A stretch of 62,240 nt of DNA. It comes from a virus. Of this stretch, positions 1-62,240 are shown one piece after another (positions within the stretch are counted from its first letter, which is position 1; every line of letters begins with the position of its first letter). Location of the stretch: the IMG/VR virus record IMGVR_UViG_3300025120_000045, positions 1 to 62,240 of that record, one strand, 5' to 3'. The position numbers and the translations under genes were made by a program. A model generated the notes under the pieces. It ran no database searches. It was not told the DNA's origin and saw nothing but the letters and a program-made list of their open reading frames with translations.

Positions 1-1
1 C

Positions 2-136
2 GCTGTCACATATATGACAGATCATGTTTTAGGTAAGTCAGTTGACGCTAGAATGTCCTCATCCTGGTATGGGGCCAACTCAAGAGTGAAGGATAAAGCA
101 CTCAAGAAGGTCGTTGCATACGCAGATGCAGCCTAA
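2..136 (+). CDS. 3' end of an unidentified gene (partial)
   Basis: An open frame enters from the left edge and ends at TAA 134-136, giving the last 44 residues of a protein. The tail reads TDHVLGKSVDARMSSSWYG and then a Lys/Ala-rich end. I do not recognise the family from this piece. A strong UUCG hairpin terminator follows directly, so this is the last gene of a plus-strand unit. It also meets the antisense HNH gene tail to tail, with the two stop regions overlapping by a few bases. Confidence 0.7.
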   Translation, partial: AVTYMTDHVLGKSVDARMSSSWYGANSRVKDKALKKVVAYADAA

Positions 137-630
137 GGCTTTAATGGGATCCCTTCGGGGATCCTATTTTTCTTACTACAATTTTCAGATAAAGTTAACA
201 GTTGCAAGTTCCAAGGAACATGTAATCCTGTACAAGTCTTTCCATTGATAGGATAGATATGATCTACAGATAAGTTTAATTCTTTAGCTTTCTTATACAA
301 ATTAGATATCTCTTTTTTCATTTCTTTAGTTAACCATTTAGGAGTAGCTTTAGCTAGTGTTGCTCTTCTTAATGCAGTACCAGCTTTATATACTTCTGGT
401 CTTTTTTTATATGATGTAGCATTATATTTTTTTTGATTTCTTTTTCTAAAGTCAATACCACCTTCAGTATGTCTATATCTTTCATTAGACTTTAGATACT
501 CTTTCTTTTTATAATATGGTCTAGTCATCCAACATGGTTTACACATACTTTGATAACCATCTTTTCTTGTTTTATCTTTCCAATAAAAACTAAATTCTTT
601 TTCTTGTTGACATTTTGTACATTTCTTCAT
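133..630 (-). CDS. HNH endonuclease (free-standing homing type)
   Basis: This 165-residue protein has an N-terminal zinc-knuckle pair (C4-x2-C7 and C30-x2-C33). The middle is basic. A C-terminal HNH core follows, with the VDHIYP motif (D123, H124), then H137, VPWNLQ and a final Asn/Lys-rich stretch. This matches phage HNH nucleases that move as free-standing homing endonucleases. It is transcribed against its neighbours, as is common for mobile insertions. Its last codons overlap the terminator of the upstream gene. A CATAAATA element lies just upstream on the minus strand (636-643), very close to the ATG. The target site cannot be told from sequence. Confidence 0.85.
   Translation of the reverse strand: MKKCTKCQQEKEFSFYWKDKTRKDGYQSMCKPCWMTRPYYKKKEYLKSNERYRHTEGGIDFRKRNQKKYNATSYKKRPEVYKAGTALRRATLAKATPKWLTKEMKKEISNLYKKAKELNLSVDHIYPINGKTCTGLHVPWNLQLLTLSENCSKKNRIPEGIPLKP
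147..170 (+). terminator. Rho-independent terminator with UUCG tetraloop
   Basis: A 7-bp GC-rich stem (147-153 with 158-164) closes on TTCG (154-157) and is followed by a T-rich run. It ends the truncated upstream gene. The same bases encode the C-terminal residues of the antisense HNH protein, so the hairpin is under two constraints. Confidence 0.85.
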
Positions 631-670
631 ATAATTATTTATGGTGGAATGCTCTATTTTTGATTAAAAA

Positions 671-678
671 TATAAATA
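671..678 (+). promoter_or_regulatory. T4-type late promoter TATAAATA
   Basis: An exact match to the T4 late -10 element, 19 bases upstream of the ATG at 698. The phage encodes both factors that read such sites, gp55 and gp33. Confidence 0.7.
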
Positions 679-697
679 TAATCGAGAGTTAATAACT

Positions 698-907
698 ATG
701 AAAGATGATATAGTAGCATTATTAAAAAAAAGAATAAGAGAATTTAAAAAGAACCATCCTGAACTGTATGAGACTGAGAGCAATGACGGAAATAAAAACG
801 GACATAAAAAAGATACTAGAGAAAGCCGGAGTAGACAAACCTCTGAAGCACTACAAAAGAGACGAGACAATTGGAGATCACAAGTATCCAAAACACAGGA
901 TAAATAG
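698..907 (+). CDS. Small basic protein, unknown
   Basis: A 69-residue ORF directly downstream of a TATAAATA late promoter. The first 25 residues look like a normal amphipathic helix (MKDDIVALLKKRIREFKK). The rest is a Lys/Arg/Ser/Asn-rich tail that lies entirely within the overlap with the next ORF in another frame. The real product may be short, or the two frames may be joined by a frameshift. No family recognised. Confidence 0.4.
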   Translation: MKDDIVALLKKRIREFKKNHPELYETESNDGNKNGHKKDTRESRSRQTSEALQKRRDNWRSQVSKTQDK

Positions 908-1019
908 TGACTACAAATCTCCTGTAGTAGCATGGTCAAGCACTGTTGTTAAAGAACTTAATAAACAAACAGATAGAATGGAAGACCAGATAACTCTAAA
1001 GGATAAAAACGAAAAATAA
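783..1019 (+). CDS. Small protein, unknown, overlapping the previous ORF
   Basis: A 78-residue ORF. ATG 783 is preferred over 768 because a GAGAG-type ribosome site (775-780) precedes it. The sequence is mixed charged with a KPLKHYKRDETIGDHKYPKHR region and looks more protein-like than the overlapping frame. It overlaps the upstream ORF by 125 bases. It may be a separate translationally coupled gene or the second half of a frameshifted one. No family recognised. Confidence 0.45.
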   Translation: MTEIKTDIKKILEKAGVDKPLKHYKRDETIGDHKYPKHRINSDYKSPVVAWSSTVVKELNKQTDRMEDQITLKDKNEK

Positions 1020-1081
1020 CATTCTAAAATAAAATATCTATTATTAACGAAATTAATCGATTTCTTAACGAGTTGTTCATC

Positions 1082-1108
1082 TTGTATTCAGCATTGGTAT
1101 GGTATAGT
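1082..1108 (+). promoter_or_regulatory. sigma70-like promoter for pqqA
   Basis: An extended -10 TGG-TATAGT (1100-1108) with a weak -35-like TTGTAT (1082-1087) at 15-base spacing. It lies about 80 bases before pqqA and differs from the late TATAAATA elements, which suggests expression by the unmodified host polymerase. Confidence 0.5.
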
Positions 1109-1156
1109 AACTAAATAAAGATGAGGATCGCGGATCAAACGATCAACCGACTCGTT

Positions 1157-1172
1157 TTAATGTTAACATTAA
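1157..1172 (+). promoter_or_regulatory. 16-bp perfect palindrome in the pqqA leader
   Basis: TTAATGTTAACATTAA is a perfect inverted repeat between the predicted promoter and the AAGGAG ribosome site (1177-1182). It could be an operator or a leader structure that masks the ribosome site. Its function is not shown by sequence alone. Confidence 0.4.
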
Positions 1173-1188
1173 CTACAAGGAGCATAAA

Positions 1189-1266
1189 ATGGCTTGGCAA
1201 AAACCAACAATTACAGAAATTTCTGTAGGTTTAGAAATTAACTCTTACGCTTGCGCTGAGAAGTAA
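1189..1266 (+). CDS. pqqA: PqqA, PQQ precursor peptide
   Basis: A 25-codon gene with an ideal AAGGAG ribosome site six bases before ATG. The peptide begins MAWQKPTITEISVG and ends LEINSYACAEK. PqqA is the ribosomal peptide from which pyrroloquinoline quinone is made: PqqE (with PqqD) links the Glu and Tyr side chains of an E-x3-Y motif. Here Glu16 and Tyr20 fall at exactly the positions used in characterised PqqA peptides, and the MAW-KP start is typical of alphaproteobacterial versions. No pqqB, C, D or E is visible in the window, so maturation would need host enzymes. The gene has its own promoter and terminator and is not part of an operon. Alternative: a PqqA-derived peptide with another role. 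Confidence 0.9.
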   Translation: MAWQKPTITEISVGLEINSYACAEK

Positions 1267-1280
1267 TTTCGTCCACGATT

Positions 1281-1304
1281 AGCCCTCAACCGAGGGCTTT
1301 ATCA
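1281..1304 (+). terminator. Terminator of the pqqA unit
   Basis: A 7-bp stem AGCCCTC/GAGGGCT (1281-1287 with 1292-1298) with an AACC loop and a short T run. It isolates pqqA from iscU. Confidence 0.8.
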
Positions 1305-1310
1305 TAAATA
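1303..1310 (+). promoter_or_regulatory. Late-promoter-like CATAAATA before iscU
   Basis: One mismatch from TATAAATA, placed after the pqqA terminator and 6 bases before the iscU ATG. The resulting leader would be very short. Confidence 0.35.
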
Positions 1311-1315
1311 CATGT

Positions 1316-1720
1316 ATGGCATACAGTAAAGAACTTCTTGATCATTACGAGAACCCAAGAAATGTTGGATCCATGGACAAAAAGAACCCAAATGTGGGAA
1401 CTGGTCTAGTTGGTGCACCTGCATGTGGGGATGTAATGAAACTTCAAATAGAAGTTGATCCAGACACCAATGTAATAACAGATGCAAAGTTTAAAACCTT
1501 TGGATGTGGAAGTGCGATTGCAAGCTCTAGTCTCATTACAGAAATGGTCAAAGATAAAAACATTGATGATGCCGCTAAGATTGAAAACACTACAATAGCT
1601 AAGTCCTTAGCATTGCCACCAGTAAAAATACATTGCTCTGTTCTAGCAGAGGATGCTATTAAAGCTGCAGTAGAAGACTACAAAGTAAAATGTGGTTGTA
1701 AATCAACTGTTGCCAAATAG
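1316..1720 (+). CDS. iscU: IscU-like Fe-S cluster scaffold protein
   Basis: A full-length 134-residue IscU/NifU-N protein. In Fe-S biogenesis IscU receives sulfur from IscS and iron, then passes a [2Fe-2S] cluster to apoproteins with HscA/HscB. The cluster ligands are all present: C37 and D39 (APACGD), C64 (FGCGSA), H106 and C107 (KIHCSV). The LPPVK motif that binds the HscA chaperone is intact at 100-104, so it should plug into the host ISC machinery. An extra KCGCK lies at the C-terminus. No iscS or hscA is nearby. It sits between pqqA and a lysin gene, away from replication genes. It may sustain Fe-S supply for respiratory or replication enzymes during infection. Confidence 0.93.
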   Translation: MAYSKELLDHYENPRNVGSMDKKNPNVGTGLVGAPACGDVMKLQIEVDPDTNVITDAKFKTFGCGSAIASSSLITEMVKDKNIDDAAKIENTTIAKSLALPPVKIHCSVLAEDAIKAAVEDYKVKCGCKSTVAK

Positions 1721-1738
1721 CTTAATTTCAAGTATAAT
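1710..1738 (+). promoter_or_regulatory. sigma70 promoter for the SleB-like gene
   Basis: TTGCCA (1710-1715), 17-base spacer, TATAAT (1733-1738). The element overlaps the 3' end of iscU and points to the lysin gene at 1783. An AATAAATA late-like site lies just downstream, so the gene may be read both early and late. Confidence 0.6.
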
Positions 1739-1782
1739 GAATAATAAATAATATTACGACTTTTTAACAAAAGGAGGAACTT

Positions 1783-2394
1783 ATGAGAATTAAGATACCG
1801 AATTGGTTTTGGGCAATAATACTATCGTATATGGTTTATACATTAGCCTCAATAGTAGATAGAGCACCAGACATAGAAAGAGATAAACCATTATTATTTT
1901 CTGAAATAGATGATGTAAGATCCAATATTAATGTGTTTAAACAAAAACATTTAGTTGATGATGAGAGTTTGACTTGTCTAGCAAAGAATGTATATTTTGA
2001 AGCTAGAAATCAATCCATTGTTTCTCAACTAGCTGTAAGTGAAGTAGTAATGAATAGAGTGCAAGATGAGAACTTTCCAAATACTGTTTGTGGAGTAATC
2101 TATGAAGCTCAACACAGTACATGGTACAAAGAGAAAATGAATAAAGTTGTACCAATAAAAAACAGATGCCAATTTAGTTGGTACTGTGATGGAAAGCCAG
2201 ATGAGATAAATGATCAGATGGCTTGGAAAATTGCAAAAACTGTTGCCCGACAAGTATTAACTGGGTATAATGAGAATCTCACTAATGGAGCTTTATGGTA
2301 TCATGCATACTATGTTAATCCAAAGTGGGCACAAGAAAAAACAAAAACAGTAGAACACGAAGACCATATATTTTATAGAACAACAATATATTAA
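1783..2394 (+). CDS. SleB/CwlJ-type cell-wall hydrolase (endolysin candidate)
   Basis: A 203-residue protein. One N-terminal membrane segment (about residues 6-25, WFWAIILSYMVYTLASIV) carries no obvious cleavage site and is followed by a linker. The C-terminal Hydrolase_2 domain (about 60-203) shows the motifs LAKNVYFEARNQ with the conserved Glu, VVMNRV, CQFSWYCDG, and WYHAYYVNPKW near the end. The family cleaves peptidoglycan. The uncleaved membrane anchor suggests a signal-anchor-release type endolysin held in the inner membrane until lysis. A strong AAGGAGG ribosome site precedes the start. The holin candidate is far away, at 18313. Confidence 0.85.
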   Translation: MRIKIPNWFWAIILSYMVYTLASIVDRAPDIERDKPLLFSEIDDVRSNINVFKQKHLVDDESLTCLAKNVYFEARNQSIVSQLAVSEVVMNRVQDENFPNTVCGVIYEAQHSTWYKEKMNKVVPIKNRCQFSWYCDGKPDEINDQMAWKIAKTVARQVLTGYNENLTNGALWYHAYYVNPKWAQEKTKTVEHEDHIFYRTTIY

Positions 2395-2405
2395 AAGGAG
2401 ATTAT

Positions 2406-2753
2406 ATGAAAGCCGGTAAGGTGTGGGGCGAAACGAAAGCTCTGCTGCAGAACCCTGTGGTAGAGTTTCACAGAATTGAAGTTGTTAAAGGTGGAGAATG
2501 TAGTACACATAAACATAGTTATAAATGGAATGGATTCTTCATTGAAAAAGGTGAAATGGAAATACAAGTTTTTAAAAATGATTACGACCTAGTGGATAAA
2601 ACAACATTACATAAAGGAGACTTTATGGCTGTTAAACCTGGTGAGTATCATTTGTTTAGAGCAATTACAGATTGTATTGCTTTTGAAATTTATTGGCCTG
2701 AAATGCTATCCGAGGATATACAAAGGAAAAGCGTGGGCAAAGTAAATGATTAA
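2406..2753 (+). CDS. Small cupin-domain protein
   Basis: A single cupin barrel of 115 residues. The first metal motif is visible as GGECSTHKH...FFIEKGEMEI, and the second as KPGEYHLFRA. Small cupins of this type resemble mannose-6-phosphate-isomerase-like proteins or metal-dependent isomerases and dioxygenases. The substrate cannot be told. It sits between the lysin gene and gp33 with an AAGGAG site before the ATG. The first 60 bases are clearly richer in G+C than the rest, which may mark a recent acquisition. Confidence 0.75.
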   Translation: MKAGKVWGETKALLQNPVVEFHRIEVVKGGECSTHKHSYKWNGFFIEKGEMEIQVFKNDYDLVDKTTLHKGDFMAVKPGEYHLFRAITDCIAFEIYWPEMLSEDIQRKSVGKVND

Positions 2754-2961
2754 TGTTATGACAACTTCAAAGTTTAGTAAGATAATTACTGAACAAGTTG
2801 AAGAAAAAGAAATTTCCTATATGGATGCCATAATGGATTACTGTTATAAAAATAATATAGAAGTTGAAAGTGCTGCTAAACTAATAAATCAAAAGATAAA
2901 AAAGATTTTAAAAGAAGAAGCAATTAAACTAAATTATATGAAAAATGAAGAACATCTATGA
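2746..2961 (+). CDS. 33: gp33-like late transcription coactivator
   Basis: 71 residues with the hallmark YMDAIMDYC...NNIEVESAAKLIN pattern of the T4-like late-transcription coactivator. In T4, gp33 binds the RNA polymerase beta flap and links gp55-bound polymerase to the gp45 sliding clamp. It overlaps the end of the cupin gene by 8 bases. A second in-frame ATG at 2758 is an alternative start. Its partner gp55 is at 58689. Directly downstream is gp59, overlapping by 17 bases. Confidence 0.8.
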   Translation: MINVMTTSKFSKIITEQVEEKEISYMDAIMDYCYKNNIEVESAAKLINQKIKKILKEEAIKLNYMKNEEHL

Positions 2962-3553
2962 AGGCTTTGATGCTTATAAAGTTTACTTAGCTGTACGTAA
3001 TCATTTTACTACTACATACGATTACTTTAAGTATAGTGGTAAAGTAAATGTGAAAGAAGAAAGTTTTTTAAAACGTAGAGACAAGTTTTTCTTTAGTAAG
3101 TTAGAGCGTAAGTATAACAAACAACAATTGAGAGATTTATTTGTTAGCAACTTTGCTGATGGAGAAGACTTTTGGATTGGTAATGTGCTGACATTGAAGT
3201 CAGAAAAAGTATATATTGAATGGAAGAAGAGACAAGATAGTTTGTCATATATCTTAGAAAATGATTTTAAATTTTTAAAAGATTATTATGATGAAAGAAA
3301 TATTGACTTTAATAGTTTATTTGTAATGGAAGACGGCCATCCTATACTATTAAAATGTATATTAAGAAATGACATATATGTAGAAACTATGATAATAATA
3401 GATAGAGTTTTGAATTATTCTAGGAAATGGAGTAAGGTTTTAGACGATCCAGTATGGACAGAGTTTAAAAAGAGAATGGATAAGTATAGTCCATTTGTAG
3501 TGTTTAACGATAAAAAAGGAAAAGAAATTTTAAGAAAGGTATTTGTAAAATGA
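2945..3553 (+). CDS. 59: gp59 helicase loader
   Basis: A 202-residue protein matching T4 gp59 (217 residues), which loads the replicative helicase gp41 onto gp32-coated single-stranded DNA. The N-terminus carries the family signature GFDAYKVYLAVRNHFTT and then YDYFKYSGKV. The C-terminal half has the LKDYYDERNIDFNSLF and MEDGHPILLK blocks. The start overlaps the gp33 stop region and the end overlaps the peroxiredoxin ATG. This points to one replication operon that ends with gp32. Confidence 0.9.
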   Translation: MKNIYEGFDAYKVYLAVRNHFTTTYDYFKYSGKVNVKEESFLKRRDKFFFSKLERKYNKQQLRDLFVSNFADGEDFWIGNVLTLKSEKVYIEWKKRQDSLSYILENDFKFLKDYYDERNIDFNSLFVMEDGHPILLKCILRNDIYVETMIIIDRVLNYSRKWSKVLDDPVWTEFKKRMDKYSPFVVFNDKKGKEILRKVFVK

Positions 3554-4095
3554 TAAAAAAAGGTAACACAGTTCCCTATACAGCTTTTCATATAAGAGAA
3601 AGAGATGAATCTATTGGAGGAGATAATCCTTATAAGTGGGTAAGAAAAAGTAGTCTTGATATTTTTGAAAAAGGAAAATATATTTTATTTTCACTTCCTG
3701 GTGCTTTCACACCAACGTGTTCAACATATCAACTACCAGATTTTAATAAGTTATATTTGGAGTTTAAAGAGTTTGGAATAGATGAGATTTATTGTATATC
3801 TGTTAATGATTCTTTTGTAATGAATGCTTGGGCAAAGCACCACGACATTGGTAAAGTAAAAGTACTTCCAGATGGTAATGGAGAGTTCACAGATTCAGTT
3901 AACATGATAGTTGAAAAACAAAATCTTGGCTTTGGTAAAAGGTCATGGAGATATGCAGCTATAATAAAAGATGGTACATTTGATGAAGTGTTTGTTGAAC
4001 CTGGTATGGAAGATAATCATGGACAGGATCCATATGAAGTTTCATCACCACAAAATATATTAAAATATTTAAAAGGAGAAAGTTATGAATCTTGA
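3550..4095 (+). CDS. Peroxiredoxin (Prx5-type redoxin)
   Basis: A 181-residue thioredoxin-fold peroxidase. The active-site motif PGAFTPTC occupies 50-57, with C57 as peroxidatic cysteine. A following EFGIDEIYCISVND block and GKRSWRYAA (conserved Arg) match the Prx5/AhpE-like class. It reduces hydrogen peroxide and organic peroxides using thiols, possibly the phage glutaredoxin at 59331. It is embedded between gp59 and gp32 with overlapping ends, so it should be co-expressed with the replication proteins. Confidence 0.9.
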   Translation: MIKKGNTVPYTAFHIRERDESIGGDNPYKWVRKSSLDIFEKGKYILFSLPGAFTPTCSTYQLPDFNKLYLEFKEFGIDEIYCISVNDSFVMNAWAKHHDIGKVKVLPDGNGEFTDSVNMIVEKQNLGFGKRSWRYAAIIKDGTFDEVFVEPGMEDNHGQDPYEVSSPQNILKYLKGESYES

Positions 4096-4222
4096 GTTAG
4101 AAAAATTTGTTGGAGAGTTACAACAACTCAGAGCAAAAGTTAAAAAACAAAAAAGAGTTATAGATGAATTAAATAATTCTGTCAATGAAGAAAAAAGATT
4201 GTTGACCGAAGATAAAAAATAA
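4085..4222 (+). CDS. Small coiled-coil protein
   Basis: 45 residues, MNLELEKFVGELQQLRAKVKK and onward, with heptad-like Leu/Val spacing and many Lys and Glu. The GGAG ribosome site lies inside the 3' end of the peroxiredoxin gene (overlap of 11 bases). No known family. The position between replication genes is the only clue to function. Confidence 0.6.
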   Translation: MNLELEKFVGELQQLRAKVKKQKRVIDELNNSVNEEKRLLTEDKK

Positions 4223-4291
4223 TATATAATAAATAATATTATATTATGATTAAGTGGATAAAACTAATACATTGCAATACAAGGAGATACT

Positions 4292-5188
4292 ATGTCGCAA
4301 TCATTTGCTGAGCTTAAACGCTCTTCACAGTCCAGTCTGGACAAACTACTACAAGAAACAAATAAGTTAACATCTAATAGCGAGAACTCTAATAGGGATG
4401 ATAATCGTTTTTGGAAACCAGAGGTAGATAAAACTGGTAATGGCTATGCTGTTATTAGATTCTTACCTGCTCCTAAAGGAGAGGACATTCCTTGGGTTCG
4501 TATCTTTAACCATGGCTTTCAAGGTCCTGGTGGATGGTATATTGAGAACTCTCTAACTACTATGAATCAAAAAGATCCTGTTTCTGAATATAACTCTATG
4601 TTATGGAACAGAGGAGATGATGCTGGTAAAGATCAAGCTAGAAAGCAAAAGCGTAGATTACTTTATATTAGTAATATCTATGTTGTTAATGATCCAGCTC
4701 ATCCTGAGAATAATGGTCAAGTAAAGTTATTCCGTTATGGTAAAAAAATATTTGATAAACTTAACGAAGCTATGAATCCTCAATTTGAAGATGAGAAACC
4801 TATGAACCCTTTTCACTTTTGGGATGGTGCTAACTTCAAGATGAAAATAAGAAATCTTGAAGGATATAGAAACTATGATAAGAGTGAGTTTGATACTCCT
4901 AAAGCTGTACTTGAAGATGACGATAAGTTAGAACAAGTATGGGCTAGTCAGTATTCATTACAAGAGTTTATTGAGCCAAATAACTTTAAAACTTATGATG
5001 AGTTGAAAGCTAAGTTAGATAAGACTTTGGGATTATCTGGAATGGCTAATACAACTACAGCTGAACAAACTGAGTTGACTACTCCTCCAAAACCTAAGTC
5101 TGTAACTCCAGCACAAGCACCAATGATGCCTGTTCCTGATTCTGATACAGATGAAATGGATATGTTTAAGAAGTTAATCGACGATTAG
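4292..5188 (+). CDS. 32: gp32 single-stranded DNA-binding protein
   Basis: 298 residues, matching T4 gp32 (301). The basic N-terminal segment for cooperative binding is followed by the core with NRFWKPEVDKTGNGYAVIRF, LPAPKGEDIPWVRIF and FHFWDGANFKMKI. The C-terminal tail is acidic (DSDTDEMDMFKKLIDD), as needed for partner interactions. The T4 zinc ribbon appears degenerate, as in cyanophage versions. A strong AAGGAGA site precedes the ATG, and AATAAATA (4228-4235) is a possible late element. The TAG overlaps the stop of the convergent tape-measure gene. Confidence 0.95.
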   Translation: MSQSFAELKRSSQSSLDKLLQETNKLTSNSENSNRDDNRFWKPEVDKTGNGYAVIRFLPAPKGEDIPWVRIFNHGFQGPGGWYIENSLTTMNQKDPVSEYNSMLWNRGDDAGKDQARKQKRRLLYISNIYVVNDPAHPENNGQVKLFRYGKKIFDKLNEAMNPQFEDEKPMNPFHFWDGANFKMKIRNLEGYRNYDKSEFDTPKAVLEDDDKLEQVWASQYSLQEFIEPNNFKTYDELKAKLDKTLGLSGMANTTTAEQTELTTPPKPKSVTPAQAPMMPVPDSDTDEMDMFKKLIDD

Positions 5189-6900
5189 ATATTGGCAGCG
5201 TAGGAAGTGTTTCTTGCTAACGACTCTTCAGAGTTAGATGCAGAATCGCTTCCTCCTCCATAATTGTGAGTGGTGGAATTATTGAAACTTCTATTATCAT
5301 TAGAAGTCTGACTATTATCATTTCCTCCAGAGCTAGAGCCTCCCACGATTATAGGTGGAGGACCTCCTTCTGCTAATGATCCTGTTGGTTGTACTTTCTT
5401 ATCAGCGATAGATTCAATTTTACCTTCTTTCATAGTCATATCAAATGTTCCAGGAGCATTAGGATCCATACCAGCCATTGTTTTAGCAGTATCAATATTA
5501 AATTCGTCTTGACCCCTTTTTCTTGATGTTGTACCTAACACATCATCAGCTAAATCTTGAGAAAAATCTGCAGATTCTTTATCTGCAACAAGGTCTCTTG
5601 CTGATCCAATTTTACTCATAGCAAAAGATTTTTCTTTTTCTGTTAATTTTGTCCCTACAGCTTGTTCATATTCATCTATATTTGTAATTTTTCCTGCTGC
5701 TATTTGTGTTCCAATATCCTTACCAGCAGATTGTTCTTTTAATGCTAAACTCTCCTGTGCTGCTTTACTCATCTTATCTTCGGCAGCAAGTTTTTGTTTT
5801 TCAGCTCTTGATTTTGCTTTTGCAAATTGTGGATCAAAACCTTTCATGCCACCATCTTTCATTAAAACATCTTCTCTAGCTTGAATATTTGCTAATTTTT
5901 TATCAGCATCATCTATATCACTTTGTGCTTCACTTTGAACCTTTTCTCTTTTTTCAATTTCAGTATCACTATCTTTGCCAAATAATTTGTCTGCTAAAAA
6001 ATCACCTCCTGGTATAGCTCGTAAAAAATTCTGTGCAATCTTTTTAATAAATCCAGGAATAGCTTTGAAAAAATCTACTATACCTCCAAATACATTTTCA
6101 ATTAATTCATTGAAACTAAAATCTTTCATAGCTTCTGCTACTTGATCAAAACCCAATTTCTCTGCAACAAACGCTAATATGTTTTTTAAAAAATCTAATG
6201 GCATACCTATCAATCCTCCAAGCACACTACCTATTGCTGTGAGTATTCCATCTATAAAACCTCCATCTTGATAGCCTTTTATAAATCCTTGAACAGCATC
6301 TATAATACCATATACAACAGTAATAGGTATAAATAATTTACCAAGTGCATTACCTATAGGTTTTAAAAAACTAAATAATTTTCCTACCTTTGTAGTAATT
6401 TGTCCCAACCTTGAAATAAATCCAAACACTGGACCACCCTTACCCAGACCAGCCATCAACTTCATTTGTTGAAACTTAGCAGTCAAATTTACAAAACCCA
6501 ATGTAAATATTTTTAAAACAGTACTCAGTCCTTTTATTATACTAGGAAATTTTAAAGTATTAACTACACCTTGGATTTTATCCTTAAACATTACAAGAAC
6601 ACCAGCTAGTAATCCTATACCTGCAATTGCTAAAGGATTGAACCCTGAATCTACTTTCGCTCCTTCTGCATCAACTTCAACTTTTCCTCTAGCTGCTTCA
6701 GTTTCATTCTCAAGTTGAGAATCGATATTTGCTTCCATAGATTTTTGAACAAAATCACTAATATTTTGTACCAATGAAATCAATGGTGTTAATGCTGCAA
6801 TAAAAACATCTTGAAGTGCTTTTATAGAATCAGATTTTAAAGTAAAATCTCCTTCTAAACTTTTTATCGTATCTCCGTTTGATATTGTTGCGGGTAACAT
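5185..6900 (-). CDS. Tape-measure protein candidate (gp29-like)
   Basis: 571 residues, close to T4 gp29 (590). The N-terminal helical part is followed by hydrophobic alpha-helical stretches between about 90 and 300 (PLAIAGIGLLAGVLVMF, IPITVVYGIIDAVQGFIKG, GLIGMPLDFLKNILAFVAEKL). A charged coiled-coil region lies at about 310-400, and the C-terminus is a low-complexity Gly/Ser/Asn tail. This is the composition of tail tape-measure proteins, which set tail length and are ejected with DNA. It is the last gene of a minus-strand tail module, just after the two chaperone-like genes, which is the usual order. Direct similarity to gp29 is not evident by eye. Confidence 0.65.
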   Translation of the reverse strand: MLPATISNGDTIKSLEGDFTLKSDSIKALQDVFIAALTPLISLVQNISDFVQKSMEANIDSQLENETEAARGKVEVDAEGAKVDSGFNPLAIAGIGLLAGVLVMFKDKIQGVVNTLKFPSIIKGLSTVLKIFTLGFVNLTAKFQQMKLMAGLGKGGPVFGFISRLGQITTKVGKLFSFLKPIGNALGKLFIPITVVYGIIDAVQGFIKGYQDGGFIDGILTAIGSVLGGLIGMPLDFLKNILAFVAEKLGFDQVAEAMKDFSFNELIENVFGGIVDFFKAIPGFIKKIAQNFLRAIPGGDFLADKLFGKDSDTEIEKREKVQSEAQSDIDDADKKLANIQAREDVLMKDGGMKGFDPQFAKAKSRAEKQKLAAEDKMSKAAQESLALKEQSAGKDIGTQIAAGKITNIDEYEQAVGTKLTEKEKSFAMSKIGSARDLVADKESADFSQDLADDVLGTTSRKRGQDEFNIDTAKTMAGMDPNAPGTFDMTMKEGKIESIADKKVQPTGSLAEGGPPPIIVGGSSSGGNDNSQTSNDNRSFNNSTTHNYGGGSDSASNSEESLARNTSYAANI

Positions 6901-7097
6901 TATCTTGTTTTCCTATTCATTCGTTCGTTTTCTTGTCGTACTCTTTCATTTTCTTTTTCAATCCAGTCCATAAGCATTTGAACATATATGGCTCTTTCAA
7001 AAGGTATCATACTTTCTAACTCATTCAATGAGTATTTATGATGTTGCATCAAGGCAAAGTTTGTCGAATAGTAATTATGCAACGAGTTATGCGACAA
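6900..7097 (-). CDS. Small tail/hub assembly protein (gp51-like)
   Basis: 65 residues with a LNELESMIPFERAIYVQML core and a charged helical end (EKENERVRQENERMN). It sits immediately downstream of gp26 with a 2-base gap and its stop overlaps the tape-measure ATG. T4-like phages have a short gp51 hub-assembly catalyst beside gp26. In tailed phages generally this slot before the tape measure holds tail-assembly chaperones. The assignment rests on position and the MIPFER-type motif. Confidence 0.55.
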   Translation of the reverse strand: MSHNSLHNYYSTNFALMQHHKYSLNELESMIPFERAIYVQMLMDWIEKENERVRQENERMNRKTR

Positions 7098-7099
7098 AC

Positions 7100-7813
7100 T
7101 TATGAAAAAAAATCCATAAGGCCCTTTAGTTGATGTTCAACATCCTTTCCACACTTAGAGCATTTATACTTTACTTCATGTACAATTTTTGGAGAGTTAT
7201 CAAAAAAGTTAACTACTTTTGTAAATTGTTTTTGATCCAATCCCTCTAAAAACTCTGATAATTCGTTTGGAGTAAAATCATTATATACTTGATCTTTATC
7301 GTATACATTTACTATACATTTTTCTAAAATATCAAACATATCTTTCAATGATGGTTGTGCAAAATCTGTTCCAGATGTTTTAATCATATTGAGTGAAGGA
7401 GCCTTCATTGTTATTCCTACATTACCATCTATATCAATAACATTAGAATAATTTTCTGGTTTTGATACAGCTATATCTTCTATGTTAATATCAACATCTG
7501 TTTCACCATTACATTCTGGATCTTGATAATGTTTTAATTTGAGTTCAATTATTTCACCAACACTCTTTGCTCTAAGTTGTAAAAATAACCACTCAACATC
7601 ATACGTTGGTAATTCCATCACTTTTAATGGTGTCAGTACACAAGATTCTAAAATTTTAAAAACTGCATTTTGAATCTCTTGTTGATCTTTACCTTGCTGT
7701 GCCATAAGAAGTATCTTTTCTTCTTTGACTAAAAAAGGTCTAAATGCTATTGTTTGATCAGTTGAAGGAAGTTTTGTATAAAACTCCGGTGTAGTAAGTT
7801 TGGGTAATGCCAT
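7100..7813 (-). CDS. 26: gp26-like baseplate hub assembly protein
   Basis: 237 residues against 208 in T4 gp26. It begins MALPKLTTPEFYTKLPST, with a middle QLRAKSVGEIIELKLKH block. A C-terminal C-x2-C pair (YKCSKCGKD) suggests a metal site. It is required for assembly of the central hub of the baseplate. It lies in the minus-strand module between the gp54-like gene and the small gp51-like gene. Confidence 0.7.
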   Translation of the reverse strand: MALPKLTTPEFYTKLPSTDQTIAFRPFLVKEEKILLMAQQGKDQQEIQNAVFKILESCVLTPLKVMELPTYDVEWLFLQLRAKSVGEIIELKLKHYQDPECNGETDVDINIEDIAVSKPENYSNVIDIDGNVGITMKAPSLNMIKTSGTDFAQPSLKDMFDILEKCIVNVYDKDQVYNDFTPNELSEFLEGLDQKQFTKVVNFFDNSPKIVHEVKYKCSKCGKDVEHQLKGLMDFFS

Positions 7814-7825
7814 TATATACTCCTA

Positions 7826-8656
7826 TTATGAAAATAATCTTGCTGCTGCAAATGCTGCCCCTGTTAAAAATGCTTGTGTTCTTTGTGATTGACCAGCAAC
7901 TGCACGACCAGCTAGTACTGCAGCTCCTTGAGAAATTCCTGTTGATGTACCAAGATTGACTCTTGATGCAGCACTTGGAACACTAAAGTTAGCTGATGTG
8001 TTTACTATATCAATAAAATATTTATAGTCAAAAACAACATTGAGTTTGACTAATTCGTTGCTTGACCAATCCATTTGAATATCTTGGATAGTTCTTGGAT
8101 ATGCCTCTTGAAGAGTACATGCATATGTATTAATTAATGAACCATCACCTTTACCAACAACATCATAACAAAATATTGTCATTGAACAACTAAAATTCTC
8201 TAAGTAATTTAATTCCTTTACACTATGCTCTTCACTAACATCTCCTTGTGTTCTATGATGACCTATAATTAAATCCTGCCATAATTCAAAAAATATCTTT
8301 TCACTATAATCTGCTGACATTAAAAATGTTGCATCTACTGGTTGGTATACAGCATTAGTTGGATACTCTCTAACTAAACCATAGTTAGCTTCTTTAAAAG
8401 GACTTGATATTATAATTCTTCCAGGAAGAGTAACTCTTTCACATCTTAATGCTAAATGAAAGCCTCCATAATCTTCCCATGTTGGTACTTGACTAGAAAT
8501 ATCTTTTAATCTTTTAAATTGTTTACCTATTTTATTTCTAAGTTTTCCTGTACCTAGTGTATCTCCTGGAGCAGTAAATACAAGCATAAAATGTGACTCT
8601 TTAGCCACACTCTCTTTGTTTATATCGCCTCTATGAAAATCTACTGGATATGCCAT
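7826..8656 (-). CDS. 54: Tail-tube-family baseplate protein (gp54-like)
   Basis: 276 residues with the tail-tube-type fold signature: an early RCERVTLPGRII segment, then EYPTNAVYQPVDATF, a KIFFELWQDLI helix, and a late YPRTIQDIQMDWSSNELVKLNVVFDYKY strand block. The same order of elements occurs in gp19 and gp3. In T4, gp54 initiates tail tube polymerisation on gp48. The C-terminus (about 220-276) is Ala/Gly-rich. Its partner gp48 starts about 1.1 kb away on the opposite strand. Identification as gp54 is by fold pattern and context. Confidence 0.65.
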   Translation of the reverse strand: MAYPVDFHRGDINKESVAKESHFMLVFTAPGDTLGTGKLRNKIGKQFKRLKDISSQVPTWEDYGGFHLALRCERVTLPGRIIISSPFKEANYGLVREYPTNAVYQPVDATFLMSADYSEKIFFELWQDLIIGHHRTQGDVSEEHSVKELNYLENFSCSMTIFCYDVVGKGDGSLINTYACTLQEAYPRTIQDIQMDWSSNELVKLNVVFDYKYFIDIVNTSANFSVPSAASRVNLGTSTGISQGAAVLAGRAVAGQSQRTQAFLTGAAFAAARLFS

Positions 8657-9276
8657 TATATTATCATCTTTCTGCTCTCTCTATGAACTTTTCCTTTGTT
8701 GGCTTTTTTAAATCTTTCTGTTGGTAAAAATAAAGCAACATCCCAAGCATTAGCATTTATTTTAACAAACCTACCTCTTACACGACTCATTAAATACTTT
8801 TTAATACAAGGTTTAAAAAATCTAAACTTGCTAGCACTATTTAGCATCTTGTAGCTAAGTCTGATACGTGTGTCCTCATCATATTTCTTATCACTTGATA
8901 TAGTATATAAGCTATCCATCAATCTAGCTCTTAATCTTATATCTAAGTAATGTAAGTTAATTCCATAAAAAGCTCCACTTTCTGCTGCCCTACTTCTTGT
9001 GAATGCTTGTTTGAATGGAAAGATAAGAGGAAAGGTATCATAATAAGGCAAGTCATCCTTTGTTTTTGGATCATAAAAAAACTGATACATAAATCCAACT
9101 TGTAATTGTTTTGTCATCTGTGTTTTTGGAGCAGATGTGATTATTTGTCTTGGTTGTACACCTCTTGTTGTTCTAGCTAAATCTCTAAACCAATTCCTAG
9201 CACTTCTTGTCAAGTTTGGAATTTGACCAGATTGAATACCTTTATCAACTAGCTTGTCGTAAATATAAGCGACCAT
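8656..9276 (-). CDS. Conserved T4-like virion protein, unassigned
   Basis: 206 residues, basic, without membrane segments. Motifs seen are RSARNWFRDLARTTRGV, QLQVGFMYQFFYDPK and FYGINLHYLDIRLRARLMDSL. Proteins of this kind sit beside gene 4 in marine T4-like phages. In T4 the neighbour of gene 4 is gene 2 (DNA end protector), but I see no convincing gp2 signature, and a distal hub role (gp28 position) is equally possible. It is translationally coupled to the gp54-like gene by a 1-base overlap. Confidence 0.6.
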   Translation of the reverse strand: MVAYIYDKLVDKGIQSGQIPNLTRSARNWFRDLARTTRGVQPRQIITSAPKTQMTKQLQVGFMYQFFYDPKTKDDLPYYDTFPLIFPFKQAFTRSRAAESGAFYGINLHYLDIRLRARLMDSLYTISSDKKYDEDTRIRLSYKMLNSASKFRFFKPCIKKYLMSRVRGRFVKINANAWDVALFLPTERFKKANKGKVHRESRKMII

Positions 9277-9711
9277 CTAAATCTTTAATTCTTTTTCTGT
9301 TAATATTACAAATTCCCATTTCCTTGCTGCACAATATTCTCTTGCAGCTTTCCACTTATAAGTATTTATCGCAAATGTCTTAACTTCTGTAAGGTATCGC
9401 CTTGTCTTCTTCTTTTGTATTTTAGGTTCCTGAGTTTGTTTGTAAGGTTTAACTTCAATTACATATACTTGATCTTTTGTATTTTTAATAACAAAGTCAG
9501 GAAAATATCTATGGATCCTACCTGTAATTGGATGTCTATATGGTATAAACCATTCTTCACTTTGCCATTGAACAATGTCTGGTTTATTATCAAAATAAAT
9601 CATACACTGTTTTTCCCAAGAACTTCGATAAATAATGTTAGTAGGATCACCTTTATACTTGTGAGGGTGTTTTGGCTTAAATATACCTTTATAGGCTTTT
9701 GAATAGTCCAT
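9277..9711 (-). CDS. 4: gp4 head completion protein
   Basis: 144 residues, as in T4 gp4 (150). The fold is TnsA/restriction-nuclease-like: IIYRSSWEKQCMIYFD, then HRYFPDFVIK and YVIEVKPY, which supplies the PD-(D/E)xK-style residues D-x9-E-x-K. gp4 acts after packaging to finish the head for tail joining. First gene of the minus-strand module. A TATAAAATA late-like element (9716-9724, minus strand) lies just upstream. The divergent gp48 gene starts 39 bases away. Confidence 0.88.
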   Translation of the reverse strand: MDYSKAYKGIFKPKHPHKYKGDPTNIIYRSSWEKQCMIYFDNKPDIVQWQSEEWFIPYRHPITGRIHRYFPDFVIKNTKDQVYVIEVKPYKQTQEPKIQKKKTRRYLTEVKTFAINTYKWKAAREYCAARKWEFVILTEKELKI

Positions 9712-9750
9712 ATGGTATTTTATAACAATTAACTAAGAAAGTCAAGCATT

Positions 9751-10776
9751 ATGTCTATAATGAGTGCTAAAGCAAATAGAAATCCAAATGCAGGTCCTGG
9801 AGAACCAGGTGATGACGGTCCTTTAAAATTATTAGATGGACCACTTGGTGCAGGTCAATCATTGCAATATCCAAGGAATATTACAAAAGTAGATCATTAT
9901 ATGGTTTTCTCAGCTTATGAAGAACACGCTTTCCAAGCATCTACAGTTAATAGACAAAATAAAAATAAACTTGGTTCTGTTTATCTTCCAATGCCATCTG
10001 GTTTAACAACAGCGTACGAACAAAGTTATGAAAATTCAGCTATGGGAGCTATAGGGGCTGAGTTAGCAGGAGCAGCATCTAATCAAGGTAGTGCTATAAG
10101 AGAGCAGGCAGCTTCTGGTGATGTATTGGGTGTTGGAAAAAGTTTGTCAAAAATAGGATTTGAAGCTGGAAAAAAATTAGCAAACCCAGCAGCTTTAGGA
10201 AATCTTTTATCAGGTGGAACAGGAGCAGCTTTAGCGGGAGGAGGAGTAGGTGGTCTTGCCAACAAATTTGAAAGAACAAGTGGTGTAGCAGGAGGATTAG
10301 CTGCAGGAGCAGCTGCTGGAGTTCAGCAAGGATTAAAAATTGCTGGGGCAGGAGTTGGAATAACAAGAAATCCTCATATGGCAGTTTTATATACTTCACC
10401 TAACTTTAGACAGTTTGAATTTGGATTTGAATTAAAACCAAAATCATATCACGAAAGTATTGATATTGGAAAAATAATACACTTTTTTAAATACTATAGT
10501 GCACCAGAATATTTAGCTCAAAATCATTTTTTTGATTATCCAAATCAATTCAAAGTATACTTTAAACATCCAGACTTCTTATTTAAAATGGGAGACATGG
10601 TATTAAAAAATGTTGCTATTGATTATCATGGAGAAGGAACACCTTTATATTATGATGCCTCTGCAGCACAAAGTAGTGGAAGAAAATTATTAGCTCCAGC
10701 TTCAGTTAAAATGCAATTAACTTTCCAAGAGATCAAAGTTCTTACTAAAACAGAGATTGAAAAGCAGGGTAGATAA
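9751..10776 (+). CDS. 48: gp48 baseplate tail tube cap
   Basis: 341 residues (T4 gp48 has 364). The segment YPRNITKVDHYMVFSAYEE is the family-type start of the tube-like domain. The middle (about 95-195) is an Ala/Gly-rich helical insertion. The C-terminal half FEFGFELKPKSYHESIDIGKIIHFFKYY, split across strands, matches tube-cap proteins. gp48 caps the baseplate and seeds the tube with gp54. It overlaps gp53 by one base (ATGA-type coupling). Confidence 0.8.
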   Translation: MSIMSAKANRNPNAGPGEPGDDGPLKLLDGPLGAGQSLQYPRNITKVDHYMVFSAYEEHAFQASTVNRQNKNKLGSVYLPMPSGLTTAYEQSYENSAMGAIGAELAGAASNQGSAIREQAASGDVLGVGKSLSKIGFEAGKKLANPAALGNLLSGGTGAALAGGGVGGLANKFERTSGVAGGLAAGAAAGVQQGLKIAGAGVGITRNPHMAVLYTSPNFRQFEFGFELKPKSYHESIDIGKIIHFFKYYSAPEYLAQNHFFDYPNQFKVYFKHPDFLFKMGDMVLKNVAIDYHGEGTPLYYDASAAQSSGRKLLAPASVKMQLTFQEIKVLTKTEIEKQGR

Positions 10777-11354
10777 TGAGTTTTTATTTTAGACCATTTC
10801 CAAAAGTATCATACGATATTAAAAAAAATAATTTACCAATACTGTTGACTAATATTACAGCAAGGTATAAAATAAGAGATATACTAAAAAGCAGAACATC
10901 AATATATTTTAGTTACACTGTAAAGGATGGAGACAGACCAGATGTTTTAGCATATAAGTATTATGGTGATGAAACTTTAGATTGGTTAATATATTTGGTT
11001 AATGATATTATTGATCCTTACTATGATTGGCCATTAAGTGATGATGCTTTTAACAAATATATGACAACATTATATGGTAGTCCAAATACAGCTAGAGCAA
11101 CTACATATGAATATCGAAAGATATTGAATAGTCAATCCACACTAATAGATGGAACGGTTGTACCAGAAAGATTTGTTGTTGTTGATCAAAATACATATAA
11201 TGGTTTATCTACATCAGACAGAAAAGAAATAGATGCTTATCAATACTATGAAGAGCAAAATGATAAAAAAAGGGACATAAAGATTTTAAGTTCTGATTTT
11301 GTAGGACAAATTAAATCAGAAGTTGAGGTTATCTTTAGTGAAAATTACAACTAA
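10776..11354 (+). CDS. 53: gp53 baseplate wedge
   Basis: 192 residues, T4 gp53 has 196. It starts MSFYFRPFPKVSYDI and contains the LysM-like block GDRPDVLAYKYYGDETLDW followed by LIYLVNDIIDPYYDWPLS, which is diagnostic. gp53 joins wedges to the hub during baseplate assembly. It is coupled to gp48 upstream and to the hub gene downstream. Confidence 0.92.
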   Translation: MSFYFRPFPKVSYDIKKNNLPILLTNITARYKIRDILKSRTSIYFSYTVKDGDRPDVLAYKYYGDETLDWLIYLVNDIIDPYYDWPLSDDAFNKYMTTLYGSPNTARATTYEYRKILNSQSTLIDGTVVPERFVVVDQNTYNGLSTSDRKEIDAYQYYEEQNDKKRDIKILSSDFVGQIKSEVEVIFSENYN

Positions 11355-12973
11355 TGGCAGAAACATCAGAAAACAAGAATGCAAGACCCAATGATATAGC
11401 TGGCTTTTCATGTAGAATAGTTAATTATAAAGGAGAAGCAATAGATATTACAGATCAAGTTGATACATTTAACATATATGAAGATTTAACAAGCCCTGTA
11501 TCTTCTTGTGAATTATTAATAATTGATGCTTTAGGTTTACCAGAACGATTTCCTATAGTAGGTGAAGAGTATGTTGTAATGACTTATAGAACAAGAGGTC
11601 AAAAAAAATTTCAAGATCGTGATGGGGAAAAACATCAAGAAGAATATGATCTTAGAGTTAGATCATTTAGGGTTTATAAACTTAGAAATAAAGTTGAATC
11701 AAAGGAAAGGCAACATAACTATGTTTTAATGTGTGTTGATGATCATTTAATGTTAAATGAAATGACTGATTTAGATGGAAGTTTTGTTGGTCAAAACTGT
11801 ACTTTAGCAGCAAACACTATTTTTCATAACAACTTTATTAAAACAGATGAAGTGTTTAGACCATTTGACAAGTATCCACGTTTATATGGTGTTAACAAAA
11901 ATGATGTCTTAAAATCAGTAAACAATTCATCATACATAGCACCTGGTGTTACACCTTTTGAAGCAATTACATATTTGAGAGAAGAAGCACAACATGAAAA
12001 TAATTTAGATAATAATAGTGATTATGTGTTCTTTCAAACATACTTAGGATTTCATTTGACGACACTTTCAGAATTAAAAAATCAAACACCTCAATTTAAA
12101 TTTATAGTTCAAGATGGAGCAGCTGAAGAGAAAAAACAAGATACTGTACCACGAGAAGAAACAGGTGAAAGAGAGGATCTAAATGATAGAATGACAGTAA
12201 ATAATTTTAGTATTAAAAAAACATTTGACACACTTCACAACCTATCTCTTGGAACATATGGTAATAGAGTAGCAGCCATTGATATATTAACAAAAAAATT
12301 TGATGAGAAAAGTTTTAGCTATAATGAAGACTACAAAAAATTAAAAACTTTAGATGTTGGTAGATTGACAACAGATGATAGTTTATTTAAATTTTCTGGT
12401 TCAACCCACACAAGATATTTACCAACAGAGTTACTATCAACAAACATTAATACAGGAAGTCCTACAGGATTCACACCTACAGAATCAAGCTATGCAACTA
12501 CTCCATATTTTTTTCCAATTGATAAAGAAAATCCTGATGAAAAAAAAGATAAAATTTCAGGAACAATTAGTAACAAAGCTGCTTCAGAAAGATTAGCAAA
12601 AATAATTGCTAATGATCCAAAACTTGCTAATCCAAGAAGAAAACAACACGTATTAAATGAAAGAATATCCTCTAAAGCTCTATTAGATAATATTTTAATT
12701 AATATTACTGTTCCTGGAAACAGTGATGTTAAAGTTGGAGATACTATAAACCTGTATATTCCTCAAACATCAAGTGGCATGGATGAACTGATGTACAATA
12801 TGTTTTTTGGTCAAGTTGATCCAAAGTTTTTAGTGGTTAAGTTGAGACAGTCTTATGAAAACAAAGCACAAGGATACCAAACTGTATTAACTGTTATAAA
12901 AGATAGTTTTAAAGATGAAATAGCAACTACTGTACAAAAAGTTAATGATTCTGAAGGAGTTAGTGATGACTAG
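11354..12973 (+). CDS. Baseplate hub protein (gp27-like)
   Basis: 539 residues. The N-terminal domain reads IAGFSCRIVNYKGEAIDITDQVDTF in parts and TSPVSSCELLI, the pattern of hub proteins of the gp27/gpD class. The middle contains ITYLREEAQ, and the C-terminal domain has KVGDTINLYIPQTSSG. It is longer than T4 gp27 (391). It directly precedes and overlaps gene 5 by 8 bases, the same pairing as the T4 gp27-gp5 complex at the tail tip. Confidence 0.75.
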   Translation: MAETSENKNARPNDIAGFSCRIVNYKGEAIDITDQVDTFNIYEDLTSPVSSCELLIIDALGLPERFPIVGEEYVVMTYRTRGQKKFQDRDGEKHQEEYDLRVRSFRVYKLRNKVESKERQHNYVLMCVDDHLMLNEMTDLDGSFVGQNCTLAANTIFHNNFIKTDEVFRPFDKYPRLYGVNKNDVLKSVNNSSYIAPGVTPFEAITYLREEAQHENNLDNNSDYVFFQTYLGFHLTTLSELKNQTPQFKFIVQDGAAEEKKQDTVPREETGEREDLNDRMTVNNFSIKKTFDTLHNLSLGTYGNRVAAIDILTKKFDEKSFSYNEDYKKLKTLDVGRLTTDDSLFKFSGSTHTRYLPTELLSTNINTGSPTGFTPTESSYATTPYFFPIDKENPDEKKDKISGTISNKAASERLAKIIANDPKLANPRRKQHVLNERISSKALLDNILINITVPGNSDVKVGDTINLYIPQTSSGMDELMYNMFFGQVDPKFLVVKLRQSYENKAQGYQTVLTVIKDSFKDEIATTVQKVNDSEGVSDD

Positions 12974-14105
12974 TAAAACATTTGATCAAGAATATTTAGG
13001 ATTAGGTGGCTTTGTTTGGTTCTTTGGAGTTGTAGAAGATGTATTGGATCCATTAAAAACAGGTAGAGTAAAAGTTAGATGCTATGATTGGCACACGTCT
13101 GACAAAGGAAAACTACCTACAAGTCAAATACCTTGGGCACAAGTAATGATGCCTGCAAATAATGCATCTATATCTGGTATTGGTACATCACCAAATGGAT
13201 TGAAACAAGGTAGTTGGGTTATAGGATTTTTCTTAGATGGTGGACAAGCACAAAGACCATTTATAATGGGATCTATACCTGCAATACCAAGTACTTTATC
13301 AAATAAACAATATGGATTTAATGATCCAGAAGAAAAATATCCAACCGTAATACATGAACCAGATTCAAATAGATTAGCAAGAAATGATGCTAATAATGCT
13401 CATAGTGTTATTGAAACTAAAAATCATTTAAAAGCAAATAATATAACTATTGCATTGGGTGGTGGAGAAAAACCTGCTGCCAATAACTGGGGAGAGCCTG
13501 TAAGTGCTTATGGAGCTGTGTATCCTAACAATCATGTATTTGCAACAGAAAGTGGTCATATAAAAGAATATGACGATACACCAAATAACGAAAGGATCCA
13601 TGAGTATCATAAATCAGGAACATTTTATGAAATAGATAAACGAGGAATCAAGACAACAAGAGTAGTTGCAAACAATTATACTATTATAGCTAATAACGAT
13701 CATGTTTATATCAAAGGTGTTTGTAATTTATTTATTGGTGCAAACTGTAACACTTATATTGCTGGTAATTGGAATATAGATGTGGCTGGAAATAAAAATG
13801 AAAGAATAGCTGGTGATTATAAACAAACAGTTTCTGGAACAACCCATCTATCAAGAACAGCATTAAATGAAACATCCACAGCAACAAGTCAAACTTATAC
13901 AGGCAACTATGCTGTACGATATAACTTAACAAGTGAATTTCATCACGAAGGTGATAGAAAAACATTTAGAGGTGCTGATGATTATTTAAGACATGATGAA
14001 GGAGTAGATTTCTCATGTCCAACAGATCCATCAAGAACATCAGATGAAAATTGTGATGATTTAACAGTACCTACAACACCCACGAATGTTGCAAATTCGG
14101 GATAA
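12966..14105 (+). CDS. 5: gp5-like tail needle/spike hub protein
   Basis: 379 residues from ATG 12966, chosen because AAGGAG (12954-12959) precedes it; 12945 is in frame but lacks a site. The N-terminal OB fold reads VWFFGVVEDVLDPLKTGRVKV. The VgrG-like portion has PWAQVMMP and GSWVIGFFLDGG. A C-terminal beta-helix shows repeating short strands (VYIKGVCNLFIGANCNTYIAG). T4 gp5 has a lysozyme domain between these parts; none is seen here, as in cyanophage versions. It forms the membrane-piercing needle. Confidence 0.85.
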   Translation: MTSKTFDQEYLGLGGFVWFFGVVEDVLDPLKTGRVKVRCYDWHTSDKGKLPTSQIPWAQVMMPANNASISGIGTSPNGLKQGSWVIGFFLDGGQAQRPFIMGSIPAIPSTLSNKQYGFNDPEEKYPTVIHEPDSNRLARNDANNAHSVIETKNHLKANNITIALGGGEKPAANNWGEPVSAYGAVYPNNHVFATESGHIKEYDDTPNNERIHEYHKSGTFYEIDKRGIKTTRVVANNYTIIANNDHVYIKGVCNLFIGANCNTYIAGNWNIDVAGNKNERIAGDYKQTVSGTTHLSRTALNETSTATSQTYTGNYAVRYNLTSEFHHEGDRKTFRGADDYLRHDEGVDFSCPTDPSRTSDENCDDLTVPTTPTNVANSG

Positions 14106-14108
14106 ATA
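14101..14108 (+). promoter_or_regulatory. Late-promoter-like GATAAATA
   Basis: One mismatch from TATAAATA, 19 bases before the ATG of the Hc1-like gene. It overlaps the end of gene 5. Confidence 0.4.
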
Positions 14109-14126
14109 ATATAAAAGGAAGAGAAT

Positions 14127-14294
14127 ATGAATACACACGAAACTTTAGTTAGCTTATTTAACACTTATACTAACGAAAATGAAAAAGCTATGACTGGTAA
14201 CAAAAGTGCTGGTACTAGAGCAAGGAAAGCATTGAGTGAAATCTCTAAACTGTGTAAAGATAGGCGCAAAGAGATACAAGAATCTAAGCAATAG
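14127..14294 (+). CDS. Hc1-family histone H1-like protein
   Basis: 55 residues. The block GNKSAGTRARKALSEI followed by CKDRRKEIQESK matches the N-terminal helical domain of the Hc1 family (chlamydial Hc1 and Bacteroidetes relatives, with NKAAGTRARK). These proteins bind and condense DNA. The usual long Lys/Ala tail is missing. It sits between gene 5 and gene 25, behind a late-type element and an AGGAAGAG ribosome site. It could be a minor virion-associated or nucleoid-acting protein. Confidence 0.7.
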   Translation: MNTHETLVSLFNTYTNENEKAMTGNKSAGTRARKALSEISKLCKDRRKEIQESKQ

Positions 14295-14318
14295 TAATAA
14301 ATAGGTCAGAGGTTCAAA

Positions 14319-14714
14319 ATGGCAGGAATTAACAACGTTGTTTATAAAGATTTCGATATCTTGTTTGATAGACATCCAGTTACAAGAAAGTTAAACACAT
14401 TAACAAATAATGCTGCAATTGCTCGATCTGTTAAAAATCTTATTTTAACAAATAAAGGTGAAAGACCTTATCAACCATTTATTGGTGGAGATGTAAGATC
14501 AAAACTATTTGAGTTAAATGATGGTACTGTTGAACAAGAAATAAAAGAAGCTATTGAAGATGCTATTAAAGAATATGAACCAAGAGCTGAATTAATTGAT
14601 GTATTTGCAGATCAAAATATAGATGGAAACAGTATCAATGTAACAATAAAATTTAGAGCTGTAAACCAAACAACACCAGTAGAAATACAATTTTTATTAG
14701 AGAGAGTTAGATAA
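14319..14714 (+). CDS. 25: gp25 baseplate wedge
   Basis: 131 residues (T4 gp25: 132). Family features are DFDILFDRHPVTRKL, NAAIARSVKNLILTNKGERP and the EPR motif in EYEPRAELIDV. gp25 belongs to the sheath-initiator family shared with type VI secretion TssE. It overlaps gp6 by one base. AATAAATA (about 14297-14304) may drive the wedge genes. Confidence 0.95.
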   Translation: MAGINNVVYKDFDILFDRHPVTRKLNTLTNNAAIARSVKNLILTNKGERPYQPFIGGDVRSKLFELNDGTVEQEIKEAIEDAIKEYEPRAELIDVFADQNIDGNSINVTIKFRAVNQTTPVEIQFLLERVR

Positions 14715-16591
14715 TGGCTGCAAATAGTGCTATAAGAGTTACAAATTTAAACTTTAATCAAATAAAGAATAATCTTAAAAGTTTTTTAAGAACAAAGCCA
14801 GATTTCACTGACTATGATTTTGAAGGAAGTGCATTATCTAATTTGGTAGATTTACTTGCATACAACACTTATCAACAATCAATTTATACTAACATGGTTG
14901 GCAATGAAATGTTCCTTGATAGTGCTCAGATAAGAAACAATGTAGTTGCTAGAGCTAAGATGGTTGGATATACTCCAACCTCAGCAAGAGGATCATCAGC
15001 AGTTATCAAAGCTGTAATAACACCTTCAACAAATGTAGCAAGTGTAACTATTGCCTCAAATACATTATTCACATCTACTATTGATGGAATATCTTATAAG
15101 TTTACAACAACAGAGCCCCATGTGTTAACACGAGGAGCTAGTTATACAAGTAATACTATTTCTATTAGTGAAGGTGAACCCTTAACACAAAAATTTACTG
15201 TTAACACTTCTACAGCCCAAAGATATATTCTTGATAATAATAATGTTGATACAACAAGTATTAAAGTTCAAGTTCAAACAAGTGCCGCTAATACATCAAA
15301 GATTACATGGTCACAAGCAAGTAATTTAGTAGATGTTCAAGCCAATAGTGCTGTATACTTTATTCAAGAAAATGAAGATGGAAAATATGAGTTGTTATTT
15401 GGTGATGATGTATTAGGCCAATCTGTAGATAATGGTAATATTGTAATATCAGATTACAGAGTTGTCAACGGTAGTGTTGTAAATGGTGCTAATAATTTTG
15501 TTGCTCCTGGATCACTAGGAGGACAATCTACATTTGCTGTAACAGTTGCAAGCTCAGCTACTGGTGGTGCTAATGCAGAAAGTGTAAATAGTATAAAATT
15601 TAATGCACCAAAAAGTTTCCAAAGACAAAATAGAGCAGTTATAAAAAATGATTATGCAAGAACATTATTAGCCGAAGCACCAGATCTTGCTGGAGCAAGT
15701 GTATGGGGCGGTGAAGATAATAATCCACCAATTTATGGTAAAGTTTATATTTCAGCTAAACCTAGTACAGGTAATATTTTATCTGATCAAAGAAAAGCTG
15801 AATTAATTTCTTTATTATCATCCAAGAATGTTGTAACTATTACACCAGAGTTTGTTGATGCTACATTCTTATACGTTGTTCCATCTGTAACAACAAGATA
15901 TAATAGTGGTGCAACAACGATAAGTGCTGGTCAAATATCTGATAAAATTAGTACAGCAATACTTAACTTTGAGACAAGCCAATTAAGTTTGTTTGATAAG
16001 AAGTTTAGAGAAAGTTCATTCATTGCAGCAATGGTTGCTGCAGATCAAAGTATATTGGGTGCGAATGTGACTTATAGAATGATGAAAAGATTTACTCCAA
16101 ATCAAAACATAACAACATCTTACAGCCTTGCATTTAATAATGGAATATTTAATCCACATGCTGGACACTATGGTGCTGTTAGTTCAACATCATTTACTTA
16201 TGAAGGTCAAACATGCTTCCTTGATGATAATGGAAATGGTATTTTAAGAATTTACTATTTAGATGTTAATAATGCAAAAGTTTATATTAACTCAAGTGCT
16301 GGTATAGTAAACTATAGTTCAGGATTAGTTACAATTAGTAGTGTTATTATAACAAGTTCTTCTACAATAGAAGTGAATTGTAAACCAGCAATTAATGATA
16401 TCTCTCCTACAAGAAATATGATTCTATTAATTTCAAAGGCATCCATTGTTGTTATAAATGATTCAACAGGAATTACAGAATCTAGTGTTTCTAATGTAAC
16501 AACAGCTGGTACAACAGAAACAACAACTAGTGAGACAAGTTCAATTCTATCTACAGGATCCACTGGCGGTGTTACTAATCTGGTGTACTGA
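14714..16591 (+). CDS. 6: gp6 baseplate wedge
   Basis: 625 residues (T4 gp6: 660). The N-terminus NFNQIKNNLKSFLRTKPDFTD with LVDLLAYNTYQQSIYTNM is the conserved baseplate J-like start. The middle has FDKKFRESSFIAAM. The C-terminal 200 residues are Ser/Thr-rich beta sequence. gp6 forms the inner ring that holds wedges together. It is coupled by 1-base overlaps to gp25 and to the following gene. Confidence 0.93.
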   Translation: MAANSAIRVTNLNFNQIKNNLKSFLRTKPDFTDYDFEGSALSNLVDLLAYNTYQQSIYTNMVGNEMFLDSAQIRNNVVARAKMVGYTPTSARGSSAVIKAVITPSTNVASVTIASNTLFTSTIDGISYKFTTTEPHVLTRGASYTSNTISISEGEPLTQKFTVNTSTAQRYILDNNNVDTTSIKVQVQTSAANTSKITWSQASNLVDVQANSAVYFIQENEDGKYELLFGDDVLGQSVDNGNIVISDYRVVNGSVVNGANNFVAPGSLGGQSTFAVTVASSATGGANAESVNSIKFNAPKSFQRQNRAVIKNDYARTLLAEAPDLAGASVWGGEDNNPPIYGKVYISAKPSTGNILSDQRKAELISLLSSKNVVTITPEFVDATFLYVVPSVTTRYNSGATTISAGQISDKISTAILNFETSQLSLFDKKFRESSFIAAMVAADQSILGANVTYRMMKRFTPNQNITTSYSLAFNNGIFNPHAGHYGAVSSTSFTYEGQTCFLDDNGNGILRIYYLDVNNAKVYINSSAGIVNYSSGLVTISSVIITSSSTIEVNCKPAINDISPTRNMILLISKASIVVINDSTGITESSVSNVTTAGTTETTTSETSSILSTGSTGGVTNLVY

Positions 16592-18288
16592 TGGCTATTT
16601 CAAAAAAAGTCTCAACACTAATAAACACTCAAGTTCCAGAGTTTATCAGAACAGATGCTCCATTATTTAAATCTTTTGTTGAAGGTTATTACGAATTCTT
16701 AGAACAAGGTAATAATGTTTTAGACGAAAGTAGAAAACTTTTAGCTTATCAAGATGTAGACTCTTCAATAGACAAGTATATCGAGTATCTTAAAAGAGAA
16801 TTAATTCCAGATTTACCACAAACAACAGCTGCTAATACTCACATATTAATGAAGAGAGCTACTGACCTTTATAAGTCAAGAGGTAGTGAGAAAAGTTACA
16901 GATTGTTGTTCAGAGCTTTATATAATGAAGAGGTTGAAATATATGATCCAGGTGCAAGTATACTTAGAGCAAGTGATGGACGATATTCAAAAGAACAAAG
17001 TATAAGAGTTGGCGATCCATCATTAAGTAATACAGAATTATTACTTGGACAAACTATAACAGGATTAGTTAGTAATGCAACAGGTAAAGTAGAAAGATCA
17101 ACACAAACAGTTGAATCTGGATTCTTAGTTAGAGAATTATTTTTATCTAATGTGAGTGGTACTTTTCAAGATTTAGAATTAGTTAGAAATACTGCCAACA
17201 CTGTTAATGCAACAATTTATAATGTTACTGGTGTAATAACAAATGTAAATATTGTTGATAAAGGTGCTGGTCATGTTTTGGGAGATACCTTATCAATATC
17301 ATCTCCAACTTCAGTAAACTCAGCAATAGCAACTATTTCAGATACAGATAACTTTAGTGCTGTTCAATTTACAGTAACAGAAGGTGGTTCTGGATATACA
17401 GTATCAAATAATATAGTTGCTATTACACAAAATCAAGTTGGAGTTGGAGCTTCTTTTTATGTAAATTCAATAAGTAATACAGAAGTGTTGTTATTAGATG
17501 GAGATGATATATCTTCAGTTGCTAATGTACCACTAAACACAACTGGAGGTACAACTAACTCAAATACAAATACAGCTTTTGTAAGATTAGGTGCTAATAG
17601 TAGAGCAGTAAGTGCAAATTTAGCAACAGCCAATGTTAATAGTAAACTTGGAAATGCTTTAGCTTTTACAAATACAACAGTTGGATCTATTAATACTGTT
17701 TATCAAACGTCATATGGATATAATTATACTAATCTTCCTTCAGTATCAGTTAGAAATCCAGCTGTTGCAGAATTGAGAATTCCTGATCCAAATCAACCCA
17801 ATTCATTTAAAGGTAATAATGCTATTATAACTGCATCACATTTAGACGGAGCAGTTAAAGCTATCACAGTGACAGATGGTGGAACCAACTTTAACAAATA
17901 TGATACTTTAACTATTGATAATACTACAAGAACTCCTACTGCAAATGTAACTGGTTTACCATCAATTACTGGTATTAAATCTTATGAAGGAAAGTATACA
18001 GATACAAAAGGCTTTTTATCATGGAATAATAGATTACAAGATAATTATTTTTATCAAGTTTATAGTTATGTAATTAAATCAAATAATGCATTAAACAAAT
18101 ATAAGCAATTTGTAGATGATTTACTACATCCAGCAGGAACAAAAATGTTTGGTGAAGTAAGAACAATAAGTGTTGTATCAACACCAACAATATTAGTTAG
18201 TAATGTGAACTTAACAACTGGTAACACAACATTTGATAGTACAGTTCTTACATTTGATTCAAGTAATACAACATTTGACAAGTTTTAA
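16591..18288 (+). CDS. gp7-like baseplate wedge protein
   Basis: 565 residues, about half of T4 gp7 (1032). The first 130 residues carry the wedge signature: TQVPEFIRTDAPLFKSFVEGY, RELIPDLP and SRGSEKSYRLLFRALY. The rest is repetitive beta sequence with V-x-G-G-x-Y type repeats and ends in short Ser/Thr/Val strands. It follows gp6 with a 1-base overlap and precedes the holin candidate and gp8. The gp7 assignment rests on the N-terminal block and gene order. Confidence 0.7.
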   Translation: MAISKKVSTLINTQVPEFIRTDAPLFKSFVEGYYEFLEQGNNVLDESRKLLAYQDVDSSIDKYIEYLKRELIPDLPQTTAANTHILMKRATDLYKSRGSEKSYRLLFRALYNEEVEIYDPGASILRASDGRYSKEQSIRVGDPSLSNTELLLGQTITGLVSNATGKVERSTQTVESGFLVRELFLSNVSGTFQDLELVRNTANTVNATIYNVTGVITNVNIVDKGAGHVLGDTLSISSPTSVNSAIATISDTDNFSAVQFTVTEGGSGYTVSNNIVAITQNQVGVGASFYVNSISNTEVLLLDGDDISSVANVPLNTTGGTTNSNTNTAFVRLGANSRAVSANLATANVNSKLGNALAFTNTTVGSINTVYQTSYGYNYTNLPSVSVRNPAVAELRIPDPNQPNSFKGNNAIITASHLDGAVKAITVTDGGTNFNKYDTLTIDNTTRTPTANVTGLPSITGIKSYEGKYTDTKGFLSWNNRLQDNYFYQVYSYVIKSNNALNKYKQFVDDLLHPAGTKMFGEVRTISVVSTPTILVSNVNLTTGNTTFDSTVLTFDSSNTTFDKF

Positions 18289-18296
18289 TATAAATA
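18289..18296 (+). promoter_or_regulatory. T4-type late promoter TATAAATA
   Basis: Exact match immediately after the gp7-like stop codon, 17 bases before the holin-candidate ATG. Confidence 0.75.
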
Positions 18297-18312
18297 GGAT
18301 TAAGGAAAAAGA

Positions 18313-18522
18313 ATGGATAAATTTATAGCAAATTTAGATAGATTGAGAATATTTCCAAGATTATTCATAAGTGTATATATTTGGATGTTTTATGATGTGG
18401 TGCAATGGTTTATGATGTTAGAAGCACCTACAAATCAACAAGCTGGTTTAGTATCAATTATAGTTGGTGCTGGTGCAGCATGGTTTGGTTTATATGTTAG
18501 AACTTCAGGGAAAGACAAATAA
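18313..18522 (+). CDS. Small two-helix membrane protein (holin candidate)
   Basis: 69 residues with two hydrophobic segments, about 17-36 (LFISVYIWMFYDVVQWFMM) and about 43-62 (AGLVSIIVGAGAAWFGLYV), and charged ends. This size and topology suit a class II holin and resemble small membrane proteins of cyanophages placed among tail genes. It has its own late promoter. The endolysin candidate is at 1783. A structural membrane role cannot be excluded. Confidence 0.6.
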   Translation: MDKFIANLDRLRIFPRLFISVYIWMFYDVVQWFMMLEAPTNQQAGLVSIIVGAGAAWFGLYVRTSGKDK

Positions 18523-19583
18523 TGGCTAAACAAACAATAGGTATAGGAACAAGTGCTAATGACGGAACTGGTGATAGTGTCAGGGCCGGTGGTGATAAAG
18601 TAAACGATAACTTTACAGAAGTTTATAATGCATTAGGAAATGGAACAACAATTGCTGCAAATACAGGAACATTAGTTTCCAATGCTTATGCAGTCGCAAC
18701 ATATGCTGCAAATACTGCATTAACAGCAAAATTTAATACATTTGCCTTAGTTGCAAATGTTGCTGCATTAGCAGCATTAGCAAATACAAATAGTGCAATT
18801 GCAAAAAGAGCTGAAGTTGCAAACGTAGTAACCCTCGCAGCATTAGCAAATACAAATTTATCTATTGCAACAAAAGCTGCAGTAGCAAACGTAGCTGGTT
18901 TAGCAGCATTAGGAAATACAAATTCAAGAATTACATTATTGAACACAAATCTTACAGGTACAAATACAGCAATAAGAACACTTACACTTGATAGAGCTCA
19001 AGTTGCAAATGTAGCTGGACTTGCTGCATTAGCAAATACAAATTCAGGAGTAGCATTACTTAATACAAATCTAATAGCTACTAACACAGCAATAAGACTA
19101 TTAGTTAGTGATAGATCTCAAGTTGCAAATGTGTTCTCAATATTCAGTAGTGGTAAAAGTTATTCAACAGTACCAAATTATGGTGCAGCAGTAACATATG
19201 ATATATCTGCAAATGGATCTAATGCTTATATTGTTTCTAATATGGGTTTTGGTAAAGGAGGTGCAGCTTTTAATAATCCTGAATTGACTGTAAGAAATGA
19301 AACAACTATTGCATTTGACTTAAATGGTTTAGGTGGAGCTCATCCATTTGCTATAAGAAGTGGTGATTCTGGTTCAAGTGTTTTTTCAAATACGTTGATC
19401 CATGTTGCAACTTCTGGTACAATAACTACAGGAGCAAGTGCTCAAGGAAAAGTAGAAGGAGTTTTATATTGGCAAATACCACACGACATAGTTTCATCTG
19501 GGAGAAATTCATATACATATTATTGTCAAAGTCATGCAGCTATGAAAGGCAACGTTAATATCAAAGATACTGGAGCAATCTAA
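18522..19583 (+). CDS. Tail fibre protein with C-terminal cupredoxin domain
   Basis: 353 residues. The start TIGIGTSANDGTGDSVRAGGDKVNDNFTE, in parts, is typical of marine T4-like fibre proteins. Residues about 50-215 are VANVAGLAALANTN repeats with a 40-residue period. The last 150 residues form a cupredoxin-like domain with a complete type 1 copper ligand set: H274 (HPFAIR), C335, H338 and M341 in YYCQSHAAMKG. The Cys-x2-His-x2-Met spacing is that of amicyanin. It may bind copper or use the fold only as a virion domain. A second copy occurs in the protein at 47037. Confidence 0.8.
   Translation: MAKQTIGIGTSANDGTGDSVRAGGDKVNDNFTEVYNALGNGTTIAANTGTLVSNAYAVATYAANTALTAKFNTFALVANVAALAALANTNSAIAKRAEVANVVTLAALANTNLSIATKAAVANVAGLAALGNTNSRITLLNTNLTGTNTAIRTLTLDRAQVANVAGLAALANTNSGVALLNTNLIATNTAIRLLVSDRSQVANVFSIFSSGKSYSTVPNYGAAVTYDISANGSNAYIVSNMGFGKGGAAFNNPELTVRNETTIAFDLNGLGGAHPFAIRSGDSGSSVFSNTLIHVATSGTITTGASAQGKVEGVLYWQIPHDIVSSGRNSYTYYCQSHAAMKGNVNIKDTGAI
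18870..19133 (+). repeat. 120-bp coding repeats of the fibre stalk
   Basis: Units start at 18870, 18990 and 19110 (last one partial). Each encodes 40 residues of the form D-R-x-Q-V-A-N-V-A-x-L-A-A-L-A-N-T-N. The same unit recurs three and a half times in the gene at 47037. Likely a trimeric coiled-coil or beta-stalk module spread by recombination. Confidence 0.8.
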
Positions 19584-21124
19584 TGCCAGCTGTATCAACT
19601 AAGAGGCTGTCATATCATATAGCAGATCAATTTAAAGAATCATTTAGTGAAACTGATCCTTCAAGATTATATGTTTTTGTTGGAAGAAGTAGTCCATATG
19701 CAAATGATTCTTCTGCATCTACACCAACTGACACAGTACAAAAACAAGATTACAATATTTACAAACAAATGCTTGCTGCAAAAAAAGTTCAAGAGACTGA
19801 TGTAACTTATGCAATAAGAAGATACAATTGGGCAAACAATATTGGTTATACAGAGTATACAAATACCAATACTAATTTGTATACTAGTCAATTTTATGTT
19901 TATACTACAGATAATAATGTTTATAAATGCTTGTTTAATAATAAAGGTGCAAACTCAACAGTTATGCCAACAGGAACAAGTACAGGTTTACTACAAACAT
20001 CTGATGGATATCAATGGAAGTATATGTATTCTGTTAGTACAGCTGATATTGGTAAATATGTAACAGCTGACTATCTTCCTGTAAAAGTTGTAACAACAAA
20101 TGATAGTTCAGGACAGTTTACTGTTCAACAAGCTGCTGTTAATGGAGCTATTCAAGTCGTTGATGTAACAGCTGGTGGAGTTGGATATCAAACAACAAAT
20201 GGTGTATTTGGAACAGTTAGTAATTCAACAGTTATGACATTAGCATCAACTGCTAGTGCAAATGATGGTGTTTATATTGGAAGTACTTTATATATTTCAT
20301 CAGGCCTTGGTGCAGGATTAATAAGAGAAGTAACTTCATATACAGGATCATCAAAAAGTGTAACAGTTAACACTGCATTCTCAACATCACCAAATACAAC
20401 TTCTAGGTACATTGTAAGTCCAAAAGTAACTATTGCTGGAGATGGTACAGGAGCAACTGCATTTGCAAATGTTACAGATGGAGCAAGTTCAGTAAATTAT
20501 ATTACAATGATTAGTACAGGATCAAAATATAGTAATGCAACAATAACAATTTCAGCTAACACAACTTATGGTACAGGAGCAACTGCAGTACCATATATTT
20601 CACCAAGAAATGGACATGGATCCAATGCAAGAGAAGAATTAGGTGGAAGTTTTATAATGTTGGCTACAGAATTTAATGGAACAGAATCAAACACTATTTC
20701 AACTACAAATGATATAAGAACATTTGGATTAATTAGAGATCCACTCACATCTACAGGTGCTGTTGCAAATACAGGAAACTTTGATATGACAACAAGATTG
20801 ACATTGAGTGGTGCTACAGGAGACTTTACACAAGATGAATTAATTACAGGTGGTACAAGTGGAGCGACTGGTAATGTGGTTAGTTTTAGTAATACAAATT
20901 CAGCCAATTCAACAGGCACGCTTAGAGTGATAAATATAACGGGAAGGTTTCAGAACAATGAAGTTATTACTGGATCAGCTTCGAGTAAGACTGCAACGGT
21001 ACGACCAGCATCAAATTCGGACTTGAGTTTTTATAAAGGTGATGTATTATATACAGAAAATATATTACCAATTACAAGAGCAACAGATCAAATTGAGAAT
21101 TTTAAGATAATATTTAGTTTTTAG
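19583..21124 (+). CDS. 8: gp8-like baseplate wedge
   Basis: 513 residues against 334 in T4 gp8. The N-terminal 200 residues match the gp8 pattern: RLYVFVGRSSPYAND, VTYAIRRYNWANNIGY, NVYKCLFNNKG, and the TSDGYQWKYMYSVSTADIGKY block. The rest is glycine-rich beta repeats including GYQTTNGVFG, a likely marine extension. gp8 sits on the baseplate periphery in wedges. It follows the cupredoxin fibre by a 1-base overlap. Confidence 0.75.
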   Translation: MPAVSTKRLSYHIADQFKESFSETDPSRLYVFVGRSSPYANDSSASTPTDTVQKQDYNIYKQMLAAKKVQETDVTYAIRRYNWANNIGYTEYTNTNTNLYTSQFYVYTTDNNVYKCLFNNKGANSTVMPTGTSTGLLQTSDGYQWKYMYSVSTADIGKYVTADYLPVKVVTTNDSSGQFTVQQAAVNGAIQVVDVTAGGVGYQTTNGVFGTVSNSTVMTLASTASANDGVYIGSTLYISSGLGAGLIREVTSYTGSSKSVTVNTAFSTSPNTTSRYIVSPKVTIAGDGTGATAFANVTDGASSVNYITMISTGSKYSNATITISANTTYGTGATAVPYISPRNGHGSNAREELGGSFIMLATEFNGTESNTISTTNDIRTFGLIRDPLTSTGAVANTGNFDMTTRLTLSGATGDFTQDELITGGTSGATGNVVSFSNTNSANSTGTLRVINITGRFQNNEVITGSASSKTATVRPASNSDLSFYKGDVLYTENILPITRATDQIENFKIIFSF

Positions 21125-21132
21125 GATAAATT

Positions 21133-24100
21133 ATGGCAGATATAAGTAACACAGTTTCGTATTCAACAGATCTAAATGTGGATCCGTATTATGATGATTA
21201 CAATGAAGAAAAGAATTTTCACCAAATACTTTTTAGACCTGGTCTAGCAGTTCAAGCTAGAGAGTTAACTCAACTACAAACAATACTACAAAAACAAACT
21301 TCAAGATTTGGAGCTCATATATTTAAAGAAGGTACTATTGTTTCTGGTGGATCTAAACAACTAAAAATTGGTATTCCTTTTGTAAAAATAACAGATAAAG
21401 ATAATGGTAATAATGCCTTAACTATGACAACATTAGTTGGTAGTACAGTTACCGGTGGTACAACAGGAGTTACAGCAGAAGTTATTGCTACAGTATCAGG
21501 TGTTCAAACTGCAGCTAATACAAACACGTTATATGTAAAGTATACAAATTCAGGTACAAATAAAACAACAAAAACATTTAGTGCTGGTGAAGTATTATCA
21601 TTCGTATATGCTAATACAGGAACAGCTAATGCAACAGTTGCTTCATCTGCAAATACACCAACAGGTAATGGTGTATTCTTCCAATTATCAGATGCTTTAG
21701 TATTTGCTAAAGGTCAATTTATTTTACATTCTAATTCTGGTATAGTAGTAGAAAGATATAATGAAACACCAAGTCAAAGAATTGGTTTCAAAGTAAATGA
21801 AAATATAATAACAAGTAATACAGATACAACATTATTAGATCCTGCTCAAGGTTCATATAACTATACAGCACCAGGTGCTAATAGATTAAAATTATCAACA
21901 GAATTAAATATATTACCATTATCAGTAACTGGTGATGCACCAGCATCTAATGGTTTCTTTGAATTATTAAATTTAGATAATGGATTAAGAGCTGAAGAAG
22001 CTAAACAACCAGATTATGCTGACCTTGGTCAAGAAATGGCAAGAAGAACATTCCAAGAGAGTGGTCATTATACAACAAAAGCATTTAAGTTTAATGTTAG
22101 AGAAAATTTAATTGATGGAACAAACTTAGGTTTAAAAACATCAGCTGCAGGCGGTGATGCTAATACATTATCAGTTGGTATAGAAGGTGGTCATGCTTTT
22201 GTAAAAGGTTTTGAATATGATTATGAGAATATAGATACAATTTATGTTGATGTTGCAAAAGGTACAAATACACAATTATACGAATCAATTTCTACTACAC
22301 CAAACTATGGACAATTTGTTTTAGCTAATGAAGTATCAGGTGTATTGGATCCAACTAATTTACCAGAGGTAAGTTTAAGAAATGCTGCTGCAAAATCACA
22401 CACAAATAAAACATTTGATAATACAGCATCTCCTGGATCTCAAATAGGTACAGCAAGATTAAGAATGATATCACAACATGCTGGTAATACAGATACAGCT
22501 GGTGGTCAATTTAAATTACATCTTGGAGAAATAAAATTAACTTCAGGTCAATTTGCAAATGTTAAATCATTTTATATTGCAAATGCAGTATCAGGAGCAA
22601 GTAAAAACTTCTTAGCTGATGCTGTATTAACAAGTGCTAATTCAACATTCCTTGGTAATGCAACATTAAATGAACCTACCAATGATTCATTGGTTTACAG
22701 TTTACCATTTAAAGGTGTTAAAACTATTAGAGATGATAGTAATAGTGTTGAAACATCATTTCAATTTAAAAAATCATTTGATATTACAATTGCTACAAAT
22801 GGTACAGCATCAATTGCAACAGGAGCATCTGATCATCAATTTACAACTACAGGAACACTAAGTGCTTCACAAAAAGATAGCTTAGTAACATTAGTTGCTA
22901 AAAATCAAGTAACAAGTACTCAATTAGGAACAGTTTTAGCTAATAGTACAACAACAACTGTTACAGGAACAGGAACAAAATTTAATTTATTAAAAGCTGG
23001 TGACAGAGTAAGATTAGGACCATCTAATATATTTACAGTTAATGCTGTAACAAGTAATGTTGCCATGTCTATTACAACAACTCCAACTGCAGCTCAAAAT
23101 GTTGCAAGTGGTAATGCTATATCTAAAGTTATTGAAAGTGGTCAACTAGTTGATTTATCAATGACAGGTACAGGTGGCAATGGAGCTGACAGAACATTTA
23201 CTATTAGTTCAACAACAGCTGCTGCATTAGATATTAAAGAAACTCTTAATACAACTTTAGCTGCAACAGCAATTGTAACTTTAAATAAAGTGAATGCAAG
23301 AGAAGCTGCTAAATCATTATCTGCAAATGTGTTTGTTAGAATTAATCCAAATACACATTTTAATAAAACTGGTAATGGACCATATCCATTAGGAGTAACA
23401 GATGCTGTTAGATTAAGAAAAGTTTATATGTCAACATCTAATGTTGTTGTAGCAAACACATCTGGAACAACAGATATTACATCAAGATACAAATTAGATA
23501 GTGGTATGAAGGCTGGTCGTTATGATATTGCTAGTATCATACTTAAAGCTGGTCAGACAGCTCCAACAGGACAGTTATTAGTTAATTTTGATCATTTCAA
23601 ACACAGTTCTTCATTGGGACAAGGTTATTTTAGTGTTGATAGTTATCCTGTAGATGATACAAAAGGTACAAATTCAATAACATCTATAAAAACATTTGAG
23701 ATTCCAATTTATACAAACCCATCAACTGGTGATGAATATAATTTAAGAAATAGTATTGATATTAGACCTAACAAAGCTAATACAGCTAATCCTACAACAA
23801 CCATTAGTTCGTCTCCAATAAATCCTGCTAACAGTTCTTCGTACACTGTTGCTGGTGATGGTCAGTTTTTACCAATAACTGGTCAGAATATATTGAAAGA
23901 CTTACAAATATATCTTGGTAGAACAGATAAGATTGTTGTTAATGAAGATGGAAGAATAGTAATAAAAACTGGTATATCAAGTGAAGCAAAAATTCCACCT
24001 ACTGTTGGATCAGATGAAATGACTCTTGCTGTATTAGATATTCCACCATATCCTTCAATATCTCCATTTGTTGCTAAAATTAATGAAAGAGAAGATCTTC

Positions 24101-26058
24101 AAGTAACTCTTACTCCAATGGATAATAGAAGATTTACTATGAGAGATATTGGTCAACTTGCTCAAAGAGTAACAAGATTAGAATATTATACTTCTTTATC
24201 AATGTTAGAAAAAGATTCACAATCATTACAAATATTAGATTCTGCTGGATTAGATAGATTTAAAAATGGTATCTTAGTAGATAACTTTACCGGTCATGGT
24301 GTTGGTGAAGTTGTCAATGAAGATTATAAAGCTGCTATTGATCCAGATAAAACAATTTTAAGACCATCTTTTAAAATTAATAATATTGATTATATTGCAA
24401 ATACTTCTGGTACTACAAATGTAATAAGAAGATCAAGAGACGTAATGATGAAAGTGTCAAACAGTCAATTAGCTGATGATATATCAATGTCATTTAATGA
24501 AACAGTAACGGGATCAACAAGTGGATCAACAGGAAGATTAAAATATATTACAGGTGCAAATACAGATATTATATTACTTGAAAATGAAACAGGATCAGGA
24601 TTTACAGCTGGAGAAACTGTAACTGGTTCAACATCTGGATTTACAGCTACGATATCAATTGTTAAGAGACCTAACGAAGGACCTCTTGCAACATTAGATT
24701 ACGATCAAAATGATCTAATAGTACAACCATTCGTATCAACAGAATTTAGAATTTCTAGTGCAGAGTTTAATGATTTTGTAGGTACAATTGAATTAACACC
24801 TGACTTTGATAATTGGGTAGATACAGAAACTAAACCTGATCTAGTAATTAATCACGAAGGTAATTATGATAATTGGCAAACATTAACAGATGCTTGGGGT
24901 ACTCAATGGGGTGATTGGAATACAATCGTAACAGGTAGTGTATCAAAAGATGAATTCTTATTAGAAGATTTAGGAAACTATTCAACTTCTACTCCATTAT
25001 CAGGTGGTAGAACACAAGTTAATACATACGATAATAAAAAGTTATTAGCTTATGAATCAGTAGAACAAAGAATGACAAGGACTGGTATTAAGATTAAAGC
25101 TACTCCTTATATTAACAAAGAATCAATTGGTGATAGAGTTGTTGATGTAAATGTAACACCTTATATTAGATCTAAGAATATTGAATTTACTGCAAGAGGA
25201 TTGAGACCAAGTACAAGAGTTTATGCATTCTTTGATAATGAAGATGTAACAACTTTCATTAAACCTTCTGGTGGAACTTTAGGTGGTAGCTTATTTACAG
25301 ATGCAGCTGGTACTGCAAGTGGTGAATTTAGAATACCAAATACAAGTACTCTTAAATTTAGAATTGGTGCTAAACCATTTGTATTAACAGATAGTAGTAC
25401 AAATTCAACAACAGACTTTACTACAATTGCAAGTGCAACATATCATGCACAAGGGTTGTCAACAATTCAACAAGAAACAATTCTTTCTACTAGAGAACCA
25501 ATCTTTAGTCAAGAAGAATTAACACAATCAAGAACAGAGTTCCAAGATGTTATGAGTTTCAAACATAAAAATGATCTTATTTCTTCTGTTGTTAATAGTC
25601 CTGCTCCTCCATGTCGTAGAGGTTGTAGAAGAGGTTGTTTCTTAGAAGGTACACCTGTAACAATGGAAGATGGTAGTATTAGACATATTCAAGATGTTGA
25701 ACTTGGAGATAGAGTATTAGAAGGTGGTATGGTTTATGCTGTAGCTAAATTCTTAATAAATGATCTTTATGATTATGAAGGTGTATTTGTTGCTGGATCT
25801 CATGCTGTAAAAGAAAACAACAAATGGGTTAGAGTAGAAGATAGTAAAAAAGGAATTAAACTTGACAATGGCGACCAGATAGTGTATACTTTAGGTAATG
25901 AGAATAAGAGAATTATGATAAACAATATTGAGTTTACTGATTACTTTGAAGTCGCAGAACAAGAAGAATTTTTTAATGAAGGTGAAGAGTATTTTGATAC
26001 TTGGACTGATAAAATACCAGCGTTTGAGAAAGAGAAGATAGACACTCTAAACGCTTAG
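21133..26058 (+). CDS. Giant virion protein (DUF4815-like) with C-terminal Hint domain
   Basis: 1641 residues. The N-terminus YYDDYNEEKNFHQILFRPG and QARELTQLQTILQKQTSRFG are the DUF4815 signature of marine T4-like baseplate or fibre proteins. A long beta-rich body follows. After a Cys/Arg-rich linker (CRRGCRRG) the last 140 residues form a Hint domain: C1502 starts CFLEGTPVTMEDGSIRHI, then VELGDRVLEGG, and H1557 in VAGSHAVKE is the block-B-type histidine. No C-terminal His-Asn splice junction and no C-extein are seen. Hedgehog/BIL-like N-terminal cleavage or ligation is therefore more likely than splicing. It is the largest gene in the window and heads a fibre and modification-enzyme cluster. 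Confidence 0.85.
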   Translation: MADISNTVSYSTDLNVDPYYDDYNEEKNFHQILFRPGLAVQARELTQLQTILQKQTSRFGAHIFKEGTIVSGGSKQLKIGIPFVKITDKDNGNNALTMTTLVGSTVTGGTTGVTAEVIATVSGVQTAANTNTLYVKYTNSGTNKTTKTFSAGEVLSFVYANTGTANATVASSANTPTGNGVFFQLSDALVFAKGQFILHSNSGIVVERYNETPSQRIGFKVNENIITSNTDTTLLDPAQGSYNYTAPGANRLKLSTELNILPLSVTGDAPASNGFFELLNLDNGLRAEEAKQPDYADLGQEMARRTFQESGHYTTKAFKFNVRENLIDGTNLGLKTSAAGGDANTLSVGIEGGHAFVKGFEYDYENIDTIYVDVAKGTNTQLYESISTTPNYGQFVLANEVSGVLDPTNLPEVSLRNAAAKSHTNKTFDNTASPGSQIGTARLRMISQHAGNTDTAGGQFKLHLGEIKLTSGQFANVKSFYIANAVSGASKNFLADAVLTSANSTFLGNATLNEPTNDSLVYSLPFKGVKTIRDDSNSVETSFQFKKSFDITIATNGTASIATGASDHQFTTTGTLSASQKDSLVTLVAKNQVTSTQLGTVLANSTTTTVTGTGTKFNLLKAGDRVRLGPSNIFTVNAVTSNVAMSITTTPTAAQNVASGNAISKVIESGQLVDLSMTGTGGNGADRTFTISSTTAAALDIKETLNTTLAATAIVTLNKVNAREAAKSLSANVFVRINPNTHFNKTGNGPYPLGVTDAVRLRKVYMSTSNVVVANTSGTTDITSRYKLDSGMKAGRYDIASIILKAGQTAPTGQLLVNFDHFKHSSSLGQGYFSVDSYPVDDTKGTNSITSIKTFEIPIYTNPSTGDEYNLRNSIDIRPNKANTANPTTTISSSPINPANSSSYTVAGDGQFLPITGQNILKDLQIYLGRTDKIVVNEDGRIVIKTGISSEAKIPPTVGSDEMTLAVLDIPPYPSISPFVAKINEREDLQVTLTPMDNRRFTMRDIGQLAQRVTRLEYYTSLSMLEKDSQSLQILDSAGLDRFKNGILVDNFTGHGVGEVVNEDYKAAIDPDKTILRPSFKINNIDYIANTSGTTNVIRRSRDVMMKVSNSQLADDISMSFNETVTGSTSGSTGRLKYITGANTDIILLENETGSGFTAGETVTGSTSGFTATISIVKRPNEGPLATLDYDQNDLIVQPFVSTEFRISSAEFNDFVGTIELTPDFDNWVDTETKPDLVINHEGNYDNWQTLTDAWGTQWGDWNTIVTGSVSKDEFLLEDLGNYSTSTPLSGGRTQVNTYDNKKLLAYESVEQRMTRTGIKIKATPYINKESIGDRVVDVNVTPYIRSKNIEFTARGLRPSTRVYAFFDNEDVTTFIKPSGGTLGGSLFTDAAGTASGEFRIPNTSTLKFRIGAKPFVLTDSSTNSTTDFTTIASATYHAQGLSTIQQETILSTREPIFSQEELTQSRTEFQDVMSFKHKNDLISSVVNSPAPPCRRGCRRGCFLEGTPVTMEDGSIRHIQDVELGDRVLEGGMVYAVAKFLINDLYDYEGVFVAGSHAVKENNKWVRVEDSKKGIKLDNGDQIVYTLGNENKRIMINNIEFTDYFEVAEQEEFFNEGEEYFDTWTDKIPAFEKEKIDTLNA

Positions 26059-26069
26059 GAGATTATATA

Positions 26070-26693
26070 ATGAACTATCAAAAAACGTGTTTTGAGATAT
26101 TTAAAACTCATTACAAATCTATAGCTGAAGAATATCAAAATCATAAAAACCCAACTTATTTAGATCAACATGATTTTTCTGATGGTGCCGATACATATGT
26201 TGAAGGTACATGGTATGCAGTGGGTATAAGTTCTGAAGATAGAAAAGTACAGGAAGAAAGTACTTATCCTATTTTATACTCTATATTAGATAAATTTCCA
26301 TACAAAATGAATTGTGCATTTATGGTTGTTAAACCAAATACTACTATTGGTAATCATAAAGATAGAGAAGGTGGTTGGAGATATCAGCTTACTATTGATG
26401 ATGGTGGTGGAGATAATAGTGGAATAAATTATACTTATGTAAATGAAGAAGGATGGCCTCAACAAGAAACTCATATATTTAAAAATGGTAACTCAGTAAT
26501 TATACAACCTGGTAAACAATTACACAACGGATGGAATAAAAATCCAAGAAAAAGAGTAACTTTATTACTTGACTTTTATGATGAAACAGTATACAATAAA
26601 AAAGACTTTATAAAGTATCGCAATAATTATAATGATGCTTTTAATAGTTCAGGGGATTTGTGTGACATATATGAAGGAAGAAAAGTTGGATAA
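26070..26693 (+). CDS. Aspartyl/asparaginyl beta-hydroxylase-like oxygenase
   Basis: 207 residues. Iron ligands and cofactor residues of the family are visible: H-x-D in GNHKDREGGWRYQL, a distal His in QLHNGWNKNP, and Arg in RKRVTLLLDF. Members use Fe(II), oxygen and 2-oxoglutarate to hydroxylate Asp/Asn side chains. It begins 11 bases after the Hint protein with a GGAG ribosome site, suggesting that a fibre protein is the substrate. The substrate is inference. It overlaps the next gene. Confidence 0.8.
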   Translation: MNYQKTCFEIFKTHYKSIAEEYQNHKNPTYLDQHDFSDGADTYVEGTWYAVGISSEDRKVQEESTYPILYSILDKFPYKMNCAFMVVKPNTTIGNHKDREGGWRYQLTIDDGGGDNSGINYTYVNEEGWPQQETHIFKNGNSVIIQPGKQLHNGWNKNPRKRVTLLLDFYDETVYNKKDFIKYRNNYNDAFNSSGDLCDIYEGRKVG

Positions 26694-27240
26694 GATATTA
26701 GTTATTGGACATACCAAAGGTATTGGTAAAGCTGTATATGATTATTATAATAAAAAAGGTCATACTGTAAAAGGATTAAGTAGATCAAATGGTTTTAATC
26801 TATGTGATCCAAAAAAGTTTTATAGACATATTTTTGCTTATGATTGGATTATATTAAATGCTTTTTATTATGACTCACAATATAAACTTCTTAAACATAT
26901 TGTGGACAAATATGAAAACAAAAAGAAAAAAATTATAGTTATAACAAGTACTTCTGGTACAGATATATGTTTTGATAAAACAATTGAAGCTGATAGTTAT
27001 AAGGAATATAGTAGACATAAAAGAAAACTTATAAAATATATTGAAAAGATTCAACAAAGATTAGTAGATAAACCACTACAAATATTTGATGTTTGTCCGG
27101 ATATTGTTGATACACAAATGAGTAAAGGTCTATGGGTTAATGCTAAAAAATTAAAACCTATAGAAGTTTCAAAGGCAGTACAGTTTTGTTTAGAAAGTAA
27201 ATTTAATGTTAATAGAATAGTAATACAAAAAAAATGCTAG
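26671..27240 (+). CDS. Short-chain dehydrogenase-like protein (SDR)
   Basis: 189 residues from ATG 26671. An in-frame TTG at 26686 has a better ribosome site (GGAAG) and overlaps the upstream stop by 8 bases, so it may be the true start. The nucleotide-binding motif ILVIGHTKGIGKAVYDYY and the IIVITSTSG strand fit an SDR Rossmann fold. The Tyr-x3-Lys dyad may be YSRHK. The protein is shorter than typical SDRs (about 250) and its substrate is unknown. It is sandwiched between two modification-type enzymes. Confidence 0.65.
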   Translation: MKEEKLDKILVIGHTKGIGKAVYDYYNKKGHTVKGLSRSNGFNLCDPKKFYRHIFAYDWIILNAFYYDSQYKLLKHIVDKYENKKKKIIVITSTSGTDICFDKTIEADSYKEYSRHKRKLIKYIEKIQQRLVDKPLQIFDVCPDIVDTQMSKGLWVNAKKLKPIEVSKAVQFCLESKFNVNRIVIQKKC

Positions 27241-27701
27241 TCAGTGCTTGGAATTTAGATATAGATTATGACACATTAGTTGATTGGTGGCAGCAACATG
27301 ATTTTGGACAAGTACCAAAAGAATGCTTACCTCCTATTGGTGTTATGGTTACACATAATGATAAACCAATATGTGCTGGAGGCTTATATGTTTGTGATGG
27401 AACGAAGTTTGCTTTTATGGAGTGGATTGTAGCTGATCCAAAAGCTCCTCCTAAGTTAACTCATAAATGTATTAAGTTGTTAATTGATGAATTAATTAGT
27501 AAAGCCAAAGATGGAGGATGTTTACTACTTTATACAGTTACAGAAAATCCAGGATTACATAAAAGGTATGTTAAGTATCATGGATTATCACAAGGTGAGA
27601 AACATGCTAGAACATTTATAAAAGATTTAACAGATGGTAGTTACGGACCATTGTTATGGGCTAAAAGCCAAGAAGTGCTTGACGAAGAACCCAAGAATTA
27701 G
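27234..27701 (+). CDS. GNAT-family N-acetyltransferase-like protein
   Basis: 155 residues with PKECLPPIGVMVTHNDKPICAGGLYV, in parts, and FAFMEWIVADPKAPP followed by a long helix. This is the GNAT beta-strand/helix order, although the acetyl-CoA loop is not textbook. Similar proteins occur among fibre genes of marine T4-like phages. It overlaps the SDR gene by 7 bases. A late promoter follows its stop. Confidence 0.65.
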   Translation: MLVSAWNLDIDYDTLVDWWQQHDFGQVPKECLPPIGVMVTHNDKPICAGGLYVCDGTKFAFMEWIVADPKAPPKLTHKCIKLLIDELISKAKDGGCLLLYTVTENPGLHKRYVKYHGLSQGEKHARTFIKDLTDGSYGPLLWAKSQEVLDEEPKN

Positions 27702-27709
27702 TATAAATA
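27702..27709 (+). promoter_or_regulatory. T4-type late promoter TATAAATA
   Basis: Exact match directly after the GNAT stop codon and 22 bases before the next ATG. Confidence 0.75.
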
Positions 27710-27730
27710 GATTAGAGAAAAGGTAAAAAC

Positions 27731-29281
27731 ATGGCATTAAAGAATTTAGCTCAGTCTTTCAGAGTTCAAAACAGACCTGGTGGTGTATTTGTAACAAAAG
27801 TAGATTTGTACTTTTCAAAAAAAGATGCATTACTTCCAGTAACAGTTTCAATAAGAGAGATGAAATTAGGTGTACCTACAAAAAGAGTAGTACCATTTTC
27901 ATCAATAACAAAGTTTCCATCAGATACTGCAGCATCAAATGATGATTTTGTAAGAGTACAAACAAGTACAGATGGATCCAAAGCATCTACATTTCATTTT
28001 AAATCACCAGTATATTTAAAGAATGATACTGATTATGCACTAGTAGTAACACCAGGTGGTAATTCAAAAAATTATAGTGTATGGACAGCTAAACTTGGTG
28101 ACTTTGATAAAGGTACAACTAATATTATTAGTGAACAACCATTAGTAGGTACATTATTTTTATCTGCAGATGGAACAACATTTACAGAATCACAAGATAT
28201 AGATTTAAGATTTACAATGTATTGTGCTAACTTTGAATCTACAGGAACATTAGTTCAAGAGAATGAAAAGTTTGATGATCTTACTATAGCACCAATATCA
28301 GGGGGAACATTTAAAACTGGTGAGTTAGTTTTTGGTAATACAACCAGTGGTCATGCTTTTGCTAATACAAAAGGTAGTGGTGTTGTAAAATCTTATGTTG
28401 CAAATACTGTTACAAAGTTAGTATTAGGAAATAGATTAAATTCAGCATATACTGTTGGTATGAAAGTTAATGGTCAAGAATCAAATGCAGTAGGTACAAT
28501 CACAGCTATTAATGATTACTTAGTAGATACTGTTCATTATAACTTTGGTGTTATTAATCTTGGAGATACTGATTTGAGTTCTTCATTAAAAGCAACATCT
28601 AATAATAATGTTCAAGATAGTTCGTTTGGAACAAAGATAGAATTAAACAGAGACATTGATATGATTAATGTTAAAAAAGTTATGAGTTATAGTAATGAGA
28701 TTGCAAACCTTTCTGGTAAAAAATCAAGTCTATTACAAACAACTATGACAACAAGAAATGCAAACATATCTCCAGCAATTGATATTGAGAAATCAACTGC
28801 ATATTTAATTAATAACTTGATCAATAATACTTCAACTAATGAAACAAATGCTAGTGGTGGAGATGCGGAAGCAAGATATATTACAAGAAGAGTTACACTT
28901 GCAGATAATCAAAATGCAGAAGATTTATTAGTTTTTTTGACTGCATATAAACCATCAGAAACAACTATTAATGTTTATTACAAAATATTAAATAGTGCTG
29001 ACTCAGAAGACTTTGATGATAAGAGTTATGTTGAAATGACTCAAGTAACTAACACAGGTACAAATTCCGTAACAAACAATTTAAGTGATTTTATTGAATA
29101 TAAGTATCAAATTCCATCAGCCAATATGACTGGAATTAGTAATGCTGTTGCATATACAAGTGGTCTAGGAGCAACATTTTCTGGATTCAATGTGTTTGCA
29201 ATTAAGATAGTTATGCTTAGTACTACTGATGTTGTAGTACCACAGATAAGAGATCTTAGAGCAATTGCATTGCAAGTATAA
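27731..29281 (+). CDS. Virion structural protein of marine T4-like type
   Basis: 516 residues, beta-rich. The N-terminal 160 residues (LAQSFRVQNRPGGVFVTKVDLYF, in parts, then VYLKNDTDYALVVTPGG) look like a carbohydrate-binding-like jelly-roll domain. The remainder carries Asn/Thr-rich segments. Such proteins accompany DUF4815 proteins in marine T4-like genomes. No T4 counterpart is recognised. It is coupled to the small coiled-coil gene downstream. Confidence 0.65.
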   Translation: MALKNLAQSFRVQNRPGGVFVTKVDLYFSKKDALLPVTVSIREMKLGVPTKRVVPFSSITKFPSDTAASNDDFVRVQTSTDGSKASTFHFKSPVYLKNDTDYALVVTPGGNSKNYSVWTAKLGDFDKGTTNIISEQPLVGTLFLSADGTTFTESQDIDLRFTMYCANFESTGTLVQENEKFDDLTIAPISGGTFKTGELVFGNTTSGHAFANTKGSGVVKSYVANTVTKLVLGNRLNSAYTVGMKVNGQESNAVGTITAINDYLVDTVHYNFGVINLGDTDLSSSLKATSNNNVQDSSFGTKIELNRDIDMINVKKVMSYSNEIANLSGKKSSLLQTTMTTRNANISPAIDIEKSTAYLINNLINNTSTNETNASGGDAEARYITRRVTLADNQNAEDLLVFLTAYKPSETTINVYYKILNSADSEDFDDKSYVEMTQVTNTGTNSVTNNLSDFIEYKYQIPSANMTGISNAVAYTSGLGATFSGFNVFAIKIVMLSTTDVVVPQIRDLRAIALQV

Positions 29282-29499
29282 TGGCTGATAAAGTACAAGT
29301 AAAAGATCATAGAGATTTAGTAAGAGATTCAGGTAGCAAAGCTATTTTGAATACTAATATTGAAGCTCTACAAGCCTACAAAAAAAAGAAAGCAACATTT
29401 AAAAAAATAGAGAAGATTGATACATTGGAAGATAAGATACATTCAATTGAAAAGAAAATTGACTATGTCTTAGAAGCAATGAATAAGTTAGTTAAGTAA
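29281..29499 (+). CDS. Small coiled-coil protein in the fibre operon
   Basis: 72 residues: VQVKDHRDLVRDSGSKAILN, then a Lys-rich helix and a C-terminal heptad segment (LEDKIHSIEKKIDYVLEAM). It overlaps the previous stop by one base. The conserved-looking first half and the position next to structural genes suggest a baseplate- or fibre-associated role. No known family. Confidence 0.65.
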   Translation: MADKVQVKDHRDLVRDSGSKAILNTNIEALQAYKKKKATFKKIEKIDTLEDKIHSIEKKIDYVLEAMNKLVK

Positions 29500-29502
29500 A
29501 TT

Positions 29503-30111
29503 ATGTCGTTTAAAAATTTGTTTAGTGTTCCCATCTTTCATGGGAAAGTTGATAATTATAAAAAATATAATAGGGATCTTCTTCCCGCTTGTCAAGAAAT
29601 TCGAAAAGAAACAGAAGATATGACTGACCTGCCATGGAATTGTAATGTGTGGTCAACATATGCTTATGATGCTCAAGTATTTAAAAGACCTCAATTCCAT
29701 GAGATAGCAAAAGTTATTGGAATGTATGTTAGAGAGTATATTGATAAAAGAAAATGGAAACATGAGTCAAAAATATTAATGACAGAGATGTGGGTCAATT
29801 ATCAAGACAAGTATCAGTATCAAGAGTATCACGATCATAGGGAGAGAATAGTGTCAGGAATCTATTATATCGACGTACCTGAGGGTACCCCAGGAATAAT
29901 GATGCAGACTCCCCTAAAAGCTAATTTTGATGATTTAATGTTTGATGAAGAGTCTTGTCAAGAAGTTAATCATCTTGATATACAGACAGGAGATATTTTA
30001 TTATTTCCAAGTTGGTTAAATCATGGAGTAAAAGCTAACTTAACAGATAAACCAAGAATCAATGTAGCGTTTAATTTTGGATCACCGGAGTGGGTAAATG
30101 TCTTTGGTTGA
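29503..30111 (+). CDS. 2OG-Fe(II) oxygenase (TIGR02466-like phage type)
   Basis: 202 residues. It carries the double-stranded beta-helix pattern with YQEYHDHRERIVSGIYYIDVP (H-x-H/D site), LLFPSWLNHGVKAN (distal His) and RINVAFNF (Arg for 2-oxoglutarate). This matches the conserved phage/cyanobacterial putative 2OG oxygenase group. It probably hydroxylates a phage protein made from the same operon; the substrate is unknown. It overlaps the next oxygenase gene by 14 bases. Confidence 0.85.
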   Translation: MSFKNLFSVPIFHGKVDNYKKYNRDLLPACQEIRKETEDMTDLPWNCNVWSTYAYDAQVFKRPQFHEIAKVIGMYVREYIDKRKWKHESKILMTEMWVNYQDKYQYQEYHDHRERIVSGIYYIDVPEGTPGIMMQTPLKANFDDLMFDEESCQEVNHLDIQTGDILLFPSWLNHGVKANLTDKPRINVAFNFGSPEWVNVFG

Positions 30112-30616
30112 TGTTTATGATGACTTAATCACAAAAGATTTATTATTAGAATTAGAACAATATGTGTCAGGTTTTACTTATTCAAGATTTGAAACAGATA
30201 ATGAAGAATATGACTTTAAAACTAACACACATGACTTTGATCATAAAGACCCATTATTAATAAAATGTCAACAATTATTTTGGAATAAACTTAAAAATAA
30301 TGTTGACATTATCTTAACAAGGTTGTATTGTAATAAAATATTAGCTGGAGATAGTCCCACATCTCATTATGATGGAAAATATGATGTTGACACAACTGTT
30401 CTTGTATATGTCAATAGTGAATGGGATCATAATGAAGGTGGTGAAACTTTATTCTATAATAAGGATAAAGAAGTTGTGCAAGCGGTAGTTCCAAAACCAG
30501 GAAGAGTTGCAATATTTCCAGCTAATATACTACATAGTGCAAGACCACCATTGCCATATGTTACTAAACCAAGATATACGGTGGCTTATAAGTATGAATA
30601 TGGACTTCTTGTATAA
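30098..30616 (+). CDS. Prolyl 4-hydroxylase-like 2OG-Fe(II) oxygenase
   Basis: 172 residues with the complete P4Hc ligand set: HYDGKYD (H-x-D), GGETLFYN, ANILHSARPP (distal His) and the C-terminal RYTVAYKY Arg. The family hydroxylates proline in collagen-like or other peptides. A phage collagen-like protein is encoded at 47037, which makes a substrate-enzyme link plausible but unproven. It ends at a late promoter. Confidence 0.87.
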   Translation: MSLVDVYDDLITKDLLLELEQYVSGFTYSRFETDNEEYDFKTNTHDFDHKDPLLIKCQQLFWNKLKNNVDIILTRLYCNKILAGDSPTSHYDGKYDVDTTVLVYVNSEWDHNEGGETLFYNKDKEVVQAVVPKPGRVAIFPANILHSARPPLPYVTKPRYTVAYKYEYGLLV

Positions 30617-30619
30617 ATA
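30612..30619 (+). promoter_or_regulatory. T4-type late promoter TATAAATA
   Basis: Exact match overlapping the stop of the P4H-like gene, followed by a GATAAATA copy. ATG 30650 is 30 bases downstream. Confidence 0.75.
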
Positions 30620-30649
30620 TAAGATAAATAATAATAAAGAAGGACTAAT

Positions 30650-31126
30650 ATGACAGCAATAGCAAATGTAGCTCTAAGTGATACATTCAATACTCAAAGA
30701 GTAAAATTGAATAGAGCAGTAGTTAGATTAAACAACTTCGCTCAAAACGAAAGTCAGATAGCTGCAAATACTTTATTTGCAAATGTTGCATTTACTGGTC
30801 CTAGTATTTCAAGCACAGTTAACCTAAATACTATCAGTGGAAGAACTTCAACAGTAAGTGCAAATCTTAATGTTGGTGGTTCGTTCAGTAATATAACTTG
30901 TGCTAATACAAACATTAAGGGTAAAATACTTTTAGTAACTAGCAATAGTAATATAACTTGTGCTAATACAAACATTAAGGGTAAATCACTTTTAGTAACT
31001 AGCAATAGTTATTTTACTGGAACATTAGAAATAAATGGTTTAACAGCTACTACATCAAATACTGTAGCAGGTGCAATAACTGAAGTAAGCGATAACACAA
31101 TAGCATTTTCAATAGCATTAGGATAG
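30650..31126 (+). CDS. Small fibre/structural protein with tandem repeat
   Basis: 158 residues, Asn/Thr/Ser-rich. Two adjacent 20-residue copies of SNITCANTNIKGK-x-LLVTSN come from a recent 60-bp duplication. The end (NTIAFSIALG) is nearly the same as the end of the collagen-like protein at 47037 (SLAFAIALG), so the two share a C-terminal module. Probably a fibre or fibre-connector protein. Confidence 0.65.
   Translation: MTAIANVALSDTFNTQRVKLNRAVVRLNNFAQNESQIAANTLFANVAFTGPSISSTVNLNTISGRTSTVSANLNVGGSFSNITCANTNIKGKILLVTSNSNITCANTNIKGKSLLVTSNSYFTGTLEINGLTATTSNTVAGAITEVSDNTIAFSIALG
30887..31006 (+). repeat. Tandem 60-bp duplication inside a fibre gene
   Basis: Units 30887-30946 and 30947-31006 differ at two bases only and keep the reading frame, which indicates a very recent slippage or recombination event. 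Confidence 0.92.
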
Positions 31127-31130
31127 GAGC

Positions 31131-31472
31131 ATGGCAAGTAATTTCGACGTAAAAACATCAAGAGCTGTAGGTACAACAGCTGCCAGAATTGGTAGTTATA
31201 CAGTAGCCTCAGGAACAAAAACAACAGTGATAGGATTAACATTAGCTAATGTAACTAATACTGCAATCACAGCAACCGCTTTCCATAGTAGTCATACGAA
31301 TAATGGATCGAACACACATTTAATTAAAGCCGCACCAATTCCAGCTGGCTCATCATTAGTTGTAGTTGGTGGTGATCAGAAAGTAGTTTTGGCAAATGTA
31401 CATGGTATCTTTGTTCAAGCTAATACAGCAAGTTCACTTGATGCGGTTATGTCAATTCTCGAGGTAACGTAG
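31131..31472 (+). CDS. Small virion-type protein, unknown
   Basis: 113 residues, beta-rich with no membrane segment: RAVGTTAARIGSYTVASGTKT, in parts, then LIKAAPIPAGSSLVVVGGDQKV and VQANTASSLDAVMSILEV. The pattern resembles small decoration or fibre-connector proteins found in marine T4-like fibre regions. A GGAG site precedes it, and it is spaced 4 bases from the previous gene and 1 base from the next. Function unknown. Confidence 0.6.
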   Translation: MASNFDVKTSRAVGTTAARIGSYTVASGTKTTVIGLTLANVTNTAITATAFHSSHTNNGSNTHLIKAAPIPAGSSLVVVGGDQKVVLANVHGIFVQANTASSLDAVMSILEVT

Positions 31473-31473
31473 A

Positions 31474-32304
31474 ATGACATATATCGGTAGTCCCCAAGGT
31501 ACTGGTTTTAGTACCATACGTTCTCAACAATTTACTGGTAATGGTAGTTTGACTGCCTTTACTATGAGGAACAGTGTGAGTAGACCAGAACATATAGAAG
31601 TCTTTGTAAACAATGTAAGGCAGGATCCACATTCTGCTTATACTGTATCTGGAACAACTTTAACATTTACAGAAGCACCAGGTAATGCAACAAATAACAT
31701 TTATGTTGTATATCTTGGAGGCAATGTCAATACAACAGAGATTCCACCAGATGCAACAATAGCTTTGAGAGATGGTTTAAAAACAGCTCCATCATTGTTT
31801 AGAAATCTTGAAATCGCAACAGGTATGTATTTTCCAAAAGCAAATACAGTTGCTTTTGCTCAAGGTGGTAAAGATATACTCACAGGAAACAATTCAATAG
31901 TAACTATAGGTATTAATGGTACTACTGTAGCAACTTTTAATAGTACTGGGATAGATATAACTGGATCCGTTTCTGCTGACAATTACTTAACTACTGTTAA
32001 CTCAGTCACTGTTGGTGCTGCAAACGTAACATTAAATTTTAGCAATACAAATGTATTTGATTTATCATTGACCACTTCAACGCATCTAAACAGACCTAGC
32101 AATATTGTAGCTGGTCAAAAAGGAACAATATTTGTGACACAAGACGGAACTGGATCTAGAACATTAAGTTATTCAAGTGTATTTGACTTTGCTGGAGGTT
32201 CAGCTCCAACATTGACAACTGCTGGGTCTGCTGTTGATAGAATTGATTATGTGGTCAAATCAACATCTAGCATACATGCGGTAGCGACTCTAGCATTAGC
32301 ATAA
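31474..32304 (+). CDS. Tail fibre protein with shared C-terminal domain
   Basis: 276 residues. The N-terminal part (SPQGTGFSTIRSQQFTGNGS and HIEVFVNNVRQDPHSAYTV) is an attachment-type domain common in phage fibres. The last 100 residues (VGAANVTLNFSNTN, THLNRP, QDGTGSRTLSYSSV, DRIDYVV) recur in the proteins at 32333 and 49311. This suggests a beta-rich tip or trimerisation module. Likely an adhesin of the tail. Confidence 0.75.
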   Translation: MTYIGSPQGTGFSTIRSQQFTGNGSLTAFTMRNSVSRPEHIEVFVNNVRQDPHSAYTVSGTTLTFTEAPGNATNNIYVVYLGGNVNTTEIPPDATIALRDGLKTAPSLFRNLEIATGMYFPKANTVAFAQGGKDILTGNNSIVTIGINGTTVATFNSTGIDITGSVSADNYLTTVNSVTVGAANVTLNFSNTNVFDLSLTTSTHLNRPSNIVAGQKGTIFVTQDGTGSRTLSYSSVFDFAGGSAPTLTTAGSAVDRIDYVVKSTSSIHAVATLALA

Positions 32305-32308
32305 AGGG

Positions 32309-32316
32309 CATAAATA
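32309..32316 (+). promoter_or_regulatory. Late-promoter-like CATAAATA
   Basis: One mismatch from the late consensus, 17 bases before ATG 32333. Confidence 0.5.
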
Positions 32317-32332
32317 AAGGTAAGGAAAAAAT

Positions 32333-33535
32333 ATGGCTTATATAGGAAGAGAACCTAAGGCAGGTAGATTTGCTAAATTAGATGACATCAAAGCAGGTTT
32401 TAATGGAAGTCTCAAGACTTTCAATTTAACTGTTGGTGGAGATGCACCTGATATTATTACATCAACACAAGTAATTATAAGTGTCAACAATGTTGTGTTA
32501 GAACCTGAAAAAGGTTATGCCATTAGAAACAATCAAATAATTTTTAACACAGCTCCAACAGGAGGCCATGCGTTTTTTGGTGTCTTGCTTGGAGAAACCT
32601 TCAATGCAATACGAACAACCTCAACAAATAGTATTGGTAGTACTGAATTAAAAGCTGGTGCTATTAATGCTAATACATTCTTTGCCAATGGAGTAATCAC
32701 AAGACATGCTTTAGCAAATGGAGCAATAAGTGCTAATACATTAATCTCAACTGGATCCATTACAGCAGATCTAATTGCAACAGGTGCAGTGGGACCAACT
32801 GAGTTAGCTACAGGAGCTGTTTCTGCTAATACAAAAATGGGCACAGGAGTTATAACTGCTATAAACTTGGCTAATGATTCAGTTGGTCCACAACATTTAC
32901 AAGCAGGTGCTGTAAATGCAAATACAGTTTTAGCAACTGGTGCTATAACGGCTGACTTGATTGCAACAGGTGCAGTAGGTCCAACCGAGTTAGCTGCAGG
33001 TGCAGTAAGTGCGAATACTAAAATTGGTGCAAACATAATTACAGCTAGTAATATAAAAGCTGGTGCTGTTGGAGCATCTGAATTAGCTACAGGAGCTGTA
33101 TCAGCAAATACAAAAATGGCAGCTGATGTAGTAGGAGCAAGAGAATTAAGGATAGGTAATGTAGCTGCAGCAAATGGTGTGTTTACACATAATGCTCATA
33201 CATTTGTTAAGGCACAAAGAGGAACAATACATGCTGTAGCAGTTGGTGCTGCAAACGTAACAATAGATTTAGGAAATACAAATCACTTTGCATTAACATT
33301 GGGTGCTACAACACACTTAAATAGACCAGGTAATATTACAGCTGGTCAATCAGGATCCATCTTTGTAATTCAAGATGGTACCGGATCCAGAACATTGAGT
33401 TATTCTTCTGTATGGGATTTTGCTGGAGGAACAGCTCCAACATTAACAACAACAGCTTCTGCAGTAGATAGAATTGATTATGTCGTAAGGTCATCTTCAA
33501 GTATTCATGCAGTCGCTACACTAGCATTAAGTTAG
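32333..33535 (+). CDS. Tail fibre with stalk repeats
   Basis: 400 residues in three parts. The N-terminal head (AYIGREPKAGRFAKLDDIKAG, in parts) looks like an attachment domain. The stalk (about 100-275) repeats A-x-G-A-V-G-P-T-E-L-A-T-G-A-V-S-A-N-T-K units. The C-terminal domain is shared with 31474 and 49311 (GTGSRTLSYSSVWDFAGG). The stalk and tip are very similar to 49311, so the two genes are paralogues. Likely a receptor-binding or accessory fibre. Confidence 0.8.
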   Translation: MAYIGREPKAGRFAKLDDIKAGFNGSLKTFNLTVGGDAPDIITSTQVIISVNNVVLEPEKGYAIRNNQIIFNTAPTGGHAFFGVLLGETFNAIRTTSTNSIGSTELKAGAINANTFFANGVITRHALANGAISANTLISTGSITADLIATGAVGPTELATGAVSANTKMGTGVITAINLANDSVGPQHLQAGAVNANTVLATGAITADLIATGAVGPTELAAGAVSANTKIGANIITASNIKAGAVGASELATGAVSANTKMAADVVGARELRIGNVAAANGVFTHNAHTFVKAQRGTIHAVAVGAANVTIDLGNTNHFALTLGATTHLNRPGNITAGQSGSIFVIQDGTGSRTLSYSSVWDFAGGTAPTLTTTASAVDRIDYVVRSSSSIHAVATLALS

Positions 33536-33542
33536 AGGTAAT

Positions 33543-35000
33543 ATGACAAGTCTGTCAGAAACAAGTATGTTAGCAGGTGCTGCTGGTCAAAGCACTGGAT
33601 TCACAATAGGTCAATCAATTCGATTCAATAAAGCTGATAGTGCTTATATAAGCAGAACAGTATCAAGTGCTGGCAATCAAAGAACATTTACTATAAGTTG
33701 GTGGTGGAAATTTGGATTACTTGGAAGTCTAAGTGGTGCTGCACATCAACTTTGGAACAGTTATGCAGACAACAATAATCGTTTTTCTATAATGATTGAT
33801 AATGATGTAGGAAGTGGTGCTGCTGGAGATAAGTTATGTATTTTTAATAATGCTAGTGGTACAACACAAGAGATATTAGAAACAAATAGATTATTCAGAG
33901 ATCCTAGCGCATGGTATCATTTTGTTGTTACAGTTGATACGACTCAAGCAACTAAATTTGAACGAGTTAGATTATATGTCAACGGAGAAAGAGAATCAAA
34001 TTATGCTGAAAGTTCAATGCCTGCACAAAACTATCAAATGAATTGGAATGCAGCAAATCTTCATTTATTTGGTAAGTATGGAGGTGGTACAAGTAATAAT
34101 GCTGATGGTTATATGGCAGAGTGTAATCATATTGATGGAACAGCTTTAGGTCCAGAAAATTTTGGAGAGTTTAAAGAAGATACCAATATTTGGATCCCTA
34201 AAAAATATACTGGATCATATGGAACAAATGGATTTAGAATAACAGGAGAAACAAACAACGATTTAGGTAAAAATGTAGCATCAGGAAATACGTTTGCTAC
34301 TTATGCTTCTACTAATCTTGCAACTAATGACCAAAGAGCAGATACTCCTACAAATAATCAAATAACATTTAATCCATTAAACAATCAACAAAGTGGTGGT
34401 ACACTAACTAATGGTAATTTAGAGTATACAGGACCTAGTACAAGAACAAATATTAGTTTAACAGCTAATATACCTGCAACAGGTAAATGGGCTGTTGCAT
34501 TTAAGGCAACTGATAATAGTAATGATGAGTGGAATATGGGAATAACAAAAGCTACAAATACTAACTTTGGAGATGCAGCTGGATCCAATGAAGCAATTGG
34601 TGGCCAAGATAATGATGGTATACAATTTTTACCTAGTAGTAATGATGCATCACTTTATAATTACATAGGCAGTGCTGCTATAGATCCAAGTTTACCTATT
34701 ACCACTAGTGATGAATTTTGGATGGCGGTTGATATGGGTACAGGAAAATGTTTTTTAGGAATTTATGATGCAAGTGCAACAGCAATGAAATTTGTTGCAG
34801 CTGATGCTGGTATTGATGGTAACCCAGCAACAGGTGACAACCCTACTATTACTATCTCAGATATGATTGGATCACTTGATTATGCATTTGCTGTAAATAG
34901 TAAAAGTACTAATGTTTGGACTTTATTAAGATCAACAGAAGTTAGTGGTACTACACCAACAGGATATACATACTTTGAAAACGTAAAGGATTTACTATAA
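33543..35000 (+). CDS. LamG/concanavalin-like adhesin
   Basis: 485 residues. The first 220 residues are a laminin-G-like jelly roll: SIRFNKADSAYISRTVSSAG, FTISWWWKFG, WYHFVVTVDTTQ, VRLYVNGERES and DGYMAECNHIDGTAL. The second half (from about 300) looks SPRY-like, with GKWAVAFKATDNSNDEWNMGI and FWMAVDMGTGKCFLGIYDAS. Both domain types bind carbohydrates or surface proteins, so this is a candidate receptor-binding protein. Paralogous to 35000 and, in the LamG part, to 50177. Confidence 0.78.
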   Translation: MTSLSETSMLAGAAGQSTGFTIGQSIRFNKADSAYISRTVSSAGNQRTFTISWWWKFGLLGSLSGAAHQLWNSYADNNNRFSIMIDNDVGSGAAGDKLCIFNNASGTTQEILETNRLFRDPSAWYHFVVTVDTTQATKFERVRLYVNGERESNYAESSMPAQNYQMNWNAANLHLFGKYGGGTSNNADGYMAECNHIDGTALGPENFGEFKEDTNIWIPKKYTGSYGTNGFRITGETNNDLGKNVASGNTFATYASTNLATNDQRADTPTNNQITFNPLNNQQSGGTLTNGNLEYTGPSTRTNISLTANIPATGKWAVAFKATDNSNDEWNMGITKATNTNFGDAAGSNEAIGGQDNDGIQFLPSSNDASLYNYIGSAAIDPSLPITTSDEFWMAVDMGTGKCFLGIYDASATAMKFVAADAGIDGNPATGDNPTITISDMIGSLDYAFAVNSKSTNVWTLLRSTEVSGTTPTGYTYFENVKDLL

Positions 35001-37480
35001 TGGCTGGAACAATAATAATTGGCAAACAACATATGAGCTCGTTCACATACGAGGGTAACGGTGGTGGTCAACGTGTAGGTAACTTTGTTCCATTCACCAA
35101 TGATGGTACTATAGCAAAAAGTGTTATGGTAGATTATAGCAGTAGTAGTTATTTACAAAGAACTCAAGATACAGTTGCTGGTGATGATAATAAAAGAAAA
35201 GCTACTTTTTCGTTTTGGTTTAAACCATCAGGAGCAAGGCTTGGTAATGAAACATGTTTATTTGGTGCAGCTCCTAGTGGAAGATTGTTTGCTAGATTTG
35301 ATACTTCAGATAGACTTATGCTTCGTTTAACAAACGGTACAACAGAATATCAAAAAGTTACAAACAGAACTTTTCAAACTACAGATAAGTTTTATCATTT
35401 TCTTTGGCAAGTAGATGCAAGTCAAAGTACTGCTACAGATAGATCACAACTTTATATAGATGGAGATAGAATAACAAGTTGGAATTCAGATAATAACCCA
35501 GCTCAAAATACAGATATTGTTGGATTAGCTGACGGTACAGTTATGAGAATATCATCTCTTTCACATTCTGCAGCTCAATTCTTTGATGGCTATATAGCTG
35601 AATTTAATTGTGTTTCTGGTTCTGTAGTTGCTCCTTCTGTATTTGGAGTAACTGATACTTCAACAGGTAGATGGGTCCCAAAAGCATTAACAGGTATAAC
35701 ATATGGTACCAATGGTTTCAGATGTACGTTTGCTAATACAGCTGGTCTTACTATAGGAGATGATACAAGTGGTAATGGAAATGATTTTGACACACTTAAT
35801 GGTATAGGAACCGATCATATAAGAACAGATAGCCCTACACAAAATTTTATAACTGCTGATCCTTTTACAGCTATTGGTACTGCTCCAACTCTTAAAGAAG
35901 GAGGTTTGCAATTAGTTTATGCTTCTGGATCAGGATATCCTAAAATTGGTTTTAATAAAACAATTCCTCAATCAGGTAAATGGTATTGGGAAGTCAAAGC
36001 AACAGCTGTAGGTGGATATCAAGGTATAGCTAATCCAGATTGTGGTTTAGCAGATCTTAATTTAATTCAAGTTCAAGCAATACCTACAAATGCTAATATG
36101 GCAGGATCTGCTGGTGTCTTGGCATGTAGAATGGAAAGTGGTTTTAAATTTACTGATGTAAGATCAACTTCACAATCTTTGTCTACTATTGGATCTACTA
36201 ACATGGCTGACGGAGATTATTGGTTATGGGCCCTTGATATGGATAATGGTAAATTATTTATAGGTCACTATGATGCATCAGGAACATCTACAACATATTT
36301 TGCTGCTGATGGTGGAACAGATGGTAACCCTGCTAATGGAACTAATCCAACATTTGAATTTGATCCAAAAGATCATAGATTTGTTCCTGTTCAAGAGGTT
36401 TTTGCACCAGGCAGTTATGCTTCTACTTGGGATTATAATTTTGGATCTAAAGCATATGATTTTACAGCACCATCAGGATATGGTAAATTAAGTCAAGAAA
36501 ACTTTCCTGAATCTGATGAAGGTATAGGTGGAATGGTTTGGGTTAAAAATAGAGATACAACTGATTACCATACAATTTATGATAGTAGCAGAGGAATTAG
36601 TAAAGAAATTTATCCTAACGATACATCTGCTGAAGCAAGTGCAGTTGCAGATGGATTAAAGAAATTTCTTAAAGGTGGATTTGCAACAGAGGATGCTGTC
36701 AACTTAAATGAAGCAGGTGAAAGTTTTGTTGCATGGAACTGGGTTGCTAATGGTGGAACTACTGCTGCTAATACAGATGGTTCAGGAGCTAGTATAGCAT
36801 CAACTACTCAAGCAAATCAAACTGCTGGGTTTAGTATTGTTCAATATACAGGAACAGGTAGTGCAGGAACTGTAGCACATGGATTAAGTGCTGCACCAAC
36901 TATGATTGCAGTAAAAAATTTAGGTGACTCGGCATCATGGTATGTTTATATGAATGTGACACGAGCTGCTAGTCCCAATACTTATTATATGAGATTTGAT
37001 AGTGATGATTCACAATCTCAAACAGGTGCAGTATGGAATGATACCACTCCTACTTCAAGTGTGTTCACGGTAGGTGGGGAAGATACGTCTAATAAAAATA
37101 CTAAAAATTATGTAGCATATTGTTGGACAGATATACCAGGATATTCAAGAGTTGGAACCTTCAACGGAAATGCAAATGCGGATGGTTCATTTGTTTATAC
37201 CGGGTTCAGACCTCAATGGTTGATGATTAAAGGATTAGATGTTGGTAATGGGTGGACAGTTTGGGATTCTGCACGAAGTGTTAGAAATCCATTAGATACA
37301 GCATTATTTTGGAATACAACTGGTGCTGATGATACTGGCAATACTATAGATTTTTTATCTAATGGTTTTAAACCAAGAAGTACTAATGCAGATTTTAATG
37401 GTAGTAACATATATGGATACTTAGCTTTTGCTGAACATCCATTTAATGGTGATGGTACTAACCCATGCACAGCAAGATAG
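35000..37480 (+). CDS. Large LamG/SPRY-type adhesin
   Basis: 826 residues. The LamG-like domain (about 45-230) has KATFSFWFKPSGAR, FYHFLWQVDAS and QLYIDGDRITSW. A SPRY-like domain (about 315-480) has GKWYWEVKATAVGG and YWLWALDMDNGKLFIGHYDASG. A third repeat-like C-terminal region contains GGMVWVKNRDTTDYH and FSIVQYTGTGSAGTVAHGL, typical of marine phage fibre tips. It is coupled by one base to the previous adhesin. Probably host-recognition protein. Confidence 0.78.
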   Translation: MAGTIIIGKQHMSSFTYEGNGGGQRVGNFVPFTNDGTIAKSVMVDYSSSSYLQRTQDTVAGDDNKRKATFSFWFKPSGARLGNETCLFGAAPSGRLFARFDTSDRLMLRLTNGTTEYQKVTNRTFQTTDKFYHFLWQVDASQSTATDRSQLYIDGDRITSWNSDNNPAQNTDIVGLADGTVMRISSLSHSAAQFFDGYIAEFNCVSGSVVAPSVFGVTDTSTGRWVPKALTGITYGTNGFRCTFANTAGLTIGDDTSGNGNDFDTLNGIGTDHIRTDSPTQNFITADPFTAIGTAPTLKEGGLQLVYASGSGYPKIGFNKTIPQSGKWYWEVKATAVGGYQGIANPDCGLADLNLIQVQAIPTNANMAGSAGVLACRMESGFKFTDVRSTSQSLSTIGSTNMADGDYWLWALDMDNGKLFIGHYDASGTSTTYFAADGGTDGNPANGTNPTFEFDPKDHRFVPVQEVFAPGSYASTWDYNFGSKAYDFTAPSGYGKLSQENFPESDEGIGGMVWVKNRDTTDYHTIYDSSRGISKEIYPNDTSAEASAVADGLKKFLKGGFATEDAVNLNEAGESFVAWNWVANGGTTAANTDGSGASIASTTQANQTAGFSIVQYTGTGSAGTVAHGLSAAPTMIAVKNLGDSASWYVYMNVTRAASPNTYYMRFDSDDSQSQTGAVWNDTTPTSSVFTVGGEDTSNKNTKNYVAYCWTDIPGYSRVGTFNGNANADGSFVYTGFRPQWLMIKGLDVGNGWTVWDSARSVRNPLDTALFWNTTGADDTGNTIDFLSNGFKPRSTNADFNGSNIYGYLAFAEHPFNGDGTNPCTAR

Positions 37481-37481
37481 T

Positions 37482-37529
37482 CATAAATAAGAACGAGTAA
37501 CCAAAAATAGTAACATTTTATCATAAATA
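37482..37529 (+). promoter_or_regulatory. Two late-promoter-like CATAAATA sites
   Basis: TCATAAATAA occurs at 37481-37490 and again at 37521-37530, between the adhesin and the next gene. The second lies 20 bases before the ATG at 37550. Confidence 0.5.
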
Positions 37530-37549
37530 AAACATAAGGAGATTTTTAA

Positions 37550-38173
37550 ATGTGGGCAAGAGTAAAAGCAAGTCAAGTTGTTGAGATTATACCGGGTAGA
37601 AAGGCTATTACTATAGATGGTACTCAATATCCTTCAACAATATTTTCAATATGGTCAGCTGCTGATCTAAAAGCAATAGGAATTTATTCTTATACTGAAG
37701 CAGGTCTGAAAGATACTACATACTATACTCAAGGTAGTATATCATACACTGTTGATGATGATGCTGGAACTGTTGTAGGTGGATATGCATATACTGCAAA
37801 AGGTATGGATGATGTAAAGTGGACGCAATCAGAAATTGATGCAGGATCAGCTCCAACAGGTGCAGATACAAATACTGTTAAGACTGAAGGTCTCAAGACT
37901 ATGTGGATCAAAAAAATTAAAACCATAGCTTCAGGTCTTATAACTCCTTATGACTGGTACACATTAAGATTAGCTCAATCAGGTACCGCAATTCCATTAG
38001 CTGTTAATACATATATTAATGCTGTGAGAACAGCAACAATTGCTAATGAGGCCAATGTAGCAAGTACTGCAAATGTTACTCAAATGATCACAAGATCTGA
38101 ACAAACTGTAGATGGTGATGGTAAATTCAGTGCTAATTCTGTTTATGGAGAATGGCCAGATTCAATAGAGTAA
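37550..38173 (+). CDS. Tail fibre assembly chaperone-like protein
   Basis: 207 residues. The N-terminus MWARVKASQVVEIIPGRKAI is followed by a beta domain. The C-terminal LITPYDWYTLRLAQSGTAIP segment plus helix (NTYINAVRTA) resembles the tail-fibre-assembly/DUF4376 type, which usually lies just downstream of the fibre it helps fold. Here it follows the largest adhesin. It is preceded by an AAGGAGAT site and a late-type element. Confidence 0.6.
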   Translation: MWARVKASQVVEIIPGRKAITIDGTQYPSTIFSIWSAADLKAIGIYSYTEAGLKDTTYYTQGSISYTVDDDAGTVVGGYAYTAKGMDDVKWTQSEIDAGSAPTGADTNTVKTEGLKTMWIKKIKTIASGLITPYDWYTLRLAQSGTAIPLAVNTYINAVRTATIANEANVASTANVTQMITRSEQTVDGDGKFSANSVYGEWPDSIE

Positions 38174-38183
38174 GCTAAATCCT

Positions 38184-38191
38184 TATAAATA
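38184..38191 (+). promoter_or_regulatory. T4-type late promoter TATAAATA
   Basis: Exact match 17 bases before the gp13 ATG. It opens the neck-terminase operon (gp13 to gp17). Confidence 0.8.
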
Positions 38192-38207
38192 GTATCAAGG
38201 AGATACT

Positions 38208-38957
38208 ATGGCTACACCAATTTCAAGAGATACATTTAAAGAATATTGTCTTCGTTCATTAGGCAAGCCTGTTGTTGACATTAATGTTGATGACGCTCAG
38301 ATTGAAGACAGAATAGATGATGCACTTCAATATTACAGAGATTATCATTTTGATGGTACAGAAAGAATTATCAAAAAGGTTGAAGTAACCCAAGCAATAA
38401 AAGATAGTAAATCAATAGACTTTAGTAACGAGTCTCCAGAAATTATTGGAGTAACAAAATTATTAAATATTGGAGATAGTACTAATAGTAGCAATCTTTT
38501 TAATATAAGATATCAAATTCATTTAAATGATTTATTTGATTTTACTTCAACAACTTATCTTCCATATGTTACTGCAATGAGGCATGTGGAATCTTTAGAA
38601 GAAATATTTGTTGGAAGTCAACCAATAAGATTCAATAGACATACCAATGTTGTTAACATAGACATAGCATCAGAAGATTTGATTGTAGGTTCATTTGTTA
38701 TAGTAGATGGCTATGCTGTTATCAATCCTGATACTTATACAGATATGTGGAGTGATTGGTGGTTGAGAAGATATGGTACTTGTTTAATAAAAAAACAATG
38801 GGGTGAAAACCTTAAGAAATTTGAAGGTATGCAAATGCCTGGAGGACTAACTTTTAACGGTCAGAAGATCTGGGAAGAAGCAACTGAAGAACAAAGAAGT
38901 TTAGAGCAAGAAGTTATCAACAGTTATTCATTGCCAGTGATGGATATGGAGGGCTAA
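38208..38957 (+). CDS. 13: gp13 neck protein
   Basis: 249 residues (T4 gp13: 309). Signature blocks are ISRDTFKEYCLRSLGKPVVDI, DDAQIEDRIDDALQYYRDYH and DMWSDWWLRRYGTCLIKKQWG. gp13 forms the head-tail connector ring with gp14. It starts the neck-terminase operon, with AAGGAG before the ATG. Confidence 0.95.
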   Translation: MATPISRDTFKEYCLRSLGKPVVDINVDDAQIEDRIDDALQYYRDYHFDGTERIIKKVEVTQAIKDSKSIDFSNESPEIIGVTKLLNIGDSTNSSNLFNIRYQIHLNDLFDFTSTTYLPYVTAMRHVESLEEIFVGSQPIRFNRHTNVVNIDIASEDLIVGSFVIVDGYAVINPDTYTDMWSDWWLRRYGTCLIKKQWGENLKKFEGMQMPGGLTFNGQKIWEEATEEQRSLEQEVINSYSLPVMDMEG

Positions 38958-38958
38958 T

Positions 38959-39819
38959 ATGGCCACCAATAAATACTTCAATAATTTTGCTTATGCAAGA
39001 GAGCAAGATTTAGTAGAAGACCTTACAATAGAATCAATTAAAATTTATGGACACAATGTAAAGTATTTGCCAAAAACAATTGCTGGCATTGATCATTTAT
39101 TTGGTGAAGATAAAAACATTAGTTATAGTACAGCTGCAGATGTAGAAATGTATATAAAAAATGTTGAAGGATTTGAAGGTGAAGGTGACTTTATGAGTAA
39201 GTTTGGTGTTCAAATAAATGACCAACTTACATTAACAGTTGCAAGAAAAAGATACGATCAAATAAGAACAGAGAAGTTATCAACAGAAGTTGGATATAAC
39301 TATGTTCAAGAATCAGCAAACACAGATAGTCCATCAAGACAATTCCTTACCGGTAATAGTCATACAGAAAGTATAGTTTTAGAAACAGGAACTACAGGTG
39401 TAAATAATTATACAATTACAACCGAAAGACCAATGGAAGGTGATTTAATATTTTTTCCTTTGGTTAATAAAATGTTTGAAATAAAGTTTGTAGAACATGA
39501 ACAGATCTTTTATCAAACAGGAAGATTACAAACTTTTGATCTTAGATGTGAGTTATTCAAATACAGTAGTGAAACAATTAACACTGGTAATACTCAAATT
39601 GATACAATTGAGACTTCACAGACTCTTGATACATTATTATATCAAATGTTACTTGAAGATGGAGAAAACTTACTTGAAGAAGAAGGTAATTCAATTATAC
39701 AAGAGTATCAATTATTTACTCAAGATGCTGGTGCTAATAATTCATTCTTTGAATCTGAAGGAGAAAGTATTATTGACTTTAGTGAAAGAAACCCATTTAG
39801 TGAGGTAGATAGGTACTAA
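38959..39819 (+). CDS. 14: gp14 neck protein
   Basis: 286 residues (T4: 256). The blocks NKYFNNFAYAREQDLVEDLT, IESIKIYGHNVKYLPKT and FEIKFVEHEQIFYQTGRLQ match gp14. The C-terminal 60 residues are acidic with ENLLEEEGNSIIQEY repeats. It joins gp13 in the neck. It is coupled by one base to gp15. Confidence 0.95.
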   Translation: MATNKYFNNFAYAREQDLVEDLTIESIKIYGHNVKYLPKTIAGIDHLFGEDKNISYSTAADVEMYIKNVEGFEGEGDFMSKFGVQINDQLTLTVARKRYDQIRTEKLSTEVGYNYVQESANTDSPSRQFLTGNSHTESIVLETGTTGVNNYTITTERPMEGDLIFFPLVNKMFEIKFVEHEQIFYQTGRLQTFDLRCELFKYSSETINTGNTQIDTIETSQTLDTLLYQMLLEDGENLLEEEGNSIIQEYQLFTQDAGANNSFFESEGESIIDFSERNPFSEVDRY

Positions 39820-40643
39820 TGTTTGGACATCAATACTATAATCAAGTTATAAGAAGATATGTTGTATTATTTGGTACATTGTTTAATGACATTGTAGTTC
39901 AGAGATTCAATACAAGTGGTGTAAGATTAAAATCTTTAGCTGTTCCTATTGCTTATGGACCTAAAGAAAAGTTTTTAGCAAGAGTGGAACAAGATCCAAC
40001 TTTAACTAAACAATCAAGTGTTAGTTTACCAAGAATGGGTTTTGAAATGACTGGAATGCAATATGCACCTGAAAGAAAATTATCAACAACACAAAGAAGA
40101 GTAAATGTACAAGGAACAGCTGGATCAAACAATACAATAAAAACAGTTTTTAGTCCAGTACCATATGACTTTAATTTTAATTTAAGTATATTTGTAAAGA
40201 ATGCAGATGATGGAGTTCAAATATTAGAACAAATACTACCTTTCTTTACTCCTGATTGGACATCAACAATAAACATAATACCAGAAATGAATATCAAACA
40301 TGATGTTCCAACAGTACTTCAAAGTGTAACAACAGAAGATAGTTATGATGGAGACTTTGAAACAAGAAGAAGTTTAATTTATAATTTAGACTTTTTAGTA
40401 AAAGGATACATCTATGGTCCTGTTAAAAAGAGTGGAATTATTAAAAGAACAAATATTGATTTTATTAATGGTACAGGTGCCGGTGGTGTTAAATTAGAAA
40501 CTCTCAAAGTTACACCAGCATTACTTGCAAATGGATCCCCAACAAGTAATAGTGCTGCTAGTATAAGTATAGATAATATTAGTGCTAATGATACATTTGG
40601 ATTTGCAATAGATTATGATATAAACCTTAGTGGAGAACAGTAA
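39819..40643 (+). CDS. 15: gp15 tail completion / sheath terminator
   Basis: 274 residues, T4 gp15 has 272. Motifs are MFGHQYYNQVIRRYVVLFGT, AYGPKEKFLARVEQDP and SVSLPRMGFEMTG, then VPYDFNFNLSIFVKN. gp15 caps the sheath and tube and docks to the neck. One-base overlaps link it to gp14 and gp16. Confidence 0.95.
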   Translation: MFGHQYYNQVIRRYVVLFGTLFNDIVVQRFNTSGVRLKSLAVPIAYGPKEKFLARVEQDPTLTKQSSVSLPRMGFEMTGMQYAPERKLSTTQRRVNVQGTAGSNNTIKTVFSPVPYDFNFNLSIFVKNADDGVQILEQILPFFTPDWTSTINIIPEMNIKHDVPTVLQSVTTEDSYDGDFETRRSLIYNLDFLVKGYIYGPVKKSGIIKRTNIDFINGTGAGGVKLETLKVTPALLANGSPTSNSAASISIDNISANDTFGFAIDYDINLSGEQ

Positions 40644-41041
40644 TGACAGCATTTGATAAGAGCATGGAAGGTATATTTGATTTACCAGAAAAGGTCAACG
40701 AGAAGAAAGAATTAAAAACTGTTGACAATTCAGAAGAAACAGTGGATAATGATTTTAAGTATGCAAGAGAAAACCTCTACAATATTATTGAAAAAGGATC
40801 TGATGCATTAAATACTTTAGTTGATGTTGCTCAGCAATCTCAACATCCTAGAGCATTTGAAGTTGTAAGTCAACTAGTAAAAACTCTAAGTGATACAAAT
40901 AAAGATCTACTAGAAATACAAAAGAAAGTTAAAGTATTAAAGAAAGATTCTCCTGATGCACCACAAAATGTTACTAATGCATTATTTGTTGGTAATACAA
41001 GTGAACTACAAAAATTAATCAATAAAAGAAATAATGAATGA
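40643..41041 (+). CDS. 16: gp16 small terminase subunit
   Basis: 132 residues (T4: 164). The helical core DFKYARENLYNIIEKGSDAL, then LVDVAQQSQHPRAFEVVSQL and KDLLEIQKKV, is the gp16 ring-forming pattern. It recognises DNA and stimulates gp17. It overlaps the gp17 start by 8 bases. Confidence 0.92.
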   Translation: MTAFDKSMEGIFDLPEKVNEKKELKTVDNSEETVDNDFKYARENLYNIIEKGSDALNTLVDVAQQSQHPRAFEVVSQLVKTLSDTNKDLLEIQKKVKVLKKDSPDAPQNVTNALFVGNTSELQKLINKRNNE

Positions 41042-42668
41042 TAATTACCTTGGAAATCCAAATCTAAAAAAATCCAATGTAAATGTTGAATATACCAAAG
41101 AGGAAGTAGAAGAATTTATAAAGTGTGCAAAAGATGCTGAGTACTTTATAGAAACATATATTCAAATTGTTAATGTTGATAAAGGCTTAATTCCATTTAA
41201 GCTATATGATTTTCAAAGAACAATGGTTAACAAATTTGTTAGCGAAAGATTTGTAATTAACAAGCTCCCAAGACAATCTGGTAAAAGTACAACTGTAACA
41301 GCTTATATGTTATGGTTAATATTATTTCACGATCAACAAAGTATTGCTATTCTAGCAAACAAAGGATCTTTAGCAAGAGACTTATTAGGTAAGATTCAAC
41401 TTGCATACGAACATCTACCAAAGTGGTTACAACAAGGAGTTGTTGTATGGAATAAAGGTAATATAGAATTAGAGAATGGATCCAAAATTATATCTAGTGC
41501 AACAAGTGGTAGTGCTATTAGGGGTGGATCTTATAATTTAATATTCTTAGATGAGTTTGCATTTGTAAGTAATAACCTTGCAGAAAGTTTTTTTGCTTCT
41601 GTTTATCCTACAATATCTTCTGGTGAAACAACAAAAGTAATAATTGTAAGTACTCCAAATGGATTAAATCATTTCTATAAATTATGGAGTGATAGTGTTG
41701 ATGAAAAGAATGCATATAAACCAATAGAAGTTACATGGGATCAAATACCAGGTAGAGATGAAAAATGGAAGAAAGAAACTATAAGCAATACTAGCGAAGA
41801 ACAATTTAGACAAGAGTTTGAGTGTGAATTTGTTGGAAGTATGAATACCCTGATTAGTTCAACTAAACTTAGAAATATGCCATTTGAGTATCCAATTAAA
41901 AAATATGGTAACTTTGTTCAGTTTGAAGAGCCTCAAAAAGATCATGTTTATATGATGACAGTTGATACAGCAAGAGGAGTTGGATTAGATTATAGTGCTT
42001 TTGTCTTATTTGATGTAACAGAGATGCCATTTAAAATAGTTGGTAGTTTTAGAGATAAACACGTTTCACCATTATTATATCCAACAACATTGCATAATAT
42101 AGGTAAGAATTATAATGATGCTTATATGTTAATTGAAACTAATGATATTGGTCAACAAGTTGTTGATATTATGCATAATGATCTTAATTATGAAAACTTA
42201 ATGACTACTACACACAAAGGTAGGGCTGGTCAAGTTATTAGTAGTGGTTTTGGAGCTGGATCAACAACTATTGGTGTTAAGACAACAAAGCAAGTAAAAA
42301 GAATTGGTTGTAGTAATTTAAAAGATTTAATTGAGAATGATAAGTTAATTATAAAAGATTTTGATATCATTGCAGAGTTATCTTCTTTTGTTGGTAGAGG
42401 AAGTAGCTATGAAGCTGAAGAAGGAACCAATGATGATTTAGTTATGTGTACAGTGTTATTTGCTTGGATGGTTAGACAAGATTACTTTAAGGAAATAACT
42501 GATACAGACATTAGAGAAAGACTATATAATGAGCGAATGAAACAGTTTGATGAACAGATGCTACCATTGGGATTTCAAGAAGATGGAATTCAAGATAATG
42601 AGCAAGTAGATAACTTTAATAATGACCATGATAGATGGATTATACAAAAAGATCGTGACTTTTCATAA
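41034..42668 (+). CDS. 17: gp17 large terminase (packaging ATPase and nuclease)
   Basis: 544 residues (T4: 610). Walker A PRQSGKST at 79-86 (K84), Walker B LIFLDEFAF at 169-177 (D173, E174), coupling motif TPNG at 208-211. The RNase-H-like nuclease has D311 in TVDTARG, LIETNDIG and a final Asp in DDLVMCTVLF. It pumps DNA into proheads and cuts concatemers headful-wise. No intron or intein interrupts it. A late promoter follows. Confidence 0.97.
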   Translation: MNDNYLGNPNLKKSNVNVEYTKEEVEEFIKCAKDAEYFIETYIQIVNVDKGLIPFKLYDFQRTMVNKFVSERFVINKLPRQSGKSTTVTAYMLWLILFHDQQSIAILANKGSLARDLLGKIQLAYEHLPKWLQQGVVVWNKGNIELENGSKIISSATSGSAIRGGSYNLIFLDEFAFVSNNLAESFFASVYPTISSGETTKVIIVSTPNGLNHFYKLWSDSVDEKNAYKPIEVTWDQIPGRDEKWKKETISNTSEEQFRQEFECEFVGSMNTLISSTKLRNMPFEYPIKKYGNFVQFEEPQKDHVYMMTVDTARGVGLDYSAFVLFDVTEMPFKIVGSFRDKHVSPLLYPTTLHNIGKNYNDAYMLIETNDIGQQVVDIMHNDLNYENLMTTTHKGRAGQVISSGFGAGSTTIGVKTTKQVKRIGCSNLKDLIENDKLIIKDFDIIAELSSFVGRGSSYEAEEGTNDDLVMCTVLFAWMVRQDYFKEITDTDIRERLYNERMKQFDEQMLPLGFQEDGIQDNEQVDNFNNDHDRWIIQKDRDFS

Positions 42669-42679
42669 AACTAAAAAAT

Positions 42680-42687
42680 TATAAATA
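42680..42687 (+). promoter_or_regulatory. T4-type late promoter TATAAATA
   Basis: Exact match 12 bases after the gp17 stop and 55 bases before the sheath gene. Confidence 0.8.
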
Positions 42688-42741
42688 ATTGCAAGAATCA
42701 AATTAAACAATTATAATTGTTACAAAGTAGGAGAGATAAAA

Positions 42742-44742
42742 ATGCCATTCCAAGTTTCACCAGGTGTAAATGTATCAGAGATAGATCTTACAACCGTAAT
42801 CCCTGCCGTTTCCACGACAGAAGGTGGCATAGCTGCCCACCTAAGATGGGGACCAGCATGTCAAAGAGTTTTAACGACATCAGAAGATGATCTAGTATCA
42901 AACTTTCAAAAACCATTAACAGCAAATACTGCTACAGACTTTTTTGTAGCAAGTAACTTTCTTGCTTATGGTAACGCATTATATGTTGTAAGAGTAGTAA
43001 ACGAATCTACTGCTGATGCTACATCTAAAGCAACAAATGCAACTGCTGCTAATACATCTGCTGCATTCTTATTATTAAAGAATGAAAAAGATTATGATGA
43101 GCAATATAGCACAGGTATATCTGGATTTGGAGCATGGGCTGCAAGATATCCTGGAGCATTAGGAAACAGTTTAAAAGTTTCAGTATGTCCAAGTTCGAAC
43201 GCATACGAATCAACAATTACAGGTAACATAGCTGTTACAAATAGTTCAAAAACAGTTAATGGTGTTCCAACAACAGGATCAGGAGCCAATGGAGGTGGTA
43301 CTGCTGCAACTGCATTTTCTAGTGAGTTAAAGGTTGGAGACACATTACTATTAGGTCCTGATAAATTTCCAGGTAAAGTTGCATCTATTTCAAACAATAG
43401 TGTATTAACATTATCCACAAAATATTTAGGAAACACAGTTTCACAATATGGTACTGCTGCTACACACAGTGCTTCTGCTTCTGGAGCAACTAGAAGATGG
43501 GAGTTCTTTAGTAACTTTGATAAAGCACCATCAACAACTGCATATGCAAATACAGTTGGAGGTACTGGTGATGAACTTCACGTAGTTGTTGCTGATGAAG
43601 ATGGCGAGTGGTCTGGTGTTAAAGACACTGTACTAGAATCATTTGGTAACTTGAGTTTTGCATCTGATGCTAAGAATGAAGATGGATCAGTCAATTTCTA
43701 TAAAGAAGTTATTAATCAACAATCAAAATATTTATTCTGGGCTGCACATGACGGTTCAACAAATGCAGGTTCGGCTGCTGCTGGTACAACATTCAGTGGT
43801 GATCCATTACCTGATACTAAAAGTTTAAGTAGAGGTAGAGATGGATCTGCTCCAAGAAATGCAGATTACATTGAAGGATACAACTACTTTAAAAGTGCTG
43901 AAGATGTAGATGTATCTATAATAATAAATTCAGCTCGAAATCAAGTAGTAACAGAACATAATATAAGCAACATTGCTGAGTCAAGAAAAGATTGTGTAGT
44001 TGTTCTATCACCTGAAAGGGCTGATGTTGTAAACAACAATACATATTCAGGCAAAGAAGCTGAAGATGTTGTTGCATTTAGAGATAGCTTACCATCAACT
44101 TCATACGCTGTTATGGATAGTGGATGGAAGTATCAATACGATAAATTTAATGATCTTCAAAGATATATTCCAGCAAATGGAGATACAGCTGGTCTAATGG
44201 TTAGAACAGATACTACTAGAGATCCTTGGTATTCACCAGCTGGATTCAATAGAGGTATTATGAAGAACGTAACTAGATTAGCATTCAATCCAAATAAAGC
44301 AGAAAGAGATCTACTTTATAAAAATGGTGTTAACCCAGTCACTTCTTTCCCAGGGTCTGGAACAATATTATTTGGAGACAAAACATTATTAGAAAAGCCA
44401 AGTGCATTCGATAGAATTAATGTAAGAAGATTATTCATAGTTCTTGAGAAAGCAATTTCAACTGCTGCTAAATTTACTCTCTTTGAGTTCAATGATGCAT
44501 TTACTAGATCACAGTTTGTTCAACTAGTCGAGCCATTCTTGAGAGATGTACAAAGTAGAAGAGGTATTCAAGACTTCAGAGTAGTTTGTGATGAAACAAA
44601 CAATACTCCACAAGTAATTGATACTAATAGATTTGTTGGTGATATATTCATTAAACCAAGTAGATCTATAAACTTCATTCAACTTAACTTTGTAGCTGTA
44701 AGAACTGGTGTTGAATTTTCTGAAGTAGTTGGTCAATTTTAA
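42742..44742 (+). CDS. 18: gp18 tail sheath
   Basis: 666 residues (T4: 659). The start SPGVNVSEIDLTTVIPAVST, the Ala/Gly-rich insertion in the first third, and the C-terminal block FTLFEFNDAFTRSQFVQLVEP with GDIFIKPSRSINFIQLNFVAV are diagnostic. It forms the contractile sheath. The 5' end is locally more GC-rich. Strong GGAGAG site. Confidence 0.97.
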   Translation: MPFQVSPGVNVSEIDLTTVIPAVSTTEGGIAAHLRWGPACQRVLTTSEDDLVSNFQKPLTANTATDFFVASNFLAYGNALYVVRVVNESTADATSKATNATAANTSAAFLLLKNEKDYDEQYSTGISGFGAWAARYPGALGNSLKVSVCPSSNAYESTITGNIAVTNSSKTVNGVPTTGSGANGGGTAATAFSSELKVGDTLLLGPDKFPGKVASISNNSVLTLSTKYLGNTVSQYGTAATHSASASGATRRWEFFSNFDKAPSTTAYANTVGGTGDELHVVVADEDGEWSGVKDTVLESFGNLSFASDAKNEDGSVNFYKEVINQQSKYLFWAAHDGSTNAGSAAAGTTFSGDPLPDTKSLSRGRDGSAPRNADYIEGYNYFKSAEDVDVSIIINSARNQVVTEHNISNIAESRKDCVVVLSPERADVVNNNTYSGKEAEDVVAFRDSLPSTSYAVMDSGWKYQYDKFNDLQRYIPANGDTAGLMVRTDTTRDPWYSPAGFNRGIMKNVTRLAFNPNKAERDLLYKNGVNPVTSFPGSGTILFGDKTLLEKPSAFDRINVRRLFIVLEKAISTAAKFTLFEFNDAFTRSQFVQLVEPFLRDVQSRRGIQDFRVVCDETNNTPQVIDTNRFVGDIFIKPSRSINFIQLNFVAVRTGVEFSEVVGQF

Positions 44743-44750
44743 CATAAATA
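44743..44750 (+). promoter_or_regulatory. Late-promoter-like CATAAATA before gp19
   Basis: One mismatch from consensus, 18 bases before ATG 44768. Confidence 0.5.
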
Positions 44751-44767
44751 TTAGTAGGAGAAAATAG

Positions 44768-45316
44768 ATGGCATTCAATATTAACTTATTTGCAGGAGCA
44801 CTAAAATTAGGAGGAGCAAGAACCTCCTTATTCCAAGTGAACATATCAAATCCAGCTAACGCTGTTGCTGATATTCAAGTCCCATTTTTAGCAAGAGCTG
44901 CACAAATTCCAGCTGCTACAATTGCACCCTTAGATGTTCCATATTTTGGCAGACAATTAAGACTTGCTGGAAATAGAACATTTGCTGATTGGAACGTAAC
45001 TATATTAAATGATGAAGATATGTCTATTAGAAACTCTATGGAAGAGTGGTCTAATAACATTAACGGTTTTCAAACAAACCTAAGAAAGTTTGGAGCTTCT
45101 TCACCAGCTTTATATAAGTCTACTGCACAAGTAACGCAATTTAGTAAAACTGGAGTTCCACTCAGAGTATATAACTTCGTTGGTATATTCCCAACTGAAA
45201 TATCTACTATAGAAATGGATTGGGGTACAGACGCGGTAAGTGAGTTTACTGTTAGTTTCACATACGATTATTGGGAAGTTTCTGGTGGTATCACTGGCAA
45301 TGCTGGTGGTATTTAA
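44768..45316 (+). CDS. 19: gp19 tail tube
   Basis: 182 residues (T4: 163). Typical tube order: SLFQVNISNPANAVAD, PFLARAAQIPAATIAPLDVP, YFGRQLRLAGNRTFADWNVT, then SMEEWSNNINGF and the final TEISTIEMDWGTDAVSEF. It polymerises on gp48/gp54 inside the sheath. It has its own late-type element and AGGAG site. Confidence 0.97.
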   Translation: MAFNINLFAGALKLGGARTSLFQVNISNPANAVADIQVPFLARAAQIPAATIAPLDVPYFGRQLRLAGNRTFADWNVTILNDEDMSIRNSMEEWSNNINGFQTNLRKFGASSPALYKSTAQVTQFSKTGVPLRVYNFVGIFPTEISTIEMDWGTDAVSEFTVSFTYDYWEVSGGITGNAGGI

Positions 45317-45337
45317 AGCAATTTAATTGAAAAAGTA

Positions 45338-45367
45338 TTGGACTAATAAATAGATTTGTAGTACAAT
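45338..45367 (+). promoter_or_regulatory. sigma70-like promoter for gp20
   Basis: TTGGAC (45338-45343), 18-base spacer, TACAAT (45362-45367). An AATAAATA late-like site lies in the spacer, so dual use is possible. Confidence 0.4.
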
Positions 45368-45385
45368 ACTCTTAAAGGAATAGTT

Positions 45386-47047
45386 ATGGCAATAGAATTG
45401 TTTGGCTTTCGCATTGGTCGAAAGGAAGATGAACAGAAATTAAAAGACGATAATCTTAAATCGTTTGTTCCACCAACTACGGATGATGGAGCAATTGAAA
45501 TTGCAGCGGGCGGTGCTTACGGTACATATGTAGACCTTGAGGGTTCAGCAAAATCAGAAGCAGAATTAGTTACAAGATATAGAGAAATGTCACTCCAACC
45601 GGAATGTGATTCTGCTATTGATGATATTGTAAACGAAGCTATAGTATACAACGAAAAGGAACCAGCGGTTTCAATTGTATTAGATGATCTCAAAGTAAGT
45701 AATTCAATAAAAAATAAAATTAGAGAAGAGTATAACAAAATACTTATGATGTTAAACTTTACTACTAATGCTTACGATCTATTCAGAAAATGGTATATTG
45801 ATGGTAGATTATATTATCATTTAGTTATTGATGAAAGTAATCCAAGATTAGGTATTCAAGAATTAAGATATATTGATCCAAGAAAAATTAGAAAGATAAA
45901 GCAAGCTATCAAAAGAAAAGATGATCAGATGGATGCTATTGTTACTAAAGGATATAATGAGTATTACATATATCACCCAAGAGGAATCAATAGAGCAAAC
46001 CAAGGATTAAAAATATCCAAAGATAGTATTTCATATACACATAGTGGTTTATTAGATCAAAGAATGTTATTAGTTCTTGGTCATCTACACAAAGCAATTA
46101 AGCCATTAAATCAATTAAGAATGTTAGAAGATGCTACTGTAATTTACAGATTAGCAAGAGCACCTGAAAGAAGAATCTTTTATATAGATGTTGGTAATTT
46201 ACCTAAAGTAAAAGCTGAACAGTATCTAAGAGATATGATGGTTAAGCATAAGAATAAATTAGTATATGATGCATCTACAGGTGAAGTCAGAGACGATAGA
46301 AAGTTTATGACTATGTTAGAAGATTTTTGGTTACCAAGAAGAGAAGGTGGTAAAGGTACAGAGATTACAACATTGCCTGGAGGACAAAATCTAGGTGAAA
46401 TGGATGATGTAGATTACTTTAAGAAAAAACTATACAAAGCACTTAATGTTCCTATAACAAGAATGGAATCTGAAACTAATTTTAATCTTGGTAGAGCATC
46501 TGAAATTACTAGAGATGAATTAAAGTTTACAAAGTTTGTACAAAGACTAAGAAATAAATTTACTACTCTATTTGATAATATTCTTGAAATACAATTAGTA
46601 TTAACAGGAGTTACTACCAGAGCTGAGTTCAAAGAAATGAAAGAGCATATACATTATGACTTCTTAGAAGATAATCATTTCACTGAATTAAAGTATGGTG
46701 AAATTATGGGTGATAGATTAAGATTACTTGGTGAAGTTGATGCATTTGTTGGTAAGTATTTTAGTAAAGAATATGTTCGTAAATCAGTGTTGAGAATGAA
46801 TGAAGATGAGATAGAAAAAGAAGAGGACAGGATGAAGACAGAACTTCAAGACGAGCCAGAAGAAGATGGTGAAGATCAACAACAAGATCAACAGCCAGAG
46901 CCAGAACCAGAACCAGAGCCTGAGCAACCTCAAGAAAGTTTTCAAGCTGCCAATACAATATCTGAAGAAGAGAAATCATTAGTAAATAGTATGACTAAGA
47001 TTATTGAAGAAACTTTAGATGATAAGGCAGAAGAAGATGGAAAATGA
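45386..47047 (+). CDS. 20: gp20 portal protein
   Basis: 553 residues (T4: 524). Diagnostic blocks are AYGTYVDLEGSAKSEAELVT, REMSLQPECDSAIDDIVNEA, IYRLARAPERRIFYIDVGNLP and LEDFWLPRREGGKGTEI. The C-terminus adds an acidic Glu/Gln/Pro tract with alternating Pro-Glu repeats (about 490-515). Portal dodecamer at the head vertex. It overlaps the collagen-like gene by 11 bases. Confidence 0.97.
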   Translation: MAIELFGFRIGRKEDEQKLKDDNLKSFVPPTTDDGAIEIAAGGAYGTYVDLEGSAKSEAELVTRYREMSLQPECDSAIDDIVNEAIVYNEKEPAVSIVLDDLKVSNSIKNKIREEYNKILMMLNFTTNAYDLFRKWYIDGRLYYHLVIDESNPRLGIQELRYIDPRKIRKIKQAIKRKDDQMDAIVTKGYNEYYIYHPRGINRANQGLKISKDSISYTHSGLLDQRMLLVLGHLHKAIKPLNQLRMLEDATVIYRLARAPERRIFYIDVGNLPKVKAEQYLRDMMVKHKNKLVYDASTGEVRDDRKFMTMLEDFWLPRREGGKGTEITTLPGGQNLGEMDDVDYFKKKLYKALNVPITRMESETNFNLGRASEITRDELKFTKFVQRLRNKFTTLFDNILEIQLVLTGVTTRAEFKEMKEHIHYDFLEDNHFTELKYGEIMGDRLRLLGEVDAFVGKYFSKEYVRKSVLRMNEDEIEKEEDRMKTELQDEPEEDGEDQQQDQQPEPEPEPEPEQPQESFQAANTISEEEKSLVNSMTKIIEETLDDKAEEDGK

Positions 47048-49283
47048 CATCAAAAATGCTAAGGTCCTTGCTACATCACTAGCATTTACTAAACAAGAAA
47101 TTAAAAAACTTAGAGCTGATTTTAGTAACTACAAACTAAATGAAGATAAATTACCTCGTGGTCCAAAAGGAGATATTGGACCTCAAGGACCTAAAGGCGA
47201 ATCTGGTCCAGATAGAAAAATCATAATAGAAGCAAAAGGTCCTGTTGGACCAAAAGGAGATAAAGGTGAAGCTGGTAGAGCTATCAATGCAGCTTTTATT
47301 GAAGAAGGTAAATTACACTTAAATTACACAGATGGAGAAACAGCTGATATTGGATCTATTGTAGGTCCAAGAGGTGGTCAAGGTATACCAGGACAAAAAG
47401 GTGAAAGAGGATTAATTGGTGAAGAAGGAAAACAAGGATCTAAAGGTGAAGTAGGACCACGTGGTACTATTGGACCAAGAGGATTACTTGGTGAACAAGG
47501 ACCAATTGGACCAATAGGACCAATTGGATTACAAGGCGATAAAGGAGAAAAAGGTGATAAAGGTGAACAGGGTGAACCCGGTATACAGGGCATACAAGGA
47601 CTACAAGGACTTATCGGACCGAGAGGCGAGACGGGCGAGCGAGGTACAATTGGGCCACAAGGATTACAAGGACCTAGTGGAAAAGATGGTACGTCGGTAG
47701 ATCTTAAACCTCTTAAAGACGAATTAACAGTTGATCTACAATCTTTTAAAAATAATATAAGTGCAAGTATAACTAGAAGAAACTTAGCAAGTAGTGGTGC
47801 TGGTGGTGGTATAGGACCAAGACCTAAAACAACATTACATGTTAGAGATATACTTCCAGAGTCAAATGTAACATTTAATTTAGGATCCGAAGAAAAAAGA
47901 TTTAAAGATTTATTCTTATCTGGTAATACATTATCTCTTGGAGCAACAGAAATAAAAGCATCTGCAGATGGTGGTATTGAACTACCTGCAGTTGAAGCTA
48001 ATACAATGTTGGTGATGAACCCAGCTAGTTATCAACTTTTTACAACTAAAGTAATTACTAAAACATCTGCTCATCCATATACTGGTCAAGGTTCAAGTTT
48101 AGCTTATTCAATAAACGGTAAAGAGTCACCTTCATTAATTCTTGTACCAAATATGACTTACAGGTTTGATCAATCTGATAGTTCAAATGGAAGTCATCCA
48201 CTAAGATTTTACAAAGATGCAGCTAAAAGTACATCTCATACTACAGGTGTAACAACAAATGGAACACCTGGATCAGCAGGCGCTTATACACAAATAGTTA
48301 TAACAGAAACTACACCAACAGTATTCTATCAATGTTCTTCTCATGCACATATGGGAAGTGTTGCGACTACAACAGTAGGTACAATACAACAACAAGATAT
48401 AACAAACGCTGTTAATGATTTAATAGATGCAGCTCCATCACAACTTAATACGTTAAATGAGTTAGCTGCTGCATTAGGAGATGATGCTAATTTTGCTACC
48501 GCAATTACCTTATTAATTAATGACAGAGCACAGGTTGCAAATGTTGCTTCATTAGCTGCATTAGCAAATACAAATTCAGGAATAGCATTACTTAATACAA
48601 ACTTAGTTGGATCCAACACAGCACTTAGAACATTAATTAGTGATAGAGCTCAAGTTGCTAATGTTGCAAGTTTAGCTGCACTTGCTAATACTAATCTAGC
48701 TATTGGTAATCTAAACACTAACTTAACTGGAAGTAATACTGCATTAAGATTATTAATAAACGATAGAGCACAAATTGCGAATGTTGCTTCTTTGGCTGCT
48801 TTAGCGAATACAAATGCAGCAATAGGAAATTTAAATACAAATCTTGGAGGTACTAATACAGCTATAAGAACTTTAGTTAGTGATAGATTACAAGTTGCAA
48901 ATGCTTCAGCTACTTTTACTACAAAAGCATATGCAGCTGCTAACTCATATGTTAATTCTACATTTGTTAAACCAGATGCAACAAATATAAGTTTTTCTGG
49001 ACAATCAGTAACAATCACTGGTAACTTAATAGTGCAAGGTACAACCACACAAACAACAACTTCAAGTTCAAATGTTGAGAGTGCATTTATGATACTTAAT
49101 GCTGGTTTAGATGGAACACCAAGTAATGATGCTGGTATAAAAGTAAATAGAGGAAATCAAGCAAATGTTGAAATAAGATTTAACGAAACAGGAAATAAAT
49201 TTGAATTTACTAACGACGGTACAACATTTAATGAGCTAGGATCTGTTAGTGATTCGTTAGCTTTTGCTATAGCTTTGGGATAA
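47037..49283 (+). CDS. Collagen-like fibre protein with cupredoxin domain
   Basis: 748 residues from ATG 47037 (preceded by AGAAG; 47019 is an in-frame alternative). Domains in order: a short helix, then Gly-X-Y collagen repeats (about 40-217, with two interruptions and many GPKGD/GPRG units), then a beta spacer. Next is a cupredoxin-like domain with H387 (SHPLRFY), C433, H436 and M439 in YQCSSHAHMG. Three and a half 40-residue VANVASLAALANTN repeats follow, then a C-terminal cap ending AFAIALG. It probably forms a trimeric fibre on the virion. It interrupts the usual gp20-to-gp67 order. Confidence 0.85.
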   Translation: MENDIKNAKVLATSLAFTKQEIKKLRADFSNYKLNEDKLPRGPKGDIGPQGPKGESGPDRKIIIEAKGPVGPKGDKGEAGRAINAAFIEEGKLHLNYTDGETADIGSIVGPRGGQGIPGQKGERGLIGEEGKQGSKGEVGPRGTIGPRGLLGEQGPIGPIGPIGLQGDKGEKGDKGEQGEPGIQGIQGLQGLIGPRGETGERGTIGPQGLQGPSGKDGTSVDLKPLKDELTVDLQSFKNNISASITRRNLASSGAGGGIGPRPKTTLHVRDILPESNVTFNLGSEEKRFKDLFLSGNTLSLGATEIKASADGGIELPAVEANTMLVMNPASYQLFTTKVITKTSAHPYTGQGSSLAYSINGKESPSLILVPNMTYRFDQSDSSNGSHPLRFYKDAAKSTSHTTGVTTNGTPGSAGAYTQIVITETTPTVFYQCSSHAHMGSVATTTVGTIQQQDITNAVNDLIDAAPSQLNTLNELAAALGDDANFATAITLLINDRAQVANVASLAALANTNSGIALLNTNLVGSNTALRTLISDRAQVANVASLAALANTNLAIGNLNTNLTGSNTALRLLINDRAQIANVASLAALANTNAAIGNLNTNLGGTNTAIRTLVSDRLQVANASATFTTKAYAAANSYVNSTFVKPDATNISFSGQSVTITGNLIVQGTTTQTTTSSSNVESAFMILNAGLDGTPSNDAGIKVNRGNQANVEIRFNETGNKFEFTNDGTTFNELGSVSDSLAFAIALG
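48522..48905 (+). repeat. 120-bp coding repeats shared with the gene at 18522
   Basis: Units start at 48522, 48642, 48762 and 48882 (last partial), exactly 120 bases apart. Each encodes DRAQVANVASLAALANTN and a variable second half with LNTNL-x-x-x-NTA. Confidence 0.9.
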
Positions 49284-49294
49284 ATAGATAAATA
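49279..49294 (+). promoter_or_regulatory. Two overlapping-array GATAAATA late-like sites
   Basis: GATAAATA at 49279-49286 and 49287-49294, directly adjacent, 17 bases before ATG 49311. Confidence 0.45.
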
Positions 49295-49310
49295 AAAGTA
49301 AAGGACAATT

Positions 49311-50168
49311 ATGGGCGGTTTATCAAGAATTAGATTAGATGGTATTGCAAACAATGCTGTCGCAAATACCAATATAGTAGATGGTGCTGTAGGCGCTGCC
49401 GAAATAGCAACAGGTGCTGTAAAAGCAACTGAAGTTGCTGCAGGTGGTATTGCAGCTAATACAGCTTTTGGTTCAGGAGTAATAACAGCACATGCTATTG
49501 CAACTGGTAATGTTGGAAAAACAGAATTAAGATCAAGTGATCTTTTAACAGCTAATACACAATTCAATGCAGGTATTATTACAGCACATGCTATTGCAAC
49601 AGGCGCAGTAGGACCAACCGAGTTAGCAACAGGTGCAGTAAGTGCAAATACTAAAATAGCTGCAAATATAATAGATGCAAGTAATATAAAAGCTGGTGCT
49701 GTTGGAGCATCAGAATTAGCAACAGGTGCAGTAAGTGCAAATACTAAAATGGGTGCTGATGTAGTTGGTGCCAGAGAACTTAGAATAGGTAATGTAGCTG
49801 CAGCAAATGGAGTTTTTACTCATAACAGTGCAACATATGCTAAAGCTCAATTAGGTAGAGTTGAGAGTGTAACTGTTGGTGGTGCAAACGTGACTATAGA
49901 TTTTGCAAATGCAAACATATTTAATTTGACACTTGGTGCAAGTACAAGATTAGGAAGACCAGCCAACGTTGCAGTTGGTCAAGCAGGAACAATATTTGTG
50001 ACGCAGGACGGAACTGGATCCAGAACATTGAGTTATTCAACAGTGTGGGATTTTATTGGAGGTACAGCTCCAACATTAACAACAACTGCAGCTGGTGTTG
50101 ATAGAATTGATTATGTAGTATATTCAACAGCAAGAATCCAAGCAGTCGCCTCACTAGCTTATAGTTAG
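49311..50168 (+). CDS. Short tail fibre with stalk repeats (paralogue of 32333)
   Basis: 285 residues. The head GGLSRIRLDGIANNAVANTN, in parts, is followed by the TGAVGPTELATGAVSANTK stalk (about 25-165). The tip shares QDGTGSRTLSYSTVWDF with 31474 and 32333. Stretches of the stalk are nearly identical at DNA level to 33000-33180. Likely an alternative or accessory fibre. It lies in the second fibre module behind the collagen-like gene. Confidence 0.8.
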   Translation: MGGLSRIRLDGIANNAVANTNIVDGAVGAAEIATGAVKATEVAAGGIAANTAFGSGVITAHAIATGNVGKTELRSSDLLTANTQFNAGIITAHAIATGAVGPTELATGAVSANTKIAANIIDASNIKAGAVGASELATGAVSANTKMGADVVGARELRIGNVAAANGVFTHNSATYAKAQLGRVESVTVGGANVTIDFANANIFNLTLGASTRLGRPANVAVGQAGTIFVTQDGTGSRTLSYSTVWDFIGGTAPTLTTTAAGVDRIDYVVYSTARIQAVASLAYS

Positions 50169-50176
50169 GAGCTCAT

Positions 50177-50956
50177 ATGAGTATTTACAGAAATCATTTA
50201 CCACTTATGGGTGCATCAACTGGTGGAGACTATGAGATTGGATTCTCTGGTCAATGGCAACGTTCTCAAGCAGATCACATGAAAAGATCATTTGGCTCTG
50301 GTGGTAATAGGAAAAAATATACATTGTCTGTATGGCTTAAATTGGGAGCTATGGACGGAGCTTCAGGGCAGCAGATTTTTACACAAAGAGGTTCCTATAC
50401 TAATCCAAATAACCAATTAGATAACTTTCAAATTGGTGAAGATAACGCAATGGCTTGTCAAAAAACTAATGGAGCTGGATCAAATGTAATGTCCGCAAAT
50501 TTTGCAGCATTTGTTCATGGAACTGCATGGATACATCACTTACTTGCAATTGATTCAACACAAAGTAATATTGCAAATGCAATCAAATACTATAGAGATG
50601 GTGTACAAATAACTAGTACAACCTATACTAATTATAATGGTGGTACTAATTATGAAGGACTTCACAATTCAGCTGGAGAACATAGAATAGGTATGTATTA
50701 TACAAATTATCATTATAATGGTTATATGGCTGATTATTATTTTATTGATGATCAAGCATTAACTCCATCAGATTTTACAGATGGAACTGGAGACGATATC
50801 TTACCAATAGAATATTCAGGCGCTTATGGAGAAACGAGCTTTTTTCTAAATTTTTCTAATGGTAGTGATTTAGGTGAGGATTTTAGTGGTGAGGATAATG
50901 ATTTTACTAATGTTGGGGTTTCTCAATCAACAGATACGCCATCTAATCCAGCTTAA
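50177..50956 (+). CDS. LamG-like adhesin (short)
   Basis: 259 residues forming one laminin-G-like jelly roll: RSFGSGGNRKKYTLSVWLKLG, in parts, then AWIHHLLAIDSTQ, IKYYRDGVQITS, YNGYMADYYFIDDQALTP and a final FSGEDNDFTNVGV. It matches the first domain of 33543 and 35000 but has no SPRY part. Candidate receptor-binding protein. It ends the second fibre module. Confidence 0.75.
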   Translation: MSIYRNHLPLMGASTGGDYEIGFSGQWQRSQADHMKRSFGSGGNRKKYTLSVWLKLGAMDGASGQQIFTQRGSYTNPNNQLDNFQIGEDNAMACQKTNGAGSNVMSANFAAFVHGTAWIHHLLAIDSTQSNIANAIKYYRDGVQITSTTYTNYNGGTNYEGLHNSAGEHRIGMYYTNYHYNGYMADYYFIDDQALTPSDFTDGTGDDILPIEYSGAYGETSFFLNFSNGSDLGEDFSGEDNDFTNVGVSQSTDTPSNPA

Positions 50957-50997
50957 ATATGACAGTAAAAGGAAATATAACTAAAACTCAAAAATAT

Positions 50998-51005
50998 TAT
51001 AAATA
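50998..51005 (+). promoter_or_regulatory. T4-type late promoter TATAAATA
   Basis: Exact match 21 bases before ATG 51027, at the start of the head operon. Confidence 0.8.
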
Positions 51006-51026
51006 GATTAAACAAGGAGATAAATT

Positions 51027-51296
51027 ATGGTACAACCAGTCGAAGTAAAAAATCCAGAAGTAATGCAAATGAAACACGACTCAGCAAAAGATGCTGTTAA
51101 TGCATTGAGCACTGGAGACACATCTGCATTTAAATCTGCAGTTAATGATATGCTGATGAATAAAGTTGCTGATTACCTTGATGTTAAAAAATTAGATGTT
51201 GCTCAGAATTTTTTGAAACCTAAAGTGGAAGATGACCAAGAAACTGAAGCTAGCGTCGAAGTACAAGACAAGGAGAAAAAGGATGCTGAAGTTTAA
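51027..51296 (+). CDS. Prohead core protein candidate (gp67-like)
   Basis: 89 residues: a helical first part (AKDAVNALSTGDTSAFKSAV, then MNKVADYLDVKKLDVAQ) and a highly acidic tail rich in Glu, Asp and Lys. Size, charge and position ahead of the prohead protease match T4 gp67 (80 residues, acidic core component). Direct similarity is weak, so the call leans on context. It overlaps the next gene by 14 bases. Confidence 0.55.
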   Translation: MVQPVEVKNPEVMQMKHDSAKDAVNALSTGDTSAFKSAVNDMLMNKVADYLDVKKLDVAQNFLKPKVEDDQETEASVEVQDKEKKDAEV

Positions 51297-51915
51297 ACAA
51301 ATTATAGAAAAAGCTAAAGTAAACGTCGGTGGTCCTTCTGCTGATTATGCTATAGCCAACTATCAAGATGATGATGATGAGGCAAAAGATATTAAGCCAA
51401 GAAGTCAAGGAGAAGTTGACTTTAGAGATAAACATACAATTACAACAACAAAACATCCTGTAGCTGAGCCTGGACAATCAGGACCTGCTACAACAAAGCA
51501 TGCTGGTGATCATAAAGGTCACGATGGTGAGCCAGGAGAAAGAGAAGTTGTTAAGTCTAAAGGTAAAACATTCAAAGAGTTAAGAGCAACAAAGAAAGCT
51601 ATTGCAACAGCCAAAGCAAACAAATCTGCTGGTGAAATGCAAATGAAAAAAATTAAGGAAGAAGTTGAAGAAGTTGAAGATCTTGATGAGAATGTAATGG
51701 TAAGGATAAAGATGAAGAATATTGCTAAAAGCAAAACACCAGTTAGTTATAAATTTAAAAATGGTAAATCAATGACAGTTGATCCAGACCAAGCAAAAAT
51801 GATTCATAAAGCATTACAAGGTGTTAAAGGTCCAAGTTTAAAAGCAATGTCAAATGACATAATGTCTAGCCCAGCTGGCTTTATGAAGGCACTTGCATTT
51901 GCGGAGAGAAAATAA
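51283..51915 (+). CDS. Prohead core/scaffold-associated protein
   Basis: 210 residues from ATG 51283, chosen for its AAGGAG site; the longer frame to 51232 lacks one. Lys/Glu-rich with a helical REVVKSKGKTFKELRATKKA segment and an acidic EEVEEVEDLDEN stretch. The C-terminal domain reads VSYKFKNGKSMTVDPDQAKMI and PAGFMKALAF. It fills the gp68 position of the T4 head operon, but the family is not recognised. It is probably packed in the prohead core and cleaved by gp21. Confidence 0.6.
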   Translation: MLKFKQIIEKAKVNVGGPSADYAIANYQDDDDEAKDIKPRSQGEVDFRDKHTITTTKHPVAEPGQSGPATTKHAGDHKGHDGEPGEREVVKSKGKTFKELRATKKAIATAKANKSAGEMQMKKIKEEVEEVEDLDENVMVRIKMKNIAKSKTPVSYKFKNGKSMTVDPDQAKMIHKALQGVKGPSLKAMSNDIMSSPAGFMKALAFAERK

Positions 51916-52283
51916 TGGCTACAAAAATAACAGTAAATCAAAATAATGGAACATTGGTACTGCAAGCAAATACAGCTGGTTTTGTAAATTTAGGTACTGG
52001 TGTGGCAGGAACGTCAAAAGCAAACAATGCTGGAGAAACAGTTACAGGAATGACTATTAGAGAAGTATTCTGGACACAAAAAGATGGAAATGTTTCTGCT
52101 AATACTTGGTTGATCAAAAGAGGTGCTAATACAGTATTAGTATGTCCTGGCAATTCAGGTCATTTCAAGTTTGACGGAATGCAAATAGAGAATTCATTTG
52201 AAAAAGCATCTAATGTAAATTTTGTAACTACCGGACTTGGTACGTTAATACTTAAACTAAAGAAAACATCTGGAGAGGTATAA
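51915..52283 (+). CDS. Small beta-rich head-operon protein, unknown
   Basis: 122 residues without membrane segment: TKITVNQNNGTLVLQANTAGF, in parts, then TIREVFWTQKDGNVSANTWL and FKFDGMQIENSFE. It is coupled by one-base overlaps to the upstream core gene and to gp21, so it is part of head morphogenesis transcription. It could be a decoration or minor capsid protein. The fold type resembles the small protein at 31131. Confidence 0.55.
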   Translation: MATKITVNQNNGTLVLQANTAGFVNLGTGVAGTSKANNAGETVTGMTIREVFWTQKDGNVSANTWLIKRGANTVLVCPGNSGHFKFDGMQIENSFEKASNVNFVTTGLGTLILKLKKTSGEV

Positions 52284-52936
52284 TGAAACTAATATCAGAA
52301 ATAGTTGATCATAAGTTAGAATACATTACAGAAGCAAATGAGAATGGTAAAAAAGCCTATAAGATTAAAGGTGTCTTCATGCAAGGAGAGATCAAGAATC
52401 GTAATGGCAGAGTTTACCCAATGGGTATTTTAAAAGAAAACGTTGAAAAGTATAACAAAGATTATATACAAAAGAATAGAGCTTATGGTGAGTTGGGTCA
52501 TCCTAGTGGACCAACAATAAATCTTGAAAGAGTTAGTCACATGATTACTGATCTTTATCAGGATGGTAATAATTATATGGGTGAAGCTAAAATTATGGAT
52601 ACTCCATACGGTAAGATAGTAAAGAATTTAATGGATGAAGGAGCAACATTGGGTGTTAGCTCAAGAGGAATGGGTTCACTGAAACAAAACGGTAGTGGAA
52701 CTCAGGTTGTACAAAAAGATTATCATTTAGCCACAGCTGCTGACATTGTAGCTGATCCTTCGGCTCCTGATGCTTTCGTAGAAGGTATCATGGAAGGTAA
52801 GGAATGGGTATGGGATAATGGGGTTCTCAGAGAAGCGCAAATGGCTGAGTATAAAGATGAGATTGAAAAATACTCTAAAAAGAACCTTGAAGAAGCAAAA
52901 TTGAGAGTATTTTCTAATTTTATTTCAAAACTATAA
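52283..52936 (+). CDS. 21: gp21 prohead protease
   Basis: 217 residues (T4: 212). The serine protease motifs are GELGHPSGP (H73) and LGVSSRG (S126/S127). The start KLISEIVDHKLEYITEANEN and GEIKNRNGRVYP are typical. It degrades the core and trims gp23 after assembly. It is followed by a late promoter and the scaffold gene. Confidence 0.95.
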   Translation: MKLISEIVDHKLEYITEANENGKKAYKIKGVFMQGEIKNRNGRVYPMGILKENVEKYNKDYIQKNRAYGELGHPSGPTINLERVSHMITDLYQDGNNYMGEAKIMDTPYGKIVKNLMDEGATLGVSSRGMGSLKQNGSGTQVVQKDYHLATAADIVADPSAPDAFVEGIMEGKEWVWDNGVLREAQMAEYKDEIEKYSKKNLEEAKLRVFSNFISKL

Positions 52937-52939
52937 ACT

Positions 52940-52947
52940 TATAAATA
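52940..52947 (+). promoter_or_regulatory. T4-type late promoter TATAAATA
   Basis: Exact match just after the gp21 stop, 36 bases before the gp22 ATG. Confidence 0.8.
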
Positions 52948-52982
52948 ATATAAAACAGATAACCTAACAAGGAGAAATAATC

Positions 52983-54113
52983 ATGTCTGAACAAGATCTT
53001 AAAACAGAAGATCAGGAAGTTGTTGAAGAAAGTCAAGTGGAGCTTGATGAATTCAAGGCATCTATGGGTGACCCTTCAGAAGTTCCTGAGCCAACATCAA
53101 CGAAAGCAGCAGCGCCTGGTCCAAGTAAAGATCAAGGTGAAAAATCAACTCCAATGCAAGGCTCTTCCGAGAAGCCTAAAAAGCCTATTATGGCTGGCAC
53201 TAAAATGGGAATGATTAATGCTATGGTTAAAAAAATGTCTCGTATGTCAAAGAATGACATTCAAAGCACATATGGAAATATGATGTCTGGTATGAAACCA
53301 AAAATGGCTGAAGAAGCAGAAGCTGATGGCGAATCTATTTCTGAAACTTCATACAAGGTAACACCAGAAGATATTGACATTAAAGCTGATGTAAAAGCAT
53401 TATTCGGTAATGAAGAATTATCAGAAGAGTTCAAAGAAAAAGCAATAACAGTTTTTGAATCTGCTGTTGTTTCAAAAATTAACGAACACATTGAAACTTA
53501 CAACGTAACTGTAGAAGAGTCTTTCAAAGAAGATGCTGAAGGTATCAAGACAGAATTATCTGAGAAATTAGATAGTTATCTTGACTATGTTGTAGAGCAA
53601 TGGTCTGAAGAAAACAAAGTTGCTATTGAGCAAGGATTAAAATCTGAGCTAGTAGAAGATTTCATGGGTGGTCTGAAGAATTTATTCGAAGATCATTATA
53701 TTGATGTTCCAGACAGTAAAGTAGATGTAGTTGAAGAATTAGCTGCTAAGAATGAAGAGCTAGAAGCACAACTCAATGCTGAGCTGACTAAAAACGTTGA
53801 AGCTAAAAAAGCTATTGACGAGAGCACTCAACAAAAAATGATTGACACTGTAACTGAAAGTTTAGCAGAAACTCAAAAAGAGAAGTTTCAAACTTTAGCT
53901 GAAGGTGTACAATTTACTGATCAAGATTCGTTTCAAAAGAAACTATCAATAATTAAAGAAAGCTATTTCGCTACAGACACAGTAACTGAAACAGCTAATT
54001 TAGTAGGTGAAACTGATGAGCCTCTTGATGAAGAGGAACAACCGAGTGGATCTAAAGTTGATCCAGCAATGGCAGGATATATGAATGCTATTACAAGGTC
54101 AATTAAAAAGTAG
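52983..54113 (+). CDS. 22: gp22 prohead core scaffold
   Basis: 376 residues, longer than T4 gp22 (269). The N-terminal 120 residues are acidic and Pro/Ser/Lys-rich. The C-terminal 250 residues are long helices with Glu/Lys periodicity: EEFKEKAITVFESAVVSKIN, LDYVVEQWSEENK, YFATDTVTETANL and the end DPAMAGYMNAITRSIKK, diagnostic of this family. It forms the scaffold around which gp23 assembles. Confidence 0.93.
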   Translation: MSEQDLKTEDQEVVEESQVELDEFKASMGDPSEVPEPTSTKAAAPGPSKDQGEKSTPMQGSSEKPKKPIMAGTKMGMINAMVKKMSRMSKNDIQSTYGNMMSGMKPKMAEEAEADGESISETSYKVTPEDIDIKADVKALFGNEELSEEFKEKAITVFESAVVSKINEHIETYNVTVEESFKEDAEGIKTELSEKLDSYLDYVVEQWSEENKVAIEQGLKSELVEDFMGGLKNLFEDHYIDVPDSKVDVVEELAAKNEELEAQLNAELTKNVEAKKAIDESTQQKMIDTVTESLAETQKEKFQTLAEGVQFTDQDSFQKKLSIIKESYFATDTVTETANLVGETDEPLDEEEQPSGSKVDPAMAGYMNAITRSIKK

Positions 54114-54126
54114 ATTAACAGTATAT

Positions 54127-54134
54127 TATAAATA
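54127..54134 (+). promoter_or_regulatory. T4-type late promoter TATAAATA
   Basis: Exact match 58 bases before the major capsid ATG. Confidence 0.8.
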
Positions 54135-54192
54135 ATATTAATTAAATGAAAAGGCTGACTTTTCTAAACTTTAACAATAAAAGGAATAAAAA

Positions 54193-55575
54193 ATGTCTTA
54201 TTTAACAGAAGAGCTAGTGAAAAAATGGCAGCCAGTTCTTGAACATGGGGACCTAGATCCAATCAAAGATCCTCACAAGCGTCAGGTTGTTGCCACTTTA
54301 CTAGAAAACCAAGAAAATGCAGCTAGAGAACAAGCTGCTCAATCAGGAGGAATGAACCCTAGTTTATTAGGGGAAGCGGCTCCTGCTAACGCAATGGGTG
54401 CATCAAGCTCAACTGCCAGTGATGGTTCAGTTGATATATTTGACCCAGTACTTATTTCACTTGTAAGAAGAAGTATGCCAAACCTTATTGCATATGATAT
54501 CTGTGGTGTCCAGCCAATGACTGGTCCAACAGGTCTTATCTTTGCTTTAAGAAGTAGACTTCAAGATCAAACAGGTTCTGAAGCATTATTCAACGAAGCT
54601 AATACTTCTCATTCAGCTATCGGTTCACAAGCTGCAAATACATCTAACTTCGGTGGTGTACTTGACGGTGCTGTAGGTACTGACCAAGCTGGATCAGATC
54701 CAACTTCAAGAGCTTCTGGTTCTGGTTACACACTTCACCAAGGTATGTCAACGGCAACAGGTGAAGCATTAGGTGATGCTGCTGCTAACTCATTTGCTGA
54801 GATGGCTTTCTCTGTAGAGAAGGTTTCAGTAACTGCTGTTACTAGAGCGTTAAAGGCTGAATACACTATGGAACTTGCTCAAGACTTAAAGGCAGTTCAT
54901 GGTTTAGATGCTGAGACAGAACTTTCAAACATCCTATCTGCTGAGATCTTAGCTGAGATCAACAGAGAAGTTGTAAGAACAATTAACTATACAGCTACTG
55001 CTGGTGCTCAAACAAACACATCTGCTGCTGGAACATTTGACTTAGATGTTGACAGTAATGGTAGATGGTCTGTTGAGAGATTTAAAGGTATGATCTTTCA
55101 AATTGAAAGAGAAGCTAACCAGATCGCTAAAGCTACAAGACGTGGTAAAGGTAACGTAATGATCTGTGGATCAGATGTTGCTTCTGCAATGCAAATGGCT
55201 GGCGTTCTTGATTATGCTCCTGCATTATCTGCTAATTTGAATGTTGATGATACTGGTAATACATTTGCTGGTGTACTTAACGGAAGAATTAAGGTATATG
55301 TAGATCCATACTTCTCAAGCGCAGCTGGTTTACAGTATGCTACAATTGGATATAAAGGATCTTCTGCATTTGATGCTGGATTATTCTACTGTCCATATGT
55401 ACCGCTACAAATGGTAAGAGCAGTTGGTGAGAACACATTCCAACCTAAGATCGGTTTTAAGACTAGGTACGGAATTGTTGCTAACCCATTCGGTACTTCA
55501 AGTGCTGATGGTGCAATTGCATTCGGAAAACCAAACTTATATTACAGATTTGTAAAAATAAGTAACTTAATGTAA
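54193..55575 (+). CDS. 23: gp23 major capsid protein
   Basis: 460 residues (T4: 521). The HK97-fold protein carries IFDPVLISLVRRSMPNLIAYD, ICGVQPMTGPTGLIFALRS and the final AFGKPNLYYRFVKISNLM. A gp21-type cleavage site L-G-E/A is visible at 59-62, giving a mature start near A62, close to the T4 position (65). Codon use is visibly more C-rich than in neighbours, as expected of a highly expressed gene. A strong terminator follows. Confidence 0.98.
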   Translation: MSYLTEELVKKWQPVLEHGDLDPIKDPHKRQVVATLLENQENAAREQAAQSGGMNPSLLGEAAPANAMGASSSTASDGSVDIFDPVLISLVRRSMPNLIAYDICGVQPMTGPTGLIFALRSRLQDQTGSEALFNEANTSHSAIGSQAANTSNFGGVLDGAVGTDQAGSDPTSRASGSGYTLHQGMSTATGEALGDAAANSFAEMAFSVEKVSVTAVTRALKAEYTMELAQDLKAVHGLDAETELSNILSAEILAEINREVVRTINYTATAGAQTNTSAAGTFDLDVDSNGRWSVERFKGMIFQIEREANQIAKATRRGKGNVMICGSDVASAMQMAGVLDYAPALSANLNVDDTGNTFAGVLNGRIKVYVDPYFSSAAGLQYATIGYKGSSAFDAGLFYCPYVPLQMVRAVGENTFQPKIGFKTRYGIVANPFGTSSADGAIAFGKPNLYYRFVKISNLM

Positions 55576-55603
55576 TCTTAGGATTACACCGCACCTTAAA
55601 ATT

Positions 55604-55629
55604 AAAGGTCCTTCGGGACCTTTTTTTTT
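55604..55629 (+). terminator. Strong terminator after the major capsid gene
   Basis: AAAGGTCC-TTCG-GGACCTTT hairpin (stem 55604-55611 with 55616-55623) running into nine T residues. The loop is UUCG, as in the terminator at 147. Confidence 0.95.
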
Positions 55630-55641
55630 GTCTAAAAAATA

Positions 55642-55649
55642 GATAAATA
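55642..55649 (+). promoter_or_regulatory. Late-promoter-like GATAAATA before gp3
   Basis: One mismatch from consensus, only 5 bases before ATG 55655, so the transcript would be almost leaderless. Confidence 0.35.
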
Positions 55650-55654
55650 GTAAC

Positions 55655-56212
55655 ATGAGTTCATTAGACAAACAACCAACCAATGCAAACTTTCTTTCTC
55701 CTTTAGGTTTTAGATTTATAGTAGACAAATTACCTAACGTGAATTTCTTTTGTCAAAGTGCATCTTTACCATCCGTATCCCTTGCAGAGACAGAAATACC
55801 AAACCCATTAGTTAGATTGCCATACGCTGGTACAAAGTTAACTTATGCACCTTTAGATATAAGATTTAGAGTTGATGAGGATATGAAAAACTATCTTGAG
55901 GTATATGATTGGATGAAAGGTTTAGGTACACCTGAAAGTACTGATCAATATAAAGCATTAAATGCAGCTGCTGGATCTGCTAGACCAACTGCTGGTTTTA
56001 GTCCAGCTGGTAATATAATGCAAGGTGCTTTTAGTGATGGATCCGTTGTAGTTATGACTAGTGCACAGAATCCAAATATTAGAATTGGATTTGTAGATAT
56101 ATTTCCAACAAACTTATCTCCACTGCAGTTTGATGTTACACAACAAGATGTAGCATACCTTGAGGCAGATGCAACTTTCACATATAGAAACTTTACTGTT
56201 GTCCAGATTTGA
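55655..56212 (+). CDS. 3: gp3 tail terminator (tail tube completion)
   Basis: 185 residues (T4 gp3: 176). Tube-family pattern: FLSPLGFRFIVDKLPNVNFF, CQSASLPSVSLAETEIPNP, PLDIRFRVDEDMKNYLEVY and VDIFPTNLSPLQFDV. gp3 sits at the head-proximal end of the tail tube. The position between gp23 and uvsY is the same as in marine T4-like cyanophages, which separates it from gp19. Confidence 0.85.
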   Translation: MSSLDKQPTNANFLSPLGFRFIVDKLPNVNFFCQSASLPSVSLAETEIPNPLVRLPYAGTKLTYAPLDIRFRVDEDMKNYLEVYDWMKGLGTPESTDQYKALNAAAGSARPTAGFSPAGNIMQGAFSDGSVVVMTSAQNPNIRIGFVDIFPTNLSPLQFDVTQQDVAYLEADATFTYRNFTVVQI

Positions 56213-56226
56213 TAATGTAGTATAAT
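56199..56226 (+). promoter_or_regulatory. sigma70 promoter for uvsY-uvsW
   Basis: TTGTCC (56199-56204), 16-base spacer, TATAAT (56221-56226). It overlaps the 3' end of gp3. Transcription would begin at or just before the uvsY ATG, implying a very short leader. Confidence 0.5.
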
Positions 56227-56233
56227 AGTCTTT

Positions 56234-56677
56234 ATGAGACTAGAAGAAATATTAGATTTATGGACCCAGGATAGTCAAATAGACGATACTGATTTAGATG
56301 CAGAAAGTTTAAAAATACCTGTATTACATGGTAAATACTTAAAGTATCTATATAATGAAAGGTTGAAACTTAGATCATTAAAGATTAAATATAAATCTTT
56401 AAGTCGTAAGTTAGGTGAATATTACAGGGGTGAATTGAATAACCCAGAAGATCTTACAGAATTGAATCGTGAACCCTGGCCGAAAGTTACTCTAAAGCAA
56501 GATATACCAAGTTATATTGATGCTGATAAAGACATGGTTACTTTGCAAACAAAGTTAGCATATCAAGAGGAACTTGTCGGTTGTTGTGAAGATATATTAA
56601 AAAGTATAAACAACAGAGGGTTTCAGATTCGTGCAGCAATTGATTGGCGTAGACTTACACAATTTGGTGGAGGGTGA
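56234..56677 (+). CDS. uvsY: UvsY recombination mediator
   Basis: 147 residues (T4: 137). The blocks LEEILDLWTQDSQIDDTDLD, KIPVLHGKYLKYLYNERLKL and FQIRAAIDWRRLTQFGGG match UvsY. It loads the RecA-like UvsX recombinase on gp32-covered DNA. UvsX is not in the window. It is followed immediately by uvsW. Confidence 0.93.
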   Translation: MRLEEILDLWTQDSQIDDTDLDAESLKIPVLHGKYLKYLYNERLKLRSLKIKYKSLSRKLGEYYRGELNNPEDLTELNREPWPKVTLKQDIPSYIDADKDMVTLQTKLAYQEELVGCCEDILKSINNRGFQIRAAIDWRRLTQFGGG

Positions 56678-56681
56678 TACT

Positions 56682-58100
56682 TTGATAATTGAACAAGTTA
56701 ATGAAGTACACAGTAAAGTTATTGCAGAAAATTCAATTAAACAAGAGTTAGTAGAGTTCTTTACATTTGAAGTTCCAGGTGCTAAATTTATGCCTGCTTA
56801 TAGAAGTAGATATTGGGATGGTAAAGTAAGGTTATATAATAGTCAAACAAAATTAATTTATAAAGGATTGGTTGAATATTGTATTAAGTTTGCTGAAGAA
56901 AGAGGATATAAAGTAAAGAAAAAATATAAAGAATCTAAAGTAGATATCCCTTCAGATGAACCAGATTATAATTTACCTATAAAACCAAGACCATATCAAA
57001 TAAGCACCTTTAAACAGTGTATAACGACCCATAGACAACTTGTTCTGTCTCCTACAGCTAGTGGTAAGAGTTTAGTAATTTATATGTTGACTCAGCATTA
57101 TAAACAGTCTAAAGTATTAGTTGTAGTACCAACAACAAGTTTAGTATATCAAATGAAAAGTGATTTTGAAAGTTATAACTGTAAGGAAAACATTCATGTA
57201 ATAATGAGTGGTCAAGAAAAACATACAGAAGATAGAATTGTAATAAGTACATGGCAATCAATATATAATATGCCGAACAAATACTTTGATCAGTTTGATG
57301 TTATTATTGGTGATGAAGCTCATTTATATAAAGCAAAAAGTTTAACCAAGATAATGGAAAAGTTGAAAGATACAAAATATAGATTTGGTTTTACTGGAAC
57401 CTTAGATGGATCCCAAACACATAAGTTAGTATTGGAAGGATTATTTGGTCCTGTCTATCAACCTGTAACAACTAAAAAATTAATTGATGATAAGTACTTG
57501 GCTGACTTTGCAATTAAATGTATCACATTACAATATGAAGAAGCTATTTGTAAAATGGTTAAAGATATGAAGTATCAAGATGAGATGGATTTTATACTTA
57601 ATTATGAACCAAGAAATAAATTTATTAGTAAACTATGTAGTGCCCAAGAAGGTAATACATTATTGCTCTTCAATATAATTAATCATGGTAAAATATTACA
57701 TGATATGATTCAACAACAAATTAACACTAACCGCAAAATATTTTTTGTATATGGAGGAACTGATGCCGAAACTAGAGAACAAATTAGAGCAATCGCAGAG
57801 ACTGAAGATAATTCAATTATTGTTGCAAGTTTTGGGACTTTTAGCACAGGTATTAACATCCGTAATCTCCACAATATCATCTTTGCTTCGCCATCTAAGT
57901 CAAAAATTAGGAATCTCCAAAGTATCGGAAGAGGGCTCCGCAAAGGAGACAAAAAAGAAAAAGCAAGATTAATAGATATATCAGATGACTTGAGATACAA
58001 GAGTCATGTAAACTATACTTTAAAACATTTTTCTGAAAGAATAAAGATCTACAATTCAGAGAAGTTTGATTATAAACTTTACAAGATGGGGATCAAATGA
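56682..58100 (+). CDS. uvsW: UvsW helicase
   Basis: 472 residues from TTG 56682, chosen because GGAGGG (56669-56674) is well spaced from it and it follows the uvsY stop. An upstream in-frame ATG at 56631 lies deep inside uvsY and has no site. The superfamily 2 helicase shows motif I SPTASGKS, motif II IGDEAH, motif III FTGTLDG and motif VI QSIGRGLRKGD. T4 UvsW (502) processes recombination and R-loop intermediates and shuts off early origins. It overlaps the next gene by 4 bases. Confidence 0.93.
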   Translation: MIIEQVNEVHSKVIAENSIKQELVEFFTFEVPGAKFMPAYRSRYWDGKVRLYNSQTKLIYKGLVEYCIKFAEERGYKVKKKYKESKVDIPSDEPDYNLPIKPRPYQISTFKQCITTHRQLVLSPTASGKSLVIYMLTQHYKQSKVLVVVPTTSLVYQMKSDFESYNCKENIHVIMSGQEKHTEDRIVISTWQSIYNMPNKYFDQFDVIIGDEAHLYKAKSLTKIMEKLKDTKYRFGFTGTLDGSQTHKLVLEGLFGPVYQPVTTKKLIDDKYLADFAIKCITLQYEEAICKMVKDMKYQDEMDFILNYEPRNKFISKLCSAQEGNTLLLFNIINHGKILHDMIQQQINTNRKIFFVYGGTDAETREQIRAIAETEDNSIIVASFGTFSTGINIRNLHNIIFASPSKSKIRNLQSIGRGLRKGDKKEKARLIDISDDLRYKSHVNYTLKHFSERIKIYNSEKFDYKLYKMGIK

Positions 58101-58600
58101 ACAAAATAATGTTAAAAAAATATCAAGTTAAATTACTCAAGCTATCAACAGCAGAAGATATTATAGCTGAAGTTGATATGCAAAGTTTAAAGACATCTGA
58201 AGTTAGAATTAAGAACCCACAAAAAATTGTTATGGTTAATAACATGACACATATGGGTATGAGTTTAGTTAAATGGTTACCATGGAACTTTGGAGAAGTT
58301 ATTCCAATCAATAAAAAACATATTGTTGCTGTTACTAATACTGCACAAATACTAATTGACTACTTCAATAAACAAAATGCGCGCATAAAAGATTATAAGG
58401 GAGGAAAGTATCCTGAAGAAGATGCATCACAAGCTATGACTGGTGAAGTACTAACTGACAAGATACATGACCAAGAGACTGAGGAACGAATAGAGAAGAC
58501 CTTTAAAGAAATTGAAGAAGATGAACAACAAAGATCAAAACTGGATGAAATTATGGATGAAGTAGGAGTAGACCCTGATGATAAGAAAACTATTCATTAG
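58097..58600 (+). CDS. Sm-like domain phage protein, unknown
   Basis: 167 residues. The N-terminal 90 residues (YQVKLLKLSTAEDIIAEVD, NPQKIVMVNNM, WNFGEVIPINKKHIVAVTNT) have the strand pattern of an Sm/LSm-like barrel seen in many T4-like phages. The C-terminal half is acidic helix (IEKTFKEIEEDEQQRSKLDE). It may bind RNA or act as an adaptor. It is coupled to uvsW (ATGA overlap). Confidence 0.6.
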   Translation: MNKIMLKKYQVKLLKLSTAEDIIAEVDMQSLKTSEVRIKNPQKIVMVNNMTHMGMSLVKWLPWNFGEVIPINKKHIVAVTNTAQILIDYFNKQNARIKDYKGGKYPEEDASQAMTGEVLTDKIHDQETEERIEKTFKEIEEDEQQRSKLDEIMDEVGVDPDDKKTIH

Positions 58601-58676
58601 TCTATGTTCTACCCTCTTTCCGGCGGCTACATCAGCCAGTATACATTCGATTTCAATAAAGTCAACAGTTAATTAA
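58578..58676 (+). CDS. Tiny ORF with signal-peptide-like sequence
   Basis: 32 residues beginning MIRKLFISLCSTLFPAATSA: a positive N-terminus, a hydrophobic core and an ATSA-S signal-peptidase-like site. The remaining dozen residues are Ser/Ile-rich. It overlaps the upstream gene by 23 bases, and the GTAGGAGTAG stretch (58561-58571) offers a ribosome site. The base composition is unusually GC-rich around CCGGCGGC. It may be a secreted micropeptide or chance. Confidence 0.35.
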   Translation: MIRKLFISLCSTLFPAATSASIHSISIKSTVN

Positions 58677-58688
58677 AAAAGGATTATT

Positions 58689-59228
58689 ATGGGCCGAAGA
58701 GCTAAACAACAATATGTAAATAACAAAGACTTTCTAGCCGCAATGGTACAATACAGAATAAATGTAGCTGAAGCAAAGGATAAAGAAAACGAAAGACCAA
58801 TAGTACCTACTTATGTTGGAGAATGTATAATGAAGATTGCAACTCATTTGGCAAGAAAACCAAATTTTGTGAATTATACATTTAAAGAAGAAATGATAAG
58901 TGATGGTATTGAAAACTGTCTTCAGTATATTGATAACTTTAATCCAGAGAAAAGTAAGAACCCATTTGCATATTTTACACAAATAATATATTATGCATTT
59001 CTTAGAAGAATCCAAAAAGAAAAGAAACATTTGTTTGTTAAATTTAAGATGACAGAGCAAACAAATTTATTTGGAACGACAGCTGATACTCAAGCTGGAG
59101 ATACTACCTCAAAAGGTAATTACAAAGATGAAATTAAAGTTAGTGAATGGACACAAGAGTATATGGGAACATTTATTGAAGACTTTGAAAAAAACAAACG
59201 AAGAAAAATAAAGAAAAGGAAGGTATAA
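58689..59228 (+). CDS. 55: gp55 late-transcription sigma factor
   Basis: 179 residues (T4: 185). Region-2-like helices are seen in MISDGIENCLQYIDNFNPEK and KNPFAYFTQIIYYAFLRRIQ, diagnostic of T4-like late sigma. gp55 directs host RNA polymerase to TATAAATA promoters, which are abundant here. The C-terminus is basic. The stop overlaps the next ATG (TAATG). Confidence 0.95.
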   Translation: MGRRAKQQYVNNKDFLAAMVQYRINVAEAKDKENERPIVPTYVGECIMKIATHLARKPNFVNYTFKEEMISDGIENCLQYIDNFNPEKSKNPFAYFTQIIYYAFLRRIQKEKKHLFVKFKMTEQTNLFGTTADTQAGDTTSKGNYKDEIKVSEWTQEYMGTFIEDFEKNKRRKIKKRKV

Positions 59229-59338
59229 TGGTAGATAAAGAAGGATACACTCAAAGACAATGGGACAGAGTTGTAGGTTATGGTAAGGTTCCAAAAGAAT
59301 ATGCATTACGCTCAAAGAAAGAAAAGAAAGATGTATAA
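59228..59338 (+). CDS. Small conserved-type ORF
   Basis: 36 residues: MVDKEGYTQRQWDRVVGYGK followed by a Lys-rich tail. It is linked on both sides by overlaps: TAATG with gp55 and 8 bases with glutaredoxin. It fits the tight spacing of this operon. Family unknown. Confidence 0.55.
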   Translation: MVDKEGYTQRQWDRVVGYGKVPKEYALRSKKEKKDV

Positions 59339-59552
59339 ATTATATACAACTCCATCATGTGGATTTTGTATTATGGCTAAACAATTATTAGCTAATAATA
59401 ATCTTGAGTATGAAGAAGTATGCATACAGACAGACGAACAAGAAAAACAAAAAATTAAAGATATGGGCTTTTCAACTGTACCACAAATATGGAAAGATGG
59501 AGACCATGTTGGTGGTTATTATGAACTAAAGGAGAGTTTCAATGAGAGTTAA
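59331..59552 (+). CDS. Glutaredoxin
   Basis: 73 residues from ATG 59331, in frame within a longer ORF whose upstream part overlaps other genes. The active site is TTPSCGFCIMA (C9-x2-C12), followed by FSTVPQIWKDGDHVGGYYEL with the cis-Pro Val-Pro and GG motifs. It reduces disulfides, ribonucleotide reductase or peroxiredoxin. T4 has the analogous nrdC. Confidence 0.92.
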   Translation: MYKLYTTPSCGFCIMAKQLLANNNLEYEEVCIQTDEQEKQKIKDMGFSTVPQIWKDGDHVGGYYELKESFNES

Positions 59553-59694
59553 TTTTGAACGAGGAATAGTAATTAAAACAAAGGAAGAAATATGTACGAA
59601 TATGAATGCACAATCGTCAAGGTTGTGGACGGCGATACTGTTGATGTCAACATTAACTTGGGTTTCAATACTTGGATTAATAATGAGCGTGTAA
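59542..59694 (+). CDS. Overlapping small membrane ORF, doubtful
   Basis: 50 residues: MRVNFERGIVIKTKEE and onward, then a C-terminal hydrophobic segment (LWTAILLMSTLTWVSILGL). It starts inside the glutaredoxin 3' end with a GGAG site but shares about 100 bases out of frame with the SNase gene, so half of it may be a shadow. The first 17 residues before the overlap look real. Confidence 0.3.
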   Translation: MRVNFERGIVIKTKEEICTNMNAQSSRLWTAILLMSTLTWVSILGLIMSV

Positions 59695-60035
59695 GACTAT
59701 ATGGCATTGATACACCAGAATCAAGAACAAGAGATTTAGAAGAAAAGAAATTTGGACTATATGCTAAGTCAGTAGTTGAAAAATATATACCGGTTGGATC
59801 CAAACAAGTACTTGTAACTCATTTAGATAAAGTTGGTAAGTTTGGTAGAATACTTGGAGAGTTTAAAATATATGATGGTGAAGAAGATAGACAAACAACT
59901 ATTAATGAATACATGATTAGAAAAAATATTGGAGTAGAATATAAGGGTCAATCAAAAGACGATATAGAGGATGAACATTTAAAAAATAGAGAGGTACTAT
60001 ATGAACAAGGAACATTGGAAAAAACCAAAGACTAA
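59592..60035 (+). CDS. Thermonuclease (SNase-like)
   Basis: 147 residues with the staphylococcal nuclease fold. CTIVKVVDGDTVDVNI gives the calcium Asp residues, and RVRLYGIDTPESRT supplies Arg and Asp/Glu. KVGKFGRILGEF matches the GRxLAxV motif with its second Arg. No signal peptide is present, so it acts in the cell, probably in host DNA breakdown or nucleotide salvage. Confidence 0.88.
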   Translation: MYEYECTIVKVVDGDTVDVNINLGFNTWINNERVRLYGIDTPESRTRDLEEKKFGLYAKSVVEKYIPVGSKQVLVTHLDKVGKFGRILGEFKIYDGEEDRQTTINEYMIRKNIGVEYKGQSKDDIEDEHLKNREVLYEQGTLEKTKD

Positions 60036-60159
60036 AGAACAGACATTAGGTCAGTTTTCAGATAAACCTAAAACACCAAAAGAGATAGGTGGTCCTAAAG
60101 GACTAGAACCAACACGATATGGTGATTGGGAAAGAAAAGGAATCTGTTACGATTTCTAA
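60001..60159 (+). CDS. DUF1674 / succinate dehydrogenase assembly factor 4-like protein
   Basis: 52 residues. The C-terminal half, GGPKGLEPTRYGDWERKGIC, ending YDF, is a near-perfect match to the DUF1674 (SDHAF4) signature G-P-x-x-P-T-R-Y-G-D-W-E-x-K-G-x-x-x-D-F. SDHAF4 binds FAD-loaded succinate dehydrogenase flavoprotein and promotes complex II assembly. The family is typical of mitochondria and alphaproteobacteria. It overlaps the SNase 3' end by 35 bases and precedes an acyl-CoA dehydrogenase gene. I know of no phage precedent, but I cannot search. Confidence 0.88.
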   Translation: MNKEHWKKPKTKEQTLGQFSDKPKTPKEIGGPKGLEPTRYGDWERKGICYDF

Positions 60160-60185
60160 TAAATAAAACAAATTTTATATGAAAG

Positions 60186-60194
60186 TGATACAAT
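60186..60194 (+). promoter_or_regulatory. Extended -10 promoter before mcd-like gene
   Basis: TG-A-TACAAT, no clear -35. Start of transcription would fall about at 60201, so it would be leaderless for ATG 60201, or give a 54-base leader for the in-frame ATG 60255 (AAGAAG site). Confidence 0.4.
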
Positions 60195-60200
60195 CGAATA

Positions 60201-61742
60201 ATGCATATTATATTTCCTAAACTAGAAAAATATCAAAGATTAATATTAAAGAAGATGGATCGTAAAAACGAATACCATCTTCATGGTTATGCTTGGTTTA
60301 AAACATATGTAGAGTCAATTAAACAATTGGTCTTTTGGCATAATGAATTAGAATCGCCCAGTGAATTAGATACATTAATATATGAGGTAGGAATAAATGA
60401 ATATGTCTCTGATTTAAGAGATGGTATATCAATGAGTCAAACAGAAAAATTTAGATTAGATGATATAGGTTTTCAAAAGTTTGATCTAATAAGAGACTTT
60501 AAGGTTTATGATTACAATGATAAAAAAAGAAAGATAGCAAAACTTTTATCACAAGGACAAAAAGCAAGTTTTGGATATAAAGATGAATCTCTAAAGATAA
60601 TTCAAGAACAGTTTCAAAAGTTTACAGAAGAAGAAATTAAACCACAAGCTCACGAATGGCATTTAAAGAATGATCTAATTCCAGATGAAGTGTTAGATAA
60701 AATGAATGATATGGGTGTTAGTGCTATTGGTATACCAGAAAAGTATGATGGTCTGGCAATGTCAAAAGAAGCTATGTGCATTATAACAGAAGAACTATCA
60801 AGAGGATTATTAACAGCTGGTTCTATTGGAACAAGAGCTGAGATATGTGGTGAGTTAATTAATTTAGGTGGTACTGAACAACAAAAAGAAAAGTACTTAT
60901 CCAAGATAGCAAAAGGTGATTGTTTAACAGCAGCGGTATTTACTGAACCAAATACAGGAAGTGATTTAGCAAATTTAAATACAAGAGCTATCAAAGATGG
61001 TGACGATTATATTATTACAGGAAACAAAACTTGGACTACTCATGGTGTAAGAAGTGATATGTTTACAGTACTAGCAAGAACTGGTGAGCCAGGGTATAAA
61101 GGTTTAAGTATGTTCTTAGTTGATAAACCAAGAGGAACAGATCAAGACCCATTTCCTCATCCTAACATGCAAGGTAGTGAAATAGAAGTTCTTGGATATA
61201 GAGGTATGAAAGAATATGAAATAAGTTTAGATGAAGTTAGAGTTAGTAAAGATCAACTTCTTGGTGGTGTAGAAGGACAAGGTTTTAAACAATTAATGGA
61301 AACATTTGAAGGTGCAAGAATCCAAACAGCAGCAAGAGCTGTTGGTGTAGCTCAGAGTGCTTTAGATGAAGCCTTACAATATGCAATAGATAGAACGCAG
61401 TTTGATAAAAAAATTATAGAGTTTGATCGTATAGCATTCAAGATAGCTATGATGGCTGTACATATAGTTGTATCAAGAGCAATTACAATGTATAGTGCTG
61501 AAAAGAAAGACCAAGGAGTTAGATGTGATATTGAAGCAGGTATGGCAAAACTATTAGCTGCAAGAAATGCCTGGATGATATCTGATGATAGTTTACAAGT
61601 ACATGGTGGTAATGGATATGCATTAGAATATCCAATATCAAGAATCCTTTGTGATGCAAGAATTTTAAATATATTTGAAGGTGCAGCAGAAATACAAAGT
61701 CTGATAGTTGCAAAGAATATATTAAAAAATGAAGACAAGTAG
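60201..61742 (+). CDS. mcd: (2S)-methylsuccinyl-CoA dehydrogenase-like acyl-CoA dehydrogenase
   Basis: 513 residues. An N-terminal extension of about 125 residues (HGYAWFKTYVESIKQLVFWH and ISMSQTEKFRLDDIG) precedes the acyl-CoA dehydrogenase fold. This layout is the mark of Mcd of the ethylmalonyl-CoA pathway. FAD and substrate blocks: AVFTEPNTGSDLANLNTRA, GNKTWTTHGVRSDMF, KGLSMFLVDKPRGTD, EIEVLGYRGMKEYE, LQVHGGNGYALEYP, and IFEGAAEIQ with the general base E493. The reaction is methylsuccinyl-CoA to mesaconyl-CoA. ATG 60255 is an alternative start. It looks intact and not decayed. A related acyl-CoA dehydrogenase activity is possible. Confidence 0.85.
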   Translation: MHIIFPKLEKYQRLILKKMDRKNEYHLHGYAWFKTYVESIKQLVFWHNELESPSELDTLIYEVGINEYVSDLRDGISMSQTEKFRLDDIGFQKFDLIRDFKVYDYNDKKRKIAKLLSQGQKASFGYKDESLKIIQEQFQKFTEEEIKPQAHEWHLKNDLIPDEVLDKMNDMGVSAIGIPEKYDGLAMSKEAMCIITEELSRGLLTAGSIGTRAEICGELINLGGTEQQKEKYLSKIAKGDCLTAAVFTEPNTGSDLANLNTRAIKDGDDYIITGNKTWTTHGVRSDMFTVLARTGEPGYKGLSMFLVDKPRGTDQDPFPHPNMQGSEIEVLGYRGMKEYEISLDEVRVSKDQLLGGVEGQGFKQLMETFEGARIQTAARAVGVAQSALDEALQYAIDRTQFDKKIIEFDRIAFKIAMMAVHIVVSRAITMYSAEKKDQGVRCDIEAGMAKLLAARNAWMISDDSLQVHGGNGYALEYPISRILCDARILNIFEGAAEIQSLIVAKNILKNEDK

Positions 61743-62037
61743 AGGAGCTAGATATGACGCTTACCATAATGGTGAAATACATTATAATGGCAAGCCTTGT
61801 AAGAATTGTGGTAACACATTAAAGTTTACATCAAACTATAGTTGTGTATTATGTGAATCAAAAAGAAAGAAAAAACTAGAATCTAAAGTATATAAATCTT
61901 GGATTAATTCTGAAAGAGGTAGAATGAATTTAGCTACATTTAAAAAAACAAATCATAAATTAATTAAAAAGTTAAACAGATTATCTGACGATCAGTTAGT
62001 ACAATTAGAAGAATATTTAGATAACTTGTTGACATAA
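61729..62037 (+). CDS. Zinc-ribbon protein (HNH-like N-terminus)
   Basis: 102 residues. A four-cysteine zinc knuckle (KPCKNCGNTLKFTS, then YSCVLCESKRKKK) resembles the N-terminal knuckle of phage HNH nucleases, but no HNH core follows. The rest is basic helix ending with DDQLVQLEEYLDNLL. Possibly a nuclease remnant or a DNA-binding regulator. It overlaps the mcd-like gene by 14 bases. Confidence 0.65.
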   Translation: MKTSRGARYDAYHNGEIHYNGKPCKNCGNTLKFTSNYSCVLCESKRKKKLESKVYKSWINSERGRMNLATFKKTNHKLIKKLNRLSDDQLVQLEEYLDNLLT

Positions 62038-62057
62038 TTTATAAAGTATTATAGAAT
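62029..62057 (+). promoter_or_regulatory. sigma70 promoter for gene 47
   Basis: TTGACA (62029-62034), 17-base spacer, TAGAAT (62052-62057), 23 bases before the TTG start. This is the best sigma70 promoter in the window, as expected for an early recombination gene. Confidence 0.75.
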
Positions 62058-62080
62058 AAGAAAAACAATGGAGGAGAACT

Positions 62081-62240
62081 TTGTCAAAAATAGTTTTAAT
62101 AACAGACACACACTTTGGTTGCAGAAATGATTCTATTGCTTTTCTTGAGTATCAGTTTAAGTTTTATGATAATATTTTCTTTCCCTATCTTGAAAAGAAC
62201 AATATCAAAACGGTCATCCATCTTGGAGATATCACTGATA
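62081..62240 (+). CDS. 47: gp47 recombination nuclease subunit (5' part)
   Basis: First 53 residues, cut by the window edge. Start TTG 62081 is chosen for the GGAGGAG site six bases before. The ATG at 62068 is out of frame. SKIVLITDTHFGCRNDS carries the D-x-H metal motif, and TVIHLGDITD the second GD motif, of the Mre11/SbcD-type phosphoesterases. It matches marine T4-like gp47. Its partner gp46 should lie downstream. Confidence 0.88.
   Translation, partial: MSKIVLITDTHFGCRNDSIAFLEYQFKFYDNIFFPYLEKNNIKTVIHLGDITD

What the first reader, a model, noticed from the sequence alone, without database searches (positions are those of the whole stretch)
1082..1304. Phage-encoded PqqA as a self-contained transcription unit
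A 25-residue peptide has Glu16 and Tyr20 at the exact positions that PqqE cross-links in known PQQ precursors, and the alphaproteobacterial MAW-KP start. It has its own sigma70-like promoter, a perfect ribosome site and a terminator. None of pqqB-E is visible here. The phage may boost PQQ supply (precursor may limit) for host alcohol or sugar dehydrogenases, or may use the peptide as a decoy. It is easily missed because 25 codons fall below gene-caller limits.
Basis: partly seen in the sequence, partly recalled or inferred. Interest (0 to 1): 0.92.

Follow-up and report, generated by a model that had tools for sequence, protein, structure and literature searches.

The report
Phage PQQ-precursor gene with RNA leader
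This marine phage carries a real, strongly conserved gene for the 25-residue peptide from which bacteria build the redox cofactor PQQ; such genes are widespread but overlooked in phages, and in this group they are preceded by a structured RNA element absent from the RNA-family library, which may control how much precursor the phage makes.

Summary
The 25-codon ORF at 1189-1266 is a genuine pqqA (above the Pfam and NCBIfam cut-offs). In scans that left the two cross-linking residues free, Glu16 and Tyr20 never change (120/120 and 82/82 complete loci) although their codons vary silently, so the peptide looks selected as a substrate, not a decoy. No pqqE is in the window or in 50 pqqA phage records; the likely host, the alphaproteobacterial order HIMB59/AEGEAN-169, has the pathway, a PQQ alcohol dehydrogenase and usually extra pqqA copies. 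Main new result: a covarying hairpin at 1123-1153, absent from Rfam, precedes pqqA. A virome scan for the hairpin alone returned 120 stretches: 118 have pqqA 8-32 nt downstream, 2 are cut by contig ends inside a pqqA start. It occurs in unrelated phage lineages and once on a host rpoH gene. Best reading: the phage supplies stoichiometric PQQ precursor to host enzymes, under control of an RNA leader. Phage PqqA was reported in 2020; the leader, ubiquity and HIMB59 link appear new.

The parts
1189..1266 (+). pqqA, 25 codons, MAWQKPTITEISVGLEINSYACAEK; Glu16 and Tyr20 are the PqqE cross-link residues
   Evidence: PF08042 31.1 bits, TIGR02107 38.7 bits, own-record search; invariant E16/Y20 in relatives
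1123..1153 (+). Conserved structured RNA leader: P1 GAG/CUC, bulge G-A, P2, GCG/AACC internal loop with bulged C and AA, P3 GAUC/GAUC, AAAC loop
   Evidence: covariation, model R1 hit 36.7 bits, pattern unique in window with none in 100 shuffles, next to pqqA in the virome
1177..1182 (+). Shine-Dalgarno AAGGAG, 6 nt before ATG
   Evidence: sequence; statistics
1100..1108 (+). Extended -10 element TGGTATAGT; predicted transcription start about 1115, just before the leader
   Evidence: column conserved in five relatives; no consensus -35. Inference
1065..1090 (+). Three TTMA half-sites spaced 11 bp upstream of the -10; possible response-regulator site
   Evidence: present in window, L272, L262, L017, L122 but not L260 or L253; not above chance window-wide. 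Weak
1281..1298 (+). Terminator-like hairpin with short T-run between pqqA and iscU
   Evidence: not called by the scanner
1316..1720 (+). IscU-type Fe-S scaffold gene, next gene downstream
   Evidence: TIGR01999 212.5 bits; same order in L272, L262, L122, L260, L017

Best explanation
The phage makes its own PqqA. PqqA is not a catalyst but the raw material of PQQ: one peptide is consumed per cofactor, so it is the pathway component that must be resupplied once host transcription is shut down, while the host's PqqB, C, D and E can go on working. The phage peptide is taken by host PqqD/PqqE, cross-linked at Glu16-Tyr20 and converted to PQQ, keeping PQQ-dependent alcohol dehydrogenases running during infection. 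The mRNA starts with a structured RNA leader just upstream of the ribosome site that most likely controls pqqA translation or mRNA stability by binding a protein or small ligand. Shown here: a true pqqA, strict purifying selection on the substrate residues, no pqqE in 50 pqqA phage records, host pathway and extra host pqqA copies, covarying leader tied to pqqA. Inferred: turnover by host enzymes, benefit during infection, HIMB59 host, regulatory role of the leader.
For: HMM hits. Scan leaving residues 15, 16, 19, 20 free: 120/120 keep E16 and Y20; 99 distinct coding sequences with silent variation at E16 (GAA 69/GAG 30) and Y20 (TAT 66/TAC 33). The hairpin-only scan, blind to the peptide, gives 82/82 complete new loci with E16/Y20. 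pqqE above cut-off: 0 of 50 pqqA phage records. HIMB59 genomes: 10 of 11 have 2-5 pqqA, 10 of 11 have pqqE over cut-off, generally with one pqqA about 2 kb upstream, a PQQ alcohol dehydrogenase close to pqqE in most. The phage acyl-CoA dehydrogenase matches that order best among 289 alphaproteobacteria. Nine Methylophilales phage isolates carry pqqA; their hosts are methylotrophs, dependent on PQQ methanol dehydrogenase (general knowledge). Leader: 98.1% of cells paired, 7 of 10 pairs with two-sided changes, covariation 0.291 vs 0.135+-0.014, 0/500 shuffles; 42/42 structure-defined sequences in 132 records precede pqqA.
Against: No expression or biochemical data. Host assignment is indirect. 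The leader is only marginally stable by energy (z about 0 to -0.8) and no ligand or protein is known. Most pqqA phages of the other two peptide groups lack it, so it is not needed for phage pqqA in general. One host carries the leader on rpoH, so it is not strictly a PQQ element.
Confidence: 0.66

Rival explanations
1. Decoy: the peptide occupies host PqqD/PqqE and lowers PQQ synthesis, for example to stop competing respiration.
For: Only the substrate peptide is encoded; a non-productive binder could act this way.
Against: Both reactive residues and the ACAE tail never change across lineages; a decoy would tolerate or favour loss of Glu16 or Tyr20. One pqqA phage (L061 record, 72 kb) also carries a PQQ methanol dehydrogenase, as in Baikal VP_266 (PMC7678222), which fits supply.
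Confidence: 0.08
2. The cross-linked peptide or PQQ serves another end: a signal, an antioxidant, or protection of the infected cell.
For: A peroxiredoxin gene (3550-4095) and glutaredoxin gene (59280-59552) lie in the same genome. Antioxidant roles of PQQ are known from general knowledge.
Against: Distribution follows hosts with PQQ dehydrogenases; redox genes are common in marine T4-like phages (general knowledge).
Confidence: 0.1
3. The leader is not regulatory: it is a mobility or recombination signature copied with a pqqA cassette, or a plain 5' stabilising hairpin.
For: Leader plus pqqA occurs in unrelated phage lineages, and a 65-nt leader-plus-SD stretch is 86% identical to the 5' UTR of rpoH in one host genome, so it moves.
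Against: Compensatory changes in all helices, invariant internal-loop bases and constant orientation 8-32 nt before the start codon point to function in the RNA.
Confidence: 0.2
4. pqqA is a neutral relic of host DNA.
For: Very short gene.
Against: Silent-only variation at core codons over 99 distinct sequences, SD conservation, and conserved neighbourhood in several lineages.
Confidence: 0.01

Closest known systems
PqqA of bacterial pqqABCDE operons (PF08042 / TIGR02107), closest to HIMB59/AEGEAN-169 pqqA copies
   Same: Same length and motif; differs from HIMB59 MAWTKPTISEISVGLEINSYACAEK at two positions.
   Different: Phage gene stands alone, without pqqE, and has a structured leader absent from all host pqqA examined.
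PqqA of Lake Baikal phage population VP_266 (Coutinho et al. 2020, PMC7678222)
   Same: T4-type phage with pqqA as an auxiliary metabolic gene.
   Different: Methylophilaceae phage that also carries methanol dehydrogenase; the window phage fits an alphaproteobacterial host and has no such gene in its 62 kb ORF list; no leader was described.
Unannotated pqqA of Methylophilales phages P19250A, Venkman, MEP301, MEP401/402, Melnitz
   Same: Complete, SD-preceded pqqA over the Pfam cut-off.
   Different: Beta-type peptide (EMRFGFEVTMYVMNK); no R1 leader in the loci searched.
Compact riboswitches or translational-operator hairpins such as preQ1-I or phage coat-protein operators (from general knowledge)
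   Same: Short 5' UTR hairpin with conserved internal-loop bases next to the SD.
   Different: No Rfam family matches; ligand or protein unknown.

Membership tests
PqqA (PQQ precursor peptide) | HMM match over curated cut-offs | tested here: met
   PF08042 31.1 vs 21.1; TIGR02107 38.7 vs 20
PqqA (PQQ precursor peptide) | Glu-x-x-x-Tyr pair that PqqE cross-links, conserved | tested here: met
   E16/Y20 invariant in unselected sets
PqqA (PQQ precursor peptide) | PqqB-E available in trans | tested here: inconclusive
   pqqE absent from phage; pqqE present in 10 of 11 HIMB59 genomes, but the host is inferred; pqqB-D not profiled
PqqA (PQQ precursor peptide) | Converted to PQQ | not testable with these tools
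   needs in vitro reconstitution
Known Rfam cis-regulatory RNA | Match to any of 4227 families | tested here: not met
Riboswitch / regulatory leader (works like) | Covarying structure in the 5' UTR of one gene class | tested here: met
Riboswitch / regulatory leader (works like) | Binds ligand or protein and changes expression | not testable with these tools
   experiment needed

The most novel reading that the evidence does not exclude
The leader is a new class of metabolite-sensing RNA (for PQQ, a pathway intermediate, or a stress signal) that phages use to meter production of a cofactor precursor, and that at least one host has taken over for its heat-shock sigma gene rpoH.
Probability: 0.2. 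Interest if true: 0.92.

Novelty: new variant of a known kind. Interest (0 to 1): 0.72.

Why it matters
It shows that phages of streamlined aquatic bacteria widely carry the consumable part of a host cofactor pathway, in a gene small enough to be missed even in cultured phages, and that in one large group it comes with a conserved RNA element absent from Rfam. Cultured Methylophilales phage-host pairs make the supply hypothesis directly testable, and the leader is a candidate new regulatory RNA.

Tried and rejected
Sigma70/terminator scan gave no hit at the claimed sites. IscU as a partner: only a weak link (pqqA in 2 of 80 IscU phage loci; IscU in 8 of 132 leader records), so an IscU-PqqE link is not supported. 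T4-type late promoters TATAAATA are not enriched. An 11-bp half-site array that resembles HIMB59 rpoH promoters by eye was considered but is not above chance by itself. Leader in host genomes: none in 385 sampled alphaproteobacteria under strict filters (no positive control in that call), one in 32 of the HIMB59 order (the positive control G019 rang). No structure prediction was run; a 25-residue peptide would not inform.

Full report
OBSERVATION. The ORF at 1189-1266 (+) encodes MAWQKPTITEISVGLEINSYACAEK. It matches PF08042 at 31.1 bits (cut-off 21.1) and TIGR02107 at 38.7 bits (cut-off 20). No PHROG covers it. SD AAGGAG lies 6 nt upstream. There is no pqqE in the record. The promoter claim is half right: extended -10 TGGTATAGT (1100-1108) with its hexamer column kept in five relatives, but no consensus -35. 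The terminator hairpin 1281-1298 is real but has a weak T-run and is missing in two close relatives.

CONTEXT. The window is a T4-like phage. TerL is about 57% identical to cyanomyophage, pelagimyophage and Melnitz TerL. Downstream of pqqA come iscU, a cell-wall hydrolase, a cupin, gp33, the gp59 loader and a peroxiredoxin. L272 is almost the same phage (99.8%), and L262, L122, L260 and L017 keep the order pqqA-iscU-hydrolase-cupin-gp33-gp59 at 54-86% identity. In other T4-like lineages pqqA sits directly before gp33-gp59, in some of them behind a phage tmRNA gene.

PHAGE pqqA IS WIDESPREAD. Among 50,697 phage records (tblastn, six PqqA queries) credible hits fall in nine Methylophilales phage isolates, one spring metagenome phage and two metagenomic 'Acinetobacter phage' contigs. 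One further weak hit (Stenotrophomonas phage, E = 6) lies inside a tip attachment gene and is taken as chance. The five isolates examined have complete, SD-preceded ORFs of 37-43 bits, lying in unannotated gaps or, in Melnitz, under a hypothetical ORF on the other strand. The window's own peptide type is not in that collection.

SELECTION. The first pattern fixed E16 and Y20, so a second was run with residues 15, 16, 19 and 20 free: 120/120 keep E16 and Y20. Across 99 distinct coding sequences both codons vary only silently. The later hairpin-only scan, which put no constraint on the peptide, gave 82/82 complete new loci with E16 and Y20, including E10V variants. This fits a functional PqqE substrate and argues against a decoy.

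HOST. PqqAs closest to the window's are from marine alphaproteobacteria of the HIMB59/AEGEAN-169 group, named in record titles such as HIMB59-MED-G10. Independently, the window's acyl-CoA dehydrogenase (60201-61742), searched in 289 alphaproteobacterial genomes, has its four best matches in G001, G010, G258 and G027 at 62%, all in the same order. Of 11 such genomes, 10 carry 2-5 pqqA, 10 have pqqE over cut-off, generally with one pqqA about 2 kb upstream, and most have a PQQ alcohol dehydrogenase close to pqqE. Multiple orphan pqqA copies also occur in a methylotroph used for PQQ production (five copies; PMC9851590), consistent with precursor supply mattering. In 50 long pqqA-phage records pqqE is absent and a PQQ alcohol dehydrogenase occurs once, echoing Baikal VP_266 (PMC7678222).

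THE LEADER RNA. Aligning upstream regions revealed a conserved block. In 41 of 48 NSYACAE-type viral loci and 4 NCYACAE-type loci a hairpin of the form GUGGaCUGCGGUC-n-GACAACCAGCAC precedes pqqA. Alignment A1 (31 distinct): RNAalifold finds 10 pairs, 8 with two-sided compensatory change. For my structure 98.1% of cells pair, 7 of 10 pairs covary, score 0.291 vs 0.135 (0/500 shuffles); slid versions fall to 22-52%. The window version (GAG/CUC, UCG/CGA, GAUC/GAUC, 1123-1153) is itself a strongly compensated variant and unique in the window. Model R1 finds one copy per carrier locus, at the pqqA leader, and nothing significant in 78 pqqA-less IscU phage loci. The decisive test: a virome scan for the hairpin alone returned 120 stretches, 36 already held and 84 new; of the new ones 82 have pqqA starting 8-32 nt downstream and 2 are cut by contig ends after a pqqA start. 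A structure-only search over all loci then held gives 42 distinct sequences in 132 records, all before pqqA. Carriers include T4-like phages (37), phages with a podovirus-type portal (33), a group with ribonucleotide reductase (about 19) and others. Rfam has no match, and no relevant paper was found.

HOST rpoH. In HIMB59 single cell AG-896-A16 the same element (45.3 bits) lies about 30 nt before rpoH. The stretch including the SD is 86% identical over 65 nt to phage leaders. The rpoH genes recovered from other HIMB59 genomes lack it, and 1 of 32 genomes of the order has it. This suggests transfer of a portable leader, probably phage to host; an assembly chimera is not excluded.

MECHANISM. 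PqqA is consumed one per PQQ (established knowledge of the pathway), so it is the component a phage must resupply when host transcription stops; catalytic PqqB-E persist. Shown: gene, selection, absence of pqqE from the phage, host pathway, leader structure and linkage. Inferred: turnover by host enzymes, benefit, host identity, leader function. Protein binding, ligand sensing and mRNA stabilisation remain open for the leader; its low intrinsic stability with invariant loop bases favours a bound partner.

KNOWN VERSUS NEW. Phage PqqA is known (PMC7678222; also listed in PMC13188868). New here, as far as the held literature shows: presence in all Methylophilales phage isolates found, the alphaproteobacterial HIMB59-type group, strict substrate conservation, and the leader. 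Limits: row-capped scans, short contigs, no expression data, no bioRxiv access.

Noticed in passing
L518 10941-10983 (-), genome G008 contig C2: The phage pqqA leader RNA precedes rpoH in one HIMB59 single-cell genome, 86% identical over 65 nt including the SD to phage leaders; absent from the other HIMB59 genomes.
   Followed up: partly
L208 2105-2415 (-); L237 4648-4948 (-): Alpha-type permuted tmRNA gene directly upstream of pqqA in other T4-like phages; similar sequence signature in about a dozen further loci.
   Followed up: partly
window 60201-61742: Full-length acyl-CoA dehydrogenase in a T4-like phage, best matches in HIMB59 genomes at 62%.
   Followed up: partly
window 1303-1316: CATAAATA ends 5 nt before the iscU ATG with no clear SD: possible T4-type late promoter giving a leaderless iscU mRNA.
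   Followed up: no
L325 (MAG Maricaulis sp. IN14): Contig carries phage-type pqqA and leader and looks like a phage contig binned into a bacterial MAG.
   Followed up: partly
L330 312-524: Two near-identical pqqA copies in opposite orientations about 100 nt apart in a HIMB59 genome.
   Followed up: no
record of L061 (72 kb), 34049-35731: Phage record with pqqA also encodes a PQQ alcohol/methanol dehydrogenase over the family cut-off.
   Followed up: partly
upstream of pqqA in L040, L058, L206, L220, L279, L296: A different conserved, hairpin-like sequence (CUCCGGAGGGGGCAUC...CCCCCAAGACAAC) precedes NCYACAE-type pqqA; may be a second leader class.
   Followed up: no
window 133-630 (-): HNH / endonuclease VII-like gene (phrog_1035), possible homing endonuclease near the pqqA-iscU cassette.
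   Followed up: no
CAKLQF020000010.1 108204-108275; CAKLQH020000055.1 413-484: Metagenomic 'Acinetobacter phage' contigs carry an unannotated PqqA identical to an Acinetobacter-type query sequence.
   Followed up: no
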